From an uncultured SAR86 cluster bacterium (GTDB lineage Bacteria; Pseudomonadota; Gammaproteobacteria; Magnimaribacterales; D2472), in NCBI GenBank assembly GCA_902528215.1, contig CABZRR010000008.1, positions 1 through 46,978 on the forward strand: a stretch of 46,978 bases of DNA. The letters are read 5' to 3'. Below, piece after piece: positions 1-46,978 of the stretch. Made by a program: the position numbers and the translations under genes. The notes beneath the pieces are model-generated. The model was given only the letters and a program-made list of their open reading frames with translations, was not told the DNA's origin and made no database searches. The stretch's first letter is position 1, and every line of letters starts with the position of its first letter.

Positions 1-548
1 TACATGCCAATTGCAGGCTTGATAGTTGATGCAGGTGGGTACCTTCCTTGCAAAGCTCTATTAAAAAATGGTTTTTCAGAATCATTAATTAAAGTTTGAA
101 AATCATCCTCATTCATTCCATTTGAAAGCTGATTTATTGAATAAGTTGGAGAACTATATAAAACGTTAATGCCTCCTGAATCTAGGTCGATTGCAACAAC
201 AGCACCTCTTCTGTTACCAAGGAATTTTGCAGCGCTTTTTTGAGCTTCAATGTCTAAATTTGTGTGCAAATCTGCTCCTTGTAAAGGCTCAATGAAAGAG
301 AGTGATTGGACCAGTTTTCCTCTTGCATTTATTTCATATACTCTTTTGCCAGGACTACCGCTTAAATGGTCTTCATATATCTCTTCCAGTCCTGTCCTCC
401 CCTTTATAAGACCATGCGCATAAACTAATTCAGCATCTCTCCAATGGCTTCGAGGTATTTCAGGCATCGATTTAAACTCATCGTCAGATCTTGAGGTATA
501 TCCTAAAACGTGTGAAAAAATATTAGGATATTGTTGATTGGGATTTTG
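1..548 (-). CDS. mrdA: Penicillin-binding protein 2, middle segment (inverted, partial)
   Basis: Read on the minus strand from about 548 down to 1, this open frame encodes the central part of PBP2, the class B transpeptidase that crosslinks peptidoglycan during cell elongation. Visible landmarks, in family order, are the YPNIFSHVLGYTS stretch of the dimerisation domain, GLIKGRTGLEEIYEDHLSG, INARGKLV, LHTNLDIEAQ and finally YPPASTIKPAIGM. That last motif contains the catalytic SxxK box (STIK, equivalent to Ser330 of E. coli PBP2). The frame runs off the window edge just after it. The rest of the same protein continues on the opposite strand from 551, starting about 14 residues further on, so the two pieces face away from each other. 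The frame shows no internal stop. Identity as PBP2 is firm; the orientation is most easily explained as a fold-back chimera and not a real gene structure. Confidence 0.9.
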
Positions 549-550
549 AG

Positions 551-1327
551 ATGAAAGATCCAGGTTTTTTTGAACTACCAGAGACAGGAAGAGTTTTTAG
601 GGGTTGGCGAAAAGGAGGTCATGGCAAAGTGAATATGCACAAAGCATTTTTGGTAAGTTCAAATACTTACTTCTTCTCACTAGCTTATCAGGCTGATATA
701 GAGGAATTGTCTAATCATTTATTCAGCCTTGGTTTTGGACAAAAAGTTTGCAAGGACTGTTACGATGAGGATCAAGCACTAGTTCCCACTCCTGAATGGA
801 AATACAGCGTCATGAATGCAGGTTGGGTTAAAGGTGATACAGTAAATTTAGGTATAGGACAGGGTTATTTATTAGTAACACCTATGCAATTAGCAAACTA
901 TGCTTACCTTCTGGCTAAAAAAGGTATATCAAGCGAGCCTTCCATTGTTACATTTGAAAATGCAAAAAAGTCTCTTAAAATTTGGCAGGATGACAAATTT
1001 CACGAATCGGATTGGAATAAAATGCATCAAGCCTTACTGGGAGTTATTGAAAGTGATTTTGGAACTGCCAGAAGCATTCGTGATCTCAAGGAATTTCAAG
1101 TAGCAGGAAAATCTGGAACGGCAGAGCTTGTCAGTTTGGACAGCAAGGAAGCTTATCAAGAAGTAAGAACTTCAGAATTATTGAGAGATCATTCCATTAT
1201 TATTGCCTTTGGTCCAATGCCTAAACCAAAATATGCAGTCTCAGTGGTAATTGAGAATGGTGAAAGTGGAGGAGCTGTTGCTGGACCAGTTGCAATTGAA
1301 GTTTTAAAGAGCTTAATTAATGAGTAA
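551..1327 (+). CDS. mrdA: Penicillin-binding protein 2, C-terminal transpeptidase part (partial)
   Basis: This is the C-terminal ~258 residues of PBP2. It begins at KDPGFFELP (E. coli FDPGWWQLP) and shows the later active-site motifs: the SxN equivalent SSN at residues 36-38, GIGQGY at 101-106 and KSGT at 187-190, then the closing strands around HSIIIAFGPMPKPKYAV. The ATG at 551 is not a plausible native start, because the catalytic Ser motif and the whole N-terminus are missing. They lie inverted at 1-548. The gene overlaps rodA by 8 bp, the usual mrdA-rodA coupling. In the cell PBP2 works with RodA as the elongasome transpeptidase/glycosyltransferase pair in the inner membrane. If the inversion is an artefact the native gene is intact and extends upstream outside this window. 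Confidence 0.93.
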   Translation: MKDPGFFELPETGRVFRGWRKGGHGKVNMHKAFLVSSNTYFFSLAYQADIEELSNHLFSLGFGQKVCKDCYDEDQALVPTPEWKYSVMNAGWVKGDTVNLGIGQGYLLVTPMQLANYAYLLAKKGISSEPSIVTFENAKKSLKIWQDDKFHESDWNKMHQALLGVIESDFGTARSIRDLKEFQVAGKSGTAELVSLDSKEAYQEVRTSELLRDHSIIIAFGPMPKPKYAVSVVIENGESGGAVAGPVAIEVLKSLINE

Positions 1328-2408
1328 ACAATTTCCAAAAATATATTTTGATCCCTATTTATTTTTGACCCTTTTTTTTCTCTCAACGCTTGGACTTTTT
1401 TTTCTATTTTCTGCATCAAATGCAGATTTCAGCATAGTCTTAAAGCAATCTTTTTATGTTTTCATTGGGTTTGTTATTATGACTTTGGTAAGTCAGCCTG
1501 ATCCTGATATTTTTAGAAGAACCTCCGGATTATTCCTTATTTTTTCATTTTTGCTTTTAGGCTTTACATATTTATTTGGGCCCGAAATTAATGGAGCACA
1601 AAGATGGGTAAGAGCCGGACCTTTTTCTTTTCAATCTTCAGAACTATTGAAGTTAGCATTACCAATTTTTTTAGCCAATTTCTTATTTAATAAAGAACTC
1701 CCAATACAAAGAAAAGAAATATTTATTAGCTTATTAATTATTTTGAGCTGTTTTTTTGTTGTATTTAGACAACCAGATCTTGGAACTGCAATAATTATTG
1801 CTTGCTCAGGACTCTTTGTGCTTTTTCTTTCTGGCTTAAGTTGGAGTTTTATAGGCGGATCTTTTGTCTTATTAATTTTAAGCTCCCCTTTTATTTGGAA
1901 TATTCTTTTGCAACCTTTTCAGCGACAAAGAATTGCAACATTCTTTAATCAAGATATAGATCCATTTGGTGCAAGCTGGAATATAATTCAATCGAAAGTC
2001 GCAATTGGTTCAGGCGGCTTTTTTGGAAAAGGATTCAGAGAGGGATCTCAGACACAGCTAAATTTTCTTCCAGAAACAGAAACTGATTTCATTTTCTCCG
2101 TTATTGGAGAGGAATTTGGATTTATTGGAGTTTTATTATTGCTGATCATTTATCTATTTATCTTATTAAGATGTTTTTATTTGGCTCTTAATGCAAGGGA
2201 TAGATTTTGTAGATTGGTAATCGGAGGACTCACTCTGACTTTTGCTGCAAATTTAATTATAAACTTATGCATGGTGGTGGGGCTACTTCCCGTTGTTGGC
2301 ATGCCTTTGCCATTCATTAGCAAAGGTGGATCATCTTTAATATCATTATTTTTTGCTTTTGGCATAATTACATCAATGAGTACTCATAAAAAATTCTTAC
2401 CTCAATGA
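1320..2408 (+). CDS. rodA: RodA, SEDS peptidoglycan glycosyltransferase
   Basis: RodA polymerises lipid II into glycan strands during elongation and pairs with PBP2. The 362-residue protein is almost entirely hydrophobic with about ten membrane spans. Family motifs are clear: GAQRWVRAGPFSFQSSELLKLA near residues 92-113, RQPDLGTA at 150-157, NFLPETETDFIFSVIGEEFGF around 248-267 (Asp256 matches the essential Asp of the TDFIF motif) and a C-terminal MPLPFISKGGSS at 328-339. Most RodA/FtsW proteins have Tyr where this one has Lys in the last motif (SYGGSS versus SKGGSS). The gene overlaps mrdA by 8 bp at the start and mltB by 4 bp (ATGA) at the end, so translation is probably coupled along the cluster. 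Confidence 0.97.
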   Translation: MSKQFPKIYFDPYLFLTLFFLSTLGLFFLFSASNADFSIVLKQSFYVFIGFVIMTLVSQPDPDIFRRTSGLFLIFSFLLLGFTYLFGPEINGAQRWVRAGPFSFQSSELLKLALPIFLANFLFNKELPIQRKEIFISLLIILSCFFVVFRQPDLGTAIIIACSGLFVLFLSGLSWSFIGGSFVLLILSSPFIWNILLQPFQRQRIATFFNQDIDPFGASWNIIQSKVAIGSGGFFGKGFREGSQTQLNFLPETETDFIFSVIGEEFGFIGVLLLLIIYLFILLRCFYLALNARDRFCRLVIGGLTLTFAANLIINLCMVVGLLPVVGMPLPFISKGGSSLISLFFAFGIITSMSTHKKFLPQ

Positions 2409-3436
2409 AAGTTCTTATTATAATTTTGTGTTTTTTATCAACTGATATTTTTGCTGATTATTCTCAGCATCCAGAAGCGAAAGAGGTTATTGAAACTCTC
2501 GTTAGCGATCACGGATTTGAAAAAAGTTATGTAATTCAGATCCTTGAATCTGCTAAGAAACAAGAAAAGATCCTACAATCAATGTCATCCCCAGCAGAAT
2601 TTACTTGGACTTGGGATAGGTATAAAAAACTCTTTATAGAAGAGAAAAGAATTGTTAACGGTAAAAAATTTATCATAGAGAATGCATCTCTTTTTGATAG
2701 GGTTGAAGAAGATTTTGGAGTACCAAGAGAAATTATTACCTCTATATTGGGAGTTGAAACTAGGTATGGGAAAATTAAAGGCAGCTATAGGGTGCTTGAT
2801 AGTTTAACAACCCTTGGTTTTGATTTTCCAAGAAGATCAAAATTCTTTAAGAGTGAACTTATTCAGTTCTTCGTTCTATCTAGAGATAATAATTTAGACA
2901 TTAATTCAGTCAAAGGATCATATGCTGGTGCGATGGGCTATGGACAATTTATTTCTTCTAGCTACCGAGCCTATGCAATAGATTATGATGGAGATGGGTA
3001 TGCTGATCTATTTAATTCAGTGCCAGATGCTGTTGCCAGTATTGCTAATTATTTAAAAAAACATGGCTGGAAAAGAGATGGCGTAATAATAAAAAAAGTT
3101 CAGTTAAATAATGTAAGTAAGATTTATAAACTTCCAAGTAATTTCAATAAGTTTATTCCACTCCAATATACTGAGGGCATTGAAGAGGAATATATAATTC
3201 AAGAGGGCGACAGCTTACTATCAATTGCAATAGAAAATAACCTTGAACTGAGAAATTTAATGAATATGAATAATATTAAAAATAAAAATCTTATCAAAGC
3301 TGGACAAAAAATCTTGTTGAGCAAGCCAAAAGATCAATATTTTATTGGCGACGATAATTTTATTGCAATTACTAAATATAATCGTAGTCATTTTTACGCA
3401 AAAGCCGTGTATGATTTATCCACTGAATTTAAGTAA
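2405..3436 (+). CDS. mltB: Lytic murein transglycosylase B with internal LysM domain
   Basis: MltB cleaves glycan strands to form 1,6-anhydromuramic ends. The 343-residue protein has a short N-terminal signal-like stretch (MKVLIIILCFLSTDIFA) without a lipobox cysteine. The catalytic Glu lies in ILGVETRYGK (Glu118), followed by GSYAGAMGYGQFISSSY (171-187) and the DYDGDGYADLF segment. Residues about 262-307 form a LysM module (YIIQEGDSLLSIAIENN through LIKAGQKILLS). The family's normal closing block, NFIAITKYNRSHFYAKAV (318-335), follows it, so LysM is inserted within the MltB fold and not added at an end. The order rodA-mltB-dacA is usual in gammaproteobacteria, though rlpA, often found here, is missing. 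The start overlaps the rodA stop by 4 bp. Confidence 0.93.
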   Translation: MKVLIIILCFLSTDIFADYSQHPEAKEVIETLVSDHGFEKSYVIQILESAKKQEKILQSMSSPAEFTWTWDRYKKLFIEEKRIVNGKKFIIENASLFDRVEEDFGVPREIITSILGVETRYGKIKGSYRVLDSLTTLGFDFPRRSKFFKSELIQFFVLSRDNNLDINSVKGSYAGAMGYGQFISSSYRAYAIDYDGDGYADLFNSVPDAVASIANYLKKHGWKRDGVIIKKVQLNNVSKIYKLPSNFNKFIPLQYTEGIEEEYIIQEGDSLLSIAIENNLELRNLMNMNNIKNKNLIKAGQKILLSKPKDQYFIGDDNFIAITKYNRSHFYAKAVYDLSTEFK

Positions 3437-3446
3437 TATTCATATA

Positions 3447-4598
3447 ATGAAAAAAATATTTTATATTATACTTATTGCCACAATTTGCATTGACGCATTT
3501 GCTCAATCGATGGTTCCAAAAGCACCTAAATTAAATTTAGATAGTTACATATTGCTTGAGGCGAGCACCAATACTGTAATAGCTGAATTTAATCCTGATA
3601 ACCAAATTTCTCCAGCAAGCATGACAAAGGTGATGACTGGTTATGTTATAGCTGATCAAATTGATTCTGGTGCAATTAGTCTTGATGACAAAGTTTTGAT
3701 CAGTGAAAAGGCATGGAAAACTGGAGGATCTAAAATGTTTATTGAGGCTGGGAAAAGGATTTTAGTTCGAGACCTATTATCTGGAATAGTAATTCAGTCT
3801 GGAAATGATGCTACTGTTGCAATGGCTGAATATGTTGCTGGTTCTGAAGAGGGATTTGTTGATTTTATGAATGCCTATGCTTCAGAATTAGGTTTAAGTA
3901 ATACTTTGTTTCAAAATGCTGTTGGTTGGACAGACCCAAATCATTTTTCATCTGCTAAAGATTTAGCTAATATCACTAAAGCATTGATTAATAATTTTCC
4001 TGATCACTATGCTACATATAAAGAAAAAGAATTCACATTTAGTGGCATTAGACAGCTCAATAGAAATAAGCTTCTATGGAGAGATGATTCTGTAGATGGA
4101 GTCAAAACTGGACATACTGAGTCAGCTGGTTATTGTTTGATTTCATCTGCTAAGAGAAATGATATGAGGTTAATTGCTGTGGTGGCGGGCAGCCCTTCAG
4201 AAAATGAGAGGCTCATAGCATCTCAAAGACTTCTTGAGTATGGATTTAGATTTTTTGCTACCCAAAAACTAATTTCAAAGGCTACTGAGGTCACTTCTGC
4301 AAAAGTATGGGGTGGCAAGATGGATACAGTTTCTCTAGGAGCAAAAGATGATATTTTGTTAACTTTACCTAGATCTGATTTTAAAAATTTAAAAGCAAAT
4401 TATAATTTTAATAACAATGTTCAAGCTCCAATAACAGTCGGAGATGTAATTGGTGATATTGAATTTATTTCTAACGACCAATTGGTGCTTTCAGTACCTC
4501 TTATTGCAATTGAATCTGTTGAAGCTAAAGGTTTCTTTGGAAGAATTTGGGCTCGAATAGTCTTCTGGATTATGAGTTTATTTTCTATGGGCAAATGA
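3447..4598 (+). CDS. dacA: D-alanyl-D-alanine carboxypeptidase (PBP5/6 type)
   Basis: This enzyme trims the terminal D-Ala from pentapeptide stems. I chose ATG 3447 over the longer open frame because it gives a proper signal peptide (MKKIFYIILIATICIDAFAQS) and avoids overlapping mltB; the protein is then 383 residues, normal for the family. The active-site motifs are SMTK (58-61), SGN (118-120) and KTG (220-222). A beta-rich domain follows, and the protein ends in an aromatic, amphipathic helix (FFGRIWARIVFWIMSLF), the typical membrane anchor of PBP5/6. It starts 10 bp after mltB and overlaps the next gene by 4 bp. Periplasmic release of D-Ala fits with the transaminase-like gene that follows. 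Confidence 0.96.
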   Translation: MKKIFYIILIATICIDAFAQSMVPKAPKLNLDSYILLEASTNTVIAEFNPDNQISPASMTKVMTGYVIADQIDSGAISLDDKVLISEKAWKTGGSKMFIEAGKRILVRDLLSGIVIQSGNDATVAMAEYVAGSEEGFVDFMNAYASELGLSNTLFQNAVGWTDPNHFSSAKDLANITKALINNFPDHYATYKEKEFTFSGIRQLNRNKLLWRDDSVDGVKTGHTESAGYCLISSAKRNDMRLIAVVAGSPSENERLIASQRLLEYGFRFFATQKLISKATEVTSAKVWGGKMDTVSLGAKDDILLTLPRSDFKNLKANYNFNNNVQAPITVGDVIGDIEFISNDQLVLSVPLIAIESVEAKGFFGRIWARIVFWIMSLFSMGK

Positions 4599-5437
4599 CA
4601 GATATTTCAGCAATATATCAAGGTAAATTAAGCACACTTGATAAGATAAGAGTTTCACCTATGTCTCGTGCTTACACATTTTCGGATAGTATCTATGAGG
4701 TAATACCATATTTTTTAGGAAAACCATTGTGCTTTAGAGAGCATTTTGAACGCATGACTGAAAGTGCTAATCAAATGAATATGAATGTTGATTTTAATAG
4801 TGTGGGTCATGATATTGAACAACTTGAATTCGCTTTAGCCGATCAAGATGGTTATATTTATTATCAAATCTCTAGGGGCATTGATATGATTAGATCACAT
4901 CTTTACCAAGATGATCTTGAAATAGAAAGGTTTGGTTATGCAATGCCATCCACTTCGTCTTCCACTCCAATCAGTGCTATGTTGTGTGATGATGACCGAT
5001 GGGGAAAATGTAACATCAAATCAACTTCATTACTTGGAAATGTTTTATCTATGAATAAGGCAAAATCTCTGGGCTGCCAAGAAGTTGTGATGCATCGTGA
5101 TGGTTTTATGACTGAAGCAGGTGCGAGCAATGTATTTTATTTTGATTCTTCAGGAGCAGTAAGAACCTCAGCATTGTCTGAGAATATCTTGCCAGGCATA
5201 ACTAGACAGATCTTAATTAAGGCACTCGAAGGCACCTCATATTGTGTGCAAGAAGGCAAATGTGATGTTGAGGATTTTAATACTTCACCTTGTATATGGT
5301 TAACAAGTTCTACAAAAGGCCTTTTGCCAATAACGAATTTAATCGGTACAGATTATGTATTACAAGAGAATTATAAGGGTTATATAGAAATCTCAGAATT
5401 TTTTAAGTCTGCAATGCAGTCGCATCTTGAAGCTTAA
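4595..5437 (+). CDS. dat: Class IV aminotransferase, probably D-amino acid (D-alanine) transaminase
   Basis: This is a PLP enzyme of the branched-chain/D-amino-acid transaminase fold. The lysine of the IKSTSLLGNVL motif is the expected PLP Schiff base, TEAGASNVFYF is the cofactor-phosphate loop and ILPGITRQI is the third family signature. I take ATG 4595, which overlaps the dacA stop (ATGA) and gives 280 residues; the longer frame from 4547 lies wholly within dacA. The CNIKSTSLLGNVL and WLTSSTKGLLPI blocks resemble Dat more than IlvE, and the place after dacA supports D-Ala metabolism: recycling released D-Ala or making D-Glu. Aminodeoxychorismate lyase (PabC) is the main alternative. The 3' end overlaps the convergent holA by 35 bp. 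Confidence 0.8.
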   Translation: MTDISAIYQGKLSTLDKIRVSPMSRAYTFSDSIYEVIPYFLGKPLCFREHFERMTESANQMNMNVDFNSVGHDIEQLEFALADQDGYIYYQISRGIDMIRSHLYQDDLEIERFGYAMPSTSSSTPISAMLCDDDRWGKCNIKSTSLLGNVLSMNKAKSLGCQEVVMHRDGFMTEAGASNVFYFDSSGAVRTSALSENILPGITRQILIKALEGTSYCVQEGKCDVEDFNTSPCIWLTSSTKGLLPITNLIGTDYVLQENYKGYIEISEFFKSAMQSHLEA

Positions 5438-6401
5438 GAACTAAACTATCTATTTGCCCCCAGGTATTTGCCTTCATAAGACCTTTGTTAATTAAATCAA
5501 TTTTCAGTATTTCTTCATTTAGCTTTAAAAACTCCTCTGGCTTAGCTCGCTTTATTAAATCCAAATAAAGACTAATTTTAGATGACCAAACTCCGCTCTT
5601 AATTAATGCAGATTTCTTATCTTTTGCCTTTAATGACTCCAAGCATGCATTTATAACCTTTGAAATTATCCAAATAATTGGAGCAGAGCTCTGACGATCT
5701 TGCTTTCGCATATAACTAATTGTTTTGAGAACTTTTTTAAAATTTCTTTGAATTAATAAATCTTCAAGCTCAAATGCACTTATGCCAGATCCAAAGATAA
5801 TATGATCTGTTTTTGACTCATCAATAGAATCTTTACTTAAAAATAATAGTTTCAGTAGCGCTACTTCATTTTTTTGACCTAAAAGATTTGCCTCATTGTT
5901 TTGAAAAATTAAACCTCCAAATACTGGAAGCAAGTCTTTTGGCAAAAAGTCTAACTGTCGTTTAAGCCAAATTTTTTCTTCCATAACTTTTAATTTGCTG
6001 CAATTAATAATAAGGCCAAAGGAATCGAAATTTTTTATCCAAGTTCCACTTACTGGAGTTTTCTCAATACTTGATTCAATAATTAATGCGATGTTAGAAG
6101 ATTTAAAAATATGTCCGTCTTCAATAAACGACTTAATTTTTTCTGGAAATTTCCCCGAGGTATGCTTTATGTGAATGATAAGATTTTCTTGAAAAAGAGA
6201 GCCACCTATATTTCTTGAAGTTATTTCTTGAATTGAATCGAGTTCATCTTGAGAGATAGAGACTTTCTCGCTGAACCCTTTAATTTTTAAATTTTCTACT
6301 ATCTTTTTAACAGCATCTTGTTTTAAAACATGTTCGCCGCCAGTTAAAAGGAAATATTTATGATCTTTAGGATCTAAAAAATTTATAAAACTAACTTTCA
6401 A
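5403..6401 (-). CDS. holA: DNA polymerase III subunit delta
   Basis: HolA opens the sliding clamp as part of the clamp-loader complex. The protein is 332 residues (E. coli 343). The N-terminal FLLTGGEHVLKQDAVKKI matches the nucleotide-fold entry of the family, with GGSLFQENLIIHI and the later all-alpha region also fitting; overall similarity is low, as is common for delta. The start is TTG at 6401: an in-frame stop lies directly upstream and the next methionine would lose the conserved N-terminus. It overlaps the lptE stop by 11 bp. The order leuS-lptE-holA is conserved in gammaproteobacteria and strongly supports the call. Its last 35 bp overlap the 3' end of the convergent transaminase gene. 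Confidence 0.88.
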   Translation of the reverse strand: MKVSFINFLDPKDHKYFLLTGGEHVLKQDAVKKIVENLKIKGFSEKVSISQDELDSIQEITSRNIGGSLFQENLIIHIKHTSGKFPEKIKSFIEDGHIFKSSNIALIIESSIEKTPVSGTWIKNFDSFGLIINCSKLKVMEEKIWLKRQLDFLPKDLLPVFGGLIFQNNEANLLGQKNEVALLKLLFLSKDSIDESKTDHIIFGSGISAFELEDLLIQRNFKKVLKTISYMRKQDRQSSAPIIWIISKVINACLESLKAKDKKSALIKSGVWSSKISLYLDLIKRAKPEEFLKLNEEILKIDLINKGLMKANTWGQIDSLVLKLQDATALQT

Positions 6402-6855
6402 TTAACCAATACTCCTGTGCAAGCTTTTCTAGTAAGGAAAATTCCAATTCCTCAATTATTGTTTTTTGCGCAACCAATTCTGACTGCGGATTAGATTCAT
6501 TAACTGGTATCCAACCAGATATTTGAAGAATACCACTTTTACTTTGAGTTGAATTTAAAAAAATATATTCTAGCTCACCAATAACTTCTATTTGTTTTGC
6601 TCTTGCAGCAATTCCTCCGTAAAAATTTTTCTTCCTAAAGTTAATATTTAAAATTTTAAGACTCATATTATCCTCAGATGCGCCTGCAGAAAAATATCTT
6701 ACTGTTTTATTTTTAAAGGAGTCTTTAATACTTGACCCAAAGCTAACTTTTTCTAATTCTATATGTTTTTTTTCAATCCACTGATATTGACAACTTGTGA
6801 TCAATAGAAAATAAATAAGTATTGAGAAATACTTCTTAAATTTATTTTGCCCCAT
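6391..6855 (-). CDS. lptE: LPS-assembly lipoprotein LptE
   Basis: LptE sits in the outer membrane with LptD and helps insert lipopolysaccharide. The 154-residue product from ATG 6855 has a basic N-terminus, a hydrophobic stretch and a lipobox ending in LLITSC, with the lipidated Cys at residue 22. A longer frame begins at 6897 but would place 14 extra residues before the signal peptide and deepen the overlap with the preceding gene. The mature part is poorly conserved; AAGASEDNMSLKILNINF and the tail ending EEYWLIES-like are compatible with LptE. The assignment rests mainly on the lipobox and on the position between leuS and holA. It overlaps the upstream gene by 14 bp and holA by 11 bp. Confidence 0.82.
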   Translation of the reverse strand: MGQNKFKKYFSILIYFLLITSCQYQWIEKKHIELEKVSFGSSIKDSFKNKTVRYFSAGASEDNMSLKILNINFRKKNFYGGIAARAKQIEVIGELEYIFLNSTQSKSGILQISGWIPVNESNPQSELVAQKTIIEELEFSLLEKLAQEYWLIES

Positions 6856-7966
6856 CAAAGAAGTCTTCAAAGCCGGATGGATCATGCCTTCCAACAACTA
6901 AGTTTTCCAGTATTCCTATACCTTTTTCAGAGCCTAGTGTTGCTTTTGCAATTTGATGAGTATGAAAAAAAGTGTAATCACCTGGATCAATTTTAGATAA
7001 GTCCCATACTTCATATCCTGTTTCACTTTCACCTTTCCAAATTCCATGTTTCCATTCATCATGCTGATAACCAATTCCTTTACAGAAAAATATTGGACCC
7101 ATAGTTTCTAACTCTATTTCAAAGTTTTTATTATCCTTCAACACACCGCATATTTTTGCACCAGTAGCCCAACGGGTACCCTTCTTCCAGTATACGGAAT
7201 GATGCAGTGAGTGCATTGTCTCAATTTCAATATCAGTAGGAGCAGAGGACATATCATCATATAGCGGCAATTTGTGCCCAGAAATTTGAGTTGTATTTCC
7301 ATTTTGATCCTGAAATGTACCAAATTGTGTGCAAAATCCATCAAAATGGATCGGAGCCCAACACCAATAAACCCCTGGCTCTTGATTAAGCATACCTGGA
7401 GCGCCACCCTCAGGCTCTCCTACTGGTCTGATACCCCATGATCTGTCCCTTGTGCCGTAAACTGTCTGAGGTTTAAGTGATCCAGCTTCAGTAGATATCT
7501 CACCCGTCCATTTTCCAAGCTGAGTAAACCTAATTGTATTCATAATTGTTCTAGTGCCCTCCATTAATAGGGATCTAGGTTCTTGATGCGCAATAGAGTT
7601 AGCTGAAAATTTGAGATTACAATTTAACTTGTTGTCAGGATCTTTTAATGAGAATGTTAACTCGTTCATTGGCTCGTCAATTGCTAGGCACATAGGACCA
7701 ATATTTATTGGCATTCTATTTTTGTTAAGGCGTTGACTTGCATGAAATGAATACTGCTTACCTTTATATGAAATGCTGAAGTGAGCATCCATAACATGCC
7801 TATTAGGATAAAGGGCTAAACCTATTTCAAAGATGTATTCATTTTCAGGATCCATACCATTAAAGAAATACCTGTCATAGAAATTTCTATCAGTCGAGCC
7901 AGGAATAGTTATTGGTTCTACTGCCTGATGGACAGGGTAGTCGTCGAATGGTGTTATGTAGTTCAT
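6842..7966 (-). CDS. Lipocalin-like DUF7064-type protein of unknown function
   Basis: This 374-residue protein has no signal peptide or membrane span. It is rich in aromatic residues and beta-type sequence. The YGTRDRSWGIRP motif (170-181), FFHTHQIAKAT-type C-terminus and GxGxxENL segment resemble the DUF7064/DUF7065 proteins, relatives of the AttH/CrtC-like carotenoid-hydratase and tocopherol-cyclase beta-barrel fold, which bind hydrophobic ligands. No catalytic role can be assigned. The start codon follows the leuS stop codon with no gap, and its end overlaps lptE by 14 bp. It has therefore been inserted into the conserved leuS-lptE-holA operon and is probably co-translated with it. Family placement is from memory of the motif and is moderate in confidence. 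Confidence 0.6.
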   Translation of the reverse strand: MNYITPFDDYPVHQAVEPITIPGSTDRNFYDRYFFNGMDPENEYIFEIGLALYPNRHVMDAHFSISYKGKQYSFHASQRLNKNRMPINIGPMCLAIDEPMNELTFSLKDPDNKLNCNLKFSANSIAHQEPRSLLMEGTRTIMNTIRFTQLGKWTGEISTEAGSLKPQTVYGTRDRSWGIRPVGEPEGGAPGMLNQEPGVYWCWAPIHFDGFCTQFGTFQDQNGNTTQISGHKLPLYDDMSSAPTDIEIETMHSLHHSVYWKKGTRWATGAKICGVLKDNKNFEIELETMGPIFFCKGIGYQHDEWKHGIWKGESETGYEVWDLSKIDPGDYTFFHTHQIAKATLGSEKGIGILENLVVGRHDPSGFEDFFDGAK

Positions 7967-10372
7967 TTATATTACAAAATTAATTAGCTTCTCTTTAACA
8001 TAGATTACCTTTTTTATAGGTTGATTAGCTAGAACTTTTTTAACATTTTCATTCTCTTTAGATAGCTTTTCTATTGAAGTTTGATCAGCATCTACTGAGA
8101 TGATTTCTTTGCCTCTGACCTTGCCATTTACTTGAATTATTAATTGAAAATCTTCGACTTTTAGAAAATCGTCATTATATTTTGGCCAGGAATTTTCAAA
8201 ATTGTATCCATCAGTGCCAGTATATTTTTTCCATAAATAAAGACTTATGTGCGGAGTGATTGGCGACAGCATTTTGAGTGTAAATTGAATAACTTCATCC
8301 AAACAAAATACCTCTGCTGAACTTGCATCATTTGATTTAAATGAATCAGGTATTGCATTCAATAACTCCATTATTGAAGCTATTGCTGTATTAAATGAGT
8401 TTCGCTCTCCATAATCATTGGTTACTTTTTTTAAAGTTTGATGACTTTTTTGACGAAGTTTAAGCTCAAGTTTTGAAAAATCGGTTGGTGGTTCTTCTAA
8501 AAATATTTTTCTATCTGATATCAGAGCCCAAAGTCGTTTTAGAAATCTATATGAGCCTTCAATTGCAGTATCTGACCACTCTAGAGACTGTTCGGGCGGA
8601 GATGTAAACATCATATAAAGCCTAATGGTATCAGCTCCATATTTATCAATGAACTTTTGTGGATCTACAGTATTTCCTTTTGACTTAGACATTTTAAATC
8701 CATCCTTCAATACCATGCCTTGTGTAAGAAGTTTTTTAAAAGGCTCGTCACCTTCCACAAGACCAATATCTCTCATTGCTTTATGGAAAAATCTTGAATA
8801 CAAAAGATGTAAAATTGCATGTTCAATCCCACCTATGTACAGGTCAACAGGTAGCCAATATTTTGAATCATCATCAAGAGCTTTTTCATCATTATCTGCA
8901 GAAGTAAATCTTGCGTAGTACCATGACGAATCTACAAATGTATCAAATGTATCAACTTCACGAGTCTTTCCAGACCCCAAATCAAAAAAATCTCTATTTT
9001 GACTTAACGGTTTAGGAGCTTCTCCATCTTTAATTTTTGGTAATTCCACTGGAAGATCCTTTTTTTCTAAAAAAATAGGTTCACCATTATCGAAGACTAC
9101 AGGTATGGGACATCCCCAAAACCTTTGCCTGCTTACACCCCAGTCTCTTAATCTAAAATTTTCAATGCTTTTTCCTATGGCATTCTTTTCTAAGTAATCA
9201 TTAATATTTTTAATTGCTTCATCCGATTCTTGTCCGGTAAAAATATCTGAGTGGATAAGTTTACCTTTTATAGGTGATGGCAAATCATCACTTTCAATTA
9301 CCTGCTTAATTTCAATGTTATATTTTTTAGCAAATTCATAATCTCTTTCATCATGAGCTGGAACACCCATAACCACCCCTGTCCCGTAATCCATAAGGAC
9401 ATAATTTGCAATCCAAACATCAAGATAAATATCGGAGAAGGGATGTCGCACTTTCAAATTTGTTTTAAGTCCCAGCTTATCTGCTTTAGCCAAATCTGCT
9501 TCAGCGATTTTTGTTGCATTACATTTTTTTATAAATTCGCTGGTCTCTGTATTATCTTTTGCAAGATTTTGAGCAATTGGATGATTTGGCGAAATAGCTA
9601 TAAATGTTACGCCATAGATAGTATCAACTCTTGTTGTAAAAGCTGTTAACTCTTCACTATTAAGCAAAGCGAATTTTATTTCTGACCCAAATGACTTGCC
9701 AATCCAATTCTTTTGCATTGACTTTACATTCTCCGGCCAGTCTAAGTTTTCAATTGAGGACAACAATTCATCAGCATAATTAGTAATCTTGAGGAACCAT
9801 TGATCAATTTCTTTAAGTTCAACTGTTGCTCCAGATCTCCAACCTTTACCATCAATTACTTGCTCATTTGCTAAGACAGTTTCATCTACAGGATCCCAGT
9901 TAACTAAAGATTTTTTTCTATAAACAAGACCTTTTTTTTGTAATTTAGTAAAAATCTCCTGTTCCCATTTAAAATAATTTGGATCGCAGGTTTTAACCTC
10001 TTTTGACCAATCGTAACTAAAGCCTAATCTCTCCAATTGGGATTTCATACTTTGGATATTTTGCTCAGTCCAACTTTTTGGATCAACTTTATTCTGTATT
10101 GCTGCATTTTCTGCAGGTAAACCAAATGCATCCCAACCCATCGGTTGCAGTACATTGAAACCTTGCATTCTTTTAAATCTTGAAATTACATCTCCAATTG
10201 TATAATTCCTTACATGCCCCATATGCAATTTTCCAGACGGATAAGGAAACATAGATAGACAGTAAAATTTTTCTTTAGTTTTAGATAAGTCGGCTTTATA
10301 AGAGTCCTTCTGTTTCCATGATTCCTGAATGAGATTTTCTAATTTTTGGGGATTATATTCTTCTAAACTCAT
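7967..10372 (-). CDS. leuS: Leucyl-tRNA synthetase
   Basis: LeuRS charges tRNA-Leu. The class I signatures are plain: the HIGH box as FPYPSGKLHMGH (42-53) and KMSKS at 560-564. Between them lies the CP1 editing domain with TTRVDTIYGVTF (the threonine-rich editing site) and GVPAHDERDYEFA. The C-terminal anticodon-binding region closes with VNGKVRGK and a short tail. The length of 801 residues is shorter than E. coli (860), in keeping with a compact genome. The start overlaps the accC stop by 4 bp (ATGA). Its position directly after accC is not the Pseudomonas arrangement, where prmA follows accC, so two operons have been joined here. Confidence 0.98.
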   Translation of the reverse strand: MSLEEYNPQKLENLIQESWKQKDSYKADLSKTKEKFYCLSMFPYPSGKLHMGHVRNYTIGDVISRFKRMQGFNVLQPMGWDAFGLPAENAAIQNKVDPKSWTEQNIQSMKSQLERLGFSYDWSKEVKTCDPNYFKWEQEIFTKLQKKGLVYRKKSLVNWDPVDETVLANEQVIDGKGWRSGATVELKEIDQWFLKITNYADELLSSIENLDWPENVKSMQKNWIGKSFGSEIKFALLNSEELTAFTTRVDTIYGVTFIAISPNHPIAQNLAKDNTETSEFIKKCNATKIAEADLAKADKLGLKTNLKVRHPFSDIYLDVWIANYVLMDYGTGVVMGVPAHDERDYEFAKKYNIEIKQVIESDDLPSPIKGKLIHSDIFTGQESDEAIKNINDYLEKNAIGKSIENFRLRDWGVSRQRFWGCPIPVVFDNGEPIFLEKKDLPVELPKIKDGEAPKPLSQNRDFFDLGSGKTREVDTFDTFVDSSWYYARFTSADNDEKALDDDSKYWLPVDLYIGGIEHAILHLLYSRFFHKAMRDIGLVEGDEPFKKLLTQGMVLKDGFKMSKSKGNTVDPQKFIDKYGADTIRLYMMFTSPPEQSLEWSDTAIEGSYRFLKRLWALISDRKIFLEEPPTDFSKLELKLRQKSHQTLKKVTNDYGERNSFNTAIASIMELLNAIPDSFKSNDASSAEVFCLDEVIQFTLKMLSPITPHISLYLWKKYTGTDGYNFENSWPKYNDDFLKVEDFQLIIQVNGKVRGKEIISVDADQTSIEKLSKENENVKKVLANQPIKKVIYVKEKLINFVI

Positions 10373-11712
10373 TTTTTTATAAAGGATTCTTCAAGATAAT
10401 TAATGTTGTGTTTATTCTGACAGAATATCTCATCTTTTAAGAGTTTTTGATGTAAAGAGTGATTAGTGCTTACGCCCTCTACGAAGAATTCATCTAAGGC
10501 ACTTAACATTCTTTTAATGCATGACCTTCTGGTATTTGCAGTTGTAATTATTTTTGCAAGTAGGGAATCATAGTATGGAGGAACCTTATATCCTGAATAA
10601 ATGTGAGAATCAAATCTCACCCCAAATCCACCAGGCGGATGCATTTTATTAATAACTCCAGGTGATGGTACAAAAGTTTCAGGATCCTCAGCATTAATCC
10701 TGCATTCAATTGCATGACCCCGAACAATAATTTCTTTTTGATCAAGAGTTATTGGCATACCAAGAGCAATTTTTAACTGTGCCTTTACAATATCAAATCC
10801 AGTAATCATTTCTGATACAGGATGCTCAACCTGTATTCTTGTATTCATCTCAATGAAATAGAATCTTCCATTCTCATAGAGAAATTCGAGAGTTCCTACA
10901 CCTGAGTAATCAATATTTTTACATAACCTTAAACATGCTTCTAAAGTTTCAGTCAATGAGTCTTCATCAACATCAAGAGCTGGAGCCTCCTCTAAAATCT
11001 TTTGATGCCTTCTTTGCAAGCTACAGTCTCTTGTTCCAAGATGTATAACATTGCCTTTTCCGTCAGCAATGATTTGAACCTCTATATGTCTTGGATTTTT
11101 GATAAATTTTTCAAAATACACAGTATCATTTCCAAAAGCATTTTTTGCTTCATGTCTTGTGAGTTGTATAGAGGAAATCAGAGTTGACTCATCGTTTACA
11201 ACTCTCATTCCTCTTCCACCTCCTCCTGCTGATGCTTTAATCATGATAGGATAACCAACATTATTGGCTATTTTTTTTATATCCTCATCATTATCAGGCA
11301 TCTGATCCTTGTAGCCCGGTACCGTTGGAATATCTGAATCCTCTGCAAGATCCTTTGCTGTAATTTTATCACCCATTTTTCGTATTACATTTGAAGAGGG
11401 CCCTATAAAAATAAAACCACTGGCCTCGCATCTCTCTGAAAAATCAGGATCCTCAGCAAGAAAGCCATATCCTGGATATATTGCATCTGCTCCTGATAAC
11501 TCAGCAGCTGAAAGAATTGCTGGAATATTTAAGTAGCTTTCAAGTGGATTTTCAGGTCCTACGCAAACAGTTTCATCTGCTAATCTTAAGTGCTTAAGTT
11601 CTTTGTCTCCTGAGGAGTGAATTGCAACTGTTTGAAGATCTAGTTCTTTGCATGCCCTTAGAGCCCGCAGAGCAATTTCTCCTCGATTGGCAATTAAAAT
11701 TTTTTTTGACAT
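10369..11712 (-). CDS. accC: Acetyl-CoA carboxylase, biotin carboxylase subunit
   Basis: AccC carboxylates the biotin on AccB using ATP and bicarbonate, the first step of fatty-acid synthesis. The 447-residue protein has the biotin-carboxylase N-domain (ILIANRGEIALRALRACKELDL), the ATP-grasp glycine loop (ASAGGGGRGMRVV), the EAPALD segment, the FIEMNTRIQVEHPVSEMITG active-site block and the C-terminal YDSLLAKII. Length and motifs are normal. The ATG overlaps the accB stop by one base (TAATG), and the end overlaps leuS by 4 bp. Confidence 0.98.
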   Translation of the reverse strand: MSKKILIANRGEIALRALRACKELDLQTVAIHSSGDKELKHLRLADETVCVGPENPLESYLNIPAILSAAELSGADAIYPGYGFLAEDPDFSERCEASGFIFIGPSSNVIRKMGDKITAKDLAEDSDIPTVPGYKDQMPDNDEDIKKIANNVGYPIMIKASAGGGGRGMRVVNDESTLISSIQLTRHEAKNAFGNDTVYFEKFIKNPRHIEVQIIADGKGNVIHLGTRDCSLQRRHQKILEEAPALDVDEDSLTETLEACLRLCKNIDYSGVGTLEFLYENGRFYFIEMNTRIQVEHPVSEMITGFDIVKAQLKIALGMPITLDQKEIIVRGHAIECRINAEDPETFVPSPGVINKMHPPGGFGVRFDSHIYSGYKVPPYYDSLLAKIITTANTRRSCIKRMLSALDEFFVEGVSTNHSLHQKLLKDEIFCQNKHNINYLEESFIKK

Positions 11713-12143
11713 TAATCTATGATTATCAGAGATTGATCAAATTCAACTGGCGCGCCGTCCTCAACATTAATCGCGGTAACTTGACCAGTATATTCTGATT
11801 TTATTTCATTCATCATTTTCATTGCTTCCACTATACAAACAACATCTCCAGCATTCACATGACTTCCAATATCAATAAAAGGAGGTTTGTCTGGCGCAGG
11901 TTTTCTATAAAAAGTTCCTACTATTGGTGATTTTATAGATGAGCCTGAGCTATTTTCATCAGCATCATTATTTACAGATAATATATCCACTTTGGTGGAT
12001 TCAATAGGCGCTGATTGAACCTCTATGGGTTTCGTGCTTCCTCTGGAAATCCTAACTGAATCCTCACCTTCTTGAATTTCAATTTCATTTAGATCAGATT
12101 CTTGAAGCATTTCAATTAATTTCTTAATCTTTCGAATATCCAT
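11712..12143 (-). CDS. accB: Biotin carboxyl carrier protein of acetyl-CoA carboxylase
   Basis: AccB carries the biotin that moves carboxyl groups between AccC and the carboxyltransferase. I chose ATG 12143 ([16 protein letters not shown]), which matches the usual BCCP N-terminus and overlaps the aroQ stop as TAATG; the longer frame begins with a TTG at 12161 inside aroQ. The protein is 143 residues. The biotinylation motif EAMKMMNEI places the biotinyl lysine at residue 109. A serine- and acid-rich linker (about 40-70) replaces the Ala/Pro linker of E. coli, and the thumb-containing biotinyl domain is complete (SPIVGTFYRKPAPDKPPF). Confidence 0.97.
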   Translation of the reverse strand: MDIRKIKKLIEMLQESDLNEIEIQEGEDSVRISRGSTKPIEVQSAPIESTKVDILSVNNDADENSSGSSIKSPIVGTFYRKPAPDKPPFIDIGSHVNAGDVVCIVEAMKMMNEIKSEYTGQVTAINVEDGAPVEFDQSLIIID

Positions 12144-12583
12144 TATTTTTTTCCCTGACAACTCTTAATAATGTGACTCAATGCAAGTTCATACCCCTGT
12201 GTTCCAAGTCCACAAATAACGCCACTCGCAATATCTGAAAAAAAAGATTTATGTCTAAACTCTTCTCTTGCAAAAATATTGGATATATGAACTTCGTAAA
12301 ATGGAACTCCGATACCAAGCAAACAATCCCGAATTGCAATACTTGTATGAGTTAAAGCTCCCGGATTTATAATAATATAATCTATTTGATCAATTGACTC
12401 TTGAAGCTTAGTAACAATTTCATGCTCTGCGTTACTCTGAAAAGCTTCAATCTTAATATCATTTGAATTTGCTATATCGAGTAAACCTTGATTAATTTCT
12501 TCCATTGTAGTTGAACCATAAACGTCAGGTTCTCTTAAACCAAGTAGATTTAAATTTGGACCATGTATGACTAGTATTTTCAT
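12143..12583 (-). CDS. aroQ: Type II 3-dehydroquinate dehydratase
   Basis: AroQ converts 3-dehydroquinate to 3-dehydroshikimate in the shikimate pathway. The 146-residue length is standard for the dodecameric type II enzyme. Seen in the sequence are [18 protein letters not shown] with the catalytic Tyr22 and the flexible-loop Arg17, [21 protein letters not shown] with His99, and the Arg110 loop, followed by [16 protein letters not shown]. The gene overlaps accB by one base. The aroQ-accB-accC order is typical of gammaproteobacteria. Confidence 0.98.
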
Positions 12584-12625
12584 TTTAAAAGATTTTATAG
12601 TGTTTTTTTATGAAATTAAACGAAT

Positions 12626-13039
12626 TTAAAGACTTTTTATTATTTTTGGATAGCAATATTTACCTTCAGCACATCCCTGATAACCTATCTTTATGTTGCT
12701 AAACAAACTTTTATCATTACTTAAAAGCTCAGCATCAACCTTTAAAAAGTCTTTTAAAATAAGAGTTTCTCCAAAAAATTCATCGAATACTCTTAATTCA
12801 TTTTTTGTTATGAACCTGTGCTTTAGCAATTTATTACCATCTTGAATTAAAATTGATTTTTTATAAAGGTAATAACCTGGCTTAATTTCCCATGAAGCAA
12901 TAATTCTGTTTTCTTTTACTTCTGTATTAAATATAAACGCATCATTAACACTTAGTAAATCTGTTTCTTCAGATAGTAGATTACTAAATATAAATCCGGA
13001 TAGAAAAACAAACGAGTATAATAATTTTTTTGATTTCAT
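12626..13039 (-). CDS. Free-standing DsbD alpha-domain (nDsbD-like) periplasmic protein
   Basis: The 137-residue protein has a signal peptide (MKSKKLLYSFVFLSGFIFS) and one domain that matches the N-terminal periplasmic domain of DsbD: DAFIFNTEV, ASWEIKPGYYLYKKSI, DEFFGETLILKD, and YQGCAEGKYCYP with the redox cysteines Cys123 and Cys129. In DsbD this domain passes electrons from the membrane domain to DsbC, DsbG or CcmG. Here the frame stops just after the cysteine block (KIIKSL). The eight-helix membrane domain and C-terminal thioredoxin domain are absent, and the next gene begins 42 bp downstream. The locus, directly upstream of aroQ-accBC, is where Pseudomonas has full-length dsbD. It is either a deliberately small protein partnering a separate CcdA-type protein, or a decayed remnant; the intact signal, fold motifs and cysteines favour the first. 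Confidence 0.85.
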   Translation of the reverse strand: MKSKKLLYSFVFLSGFIFSNLLSEETDLLSVNDAFIFNTEVKENRIIASWEIKPGYYLYKKSILIQDGNKLLKHRFITKNELRVFDEFFGETLILKDFLKVDAELLSNDKSLFSNIKIGYQGCAEGKYCYPKIIKSL

Positions 13040-13063
13040 AGATGCATTATAAAAAAAGATAAA

Positions 13064-14089
13064 GTGATTATAAAAATATTTTTAAAGATTTTTTTTGCTC
13101 TTCCAACTTGGCTTTTAAAATGTCTTACGTTGCAGAAGAAAATTATTGTTAATAATCAAATACTAGATTATCAAACACAAATATTTCTTGGCCTCCTTTC
13201 ATTGCAAAATAATTCATTTGAGGATCCGCATTCTCATGATTCAATAGAAGACTTAAGAGAAAAGGTTGAAAATGGTAGATCTGATTTGCCACTGAATGCA
13301 AAACCTAGTGAGCATGTTAAAACCATTGATCATTGCATTGAAAAAGATTGGGGTAGTCTGATGATCAGGGAATACATTCCCAAGAAATTAGAAACTAATA
13401 AGATAATTTTATATTTTCATGGAGGAGGATATGTTGTTTCAAGTGTTAATACCCATGATGCATGGGTTAAATTGCTTTCATCTAATTTGAAGGCAAGGGT
13501 TTTTTCCCTAGAATACAGATTGGCACCGGAAAATAAATTCCCATTAGCTCAAGAGGACGCTAATTCTGCTATTGAATGGATCTCTAAAGAAAAAAACATA
13601 CCTATTTCCGAAATTAGTTTATGCGGAGATAGTGCTGGAGGACACTTAGCGGCTTCTTTATCAACATTTAGATCTCTCAATAATTTTGAGCTTCCTCATT
13701 CTCAATGTTTAATATATCCAATGACAGATCCCTTATGTAATTCAAAATCACAAGTCGAATTTAGCAAAGGCTTTTTTTTAGGTCAGAATTTTATGATTTG
13801 GTTTTGGAAGCAGCTTATGGCATCAGATAATAATAATGCTGATCCAGCTTTTAACTTAACTATTGATCCAGATGTTGCATTGCCAAAGACATTGATCATA
13901 ACAGTAGGATTTGATCCTCTGTGTGATGAGGGCGAAGCTTATGCAAGGCAGATTAATAACTCAGGAAATTATGTGGAACAAATTCATTATCCTCACCTTA
14001 TTCATGGTTTTGTTAATCTAACCGCTTTGAACTCAGCAAAAATTGCTGCGCTAGATATTATAAAATCCTATAAAAATTTTTTTAAATGA
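13064..14089 (+). CDS. Alpha/beta hydrolase of the hormone-sensitive-lipase family
   Basis: This 341-residue carboxylesterase/lipase-like enzyme carries the HSL oxyanion motif HGGG (119-122), the nucleophile motif GDSAG (Ser190), Asp284 in GFDPL and His314 in HLIHGF, a complete triad. The N-terminal region (LLKCLTLQ...NNQILDYQTQIFLGLL) matches the usual HSL cap segment, which supports the GTG start at 13064; no upstream ATG exists and the next methionine is near residue 100. There is no clear signal peptide, so it is probably cytosolic. Only 24 bp separate it from the divergent nDsbD-like gene. It overlaps the following ABC ATPase by 4 bp. The substrate is unknown; short- to medium-chain esters are usual for the family. 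Confidence 0.9.
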   Translation: MIIKIFLKIFFALPTWLLKCLTLQKKIIVNNQILDYQTQIFLGLLSLQNNSFEDPHSHDSIEDLREKVENGRSDLPLNAKPSEHVKTIDHCIEKDWGSLMIREYIPKKLETNKIILYFHGGGYVVSSVNTHDAWVKLLSSNLKARVFSLEYRLAPENKFPLAQEDANSAIEWISKEKNIPISEISLCGDSAGGHLAASLSTFRSLNNFELPHSQCLIYPMTDPLCNSKSQVEFSKGFFLGQNFMIWFWKQLMASDNNNADPAFNLTIDPDVALPKTLIITVGFDPLCDEGEAYARQINNSGNYVEQIHYPHLIHGFVNLTALNSAKIAALDIIKSYKNFFK

Positions 14090-15684
14090 CTCCCTTACTT
14101 AAAATTTCAAATTTGTACGTAAATTTTCAAGTTAGAAAAAGTAAATTTTCTGCAGTGAAGAACTTTAATTTAATGATTGAAAAAAATCAGATTGTGGGCT
14201 TAGTTGGAGAATCTGGGTCTGGCAAATCAGTCACAGCAATGTCAATTATGCGCTTGCTTCAAGAGCCAAAAGCATCATATGGAGAGAAATCATCAATTGA
14301 ATTTGATGGTGAGGAAATACTTAGCGCTAATAAAAAATCTTTAAGAAAGATTAGAGGGAATAAGATTTCAATGATTTTTCAAGAACCAATGACTTCACTT
14401 AATCCATATCATAAAGTTGGAGATCAAATTGTAGAATCTATTCTATTGCATAAAAAAAAACATAAGTATGATGCTATTTTAGAAGCAAAAAATTTAATGG
14501 GTTTGGTTGAGATCCCAGATGTTGATAGAAGGTTCGACTCATATCCACATGAGCTTTCTGGTGGTCAGCGGCAGAGAATTATGATTGCCATGGCCCTTGC
14601 AAATAAACCTAAATTACTAATTGCTGATGAACCAACAACTGCACTTGATGTAACAATCCAGGCTCAAATATTAGACTTAATGATCAAGTTAAAAAATGAA
14701 ATAGGAATGTCAATATTATTCATCACTCATGATTTAGGATTAATTCAAAAATTTTCTGAGACTATTACAGTAATGCAAGATGGAGAGGTTGTGGAGCAGG
14801 GAGATACAAAGACTGTTTTTTCAAGTCCGCAACATGCCTATACAAAAAAACTTATTGATTCAGAACCGGAGGCAAAAAAAGAGACATTAACTGAAAAAAA
14901 ATCATTTATTGATGTTAAGGATCTGAATATTTTTTATCCCTTACCAAACAAAAATTTTTTTAAGAAAGAATTCTTTCATGCTGTTAAAGATGTAAATTTT
15001 TCTATACCAAGACAATCAACAATTGGATTAGTTGGCGAGTCTGGATCTGGTAAATCAACACTTGGGAAAGCTTTGGCAGGATTGATTGATTTCAAAGGTT
15101 CAGTTCTTTTTGAAGGCCGGAATATCAGTCAATTAAATTCAAGAGAATCAAAAATAATCAAAAAAGATATTCAAATTGTATTTCAAGATCCATATGGATC
15201 TCTTTCACCAAGAATGACAATAGGAGAGATAGTTGGCGAAGGCCTTGACGTTCACTTTAACCTTAAAAAAAATCAAAAAGACATACGTATTGCTGAATCT
15301 TTGAAGTCAGTTGAGATTAATCCAGACGATAGATTTAAATATCCTCATGAATTTTCAGGTGGACAAAGGCAAAGAATTGCAATTGCCAGGTCTTTAATAC
15401 TAAATCCATCATTTATGATTTTAGATGAGCCTACTTCTGCACTAGATAGATCAATTCAAATGCAGATTATTGAGCTTTTAAAGAATATTCAAACAGACTT
15501 TAAGTTGACTTACTTGTTTATTAGCCATGACTTGAAGGTTGTTCAATCAATGTCTGATTACATATTTGTCATGCAAAACGGATATATTGTTGAGTCTGGA
15601 CCAGCAAAACAAGTTTTCTCAAACCCAGAAGAAGTCTATACTGATAAACTTCTTAACGCAGCATTGCGTTATTCAACTGTTTAA
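14086..15684 (+). CDS. Dual-ATPase ABC transporter protein, peptide/microcin importer type (YejF-like)
   Basis: This 532-residue protein fuses two ABC ATPase domains. Domain 1 has Walker A GESGSGKS (41-48), signature LSGGQRQR (157-164), Walker B LLIADEP and the H-loop ITHD. Domain 2 has Walker A at 317-324, signature FSGGQRQR (423-430), Walker B MILDEP and H-loop ISHD. The layout is that of YejF/GsiA, which power dipeptide, oligopeptide or glutathione importers. No permease or binding-protein gene is next to it; instead it sits between an esterase (4 bp overlap) and ilvD (2 bp gap). The partner genes must lie elsewhere or the protein has another use. Confidence 0.92.
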
Positions 15685-15686
15685 TT

Positions 15687-17348
15687 ATGTCGAATAGAAA
15701 ACATTCAAAGAATTTAGTAGACGGACCCTTTCAGGCCGCGTCTCGATCAATGCTAAGAGGTGTTGGTTTTGAAACAGCTGATTTCTCAAAACCATTAGTT
15801 GGCATTGCTTCGACTTGGTCAAAAGTCACACCCTGTAATATGCACATTAATGAGTTAGCTGATCTCGTTGAAAGGTCAATAGATGCGTCGGGATGCAAAG
15901 GAGTTCTTTTTAATACTATTACTGTATCTGATGGGATATCTATGGGTACACAAGGTATGAAATTTTCATTAGTTTCCAGGGAAGTTATTGCAGATTCAAT
16001 TGAAACTGTTGTTGGATGCCTTGGTTATGATGGGGTTATTGCAATCGGCGGGTGTGATAAGAATATGCCTGGAGCACTTATGGGATTAGCAAGACTTGAT
16101 AGACCCTCAATTTTCATCTATGGAGGATCCATCCGACCAAGTTCTATAAATACAGATTACGTAACAGTTTCCGAAAAAGTTGGCGAATATGCAAAAGGAG
16201 ATATAACCGAGGATGAGCTAATAGCTTTTGAAGAAGTTTCAGTGGTTGGACCAGGGTCTTGTGGAGGTATGTATACAGCAAACACCATGGCATCAAGCAT
16301 TGAAGCATTGGGGATGAGTTTGCCAGGAAGCAGCAGTCAGGATGCAGTGTCTGATGACAAAAAAGTAGATTGTCAGAATGCTGGGGAGGCAATAAAACGT
16401 TTACTTGATCTTGACTTAAAACCAAGTGATATCATGACAAAAAAAGCTTTTGAGAATTCTATAGCAGTCGTAATTGCGCTCGGAGGATCAACAAATGCTG
16501 TTTTGCATCTCATAGCAATTGCTCATTGCATAGGCGTTGACTTAGACCTAGATGATTTTACAAGGATTGGAAAAGTAACTCCTGTATTAGCAGACATTAA
16601 ACCTTTTGGTGATCACTTTATGTCTCAATTAAATGAAATAGGTGGAATTACTCCAATGATGAAAACTATGCTTGATAATAATCTTTTGCATGGAGATTGT
16701 ATGACCGTAACTGGTAAAACATTAGAAGAAAATCTCAAGGATTTAGATCCTTATCCTAGCAATCAAAAGATTATTATGCCGTTGAATAATCCTGTAAAGG
16801 ATTCAAGTCATCTAAGGGTGCTTTACGGAAATTTAGCTCCAGAAGGAGCTGTAGCAAAAATTACTGGCAAAGAAGGGACTGTCTTCACTGGGAATGCTAG
16901 AGTCTTTAATTCTGAGGAAGAGGGAATGACAGCAATTCTTGATAAGAAGATTAAAGATGGAGATGTTGTTGTTATAAGATTTGAGGGTCCTCAAGGTGGT
17001 CCGGGCATGAGAGAAATGCTTAAGCCAACATCTGCAATCATGGGACAGGGTTTGGGAGATAGAGTTGCTTTTATTACTGATGGAAGATTTTCAGGTGGTA
17101 CTCATGGTTTTGTAGTTGGTCATATAAGTCCTGAGGCAGAATTAGGTGGACCTATTGCTCTAATAGAAGATGGAGACGAGATTACCATTGACGCAAATAA
17201 TGATATTTTAGAACTCAATATTTCTGAAAATGAAATGAAAAAAAGAGCAGATTTATGGAAAAATCCTAATTCGTCCCCAAAAAGTGGTGTATTAGCAAAA
17301 TATAAAAAGACTGTTCAATCAGCTTCTAAAGGCGCTATTACTGATTAA
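15687..17348 (+). CDS. ilvD: Dihydroxy-acid dehydratase
   Basis: IlvD makes the 2-oxo acids that lead to valine, isoleucine and leucine. The 553-residue protein shows the family blocks [39 protein letters not shown] and [14 protein letters not shown] near the N-terminus, and [11 protein letters not shown] and [15 protein letters not shown] near the end. Cysteines 50, 123 and 192 are all present, the three-ligand pattern of the [2Fe-2S] group as in plant and mycobacterial enzymes, not the [4Fe-4S] E. coli type. The start is 2 bp after the ABC gene. It lies about 17 kb from ilvBHC, so the pathway is split in two loci within the window. Confidence 0.98.
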
Positions 17349-17353
17349 CTTAA

Positions 17354-18346
17354 ATGATAAAAAGAACATATCCTCATACAAGATTGCGCAGAACTCGCGC
17401 AAAAAATTTTTTAAGAGACTTAACTGCTGAGAATAATTTAAACACTGACGATCTAATACAACCACTTTTTATAGCCGATCAATCTGAAGATAAAATTGAA
17501 ATACCATCTATGCCAGGGATACATAGGCATAATTTAGATTCTTTGTACTTCGAGGTAGAAGCACTAACCCAAGTAGGAATTAAATCAATTGCCATTTTCC
17601 CCGCAATTGATAAAGGCAAAAAAGATAAAGATGGATCATACGCATTAGATGAAGGCAATATAGTATGTTTAGCATTAACTGGATTAGCAGAAAGATTTCC
17701 AGATATTATTAAAATTGCAGATGTTGCACTTGATCCATATACAGATCATGGGCACGACGGACTTTTGATGAATGGAAGGGTCGAGAATGATGAAACTGTT
17801 AAATTACTGCAAGATCAAGCTTTGCTGTTAGCGCAATCTGGCGCTGATATTATTGCTCCATCAGATATGATGGATGGAAGAATAAAGACTATTAGGGATA
17901 CCTTAGAATCGAATAAATTTTTTGATACGATTATCTTATCTTATGCTGCCAAATATGCTTCTAGTTTTTATGGTCCATTCAGAGAGGCCGTTGGATCAGC
18001 TGCAAATCTTGGTAAGGCTTCGAAGAAAACATATCAAATGAATTTTGCAAATCTCGATGAGGCTCTTCATGAAGTAGGGATGGATATAGAAGAAGGAGCT
18101 GATATAGTAATGGTTAAACCTGGAACTGCTTATCTTGATGTTGTGCATTCAATTAAATCCAAATTTCAGGTCCCAACTTTTGTTTATCAAGTTAGCGGAG
18201 AATATTCAATGCTTCAATTGAGCATTGAGAAGGGGTGGCTTGATAAAGATGTTATGCTAGAATCTTTAATGTGCTGTAAAAGAGCTGGTGCAAATGCCAT
18301 TCTCAGCTATGCAGCAAAACAAATAGCGGTGGAGCTTAATTCATGA
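17354..18346 (+). CDS. hemB: Delta-aminolevulinic acid dehydratase (porphobilinogen synthase)
   Basis: HemB joins two 5-aminolevulinate molecules into porphobilinogen for haem. The 330-residue protein has active-site lysines Lys200 (ILSYAAKYAS) and Lys255 (VMVKPGTAYLD). The metal-site segment reads DVALDPYTDHGHDG (123-136), with aspartates where the zinc-dependent enzymes have cysteines, so this is the magnesium type seen in Pseudomonas and Bradyrhizobium. The N-terminal arm (RTYPHTRLRRTR) is typical of octamer assembly. It follows ilvD by 5 bp and overlaps trxA by 4 bp. Confidence 0.98.
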   Translation: MIKRTYPHTRLRRTRAKNFLRDLTAENNLNTDDLIQPLFIADQSEDKIEIPSMPGIHRHNLDSLYFEVEALTQVGIKSIAIFPAIDKGKKDKDGSYALDEGNIVCLALTGLAERFPDIIKIADVALDPYTDHGHDGLLMNGRVENDETVKLLQDQALLLAQSGADIIAPSDMMDGRIKTIRDTLESNKFFDTIILSYAAKYASSFYGPFREAVGSAANLGKASKKTYQMNFANLDEALHEVGMDIEEGADIVMVKPGTAYLDVVHSIKSKFQVPTFVYQVSGEYSMLQLSIEKGWLDKDVMLESLMCCKRAGANAILSYAAKQIAVELNS

Positions 18347-18669
18347 GTGAAAATGTCAAAGAGCTTTCTTCTGAAAATTTTAATCAAGAGGTTATCGACT
18401 CTGAGCAACCAGTTTTAGTTGATTTTTGGGCTGAATGGTGTGGACCATGTAAACAACTAGCACCAACTGTGGAAGAAGTTGCTAATGCAATGGTTGGCTC
18501 AGTTAAGGTTTGTAAAATGGATGTTGATTCTAATCAAGAATTAGCTGTTCAATATGGTGTTAGGTCAATTCCAACTCTAATAATATTTAAAAATGGTGAA
18601 GTATCATCTACACAAATAGGGGCGATCAGCAAGCAACAATTGGAGGAATTTATAGCAGCAGAAATTTAA
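18343..18669 (+). CDS. trxA: Thioredoxin
   Basis: This is a 108-residue classical thioredoxin, a cytosolic disulfide reductase. The active site is WAEWCGPCKQ, the buried Asp is in VDFWAEW, and the cis-proline is in RSIPTLIIF. The ATG overlaps the hemB stop by 4 bp, so the two are likely expressed together, and rho follows after 98 bp as in many gammaproteobacteria. Confidence 0.98.
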   Translation: MSENVKELSSENFNQEVIDSEQPVLVDFWAEWCGPCKQLAPTVEEVANAMVGSVKVCKMDVDSNQELAVQYGVRSIPTLIIFKNGEVSSTQIGAISKQQLEEFIAAEI

Positions 18670-18673
18670 AACT

Positions 18674-18702
18674 TTGCATCTTGCGGGAAAACGAATTATC
18701 AT
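18674..18702 (+). promoter_or_regulatory. Candidate sigma-70 promoter for rho
   Basis: TTGCAT at 18674-18679 and TATCAT at 18697-18702 are separated by 17 bp in the 98-bp gap between trxA and rho. This would give a leader of roughly 60 nt before the rho ATG, room for the Rho autoregulation known in E. coli. It is a match by eye only, and an AT-rich genome produces chance matches. Confidence 0.4.
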
Positions 18703-18767
18703 TTCCTCTCTTAGCTTAATAGCTACCCATCAAATCAACACTTAATTCCAAAAAACCAGAGAAATTT

Positions 18768-20048
18768 ATGAACTTAACTGAAATGAAAGCCAAACCAATC
18801 AATGAGTTGGTTGAAATTGCCGAGAATCTTGGTATTGAAGATGTAGGAAGATTAAAAAAACAAGAAATCATATTTCGCATTTTCAAAAAACAAGCCAAAG
18901 AGGGCGTTGATATTTATGGTGGAGGCGTGCTGGAAATATTAAACGATGGATTTGGATTTTTAAGATCTCCTGAGGGTTCCTATTGCTCTGGTCCTGATGA
19001 TATTTACGTATCTCCAAGTCAGGTCAGAAAATTTAGCCTTAGGAAAGGCGATGAAATTCATGGAAAAATAAGACCTCCAAAAGATAGTGAGAGATACTTT
19101 GCTTTAGTCTATGTTGATACGATAAACAAAGAGGCCCCTGAGAAAACAAAGAAAAAAATTCTCTTTGAGAATCTTACTCCACTTTTTCCAACTGCTCGTT
19201 TAACGCTTGAGCAAGGCAGTGGTTCAGCCGAAGATCTCTCATCACGAATTATTGACTTAGCATCTCCCATCGGTAAAGGCCAGCGCGGATTGATTGTTTC
19301 GCCACCAAAGGCAGGTAAAACATTAATGCTACAGAGTATTGCCCATTCAATCACCAAGAATAATCCTGAAGTTGAGTTAATTGTTTTGTTGATTGACGAG
19401 CGTCCAGAGGAAGTTACAGATATGTCGAGAACTGTGAGAGGAGAGGTTGTTGCAAGTACATTCGATGAACCACCAACTCGACATGTTCAAGTTGCAGATA
19501 TGGTTATAGAGAAAGCAAAAAGACTTGTTGAGCATAAAAAAGATGTTGTAATTTTACTAGATTCTATTACAAGGTTAGGCAGAGCTTACAATTCCGTTCA
19601 ACCTGCTTCAGGAAAAATTCTCTCAGGAGGAGTTGATTCAAATGCCCTTGAGAGACCAAAAAGATTTTTCGGCGCAGCAAGAAATCTTGAGGAGGGCGGA
19701 AGTCTCACAATTATAGCGACTGCTTTAGTTGAAACTGGTTCAAAAATGGATGAAGTAATTTATGAGGAGTTCAAAGGCACTGGGAATATGGAAATTCACC
19801 TCGAGAGAAAAATTGCAGAAAAAAGAATTTATCCTGCAATTAACATAAGACGTTCAGGGACCAGAAGAGAAGACCTTCTTACAAGTCCAGAAGAATTACA
19901 AAGAATGTTTATTTTAAGAAAAATTCTTGATGATATGGAAGATTCTCAAGCAATTGAATTTTTGATAGAAAGGCTTAAGTCTGCAAAAACAAATGATGAA
20001 TTCTTTAGTGCCATGAAGAGTGGCAATGGCAATGGTAAGAAGAAATAA
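18768..20048 (+). CDS. rho: Transcription termination factor Rho
   Basis: Rho is the hexameric RNA helicase that ends transcription. The 426-residue protein is close to E. coli length (419). It has the N-terminal helical domain, the RNA-binding cold-shock fold with DGFGFLR (60-66), the Walker A PPKAGKT (179-185), [13 protein letters not shown] and the secondary RNA-binding and Arg-finger regions ([24 protein letters not shown]-like). The start at [10 protein letters not shown] is the usual family start. No hairpin terminator separates it from the convergent hemD, whose stop lies 5 bp away. Visible intrinsic terminators are rare in the window, which fits heavy use of Rho, but this is inference. 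Confidence 0.98.
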
Positions 20049-20053
20049 TTAAT

Positions 20054-20755
20054 TTAATTACTCATTTTTGAAGCAGCATTTAGGATATCCTTGTCGAGTG
20101 GTGACTTTGCTAAGACGCAATCCTTAAAACTATAATTTGATGCTAATTTTCGAATTCTCTCTGATGCGCAAATTAAAATGATTTTTTCCATTTCACAGGC
20201 TTTAACATTTTTTACTAAAATCTCTAAGCTTTGATTGGTGTAGATTAAAATTATTGATTCATCTAATTCTTTTATCTTTCCAAAATCTATATTTTTCTTA
20301 TCCTGAGATTCGTAACATGGAAATACATCAATATCTGCATTAGTTATTGAAAGAAGTTGAGGAGCTTTATGACCGCAAAAAACTATGCATTTCCTATAAT
20401 CTTTTTTTGCTATCAACTTTGAAATTCCCTCAGAGTTATAAGTTTGTGGAACAACTGAGGAGATGCCTAACTCATTTAAGCACTTTTGAGTTGCTAATCC
20501 GATAGAGATTATAGGAATATGATTTACATTCGCATACTTTTCCTGAAAATATTTTACGCCATATTTTACAGCGGACTGACTGGTAAAAATCAAAGCATCA
20601 TAATTACTTAATTTATCTAACAAGATTTTTGCAGAGGCAGGAGGCTCTAATTCCTTAATCTTGGTAAAAGGTACATGTATAAAATCACATTTAAGCTCAT
20701 TGAGTAAATTATTAGTTTTATTACTAATTTCTGTCGGCCTGGTATTAACAATCAT
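20054..20755 (-). CDS. hemD: Uroporphyrinogen-III synthase
   Basis: HemD closes and inverts hydroxymethylbilane to give uroporphyrinogen III. The family is poorly conserved, but this 233-residue protein has the expected MIVNTRPTE start, the FTSQSAVKYGVKYF segment, GLATQKCLNELG, and ILIYTNQSLEIL near the second domain. Its place directly after hemC (the hemC stop is followed at once by this ATG) makes the call firm. The length is close to the family's usual 240-250. Confidence 0.92.
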   Translation of the reverse strand: MIVNTRPTEISNKTNNLLNELKCDFIHVPFTKIKELEPPASAKILLDKLSNYDALIFTSQSAVKYGVKYFQEKYANVNHIPIISIGLATQKCLNELGISSVVPQTYNSEGISKLIAKKDYRKCIVFCGHKAPQLLSITNADIDVFPCYESQDKKNIDFGKIKELDESIILIYTNQSLEILVKNVKACEMEKIILICASERIRKLASNYSFKDCVLAKSPLDKDILNAASKMSN

Positions 20756-21667
20756 TTATTTTTGAATTAGTGTTTTTGCGCCATTACTTATAAGTTTTTC
20801 AATGAAACCTTCCAAAGCTTCAATTTTATTATCCAATTTAAATATTTCTTTTTGATCGTAAACTTTAGTTCCATTTTGATTCGAGACCCTTACTTTTAGT
20901 TCAACATCTTGATCATTAATTTTACAAAGTGCAGAAATTGGTGATAAACAATTACCCTGAAGAGCTGCAACAACTGTTCTTTCAATTTCTGTGGCTTGAA
21001 AAGTTAAATTATCGTTTATTGATTGAAGTAAATTATTTATTTCTGCTTCCAGATTTTCTTCAATAACTTCGATACCAATTGCTCCTTGAGCAGCCGCAGG
21101 CAGCATTTCTTCCTGCGAAAATATATAAATATTTGAATGTGCAATTTTTAACCTATTCAGAGCAGCTTTTGCAACTATCAAACCATCTAAATTTTCTGAA
21201 GTCATTTTATCAATTCTTGTTTGAATATTTCCTCTTATGGGTACTATGTTGAAACCTGAGTTTATTCCAAGCAATTGCGCTTTTCTTCTAGGCCCTGAGG
21301 TAGCAATTTTTAGCTTTTTTGATAAATCACTTATGTTTAATTTATCTCTTAACAGTAAAACGTCTTCCACTTCTTCTCGCGGAAGTGTTGCTGCAATCGT
21401 AAATTTTTTATCAAGGGATGCTGGCACATCTTTTAAACTGTGTATTGCAATATCTGCAATGTCATTATCTAAAGCTTGCTCAAGCTTAGAAACAAATAAT
21501 CCTTTGCCTCCAATCATATGCAAAGGTGTATCAGTTAAATCTCCATCAGACTCTATTTTAATAACCTCACAAGCACATGTTGGATAATGATGATGTATTT
21601 TTTTAATCACTTCTTTAGTTTGAAGCATTGCAAGGGGAGAGAATCTGGTTGCTATTCTTATTTTCAT
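20756..21667 (-). CDS. hemC: Hydroxymethylbilane synthase (porphobilinogen deaminase)
   Basis: HemC links four porphobilinogens into hydroxymethylbilane. The 303-residue protein has the start KIRIATRFSPLAMLQT, the catalytic Asp80 in HSLKDVP, RGNIQTRIDK, PAAAQGAIGIE and the dipyrromethane cofactor cysteine, Cys240, in LQGNCLSPIS. It overlaps rsmD by 4 bp and is directly followed by hemD, so rsmD, hemC and hemD form one transcript. With hemB 2.4 kb away on the other strand, this supplies three consecutive haem steps. Confidence 0.98.
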   Translation of the reverse strand: MKIRIATRFSPLAMLQTKEVIKKIHHHYPTCACEVIKIESDGDLTDTPLHMIGGKGLFVSKLEQALDNDIADIAIHSLKDVPASLDKKFTIAATLPREEVEDVLLLRDKLNISDLSKKLKIATSGPRRKAQLLGINSGFNIVPIRGNIQTRIDKMTSENLDGLIVAKAALNRLKIAHSNIYIFSQEEMLPAAAQGAIGIEVIEENLEAEINNLLQSINDNLTFQATEIERTVVAALQGNCLSPISALCKINDQDVELKVRVSNQNGTKVYDQKEIFKLDNKIEALEGFIEKLISNGAKTLIQK

Positions 21668-22212
21668 TGTAAGATCATGAGCCTAACATCCCCAATAATC
21701 TTATGCTTAAGGATCTTTCGAGAGTCACTCAATTTAAGCTTTGCGTGTTTATTGGTTTCTAAAAATATTTTTCCTCCATCATTGATGATTTTACTTTCAT
21801 AGATTTTGCTTAAAAGATCCGTATATTTAACTTTATCAAATGGAGGATCAAGAAAAATATAATCAAATGCCCTTTTATTTGTCTTTAACCACCTAAAGGC
21901 ATCATTGTGAATTATTTCAATATTATTTTTATGACCAAGACGATTAATATTTTTTAATATATTTAAGTGCAAGACTTTTTCTTTTTCTACAAATGTTACA
22001 TGTTTAGCACCTCTAGATAGGGCCTCAAGGCCTAGTCCACCGGTACCCGCAAATAAGTCTAAGCAAGATTTATTTTCTATTTCGAATTGGAGCCAACTAA
22101 ATAAAGTCTCTTTTGCTCTATCACTGGTTGGTCTTAGATCAGGAGAAGCTCTAAAAACTATTCGATAGCTCTTGTTTCTGCCTCCAATTATTCTTATGCT
22201 TGACGTATTCAA
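21664..22212 (-). CDS. rsmD: 16S rRNA (guanine-966-N2) methyltransferase
   Basis: RsmD methylates G966 of 16S rRNA. The 182-residue protein shows RIIGGRNKSYRI at the start, RPTSDRAKETLFSWL, the SAM-binding LDLFAGTGGLGLEALSRGA and the catalytic DPPF (122-125). Start is TTG at 22212: an in-frame stop lies two codons upstream and the conserved RIIGG begins at residue 7, so no later start fits. It overlaps hemC by 4 bp. RsmD is usually near ftsY/coaD, so this hem linkage is unusual to me. Confidence 0.95.
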   Translation of the reverse strand: MNTSSIRIIGGRNKSYRIVFRASPDLRPTSDRAKETLFSWLQFEIENKSCLDLFAGTGGLGLEALSRGAKHVTFVEKEKVLHLNILKNINRLGHKNNIEIIHNDAFRWLKTNKRAFDYIFLDPPFDKVKYTDLLSKIYESKIINDGGKIFLETNKHAKLKLSDSRKILKHKIIGDVRLMILQ

Positions 22213-22248
22213 TTTTTAAATTTTAAAAGATTACAAATTATAACGCTA

Positions 22249-22713
22249 ATGACTAAAGAACAATTTTTAATTGCAATGAGATCTTTGGCCGCATCTGTTA
22301 GTGTAATTTCTGCAAGAGATGCTTTTGGAGAAACATATGCTATGACGGCATCTTCAGTAACTTCTCTATCGATTGATCCACCGGCAATTTTAGTTTGTGT
22401 GAATAAAGACGCCAGCATCCACGACACTCTTGTAAAAGATGTATCTCTATGCATCAATATTTTACAAAAGAGTCAGCAAGAAATATCTAATTTATGTAGC
22501 TCAAGAGACTTAGAGTCACAAAGGTTTGAAAATGATTTGTGGGATTTAAGTGATACTCCATTCTTAAAAGATGCTCAAGCAAATATTTTTTGCAAGATTG
22601 ATCAGACGCATCCATATCACTCTCATACCATTGTTTTAGCCAAAGCTCTAAAAGCCCAAAGTTTAGGGAAATTCAACACCTTGATGTATGGTGATGGGAG
22701 ATATTTAAGTTAA
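22249..22713 (+). CDS. Flavin reductase domain protein (FMN-binding, HpaC/RutF-like)
   Basis: The 154-residue protein has the flavin reductase-like split-barrel motifs: the N-terminal SLAASVSVISARD segment, TYAMTASSVTSLSIDPPAILVCVNKDASIHDTL with the FMN-phosphate-binding region, and INILQKSQQEIS. Such proteins reduce FMN or FAD, often for a two-component monooxygenase. No monooxygenase partner is adjacent. The TAA stop directly precedes the ATG of the next gene, so the two are coupled. The divergent gap to rsmD is only 36 bp. Confidence 0.85.
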   Translation: MTKEQFLIAMRSLAASVSVISARDAFGETYAMTASSVTSLSIDPPAILVCVNKDASIHDTLVKDVSLCINILQKSQQEISNLCSSRDLESQRFENDLWDLSDTPFLKDAQANIFCKIDQTHPYHSHTIVLAKALKAQSLGKFNTLMYGDGRYLS

Positions 22714-23118
22714 ATGAGATATTTTTTTATATTATTTTTTTCAATTTCATTAAATGCTATTGAATTAACGCCCAGTCCAATAGATGCCTCAGTCTATTTC
22801 ATATCCCCTAATAATGAGGAATCAATAAATGACAAAGTTACAGTTAAGTTTGGCCTTAAAAATTTTGGCGTCGCACCAGCCGGAATTCAAATTCAAAATA
22901 CAGGCCATCATCATTTAATTATAGACGCTGATTTGCCACCTTTTAATATGCCAATTCCTGCTGATGAAAATCATATACATTTTGGCAAAGGTCAAACAGA
23001 GGTTGAGCTGGAACTATCAAAGGGGGAGCACACAATGCAACTTCTTTTGGGTGACTTTAGGCACATACCTCATGATCCTCCAATTTACTCAAAAAAAATT
23101 AAAATTTTTATAGACTAA
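22714..23118 (+). CDS. DUF4399 periplasmic protein
   Basis: This is a 134-residue protein with a signal peptide (MRYFFILFFSISLNAIE). The mature part matches DUF4399: VYFISPNNEE, GHHHLIIDADLP, ADENHIHFGKGQTE and GEHTMQLLLGDFRHIPHDPP. The many conserved histidines suggest metal binding, but the function of the family is not known to me. It begins immediately after the flavin reductase stop and its 3' end overlaps the convergent tetR gene by 4 bp. Confidence 0.85.
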   Translation: MRYFFILFFSISLNAIELTPSPIDASVYFISPNNEESINDKVTVKFGLKNFGVAPAGIQIQNTGHHHLIIDADLPPFNMPIPADENHIHFGKGQTEVELELSKGEHTMQLLLGDFRHIPHDPPIYSKKIKIFID

Positions 23119-23714
23119 AAGTCTACTGCCTCTTTTAGGAAAGCTTTAAGGTCATTTCTTGTATTAATCATTGCTTCTGCAGCATCTGATTCTTTTGCTG
23201 AATTTGTTTTAAGGTCTAATATACCTATAAGACCATGCATCATTGCCCAATACTTCATACATTTTCGGCTCAGTTGACTTTGATCTATTCCTGGATAAAT
23301 TTTCATAAGAATTTTTACTAGCACATCAAATGCACCGCCAGCAGATTCAAGCAGCTCAGGAAAATCTGCTTTTTGAATAGAAGGACTATGCATCAGATCA
23401 TAGATATTTCGTTTCTCAAGACCAAATTCTAGATATGCGAGGCCCATTTCTAAGAACTGATCCTCTAAAGATAGAGCGTTATTTTTTTTCTTTAAAGCTT
23501 CACTCAATCTTTTAGTCAATTCATTGAACCCGCGTGTTGATACCTCTGCAAGAAGACTCTCTTTGGTTTTAAAGTGTCTATATGGAGCAGTTTGAGAAAC
23601 ATTTGCTTCCTTTGCAATTGATCTCAGGCTCATCTGATCATGACCATCGAGCTCACAAATTTTGCACGCGCTTGTAATAAGCTCCTCTTTTAAATTTCCG
23701 TGATGATATGTCAT
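23115..23714 (-). CDS. TetR-family transcriptional repressor of the adjacent RND pump
   Basis: This is a 199-residue regulator. The N-terminal helix-turn-helix is clear: MSLRSIAKEANVSQTAPYRHF (28-48) followed by KTKESLLAEV, the standard TetR recognition helix region. The C-terminal ligand domain is helical and resembles the TetR_C_13/WHG group. It is divergent from the efflux genes with an 82-bp gap that holds a long inverted repeat over both promoters, so it very likely represses both itself and the pump until it binds a ligand. The ligand is unknown. Confidence 0.93.
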   Translation of the reverse strand: MTYHHGNLKEELITSACKICELDGHDQMSLRSIAKEANVSQTAPYRHFKTKESLLAEVSTRGFNELTKRLSEALKKKNNALSLEDQFLEMGLAYLEFGLEKRNIYDLMHSPSIQKADFPELLESAGGAFDVLVKILMKIYPGIDQSQLSRKCMKYWAMMHGLIGILDLKTNSAKESDAAEAMINTRNDLKAFLKEAVDF

Positions 23715-23723
23715 AAGTATTTA

Positions 23724-23771
23724 TGTTGACAGTGAAAACATCATATATATACTATGTTTACGCTGTTAACA
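23724..23771. promoter_or_regulatory. TetR operator with face-to-face divergent promoters
   Basis: Two 18-bp arms, 23724-23741 (TGTTGACAGTGAAAACAT) and 23754-23771 (ATGTTTACGCTGTTAACA), are inverted copies matching at 15 of 18 positions, with a 12-bp AT spacer. Plus-strand promoter: TTGACA 23726-23731, 16 bp, TATACT 23748-23753, towards the efflux genes. Minus-strand promoter: TTAACA (complement of 23764-23769), then TATGAT (complement of 23740-23745), also 16 bp, towards tetR. Both -35 boxes lie inside the arms, so a bound repressor would block both. Confidence 0.85.
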
Positions 23772-23796
23772 TTATAAGCTTATCACAATAATTTTT

Positions 23797-24792
23797 ATGA
23801 ATAAATTTTTATTAACTTTGGGTCTTTTTCTTATAACGATAAGTTCATTATCTGCCAATGGCTCATTAGAGATTACAACTCTAGAAATACAAAAAACATA
23901 CAATATCTCTCAAAGATTTCCAGGCAAGATTCTCCCTCTTAATTATTCTAAATTAGCTTTTGAAGTTGCTGGAAAAATTGATGAAGTAAAAGTTGATATA
24001 GGTGATGCTGTTCAAAAAGGCGACATTTTAGCTTTTTTAGATCCATCAGAAATGCAGGCTAGCCTAAATCAGGCACTTGCAAGATATGACCTAGCAGATC
24101 AAGCTCTAAAGAGATTTACAGACTTAAAAGAGAAAGGTTTTATTTCCAATCAAGAACTTGACCGCGCTAGTTCTGATTTTTTAATTGCAAAGGCTCAAGT
24201 TGATTTCTATTCTGTAAAGTTGGAGCAAACTAAAATTCGTGCTCCATTTAATGGCTTCATTCAAAATAGATTCTTTGATCCTGGAACAGTTACTAGCCCT
24301 GGAATAGCAATTTTAGAAGTAATTGATTCAACGAGTGTTGAAGCACATGTATCTGTACCAAGTGGCGTCATAGATGGCCTTATTATTGGACAGGAATACA
24401 ATTTTATTATTAATGAAAAAATACATTCTGCTCAATTTAAAAGATTTACTCAAATGAGTAGTCAAGGAAGTGATAATAGATTGTGTATCTTTGAATTTAG
24501 TACCTTTATTAACCCCGGATCTATTTCATTTCTGCAATTGATGCAAACTAAAGAAAAAACAGGTGCATGGGTACCACTTAAATCTCTTTCTCAAGGAACA
24601 CAAGGTCTTTGGAATGTTTATACAGTTTCTACGGATCAAAAAAATCAATATCAAGTATCCAAAGAAATTGTTGAATTAATTCATGTTGAAGGAAATAACG
24701 CTTATATTTCTGGCACCATTAACACCGGTGATATGGTTGTTAGCGGAGGAGCAGAACAAGTCATAGATAGTGAGATTTTAAGAGTAAATTAA
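23797..24792 (+). CDS. RND efflux periplasmic adaptor (membrane fusion protein)
   Basis: This 331-residue HlyD/AcrA-type adaptor has a signal peptide (MNKFLLTLGLFLITISSLSA) and no lipobox. The sequence shows the barrel-sandwich half KLAFEVAGKIDEVKVDIGDAVQKGDILAFLD, an alpha-helical hairpin around ARYDLADQALKRFTDLKEKGFIS to IAKAQVDFYSVKLEQ, and the returning half TKIRAPFNGFIQNRFFDPG. The adaptor links the inner-membrane pump to an outer-membrane channel of the TolC type, which is not in the window. It lies 3 bp before the RND gene and under the TetR operator. Confidence 0.95.
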   Translation: MNKFLLTLGLFLITISSLSANGSLEITTLEIQKTYNISQRFPGKILPLNYSKLAFEVAGKIDEVKVDIGDAVQKGDILAFLDPSEMQASLNQALARYDLADQALKRFTDLKEKGFISNQELDRASSDFLIAKAQVDFYSVKLEQTKIRAPFNGFIQNRFFDPGTVTSPGIAILEVIDSTSVEAHVSVPSGVIDGLIIGQEYNFIINEKIHSAQFKRFTQMSSQGSDNRLCIFEFSTFINPGSISFLQLMQTKEKTGAWVPLKSLSQGTQGLWNVYTVSTDQKNQYQVSKEIVELIHVEGNNAYISGTINTGDMVVSGGAEQVIDSEILRVN

Positions 24793-24795
24793 GCT

Positions 24796-27700
24796 ATGTT
24801 TTTTTTAAAGATTTTATTTACACAACCTAGAGTTTTTGCACTACTACTAATTTTTATATTTTTATCTGGTGTATTTGCTCTTAACACAGTCCCTCGACAA
24901 GAAAATCCTGAGTTAGCTCAGCGCTGGTCGACAGTTCAGACAATTTATCCTGGTGCATCACCAACAAGAATTGAAACACAAATTCTTGAGCCAATGGAGG
25001 CAAAACTCCGAGAAGTTTATGAGCTTAATGAAATTATTTCATTTGCCTCTCAAGGTTTTGGTACAACTGTTCTGGAGATAAAAGATAATGTTTCTCCAGC
25101 ATTAATTGAGCAAGTGTGGTCTGAAGTTCAAGATAAATTAGATCAATCATTATTTGATTTACCTGCTGGACTGAAGCCACAGTTAATTAGAAGTAGCGGA
25201 CCTCCAACTACATTGTTGTATGCGCTCACATGGAATGGTGATGGCGAACCACCACTTATTCTTTTATCACGAATAGCTGAGGATCTTCGTCAAAGCATGG
25301 CATATATGGCAGGATCAGATAGGAGTGCTGTTTTTGGCTCTGCAGATGAGGAAGTTTTAGTTGAAGTTGATAATGCAAAGTTATCAGCTCTTGGGCTCAC
25401 CTTTCAAGAAGTAGCAAAGGTTCTCACCTCACTTGATACAAAAAAACCTATTGGGCAAATATCAAAAAATGGTCAAGAATTTCTTGTAAAGTCTCAAGAA
25501 AATCTTACTAACTTATCCGAGGTATCTAATTTACCTATTAAAGTTTTCAATGAATATGAAATTATTCGGCTTGGTGATATAGCAAGCTTATCAAAAAATC
25601 CTAGAGATCCACCCGAAGAACTTGTTGTATTTAATGGAGAGAAGGCTGTTCTTGTTGAAATAAGGGGTGCATTTTCCTTGAGAGTTGATCTTTATGTGGA
25701 AAGCATTGAGTTATTAGTAGAAGATTTTAGAAAGCAGCTTCCTCCTGAAATCAAATTAGAAAAAATTTACGACGAATCATATTATTTTAAACAAAAATTT
25801 AATAATTTGTATGGAAGCATAATTTTCGCGACCCTAATTGTTATTGGAATAAGTTATTTTTTGTTAGGCTTTAAATCAGCTTTGATCGTTGGATCAATCA
25901 TTCCTCTTACAATTTTTTTAGTTTTATTTGGATGTAAATTATTAGGTTTGCCACTGCATCAAACCTCAATGACAGGGATAATTATTGCTCTGGGATTGTT
26001 AATAGATAACGCAATTATTGTAGTTGAAGACTTTAAATACAGACGAAGTTTAGGTCACTCTCGGGAATTAGCATCATACGAAACATTTAGCCATTTATGG
26101 ATTCCACTTTCTGCTGCAACCGCAACAACTGCTTTGTCCTTTTTCCCAATTGCAGCAGGCCAAGGGCCAAGCGCAGAATTTGTTGGCGGCATGGCTAAAA
26201 CTGTTATTTTATCTGTTACTGCGTCTTTGTTTCTCGCGCTATATGTTGTTCCACTCCTTCTAAACTATATTAATAAAATTAAGCTCTTTGATAAGGAAAT
26301 TTTTTCTGGAAGTGGATATTCAAATCAAAAGCTTCTAAAAAGATATAGAGATCTTCTTACATGGTCATATGCCGTTCCCAGGAGAGGAATAATGATTGCA
26401 ATGATTTTGCCCATGATAGGCTTTATATCATTTCCATTTTTAAAGGCAGATTTTTTTCCGGCTTTAGACAGGAATATGTTTAAAGTGTCAATTGAGTTAC
26501 CTCAAAACTCTAATGTAGAGAGCACTGAGAAAGAGGTATTAAAAATTAGAGAGTCTATATTAAAGAGTGGAATTGTTGAAGATGATTTTTGGTTTATAGG
26601 CAGAAGATTGCCAAGAATACTTTACAATGTAATAGGCGGCGATTCCGCTCTTGGATCTAATAACCTAGCGCAAGGAGTCTATATAGCCTCATCTTACAGT
26701 GAGATGATCAAAAAACTTCCTGCGCTTGCAAAAAGACTTACTTTTGAAAATCCAGATTTAAAAATTATTATCGATAAATTTGATTCAGGTCCACCAGTAG
26801 ATGCGGCTGTTGAGTATAGTATTGATGGTCCAGACCTTTCTGTTCTTAGAGCTTTGGGCAATAAACTAGAGTTGATAATTAGAGCTGCCCCAGATGTATA
26901 TTTAACCAACAGTGAACTAAGCGGAGGCGCTGCTAATTTAGAGTTTAAATTTAGTGAATCTGATTTAGCAATGAATTCAATTTCAGGCGAATTTTTTATT
27001 AACGAACTCGCAATTGCAAGTGAAGGTATAGAAGTTGGAACTATGCTTGATGGTAATAAAGAAATTCCTATTAAGTTAAGAGGTTCTTCTAATGATTCAA
27101 TTAGATCTACACAATATTTATCAGTCCCATCAAAAAATGGATTTGATTATTCCTCTAATTATGGAGAATTTGCTGTTACCAATAAGGCTAATTTTGTTTC
27201 TAGAGATGCTGGCAAAAGACAAAATCAAGTAGCGGCTTGGATTTGGCCAGGATTACTTCCATCAGATACAGAAAAATTTTTGAAGGATAAGATACAAATA
27301 TTTAGAGCTGAGCTTCCTCCTGGCTACATTCTTGAGGTAGGCGGAGAAGCAGATGCAAGAGGAAAATCTCAAGCAAACATTTTTTCATCGGCAATATTAT
27401 TCTTTGTGCTTATTGTTATTGCATTAGTTTCAGCTTTAAACTCATTTAGACAAGCAACCCTTATATTAAGCGTTGCGGGTTGGTGCACAGGTTTAGCTTT
27501 CCTAGGATTAACTCTTGGTCAAGCAAATTTTGGTTTCATGGGTCTCGTTGGAGCAATTGGACTTGCTGGACTGTCAATTAATGATTCAATAGTTGTTTTA
27601 TCTCATATAAAAGAGGCTCATGCTAAATCCCCTATAAATAAAGAGGATTTAGTCGATGTAATCATAAGATCTACTCGTCATGTAATTACAACCTCAGCAA

Positions 27701-27846
27701 CGACCATTGGAGGATTCATGCCCTTATTAATCACAAGTATTTTCTTTGAACCGCTTGCTTGGGCAATGGCAGGTGGTGTTATCGGCTCTACGATTATTGC
27801 TGTTTTTTATATTCCAGCTTGCTATGCAATTTCAAATAAGTTGTAA
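24796..27846 (+). CDS. RND-family efflux transporter, inner-membrane pump
   Basis: This 1016-residue proton-driven pump has the AcrB-like layout: a first membrane helix, a large periplasmic loop, a block of five or six helices (about 340-500), a second periplasmic loop and a final helix block. TM4 contains IIALGLLIDNAIIVVEDF with the paired-charge proton-relay region (one Asp here before N-A-I). The start FFLKILFTQPRVFALLLIFIFLSG and PRQENPELAQRWSTVQTIYPGASPTRIE are typical of the Cluster with MexF/AcrB relatives found in marine gammaproteobacteria. The substrate cannot be told from sequence; drugs, bile-like compounds or lipids are possible. Regulated with the adaptor gene by the TetR protein. 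Confidence 0.95.
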   Translation: MFFLKILFTQPRVFALLLIFIFLSGVFALNTVPRQENPELAQRWSTVQTIYPGASPTRIETQILEPMEAKLREVYELNEIISFASQGFGTTVLEIKDNVSPALIEQVWSEVQDKLDQSLFDLPAGLKPQLIRSSGPPTTLLYALTWNGDGEPPLILLSRIAEDLRQSMAYMAGSDRSAVFGSADEEVLVEVDNAKLSALGLTFQEVAKVLTSLDTKKPIGQISKNGQEFLVKSQENLTNLSEVSNLPIKVFNEYEIIRLGDIASLSKNPRDPPEELVVFNGEKAVLVEIRGAFSLRVDLYVESIELLVEDFRKQLPPEIKLEKIYDESYYFKQKFNNLYGSIIFATLIVIGISYFLLGFKSALIVGSIIPLTIFLVLFGCKLLGLPLHQTSMTGIIIALGLLIDNAIIVVEDFKYRRSLGHSRELASYETFSHLWIPLSAATATTALSFFPIAAGQGPSAEFVGGMAKTVILSVTASLFLALYVVPLLLNYINKIKLFDKEIFSGSGYSNQKLLKRYRDLLTWSYAVPRRGIMIAMILPMIGFISFPFLKADFFPALDRNMFKVSIELPQNSNVESTEKEVLKIRESILKSGIVEDDFWFIGRRLPRILYNVIGGDSALGSNNLAQGVYIASSYSEMIKKLPALAKRLTFENPDLKIIIDKFDSGPPVDAAVEYSIDGPDLSVLRALGNKLELIIRAAPDVYLTNSELSGGAANLEFKFSESDLAMNSISGEFFINELAIASEGIEVGTMLDGNKEIPIKLRGSSNDSIRSTQYLSVPSKNGFDYSSNYGEFAVTNKANFVSRDAGKRQNQVAAWIWPGLLPSDTEKFLKDKIQIFRAELPPGYILEVGGEADARGKSQANIFSSAILFFVLIVIALVSALNSFRQATLILSVAGWCTGLAFLGLTLGQANFGFMGLVGAIGLAGLSINDSIVVLSHIKEAHAKSPINKEDLVDVIIRSTRHVITTSATTIGGFMPLLITSIFFEPLAWAMAGGVIGSTIIAVFYIPACYAISNKL

Positions 27847-27878
27847 AATCATTTATTAAGTTTTTTAAAATAAAGAAA

Positions 27879-28403
27879 ATGAGAAGAATAATAACTGGAC
27901 ATAATCAAAACGGTAAATCAATCATCACAATTGATGGACCACCTGCATGCTCAATAGGAGAAGAGGTAGGAGGACTATTTGAAATCTGGAATACAGATGG
28001 AGCAGTAATTGATTCAACTGATGAAGTCGATAGGGGTGACTCACCAATCATCTTGTCACCCCCCGAAGGCGGAACAAAATTTAGATATTTTCAAATTAAT
28101 CCTACTCCAGAAGGAGTTCCATGGGATGTTCTTCAAGATTTGGCTGCTGTGGCATTCGATCGCATTGGAGCAGCTCACCATAGGATAGACACCTCTAAGC
28201 ATCCTGCAATGCACAAGACAGAGACGATTGACTACATAATTTTATTAAAGGGTGATGTCACTCTTTTGTTAGATGAAGAAGAAGTAAGACTTGAGCCATT
28301 TGATACTGTGGTTCAAAGAGGTACAAATCATGCATGGATCAATCATGGAGATGAACCGGCTTTATTAATAGCAGTCTTGATTGATAGTGAGATTAAAGAC
28401 TAA
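27879..28403 (+). CDS. Cupin-domain protein
   Basis: This 174-residue protein has one cupin barrel in its C-terminal half: HKTETIDYIILLKGDVTLLLDEEEVRLEPFDTVVQRGTNHAW, with metal-ligand histidines in the first (H-K-T-E) and second (N-H-A-W) motifs. The N-terminal half resembles proteins annotated only as cupin domain-containing in many marine and soil proteobacteria. No activity can be assigned; dioxygenase or sugar-modifying roles exist in the superfamily. It starts 32 bp after the RND gene, so it may be read through from the efflux operon. Confidence 0.82.
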   Translation: MRRIITGHNQNGKSIITIDGPPACSIGEEVGGLFEIWNTDGAVIDSTDEVDRGDSPIILSPPEGGTKFRYFQINPTPEGVPWDVLQDLAAVAFDRIGAAHHRIDTSKHPAMHKTETIDYIILLKGDVTLLLDEEEVRLEPFDTVVQRGTNHAWINHGDEPALLIAVLIDSEIKD

Positions 28404-28404
28404 A

Positions 28405-28424
28405 ATTTCTTTATTAAAAGAAAT
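28405..28424. other. Small AT-rich hairpin between cupin and TauD genes
   Basis: ATTTCTTT and AAAGAAAT form a perfect 8-bp inverted repeat with an ATTA loop, directly after the cupin stop codon and before the TauD gene. It has only one G-C pair and no clean U tract, so it is a weak candidate for a terminator or mRNA end stabiliser. Confidence 0.3.
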
Positions 28425-28436
28425 ATTTTATTAAAA

Positions 28437-29261
28437 ATGTTTAAAGTAAAGCCAATAGCTGCAGCTCTAGGAGCGGAATTACATGGAGTCGACCTTTGTA
28501 ATGACTTGCAACCTGAGGTCTATGCTGAAATCAGAAAACTGCTTATAAAACACAAAGTTATTTTTTTTCGCGATCAAGATATTACGCCGCAACAACATAA
28601 AGCGTTAGCAGAATCATTTGGCCCAGTTCAAACACATCCCGCCTATGACACAGTTGAAGGCTTTCCAGAAATTACAATTCTTGAGAGCACGGCAGAAAAA
28701 CCAAGTAAAATCGAGGTGTGGCATTCGGACATGACATTCCGTCAACATCCACCATTGGGTTCAGTTTTAAGATCAAAAATTTGCCCTCCAAAGGGAGGGG
28801 ATACAATGTGGGCTAGCATGTCAGCAGCTTATGATGGTTTATCTAAGGGAATGCAAAAATTTCTTTCAAATCTTAACGCTGAGCATGATTTTAGTTATGG
28901 CTTTAAGGAAAGTTTGGCAGAGCCTGGTGGGAAAGAGCGCTTGGCTGAAGCTGTCAAAGATAATCCTCCAGTTCAACATCCTGTTATAAGAGTGCACCCC
29001 GAAAGCAAACAAAAAGTTATTTTTGTAAATGCTTTATTTACAACAAAAATAATCGGCCTGCCTCCTAAAGAAAGCTCAGCAATTTTAGATTTTCTATATG
29101 ATCACTCAATTACTGCCGAATATACCTGTCGTTTCAATTGGGAGCCAAATTCTATTGCTATTTGGGATAACAGAAGCACTCAACACAAACCCATTAATGA
29201 TTATTTTCCTGCGCACCGTTTATTAGAGCGAGTGGCAATAGATGGCGATAAACCTTTTTAA
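28437..29261 (+). CDS. TauD/TfdA-family 2-oxoglutarate-dependent dioxygenase
   Basis: This 274-residue Fe(II)/2-oxoglutarate oxygenase has the facial triad His96-x-Asp98 (VWHSDMTF) and His250 (NRSTQHKP), plus the 2-oxoglutarate-binding Arg261 (AHRLLERV). The start MFKVKPIAAALGAELHGVDL is the usual TauD N-terminus. Family members act on taurine, aromatic ethers, alkyl sulfates, phosphonates or amino acids; the sequence does not decide among these. No tau or transport genes are adjacent. The stop codon abuts the stop of the convergent amidotransferase gene, with no bases between. Confidence 0.93.
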   Translation: MFKVKPIAAALGAELHGVDLCNDLQPEVYAEIRKLLIKHKVIFFRDQDITPQQHKALAESFGPVQTHPAYDTVEGFPEITILESTAEKPSKIEVWHSDMTFRQHPPLGSVLRSKICPPKGGDTMWASMSAAYDGLSKGMQKFLSNLNAEHDFSYGFKESLAEPGGKERLAEAVKDNPPVQHPVIRVHPESKQKVIFVNALFTTKIIGLPPKESSAILDFLYDHSITAEYTCRFNWEPNSIAIWDNRSTQHKPINDYFPAHRLLERVAIDGDKPF

Positions 29262-29963
29262 TTAATTTTTTAAAAATTCTATTAGGACTTTTACAACTGC
29301 CAATTCATCTGTTTTATCAAATAATGTTTTACAAGCACTTAAATATTTCGCATCTCCAATCTGATTTTTTCTAAATTCATATATTAATTTTGCAAAGTCT
29401 TTCTTTAATTCAATATGTCCTTGCGTACAAAGGATATGATCATCAATGACAAACATCCCATTTGGACAAATCGGTGATCCTGCAATTAATTTTGCATTTT
29501 CAGGCAATTTTATAACTTCATCTTGATGGCTGAAAACCAGATTAAACTCACCATCTTCAAAATCAAAATCAAACTCTTGTTTAAATAAAGATATTGAATC
29601 TACTCCAACATGCCAACCCTTTGGGGAATTCTTTACAGAGCCTCCTAGAGCCTCCGCTATTATCTGATGGCCGAAACAAATGCCTATCAACTTTGTTTTG
29701 TTTTGATGAAGAGTTTGAACGAATTTTTTTAGTTTATTTATCCAATTTTTCTCTTCGTATGCGCTAGCTTTGCTACCGGTAATTAAGTATCCATCACAAT
29801 CATTTATTTTTTTTGGATAATGATCAAACTGCACTTCATATGTTTCAAACTGAATGGTTGGATCTATTGCCCAAAAAATTTTTGAAAACATTTCTGGATA
29901 CTGACCAAATGCTGATGCACCCGGAAGTTCTACAGTATCAGAATTGAGAATTCCTATTTTCAT
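29262..29963 (-). CDS. Class I glutamine amidotransferase-like protein
   Basis: This 233-residue protein has the class I amidotransferase triad: Cys96 in GICFGHQIIAEALGG, with His183 and Glu185 in QGHIE, and the FSHQDEV segment between them. Stand-alone proteins of this type are often annotated as GMP synthase-like, but the synthetase domain is absent and no partner subunit is adjacent. It may hydrolyse gamma-glutamyl compounds, as PuuD and YafJ-like enzymes do. It is divergent from the amino-acid symporter gene with a 35-bp gap. Confidence 0.9.
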   Translation of the reverse strand: MKIGILNSDTVELPGASAFGQYPEMFSKIFWAIDPTIQFETYEVQFDHYPKKINDCDGYLITGSKASAYEEKNWINKLKKFVQTLHQNKTKLIGICFGHQIIAEALGGSVKNSPKGWHVGVDSISLFKQEFDFDFEDGEFNLVFSHQDEVIKLPENAKLIAGSPICPNGMFVIDDHILCTQGHIELKKDFAKLIYEFRKNQIGDAKYLSACKTLFDKTDELAVVKVLIEFLKN

Positions 29964-29998
29964 GTAATATAAATTTGTTAATGTAGTATATTCAATTT

Positions 29999-31522
29999 AT
30001 GAAACCTAACAGACTTATTTTTTGTCTCTTTTTTTTAATTTCAACACCCTTATCAGCAGATGGAATTGATGCCTCAATTAATGCCGTCATTCAACCGATA
30101 ACAAACATTTTATCTAGTTTTATTTTTTATGAATATACGATTTTTAATACTCCAATGCCTTTGATAGTTATATGGTTGATTGGAGGAGCAATTTTTTTTA
30201 CTTTTTACTTTAATTTTTTAAATTTACGGGGATTTAAACATGCATTTCAATTATTAAGAGGAGATTACACTAAGTCAGGAAATGAAGGCGAGCTTACTCA
30301 TTTCCAAGCATTATCTACTGCTGTATCTGGAACGGTTGGTATCGGAAATATTGCTGGAGTAGCAATTGTTATTTCTATAGGGGGTCCCGGAGCTACATTT
30401 TGGTTGATTATTGCTGGTTTCTTAGGAATGTCTACAAAATTTGCTGAATGTGTAGCTGGAGTCATGTATAGAAAGGTTAATCCAGACGGAAGTATTTCTG
30501 GTGGTCCAATGTATTATCTTGAAGCTGGATTGCATCAAAAAAATTTATCTTGGCTTGCAAGGCCAATGGGATTATTTTATGCAATGGCCATTGTTTTTGG
30601 ATGTTTGGGTATCGGGAACATGTTTCAATCGAATCAAGCTTTCCAGCAATTTATTTTTATAACAGGGGGGGATTCTAGCTATTTTGTTGACAAGGGTTGG
30701 TTATTTGGTTCAATTCTTGCTGGAATAGTTGGACTGGTAATCATCGGTGGAATAAAAAGCATAGCTCGGGTTACCTCAAAGTTAGTCCCATTTATGACAC
30801 TGACATACGTAATGGGAGCTTTAATTGTGATTTTTATAAACGCAGACAGAGTGCCTTGGGCTTTGTCAGCTATATTTCAAGAAGCATTTGATCCATCAGC
30901 CATGAGTGGAGGGATGCTAGGAATTATGATTTTAGGATTTCAAAGAGCAGCATTTTCAAATGAGGCTGGTATTGGATCAGCGGCAATTGCTCATTCGACC
31001 GTTCGAACTCAAGAACCAGTTTCTGAAGGCTTTGTAGGATTAATGGAACCTTTTATTGATACCGTTGTGATTTGCACACTTACAGCTTTAGTAATTTTAA
31101 CTACTGTCTATGATCCAACAATGGCAAATGAAGGAATTCAAGGAATCGCTTTGACTTCAACTGCTTTTAGTAGCACTCTAACTTGGTCCGTTATTCCCCT
31201 ATCATTTATTGCTTTATTATTTGCATTTTCAACAATATTGTCTTGGTCATACTATGGCTTAAAAGGTTGGACTTATATTATTGGAGAATCCTCAATAGCA
31301 GAAAGTATTTTTAAAGTATTTTTTTGTATTTTTATTGCTATTGGTTGCACGGTAAATTTAAGTGCTGTTTTAGATTTTTCAGATGCACTTATCTTTATTG
31401 TGGCTTTGCCAAATATCTTAGGTTTGTATGTCTTGGCTCCTGTAATTAAAAAGGAGTTATTAAGTTATCAAAAAAGGTTACAAAGTGGAGAAATTCAAAA
31501 TTATAGAGAGATAAATGATTAA
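29999..31522 (+). CDS. Sodium:alanine/glycine symporter (AGCS family)
   Basis: This is a 507-residue integral membrane protein of about 11 spans with an N-terminal hydrophobic segment, the AGCS signature STAVSGTVGIGNIAGVAIVI, the FAECVAGVMYR and GPMYYLEAGL segments and FSNEAGIGSAAIAHSTV. Family members take up alanine or glycine with sodium. The overlap of 8 bp with the following serine hydrolase gene implies a shared message. Sodium coupling fits a marine habitat. Confidence 0.95.
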   Translation: MKPNRLIFCLFFLISTPLSADGIDASINAVIQPITNILSSFIFYEYTIFNTPMPLIVIWLIGGAIFFTFYFNFLNLRGFKHAFQLLRGDYTKSGNEGELTHFQALSTAVSGTVGIGNIAGVAIVISIGGPGATFWLIIAGFLGMSTKFAECVAGVMYRKVNPDGSISGGPMYYLEAGLHQKNLSWLARPMGLFYAMAIVFGCLGIGNMFQSNQAFQQFIFITGGDSSYFVDKGWLFGSILAGIVGLVIIGGIKSIARVTSKLVPFMTLTYVMGALIVIFINADRVPWALSAIFQEAFDPSAMSGGMLGIMILGFQRAAFSNEAGIGSAAIAHSTVRTQEPVSEGFVGLMEPFIDTVVICTLTALVILTTVYDPTMANEGIQGIALTSTAFSSTLTWSVIPLSFIALLFAFSTILSWSYYGLKGWTYIIGESSIAESIFKVFFCIFIAIGCTVNLSAVLDFSDALIFIVALPNILGLYVLAPVIKKELLSYQKRLQSGEIQNYREIND

Positions 31523-32720
31523 TGGAAATTGCGATCCAAAATTTCTTCCTTTAAAAGAAATTTTTTCTAATGCGATAAAAAGTGGATTTGAGACAGGCGC
31601 CTCTATAGCTATTGAACACAAGGGAAAACTTGTTGTAAATCTTTGGGGTGGTTATCAGGATTCAAACAGAACAAAGGAATGGGAGGAAGATACTTTAGTG
31701 AATGTTTTTTCTGTTACTAAAGGAGTAACAGCAACATGCGCTGCAAGATTAATTGATCAAGGCAAGCTAAACCCAAATCAATTAGTTAGTTATTATTGGC
31801 CGGAATATGACTGTAACGGGAAAGAGACAACTAAGGTTAGTGATTTTTTATGTCATAGGGCTGGTATGTTTGGATTTAAGGGTGGAATTCCATCTGGTTC
31901 ATTTCAAGATTGGGATAAGTTTGTCAGCCACCTGGAGTCACAAAGTCCATACAGAGAACCAGGTTCGTCGCAAGGCTATCACGCACTTACATATGGTTGG
32001 CTGGTTGGAGAAATTATAAAAAGAATTGATGGTCGGAGTGTTGGACAATATTTTCAAGAGGAAATAGCTCAACCATTTGCCCTTGATTTTCATATTGGAC
32101 TTACAAAAGAAAATTTTAGCAGGTGCGCTGATATGATTATGCAAAAAGATTTTATTAAACTCCCAGGAGGATTCTTAAAATATGTTCCTGATTTTCTTTT
32201 ACCAAAAATAATTAAAAACTTTAAGAAAGCCTTGAAGACTGGTGACTTCGAACAGGCATTTGAATTTAGAGATGAGGATAGTGATAATTTTCAAAATTCT
32301 GAAGACTGGCGAATTGCAGAAATTCCTTCAGCAAACGGCCATGGAACAGCCAAAAGTTTAGCAAAATTATATGGGATTTTAAGTAACGGCTGCAGTAGAA
32401 ACGGAACTTCAATAATGTCCAAAAATACATTAGAGCTTGCTATTAAACCGCATTCCAATGGTCCTGACTCAGTATTATTTGGTGCAGGTATAAAATTTGG
32501 ACTTGGATATGAGCTTTCGCAGGGAATCTCTTTTCTTGGAAATATATCACCTATTTTAAATGATAGGATGTTTGGTCATGCTGGGATCGGAGGAGCTGTT
32601 GCATTTGGAGATCCAGAAAAAAAATTAGGATACGGATTTATTTGCAATCAACAACATAAACCAAGAGAAATGTATAAAACTAACAATCAGCTAACCAAAG
32701 CCTTGTATAAAATAATTTAA
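31515..32720 (+). CDS. Serine hydrolase of the beta-lactamase class C/EstB family
   Basis: This 401-residue protein has the nucleophile motif SVTK (66-69) of class C beta-lactamase-fold enzymes and the YHALTYGWLVGEI region supplying the second-motif tyrosine. It lacks a signal peptide, so it is more likely a cytosolic esterase or peptidase (EstB-like) than a periplasmic beta-lactamase. It overlaps the symporter gene by 8 bp. A link to amino-acid or D-amino-peptide use is possible from this context but is inference only. Confidence 0.88.
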   Translation: MINGNCDPKFLPLKEIFSNAIKSGFETGASIAIEHKGKLVVNLWGGYQDSNRTKEWEEDTLVNVFSVTKGVTATCAARLIDQGKLNPNQLVSYYWPEYDCNGKETTKVSDFLCHRAGMFGFKGGIPSGSFQDWDKFVSHLESQSPYREPGSSQGYHALTYGWLVGEIIKRIDGRSVGQYFQEEIAQPFALDFHIGLTKENFSRCADMIMQKDFIKLPGGFLKYVPDFLLPKIIKNFKKALKTGDFEQAFEFRDEDSDNFQNSEDWRIAEIPSANGHGTAKSLAKLYGILSNGCSRNGTSIMSKNTLELAIKPHSNGPDSVLFGAGIKFGLGYELSQGISFLGNISPILNDRMFGHAGIGGAVAFGDPEKKLGYGFICNQQHKPREMYKTNNQLTKALYKII

Positions 32721-32725
32721 AATTT

Positions 32726-33538
32726 CTAATCTGGTGCTGGAGCATTTCTGGAAAATAAATTCCATGAAGATTTTTTTTGAGGTTCTGAAATAACACCCCC
32801 GTTCATCACAATGACTGAATCAATATCTTCCATTAATTCTAAATAACCTAATTGCTTATAGCATTCTCTTGCTATTGTTAAAGCCCTAATTGTCTCTGAA
32901 GTATTTGGAATATTTTCGATAACATACTTGGCTCTCCTGAGAGCCGCCACATAAGCTTTCCTCCTGAGGTAGTATTCAGCCACAACTAACTCATTTTTTG
33001 CTATCAAAGCCCTTAAATAAATTAGCCTCTGGGAAGCATAAGGAGCATATTGACTTTGAGGAAAACGAGTCAGAAATTCTGAAAGTTCTCCAAAGGCCTG
33101 TTTGGCTCCAGAAATATCTCTATCAGAAAGATCTCTTTTAAAAACCCTCGCAAATATTCCTTTATCTCTGGTATAGCTGGAAATTCCTCTCATAAAATAA
33201 GCATAATCAATATTAGGATGTCTTGGATTTAAGCGGATAAATTTTTCAGCTGCTTCGTGCGAAGCTTCATCTTCACCGTTCATGTAATATGCATATATCA
33301 ATTCTGACTGAGCTTGCTCAGCATATCGACCAAATGGATAATTTGTTTCAATTGCTTGTAATGCCTCAATAGCTGAAAAGTAATTATTTGCTTTCATCCT
33401 TCGTTGAGCAAGATCGTAATAAATCTTTTCAGGTTGCTCCATAACTGGACCATCCGAGCTGCATGATGAAATAAAAATGAACTGTGTTATCAAAGCAAGT
33501 AATGTTAATTTTTGAAGATTTTTTATTTTGTATTTCAC
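32726..33538 (-). CDS. bamD: Outer membrane protein assembly factor BamD
   Basis: BamD is the essential lipoprotein of the BAM complex. The 270-residue protein begins at a GTG (33538) with a signal peptide ending in the lipobox ISSC (Cys26). Tetratricopeptide-like repeats follow: YYDLAQRRMKANNYFSAIEALQAIETNYPFGRYAEQAQSEL-type helices, HPNIDYAYFMRGIS and RFPQSQYAPYASQRL, all BamD hallmarks. It is convergent with the serine hydrolase (5-bp gap) and divergent from rluD with an 89-bp gap, the common bamD/rluD arrangement in gammaproteobacteria. Confidence 0.96.
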   Translation of the reverse strand: MKYKIKNLQKLTLLALITQFIFISSCSSDGPVMEQPEKIYYDLAQRRMKANNYFSAIEALQAIETNYPFGRYAEQAQSELIYAYYMNGEDEASHEAAEKFIRLNPRHPNIDYAYFMRGISSYTRDKGIFARVFKRDLSDRDISGAKQAFGELSEFLTRFPQSQYAPYASQRLIYLRALIAKNELVVAEYYLRRKAYVAALRRAKYVIENIPNTSETIRALTIARECYKQLGYLELMEDIDSVIVMNGGVISEPQKKSSWNLFSRNAPAPD

Positions 33539-33627
33539 TGGTAAAGTATTTTACATTTATTAAAGCGTTTGGGTTAATTCATTTAGATTAGATTGTAAGA
33601 TAGTAAAAAAGTTTTCAAATGCCTTAA

Positions 33628-34551
33628 ATGATTCATAAGAATATTAATGAAAAGCAAAATAATTTTCGCTTAGATCAAGCTGCAACTTTGTTGTTTGAGG
33701 ATTTTTCCCGCAGCCAAATTCAAAAATGGATTTTGCAAGGTAATCTTTTGGTGAATGGCGAACATCTTAAAGCTAAAGAAAAAGTTCATATAGGGGATGA
33801 GCTTGCACTAGATCCAGTCTTCGAGAGAAAAGTATCATGGGACGGAGAGGACATTCCTTTGGATATTTTATATGAGGAGGAAGATTTTCTTATTATTAAC
33901 AAAACGTCTGGAATGGTAATGCATCCTGGCGCAGGATACCATAATGGAACCTTAGCAAACTCACTTGCCTTTCATTTTCCAAACTTGAGAGTTCTTCCAA
34001 GATGTGGAATTGTTCATAGGTTAGATAAAGATACGTCCGGAGTGTTAGTTATTGCTAAAAATGAAAAATTTAGAAATTTTTTTGTTTATAAATTGCAAGA
34101 AAGAGAAGTCTATAAACAGTACGAAGCATTAGTTGTAGGAAAAGTAATTGGAAGTTTTTCTATAGATCATTCCATCGAAAGAGACCCAAGAAACAGAATA
34201 CGCATGCGAGTTGGGAAAAATGGAAGAGATGCTTTGTCTCATGTTTCATTAATCAATTCTTATGGGGGTTATTCTCATGTTTCAATTGAAATCGAGACTG
34301 GTAGAACTCATCAAATTAGAGTGCACCTAAGTCATCAAAAACTCCCAATCATTGGAGACACTTTATATAATCCAAGAAATCTTATTGCGAAAGGAACCTC
34401 AAAAAAATTAATCAATTCTATCCAAAACTTTTCACGTCAAGCCTTACATGCCTCTACCATAAGATTTCCATGTTTAAATAAAAATGATACTTTTGAATTT
34501 AAGGCAGATCTTCCCCAAGATATAAAATCATTAATTCAATTAATGAAATAG
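33628..34551 (+). CDS. rluD: 23S rRNA pseudouridine synthase RluD
   Basis: RluD makes pseudouridines in helix 69 of 23S rRNA. The 307-residue protein has an N-terminal S4 RNA-binding domain (RLDQAATLLFEDFSRSQIQKWILQG) and the RluA-family catalytic motif HRLDKDTSG with Asp133, then GRTHQIRVHL and PIIGDTLY. The divergence from bamD supports RluD over RluC or TruC. Confidence 0.95.
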   Translation: MIHKNINEKQNNFRLDQAATLLFEDFSRSQIQKWILQGNLLVNGEHLKAKEKVHIGDELALDPVFERKVSWDGEDIPLDILYEEEDFLIINKTSGMVMHPGAGYHNGTLANSLAFHFPNLRVLPRCGIVHRLDKDTSGVLVIAKNEKFRNFFVYKLQEREVYKQYEALVVGKVIGSFSIDHSIERDPRNRIRMRVGKNGRDALSHVSLINSYGGYSHVSIEIETGRTHQIRVHLSHQKLPIIGDTLYNPRNLIAKGTSKKLINSIQNFSRQALHASTIRFPCLNKNDTFEFKADLPQDIKSLIQLMK

Positions 34552-34581
34552 CCTGAAAGTCTCTATAAATAGGGAATAAAC

Positions 34582-34609
34582 TTGTTTTTAATCATAATTA
34601 ATGTATAAA
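34582..34609 (+). promoter_or_regulatory. Candidate promoter of the ilvBHC operon
   Basis: TTGTTT at 34582-34587 and TATAAA at 34604-34609, 16 bp apart, lie in the 90-bp gap between rluD and the acetolactate synthase gene, giving a ~25-nt leader. I see no leader peptide rich in branched-chain codons and no attenuator hairpin in this gap. Confidence 0.4.
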
Positions 34610-34641
34610 ACTATCTACTTTTTTGTAAATAATTTAAATTC

Positions 34642-36378
34642 ATGAAACTTTCTGGCGGCGATCTGTTACTTCGAGCTCTTAAAGAGGAGGGAGTTAAGTT
34701 TATATTTGGCTATCCAGGTGGTGCTGCCTTGCATATTTATGATTCTATATTTAAACAAAAAGCTTGTGATCATATTTTAGTTCGTCATGAACAAGGGGCT
34801 ACTCATGCCGCAGATGGCTATTCACGAGCCACTGGAAAACCTGGAGTTGCTCTAGTAACCTCTGGTCCCGGCGCAACGAACGCAATTACAGGTTTGGCAA
34901 CTGCATATATGGATTCAATTCCTTTAATTGTAATTTCTGGGCAAGTACAGAGTCATTTAATCGGCACTGATTCATTTCAGGAAACTGACATGATAGGCAT
35001 TTCAAGACCTATAGTTAAACACAGCTTTATCGTTCAAAATACTAAAGACATTCCGAGAATTATTCAAGAAGCTTTCCATATAGCTACTACTGGTCGGCCT
35101 GGACCAGTTGTTATTGATATTCCAAAAGATAAAACTGATCCAACAAAATTATACGAATACAAAAAGCCAAAAGAGGTCTCACTTAGGTCATATCAACCAA
35201 GAATTTTACCTCATCCTGGGCAGATTAAAAAAGCATGTAAAAATATTCTATCGGCCGAGCGTCTAGTAATTTATGCAGGTGGTGGAGTAATTCTAGGAAA
35301 TGCTCATAAGGAGCTTATTGCCTTAAATAAATTATTAAAAGCGCCTGTTACTAATACTTTGATGGGGCTGGGTGTTTATCCGGCAAGAGATAAGTATTTT
35401 ATGGGAATGTTAGGAATGCATGGAACATATCAGGCAAATATGGCGATGCACAATGCCGATGTTATTATCGCAGTTGGTGCAAGATTTGATGATCGCATTA
35501 CAAATACACCTTCTTTGTTTGCTCCAAATGCAAGAATTGTTCATATCGATGTTGATCCCGCTTCAATCTCAAAAATTATTAATGCAGATATACCCATTGT
35601 AGGACAAGTAAAAGAGTCCCTAAATGCACTTATAAAAGAGATTAAGCGTTCTAAAATTAAAATTGATACAGAGGCCCTAGAGTCGTGGAATAAACAAGTT
35701 GCGCAATGGAGAGAAAAACATGGCCTTGATCATGATTTATATCTTCAGGAAACTAAATCCGAAATGATTCTTCCACAGGTTGTTGTTCAAGAACTTTATC
35801 ATGTAACAAATGGAAATGCTTGGGTTACCTCTGACGTTGGCCAGCATCAAATGTTTGTAGCCCAGTATTATCATTTCAATAAACCCAGACGTTGGGTCAA
35901 CTCTGGTGGGTTAGGGACCATGGGCTTTGGGCTACCTGCAGCCATGGGAGTTAAATTAGCATATCCAAAAGACGAGGTCGTTTGTGTTACCGGTGAGGGT
36001 AGTATTCAAATGTGTATTCAAGAGCTTTCTACCTGTCTTCAATACAATCTTCCAATAAAAATCATAAATATTAATAATGAGGCCCTTGGTATGGTCAGAC
36101 AATGGCAGGATATGAACTATGGCGGACGGCACTCAGCAAGCACATATTCTGACTCTTTACCCGATTTTGTAAAACTCACAGAGTCGTACGGGCATATTGG
36201 TATGAAAGTTACTAAAAAAGTAGATCTTAAGAAGACCTTGGAAAAGGCATTTTCTTTAAAGGATAGATTAGTATTTGTTGATGTTTATGTTGATCCAAAT
36301 GAACATGTTTATCCGATGTTAGTTGCTCCAAATGGAAGCATGAAAGACATGTGGATTAAAAAGAATGTAAAGGCATGA
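34642..36378 (+). CDS. ilvB: Acetolactate synthase large (catalytic) subunit
   Basis: This 578-residue ThDP enzyme condenses pyruvate to acetolactate, or pyruvate with 2-oxobutyrate, at the start of branched-chain amino-acid synthesis. Seen are the catalytic Glu in [37 protein letters not shown], the FAD-associated middle domain, and the ThDP-phosphate block [12 protein letters not shown]. It could equally be called ilvI; the small-subunit partner follows with a 4-bp overlap. The length and motifs are normal. Confidence 0.96.
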
Positions 36379-36854
36379 AAAGAATAATATCTATACTTAT
36401 AGAGAATAAACCTGGAGCTCTAGCTAGGGTAGTTGGTCTATTTCATCAGCGTGGCTATAACATTGAGACGCTTAATGTTGGCCCTGTTTTTGATGGAAGT
36501 TATTCAAGGATGACTGTTACGACTCGTGATTCAGAAAATGATGTAGAGCAAATCACTAAACAGATTAACAAAATAATCGATGTTATTAAGGTATCTGATT
36601 TAACTGACGGGGAGCATCATGAGTATGAATTTATTTTAGTTAAGTTCAAACACAATGAAAAAATTCAAAAAATTTTAAAAAAGCTCAACGGCAAAATTCA
36701 TGAAAAGTATAAACATGCTATTGTCATGTCTGCTTGGGGTACTTCAAGCGATATAGAGATCGCTATTAAAGGTATTAGAAAAGCCAATCTACTTGAAATA
36801 GTTAGATCAGGAAGCATAGGTCTTCACGACGGTGAGAAAGTTTTGAAAATTTAG
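36375..36854 (+). CDS. ilvH: Acetolactate synthase small (regulatory) subunit
   Basis: This 159-residue regulatory subunit has an N-terminal ACT domain ([31 protein letters not shown]), which binds the feedback inhibitor valine, and the usual C-terminal half. Length is close to E. coli IlvH (163). It overlaps ilvB by 4 bp. A good ribosome binding site (TAGGAG) at its end serves ilvC. Confidence 0.97.
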
Positions 36855-36865
36855 GAGTAATAAAG

Positions 36866-37909
36866 ATGAAAATTTTTTATGACGACGATGCTGACATCTC
36901 AATCATTCAACAACTAAAAGTAACTATAGTTGGTTATGGGTCTCAAGGTCATGCACATGCAAATAATCTTCATGAGTCAGGAGTGGATGTAACAGTTGCA
37001 TTAAGAGAGGGCTCCACATCATGGAAAAAAGCTCAAGAAGCTGGATTAAAAGTTGCCAAAGTTTCAGATGCGATCAGTGATGCTGATTTAGTTATGATAT
37101 TAGCGCCAGATGAATTTCAACATGGATTGTATGAATCTGAGATTAAAGCTAATTTAAAGCAAAATGCAGTTTTAGCATTTGCACATGGTTTTAATATTCA
37201 TTTCAAAAAAATTGTTCCTGAAGAAAAAACATCTGTCATTATGATTGCACCTAAAGGTCCAGGTCATACAGTAAGAAGTACTTATATTAATGGCGGCGGT
37301 GTGCCATCTTTAATTGCGATATATCAAGATGGAGATAATCCTTTTAACCATAGCGCAAGAGACATCGCCCTTTCATATGCAATGGCAAACGGTGGGACAA
37401 GAGCAGGTGTTTTAGAGACTACTTTTAAAGAAGAAACCGAAACTGACCTTTTTGGAGAACAAGCAGTTTTATGTGGCGGCATGACTGCTTTGATCAAGGC
37501 AGGATATGAAACTCTTGTGGAAGCTGGATATAGCCCTGAGATGGCATATTTTGAATGTCTGCATGAAACAAAATTAATTGTTGATCTTATTCACGAAGGC
37601 GGGATAGCAAATATGCATTATTCCATTTCTAATACTGCAGAATTTGGTGATTATGTAAGTGGGCCCGAAGTCATCACTAATGATACGAAGGAGGCTATGA
37701 AAGGAATTTTAAGTAGAATTCAAACAGGAGAATTTGCAGATAATTTTTTAAATGATTGTCGACAAAGTAACGATGCGACAGGCGGTCCAATAATGAAAGA
37801 AATGCGCAAAAATATTGCTTCTCACTCAATTGAAGAGGTTGGAGCTGAGCTTAGGTCAAAGATGAAATTTCTTAATTCAGAACGTCTAGTTAATAAAGAT
37901 AAAAATTAG
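36866..37909 (+). CDS. ilvC: Ketol-acid reductoisomerase (class I)
   Basis: IlvC converts acetolactate or acetohydroxybutyrate to the dihydroxy acids used by IlvD. The 347-residue length marks the short class I form. Motifs are [17 protein letters not shown] (NADPH fold), [10 protein letters not shown], the metal-binding [14 protein letters not shown] and [20 protein letters not shown] ribosome binding site overlaps the ilvH stop, 8 nt before the ATG. No terminator is visible downstream and the rRNA promoter starts 13 bp after the stop. Confidence 0.98.
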
Positions 37910-37921
37910 TAATAAAACCGG

Positions 37922-37949
37922 TTGATATTTATGCCTAAGGGTATACAAT
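37922..37949 (+). promoter_or_regulatory. Candidate rRNA operon promoter
   Basis: TTGATA at 37922-37927 and TACAAT at 37944-37949 with a 16-bp spacer lie 13 bp after ilvC, with a GC-containing stretch (CCTAAGGG) before the -10. It would start a leader of about 120 nt that includes the 16S processing stem. No second promoter is evident. Confidence 0.5.
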
Positions 37950-37983
37950 TTCACGTTCCGGCCTTGAGCTGGCACATTCTTTT

Positions 37984-38012
37984 AACATATTTGGTTACTC
38001 GTGTGGGTGTTC
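37984..38012 (+). other. 5' half of the 16S rRNA processing stem
   Basis: This 29-nt leader segment, with the core GGTTACTCGTGTGGG, pairs with 39627-39655 after 16S (core CCCACACGAGTAATC). By eye 27 of 29 positions pair, counting G-U pairs. The two halves enclose the whole 16S gene, as expected for the RNase III substrate in a pre-rRNA. Confidence 0.85.
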
Positions 38013-38075
38013 AAAATACGAGATATATATTTTTGTTATTTTTAATATTTAATAAAAGTAACACAACATGATTTT

Positions 38076-39609
<1,534 letters not shown>

Positions 39610-39869
39610 ACGAAACTTTCGTACTAGAGTGCCCACACGAGTAATCAAATATTTAAGAGAAGTTATTTATAAGTTTTGGTATGTAATTTTCTAGTAAATA
39701 TTTTTTATATTTACAGTGTCATATTTTTATCTGTTATCAAAAATATAGACACATTAGATCACTGCATTAATAGAAGAAAATTTTATTAAGTTATTCTCAA
39801 ATAACAAAAAAAACTTAGCTCGCAATTACAAAGGAGAGCTAAGTATGTAGCCCTTTTTTAGGGTTATAT
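39610..39869 (+). other. 16S-23S spacer without tRNA genes
   Basis: The 260-bp AT-rich spacer contains no tRNA-Ile or tRNA-Ala, nor any cloverleaf I can draw. It holds the 3' half of the 16S processing stem (39627-39655), a perfect 9-bp hairpin ACTTAGCTC/GAGCTAAGT (39813-39821 and 39836-39844), and the start of the 23S processing stem (39860-39876, pairing with 42751-42767 at all 17 positions including two G-U). Confidence 0.85.
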
Positions 39870-42757
<2,888 letters not shown>

Positions 42758-42761
42758 ATGT

Positions 42762-42777
42762 AACCTTAAAAAAGGTT
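42762..42777. repeat. 16-bp palindrome in the 23S-5S spacer
   Basis: AACCTT and AAGGTT form a perfect inverted repeat around AAAA just after the 23S gene. It overlaps the distal strand of the 23S processing stem, so it is probably a competing or processing hairpin in the pre-rRNA. Confidence 0.5.
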
Positions 42778-42829
42778 TCGTTGTTCAGGAATAACTTATT
42801 TGCAGTGATAAAAGAATTACATACCAGTT

Positions 42830-42948
42830 TGCCTGATGACAATAGCAGTTTGGTACCACCTGATCCCATCTCGAACTCAGAAGTGAAACGAACTAACGCC
42901 AATGGTAGTGCAAGGTCTCCTTGTGTGAGAGTAGGTAATCGTCAGGCT
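42830..42948 (+). rRNA. rrf: 5S ribosomal RNA
   Basis: The ~119-nt gene begins TGCCTGATGAC and ends GTCAGGCT, which pair as helix I. The internal CCATCTCGAACTCAGAAGTGAAAC and GGTAGTG...GAGAGTAGG blocks match bacterial 5S. No tRNA follows it. Confidence 0.96.
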
Positions 42949-42958
42949 TTTTGCTTTG

Positions 42959-42993
42959 AAAGGCTCTCAGAATTATCTGAGGGCCTTTTTTTT
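42959..42993 (+). terminator. Intrinsic terminator of the rRNA operon
   Basis: AAAGGCTCTCAGA (42959-42971) and TCTGAGGGCCTTT (42976-42988) form a 13-bp stem with one T-G wobble and an ATTA loop, followed by a run of T to 42993. It is the only strong hairpin-plus-T terminator I found in the window. Confidence 0.93.
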
Positions 42994-43008
42994 GTATAAA
43001 ATAAAGGT

Positions 43009-43449
43009 ATGGATATTACTGAAATTTCAGATCGCATGGAACTTGAAAAATTAATTACTGATTACGCAACTGCAGTAGATAGTAAAAATTTTCAAGAGTT
43101 CAATAACTTGTTTACTAAAGATGCTCATATTGATTACACTGCAGTTGGCGGTATAGCAGGTAACCTAAAAGAAATAATTGAGTACTTAGAAAAAGCACTA
43201 GATCGCTTTCCAAATTACCAACATCTAATCTCAAATATTTCTCTTAAAATTAATGGAAACTCTGCTTCTGGAAAAGTTATGTGTTTTAATCCAATGCAAA
43301 CAGAAAATGATGAAGTTTTCTTTTTGGGGATTTGGTACCTGGATACCTATGAAAAAATAGATAATAAATGGTTTATATCATCAAGGGTTGAAGAGAGTTC
43401 CTGGGAACATAATGTTCCAAAATTTATAAATACCAAAGCTAAAAAATGA
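43009..43449 (+). CDS. SnoaL-like (NTF2-fold) protein
   Basis: This 146-residue protein has the NTF2-like/SnoaL_4 pattern: ELEKLITDYATAVDSKNFQEFNNLFTKDAHIDYTAVGG, then a strand-rich second half with WYLDTYEKIDNKWFISSRVEES. Such proteins are cyclases, isomerases or dehydratases of polyketides and steroids, or have no known activity; this one cannot be resolved. It starts 15 bp after the rRNA terminator, with a TATAAA at about 42995-43000, and overlaps coaE by 4 bp. Confidence 0.85.
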   Translation: MDITEISDRMELEKLITDYATAVDSKNFQEFNNLFTKDAHIDYTAVGGIAGNLKEIIEYLEKALDRFPNYQHLISNISLKINGNSASGKVMCFNPMQTENDEVFFLGIWYLDTYEKIDNKWFISSRVEESSWEHNVPKFINTKAKK

Positions 43450-44039
43450 TTGTTGGCCTCACGGGTGGAATTGGATCTGGAAAATCAGCCGCTGCAAGTT
43501 TTTTTAAAAATGAAGGTATTAATGTGATAGATGCAGATCATGTAGCTAAAGAGGTTGTTGAAAAAAATACTCCTGGCTTTAAAAAAGTTGTCGAATATTT
43601 TGGTCCTGAAATAATTCATGCTGATGGTTCTATAGACAGAGCTAAGCTTAGAAAAGAGGTCTTTGAGAGTATTGAAAAAAGAGAGGCTCTTGAATCTATT
43701 ACGCATCCCTTAGTTCGAGAAAAGATGTCAGAAAGAATACTAGCATCTCAATCACCATACTCAATTATTGAGGTACCGTTGATTTTTGAAACAAAAAGTA
43801 TGAGTTCTTATGACAGAGTTCTCGTTATTGATTGTGAATCAAAGCTTCAGCTTGAAAGAGCAGCCTTAAGAGATAAGAACTCAAGTGATGTCATACAAAA
43901 TATCATTAACTCTCAATGCTCCAGAGAGGAAAGGCTAAGCATTGCTAATGACGTGATATCTAACAATGATTCCCTTAAAAACCTGCAAATAAGATCATTA
44001 GCAATGCATCATTTTTATCTAGGGCTGACCAAAGAATGA
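43446..44039 (+). CDS. coaE: Dephospho-CoA kinase
   Basis: CoaE adds the 3'-phosphate in the last step of coenzyme A synthesis. The 197-residue protein has the P-loop GLTGGIGSGKSA (4-15), the DADHVAKEVVE substrate loop, and the lid with VLVIDCESKLQLERAALRDKNS. It overlaps the SnoaL-like gene and yacG by 4 bp each. Confidence 0.97.
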   Translation: MIVGLTGGIGSGKSAAASFFKNEGINVIDADHVAKEVVEKNTPGFKKVVEYFGPEIIHADGSIDRAKLRKEVFESIEKREALESITHPLVREKMSERILASQSPYSIIEVPLIFETKSMSSYDRVLVIDCESKLQLERAALRDKNSSDVIQNIINSQCSREERLSIANDVISNNDSLKNLQIRSLAMHHFYLGLTKE

Positions 44040-44203
44040 AAAAAGATTGTCCAAGATGTAGCAATGAAGCTGACCTAAGCCCTACTAATATTTTTAGACC
44101 TTTTTGTTCAGAGAAATGTAAATTAATTGATCTTGGTAATTGGGCTAACGAAGAAAAACTAATAAGCAGGCATATTGAATCAGAAGATTTTTATGAGGAT
44201 TAA
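44036..44203 (+). CDS. yacG: YacG, zinc-binding DNA gyrase inhibitor
   Basis: This 55-residue protein (starting MKKDCPRC) has the four zinc-binding cysteines Cys5, Cys8, Cys24 and Cys28, with the hallmark NIFRPFCSEKCKLIDLGNW. In E. coli YacG binds GyrB and inhibits gyrase. The ATG overlaps the coaE stop (ATGA), and coaE-yacG proximity is conserved in gammaproteobacteria, though zapD, which sits between them in E. coli, is missing. It is convergent with secA, 16 bp away. Confidence 0.95.
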   Translation: MKKDCPRCSNEADLSPTNIFRPFCSEKCKLIDLGNWANEEKLISRHIESEDFYED

Positions 44204-44219
44204 TTTTAAGTACTAAGTT

Positions 44220-46937
44220 TTATATTATCTTCCACCCCTCATTTTCAATAAGAGGTTGTGCTTTTTTATATTTCAATTCTTTGGTATTTTGCCCATCGGT
44301 AATTTTTACCACTTCATTTCTTCCAAATTTAGGAGTATCTTTTTTTACTGTCTCCACAGTTTCTTGTTTTCTTGAATGAGAGCTGTTGTCATTTCCGATA
44401 ACTGAACCTAATTTTTCTTGTTGCAACATCATTTCTCTATTTTTCTGCGCTTCACGTGATCTTTGTTCAAGTTCCTTTATTTCTCCTTCAGTTGCTAGCT
44501 CTAATCTGAATAATACCTTTATGGACTCACTATTAATTGCATTTAACATGACCTCAAACATTTCAAATGCTTCACGCTTATATTCATTTTTAGGATTTTT
44601 TTGAGCGTATGCCCTCAATCCGACACTTTGTCTAAGTTGATCCATCTCAGCCAAATGATCTTTCCAATGAACATCTAATATTTGGAGCATGACTTGTTTT
44701 TCTAACTGCGCAAGGTTTTCTTTGATGGTTATATATTTTTCTTGATAACGTTTTAGTGCTTTTTCAGCGACTAGACTTGCAATTGTTTCTGGAGTTAATT
44801 TCTTATCATTTTTTACTTTTATCGCGATACCTTTTTCAAATAAATAGTGATCATTAAGATATCCATCTAACTCTTCAAGTCTCCATTGACTCTCAACGGA
44901 CTCTAATGGAACAAAATCATTACAAATAGATTGCATCTCTGAAAATATAAGCTCATTTATTGCTTCTGAAATATTCTCTTCATTTAAGAGTTGATTTCTT
45001 AAAGAATAGATCGCTTGCCTTTGATCATTTGCTACATCGTCATATTCCAATAAGTTTTTTCGAATATCAAAATTTCTACTTTCTATTCTTCTTTGCGCAT
45101 TTTCTATGCCTCTGGATAACATCTTATGCTCAATGTGATCATCGCCCATACCAATTTTTTCAAACAATCCTCTCCGACTATCAGATATAAACAGTCTTAA
45201 TAAATCATCTTCTAAGGATAAGAAAAATTTTGAATAACCTGGATCTCCCTGTCGTCCTGATCGACCCCTAAGTTGATTGTCAATTCTGCGAGATTCGTGT
45301 CTCTCAGTTCCAAGAATATGAAGACCTCCAGCATCTAATACTAGCTGATGCCTCTTTTCCCATTCTCCATCACCTATATTTTCTTTTCCTCCAAGAACTA
45401 TATCTGTTCCCCTTCCAGCCATATTTGTTGCGATTGTTACAACACCTGGACGCCCAGCATTTGCAATAACTTCAGCTTCTTTTTCATGCTGTTTAGCATT
45501 AAGAACTTGATGAGAAATATTTTTCTTGCTCAATAATGCAGATACTATTTCAGAAGACTCAACCGAAGCAGTACCAACTAAAATAGGTGCATCTTTTTTT
45601 CTTAATAATTCTATTTCATCGATCAAGGCTTTAAATTTTGATTCTTGAGTAAGGAAGACTAAATCATCATTATCATCTCTTGCCATTGGTTTATTTGTTG
45701 GAATTATCGATACCTTTAAACCATATATTTCAGCAAATTCAGCAGCTTCAGTATCTGCAGTACCTGTCATTCCAGAAAGCTTATTAAAAAGCCTAAAAAA
45801 ATTCTGATATGTTGTAGAAGCTAGAGTTTGAGATTCTTTTTGAATTGCAACGTTTTCTTTGCATTCAAGAGCTTGATGAATTCCTTCGCTCATTCTTCGA
45901 CCAGGCATGGTTCTGCCTGTATGTTCATCTATCAAGAGCACCTCTTGCCCTCTAACTAGGTAATGGACATTCTTATTAAACAGAAATGCTGCTTTTAAGG
46001 TAGCATTCACGTAACGCATTATTTTTATATTGCTTACAGAATAAAGACTATCGTCAGATTGAAGTAAGCCAAGTTCCTCAAGATGATTTTCTACAACTAC
46101 ATAACCATCATCAGTAAGCTCTATTGACCTATTTTTTTCATCAATAATATAGTGACCTTTTTCATCTGCTCTAAGCGGCTCATCTTCAGTTCCTTCTCTT
46201 AATTGTTTTTTTAAGCTAGGAATAATTTTTTTGATTTGAACATAGTAATCTGCACTTTCATTAGAAGGACCAGAAATAATTAATGGAGTTCGAGCTTCAT
46301 CAATTAGTATTGAATCCACCTCGTCGACAATAGCATAATCTAGAGAGCATTGGACCTTATCTTCAGCTCGAAGAGCCATGTTGTCTCTAAGATAATCGAA
46401 GCCCAATTCACCATTAGTAGCGTAAATCACGTCACATTCGTAGGCTGCTTTCTTCTCTTCAAACGGTTGGTTTGAATGAATGACTCCAACTTTTAGCCCT
46501 AATCCCTCGTAGATAGGCCTCATCCAATCAGCATCTCTTTGCGCAAGGTAGTCATTCACGGTAACTAGGATCACTTTATTATCTTTGACTGCATTAAAAT
46601 ACGCCGGTAAAGTTGCGACTAAAGTTTTTCCTTCCCCGGTTTTCATTTCAGCTATGTTGCCTTCAGATAGGGCTATACCTCCGAGCATTTGACAATCAAA
46701 ATGCCTCAGTCCTGTTGTTCTAGTACTTACTTCTCGAGTTGCAGCAAAGGTGTGCGCCAATAAATCAAATCCAGAATCTTCTTTTGATGTTTTAAATTTC
46801 TCTCTGAGAGAAGATAGCTCTTCATCGCTTAATTGTTGATACTCAGACTCAAGATCATTAATTTGATCCACAATGATTTGCATCCGCTTTAAAGAGCGTT
46901 GGTTAGTGCTTCCAAATATTTTGGTTAAAAATGACAT
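44220..46937 (-). CDS. secA: Protein translocase ATPase SecA
   Basis: SecA drives preproteins through SecYEG. I start at ATG 46937 (MSFLTKIFGS), one codon inside a TTG; the protein is 905 residues. Motifs are Walker A GEGKT (101-105), the DEVDSILIDEARTPL Walker B region, TNMAGRGTDIVLGG and the helical scaffold. The C-terminal linker ends KYKKAQPLIENEGWKII without the CxCxSG...CH zinc/SecB-binding motif of E. coli SecA. No secM is present in the 38 bp before the window ends. Confidence 0.97.
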   Translation of the reverse strand: MSFLTKIFGSTNQRSLKRMQIIVDQINDLESEYQQLSDEELSSLREKFKTSKEDSGFDLLAHTFAATREVSTRTTGLRHFDCQMLGGIALSEGNIAEMKTGEGKTLVATLPAYFNAVKDNKVILVTVNDYLAQRDADWMRPIYEGLGLKVGVIHSNQPFEEKKAAYECDVIYATNGELGFDYLRDNMALRAEDKVQCSLDYAIVDEVDSILIDEARTPLIISGPSNESADYYVQIKKIIPSLKKQLREGTEDEPLRADEKGHYIIDEKNRSIELTDDGYVVVENHLEELGLLQSDDSLYSVSNIKIMRYVNATLKAAFLFNKNVHYLVRGQEVLLIDEHTGRTMPGRRMSEGIHQALECKENVAIQKESQTLASTTYQNFFRLFNKLSGMTGTADTEAAEFAEIYGLKVSIIPTNKPMARDDNDDLVFLTQESKFKALIDEIELLRKKDAPILVGTASVESSEIVSALLSKKNISHQVLNAKQHEKEAEVIANAGRPGVVTIATNMAGRGTDIVLGGKENIGDGEWEKRHQLVLDAGGLHILGTERHESRRIDNQLRGRSGRQGDPGYSKFFLSLEDDLLRLFISDSRRGLFEKIGMGDDHIEHKMLSRGIENAQRRIESRNFDIRKNLLEYDDVANDQRQAIYSLRNQLLNEENISEAINELIFSEMQSICNDFVPLESVESQWRLEELDGYLNDHYLFEKGIAIKVKNDKKLTPETIASLVAEKALKRYQEKYITIKENLAQLEKQVMLQILDVHWKDHLAEMDQLRQSVGLRAYAQKNPKNEYKREAFEMFEVMLNAINSESIKVLFRLELATEGEIKELEQRSREAQKNREMMLQQEKLGSVIGNDNSSHSRKQETVETVKKDTPKFGRNEVVKITDGQNTKELKYKKAQPLIENEGWKII

Positions 46938-46978
46938 CAATTTAATTGTTAATTATTTTGTATATTTTAATCAGAGCT

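Follow-up and report, generated by a model that had tools for sequence, protein, structure and literature searches.

An inverted join within mrdA at the start of a SAR86 contig, most probably a fold-back chimera of DNA amplification

Introduction

The inverted chimeras that form during multiple displacement amplification (MDA) are the closest described counterpart of the structure reported here. In the part of the study by Lasken and Stockwell (2007, PMC1855051) on which we draw, 406 of 475 MDA chimeras were inverted, the joined segments lay <10 kb apart in 337 of the 406 inverted cases, and the chimeric segments overlapped by 2-21 complementary bases. A larger reanalysis (PMC4595205) gives, in the portion that deals with these measures, overlaps that fall mainly between 5 and 8 bases and are most frequent at 6, together with chimera distances that range from 0 to >5,000 and are most frequent at 250-300.

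Here we describe a contig of a SAR86-like genome (designated G000) in which two parts of mrdA, the gene for PBP2, meet in opposite orientation. The window, i.e., the whole stretch of DNA analyzed, is the entire contig C8 with a length of 46,978 bases, and the join lies at its very first bases. After the join, this contig has the same gene order as the mrdA-rodA pair of other SAR86 genomes, whereas mrdA itself is split here and lacks its first 162 codons in this assembly. Compared with the inverted MDA chimeras, as these are characterized in the cited part of PMC1855051, the structure is alike in involving one locus, opposite strands, a separation of <10 kb and a short overlap; it differs in that it occurs in an assembled contig rather than in single reads and in that searches of the assembly did not recover the sequence that belongs upstream.

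Results

Position and anatomy of the inverted join

BLASTN comparison of the contig with its closest named relative, SAR86 AG-453-K07 (L002), yielded two gapless alignments of opposite orientation: contig positions 1-532 matched L002 4963-4432 on the minus strand at 95.1% identity, while positions 528-6000 matched L002 4978-10450 on the plus strand at 92.7% identity. The two alignments overlap at contig positions 528-532, and because both cover those bases the join was placed within them. The opposite orientation of the two mrdA parts, as reported in a preliminary description of this DNA, was thus present in the sequence both by BLASTN to L002 and by protein match. The position given there was not upheld, since the join had been put at 548-551 with the plus-strand part starting from 551, whereas by BLASTN it lies at 528-532 with the plus-strand part starting from 528 (codon 346). 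The features at the start of the contig are as follows.

1..532, minus strand: middle of mrdA (PBP2), codons 163-340 of the relative's 611 (BLASTN, protein match, NCBIfam pbp2_mrdA)
528..532, no strand: inverted join, ATATT (comparison with five relatives)
528..1327, plus strand: C-terminal part of mrdA, codons 346-611, colinear with relatives and continuing into rodA (BLASTN, protein match)
1320..2408, plus strand: rodA, intact, adjoining mrdA (NCBIfam TIGR02210 rodA_shape, 373.5 bits, cut-off 336.7)

Against the NCBIfam profile pbp2_mrdA (TIGR03423, 593 positions), the minus-strand part aligned to positions 151-316 and the plus-strand part to positions 332-592, that is, to separate and ordered stretches of the protein, with E values of 1.4e-47 and 8.4e-72 and scores of 162.6 and 242.6 bits, respectively, each part falling below the whole-protein cut-off of 455. 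The mrdA frames of both halves run into stops past the join, and codons 1-162 are absent from the contig and were not found elsewhere in the assembly. Sequence past the join was colinear with that of relatives, comprising the mrdA C-terminus, rodA and the genes for a lytic transglycosylase and a D-Ala-D-Ala carboxypeptidase. In 12 of 12 named relatives, contig base 1 falls 14 bases short of the start of the plus-strand arm, and the counterparts of window positions 1 and 528 are separated by those 14 bases, or ~5 codons; the earlier statement that ~14 residues were lost between the halves therefore has to be corrected to 14 bases. In our view, the larger figure arose because the plus half was taken to begin with the ATG at 551.

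A base-by-base comparison with five relatives delimited the overlap at the join. The bases at 528-532 (ATATT) matched both arms of L003 and L004, for which base 527 agrees with the minus arm only and base 533 with the plus arm only. The minus arm of L002 mismatches at 528, which leaves an overlap of 4 bases, and the minus arms of L005 and L007 mismatch at 531, which leaves 1 base. As this genome holds a single copy of 528-532, the true overlap has to be estimated from relatives, and it would amount to 4-5 bases by the three nearest of them and to 1 base by L005 and L007. Among 181,913 random inverted joins in L002, at least 5 shared bases occurred in 0.9% and at least 4 in 2.5%, and because such overlaps are rare among random joins, the one observed here is unlikely to have arisen by chance. 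A real inversion via microhomology would also show such an overlap.

The loop between the far borders of the join, L002 4432 to 4977, comprises 546 bases. Set beside the published MDA chimeras, the mrdA join shows the opposite orientation, a separation far inside 10 kb and, as detailed below, absence from the other genomes of the group; its overlap falls within the range of 2-21 bases by L003 and L004 (5 bases) and by L002 (4 bases), with only 1 base by L005 and L007. Furthermore, in each of the two arms the order of the nearest relatives is L002 > L003 > L004, and because these three rank alike, both arms appear to come from one locus of one organism type. A join of two different organisms was rejected on the same ranking.

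mrdA and the join in other genomes

We surveyed mrdA in 60 genomes, G000 included. A clear match (E value of 1.4e-55 or better) was obtained in 54 of the 59 other genomes, and in 52 of these 54 the open frame spanned 599-628 codons, the two shorter frames measuring 464 codons (G059) and 551 codons (G054); the frame in G000 measures 266. G041 gave a weak, paralogue-like match only (E value of 7.3e-5), and no mrdA match was found in G015, G016, G019 and G048, which are 55, 71, 69 and 88% complete, respectively.

A query of 200 bases centered on the join was then compared with 26 genomes of the genus, again including G000. G000 alone matched across the join; among the 25 other genus genomes there was no match across it, 15 carrying both halves apart on opposite strands, six matching one half and four giving no match. 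G009, one of these four, did yield an mrdA match in the survey above, at 69% identity; a DNA query this short probably fails at such a distance. Comparison with related genomes, which the preliminary description had named as a way of checking its reading, thus came out in its favor, the join being absent from the other members of the genus and mrdA being kept in one frame. Its proposal of an MDA chimera or a fold-back assembly is likewise supported by the intact mrdA of relatives, by the genus genomes that lack the join, and by the size of the overlap and the distance spanned.

Search for the missing upstream sequence

The G000 assembly comprises 1,175,422 bases in 30 contigs and is 81.3% complete. 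When the complete mrdA protein of L002 was used as the query, no other mrdA piece was detected in it (six of six candidates scored), and a second intact mrdA in the same genome was rejected after protein searches in which all candidates were scored (3/3 and 6/6). The 4.4 kb upstream of mrdA were not detected in G000 by a DNA search with L002 1-5000, judged on the best 40 of 69 candidates. The next strong upstream match was the end of contig C19, where base 14309 of 14313 corresponds to position 34585 of G021 C1, and the outer border of the mrdA loop corresponds to G021 C1:20260. The ~14.3 kb between these points (G021 C1:20260-34585) were not found in the assembly by DNA search in the best 40 of 101 candidates, among which this stretch gave four weak matches only (67-72%), to C1 and C2. 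No contig of G000 carrying the mrdA upstream region was therefore identified by the two DNA searches, an absence that is not absolute, as it was read from the best 40 of 69 and the best 40 of 101 candidates.

The preliminary description had looked to another contig of the same genome with an intact mrdA, and none was found (DNA search, best 40 of 69 candidates; protein search, 6/6). Because the same assembly yielded no intact mrdA, the reading of the join as an artefact is based on the comparison with relatives and on the structure of the join itself.

Other contig ends and other contents of the contig

Six contig ends of 4,000 bases, namely, the left ends of C1-C5 and the right end of C8, were set against G004 and G021, the latter being otherwise the closest relative. 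Inverted joins were seen at 0 of these 6 ends against the two genomes, and for five of the six, G021, G004 or both were colinear along the entire length. On this comparison, inverted joins are not common at the six contig ends surveyed. At the left end of C1, the match to G021 breaks at 613-615, G021 being ~1.26 kb longer on the same strand, and the match to G004 begins at 611; positions 623-699 of this end hold a tRNA-Met gene, beside which sequence may have been inserted or deleted. Positions 1-4000 of the left end of C4 are 97% identical to G004 and gave no match to G021 in the best 40 of 108 candidates.

Elsewhere, C8 carries a complete 16S-23S-5S rRNA operon on the plus strand (38075-42947). 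ARAGORN detected no tRNA genes in the contig, and hence none in the spacer of the rRNA operon. Three minus-strand frames of 332, 168 and 374 codons at contig 5403-7966 have no Pfam match at 1e-8 and adjoin a leucyl-tRNA synthetase-like gene.

A true inversion or an invertible switch

An in-place flip of L002 4432-4977 gives a right-hand join identical to the one observed, and its left border, at which the readings differ, lies beyond the contig, 14 bases past base 1. The anatomy at positions 528-532 would thus also suit a real chance inversion of ~546 bp within mrdA that arose via a short overlap in one cell or strain and left the gene broken. We nevertheless consider this unlikely and give it only a slight chance. 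The frames of both mrdA halves end at stops past the join, and no second mrdA was found in the recovered assembly (81% complete). The mrdA frame reaches at least 464 codons in 54 of 54 other genomes with a clear match, compared with 266 here, and well-studied bacteria require PBP2 for growth as rods. Slighter still is the chance that a true 546-bp inversion of mrdA exists in a SAR86 cell such that part of the population has this normally essential elongation transpeptidase switched off or broken.

A programmed invertible segment turning PBP2 on and off would account for the orientation of the two parts, and the score of the inverted repeats at the borders in L003 was reached by few of the shuffled sequences. 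Taken over five relatives, however, the border inverted repeats were unconvincing, the real scores being reached by 141, 11, 120, 89 and 99 of 200 shuffles for L002, L003, L004, L005 and L007, respectively. In addition, no recombinase was recognized among the 32 window proteins of at least 150 codons (Pfam, 1e-8; three without any match), and 0 of 25 other genus genomes matched across the join. A programmed switch is, on these comparisons, very unlikely, and we allow it scarcely any chance; the earlier judgment that a real invertible segment is much less likely than an artefact agrees with both the border repeats and the genus genomes.

Discussion

We conclude that the inverted join in mrdA almost certainly arose as an artefact of amplification or assembly and does not reflect biology, and we hold it to be very probably an inverted chimera generated by phi29 polymerase during MDA and kept by the assembler. 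In such an event, a growing 3' end would leave its template during phi29 multiple displacement amplification, the freed end would pair via ATATT, or most of it, with the opposite strand of the same locus ~546 bases away, and its extension on the new strand would give a fold-back product. This product would consist of the 546-base mrdA loop with both of its ends leading into one arm, namely, the mrdA C-terminus and rodA. The assembler would have followed the loop in reverse into the arm, and would have halted 14 bases before the loop closes on the arm again.

The fold-back itself would accordingly be situated beyond base 1 of the contig, and the start of the contig 14 bases short of the arm would be explained by it, because a fold-back would force a break there. 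With the part of mrdA upstream of the loop unrecovered, the assembler may have been left with the chimeric path alone. After SPAdes, one single-cell pipeline removes 100 bases from each contig end, according to the section of its description cited here (PMC5519541); given trimming of this kind, the contig would originally have begun 86 bases inside the arm, and that pipeline may or may not have been used for G000.

A fold-back made without phi29 amplification would still be an artefact. It could stem from library preparation or from the assembler, for example in a metagenome-binned genome, through a short hairpin or a wrong walk in the assembly graph, and the same geometry would be expected; moreover, the window is a whole contig whose end lies beside the join, which is consistent with an unresolved graph branch. 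Record titles starting with 'MAG:' are found in 10 of the 12 named relatives and fit this origin as well. Against it stand the AG- or AH- isolate codes carried by 11 of the 12 named relatives, which we take to denote single-cell plates, although nine of these 11 are among the relatives with 'MAG:' titles. From these codes, G000 too may have been amplified from a single cell. The overlap and the distance at the join also agree with amplification chimeras, as far as these are covered in the portion of PMC4595205 used here. We therefore regard an origin in library preparation or assembly as improbable, with a small chance of being correct. The 'MAG:' titles led us to raise that chance a little and to lower our confidence in the MDA chimera by a similarly modest step, so that the MDA chimera remains the reading in which we have high confidence.

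If the join were real, it would mean that a cell-shape gene had been broken by inversion in a marine lineage. Most likely, however, it holds no biological novelty. Annotators would record such a join as two truncated mrdA genes or as a loss of PBP2, and the locus serves as a warning that an inverted copy-jump can make up the opening 532 bases of a contig.
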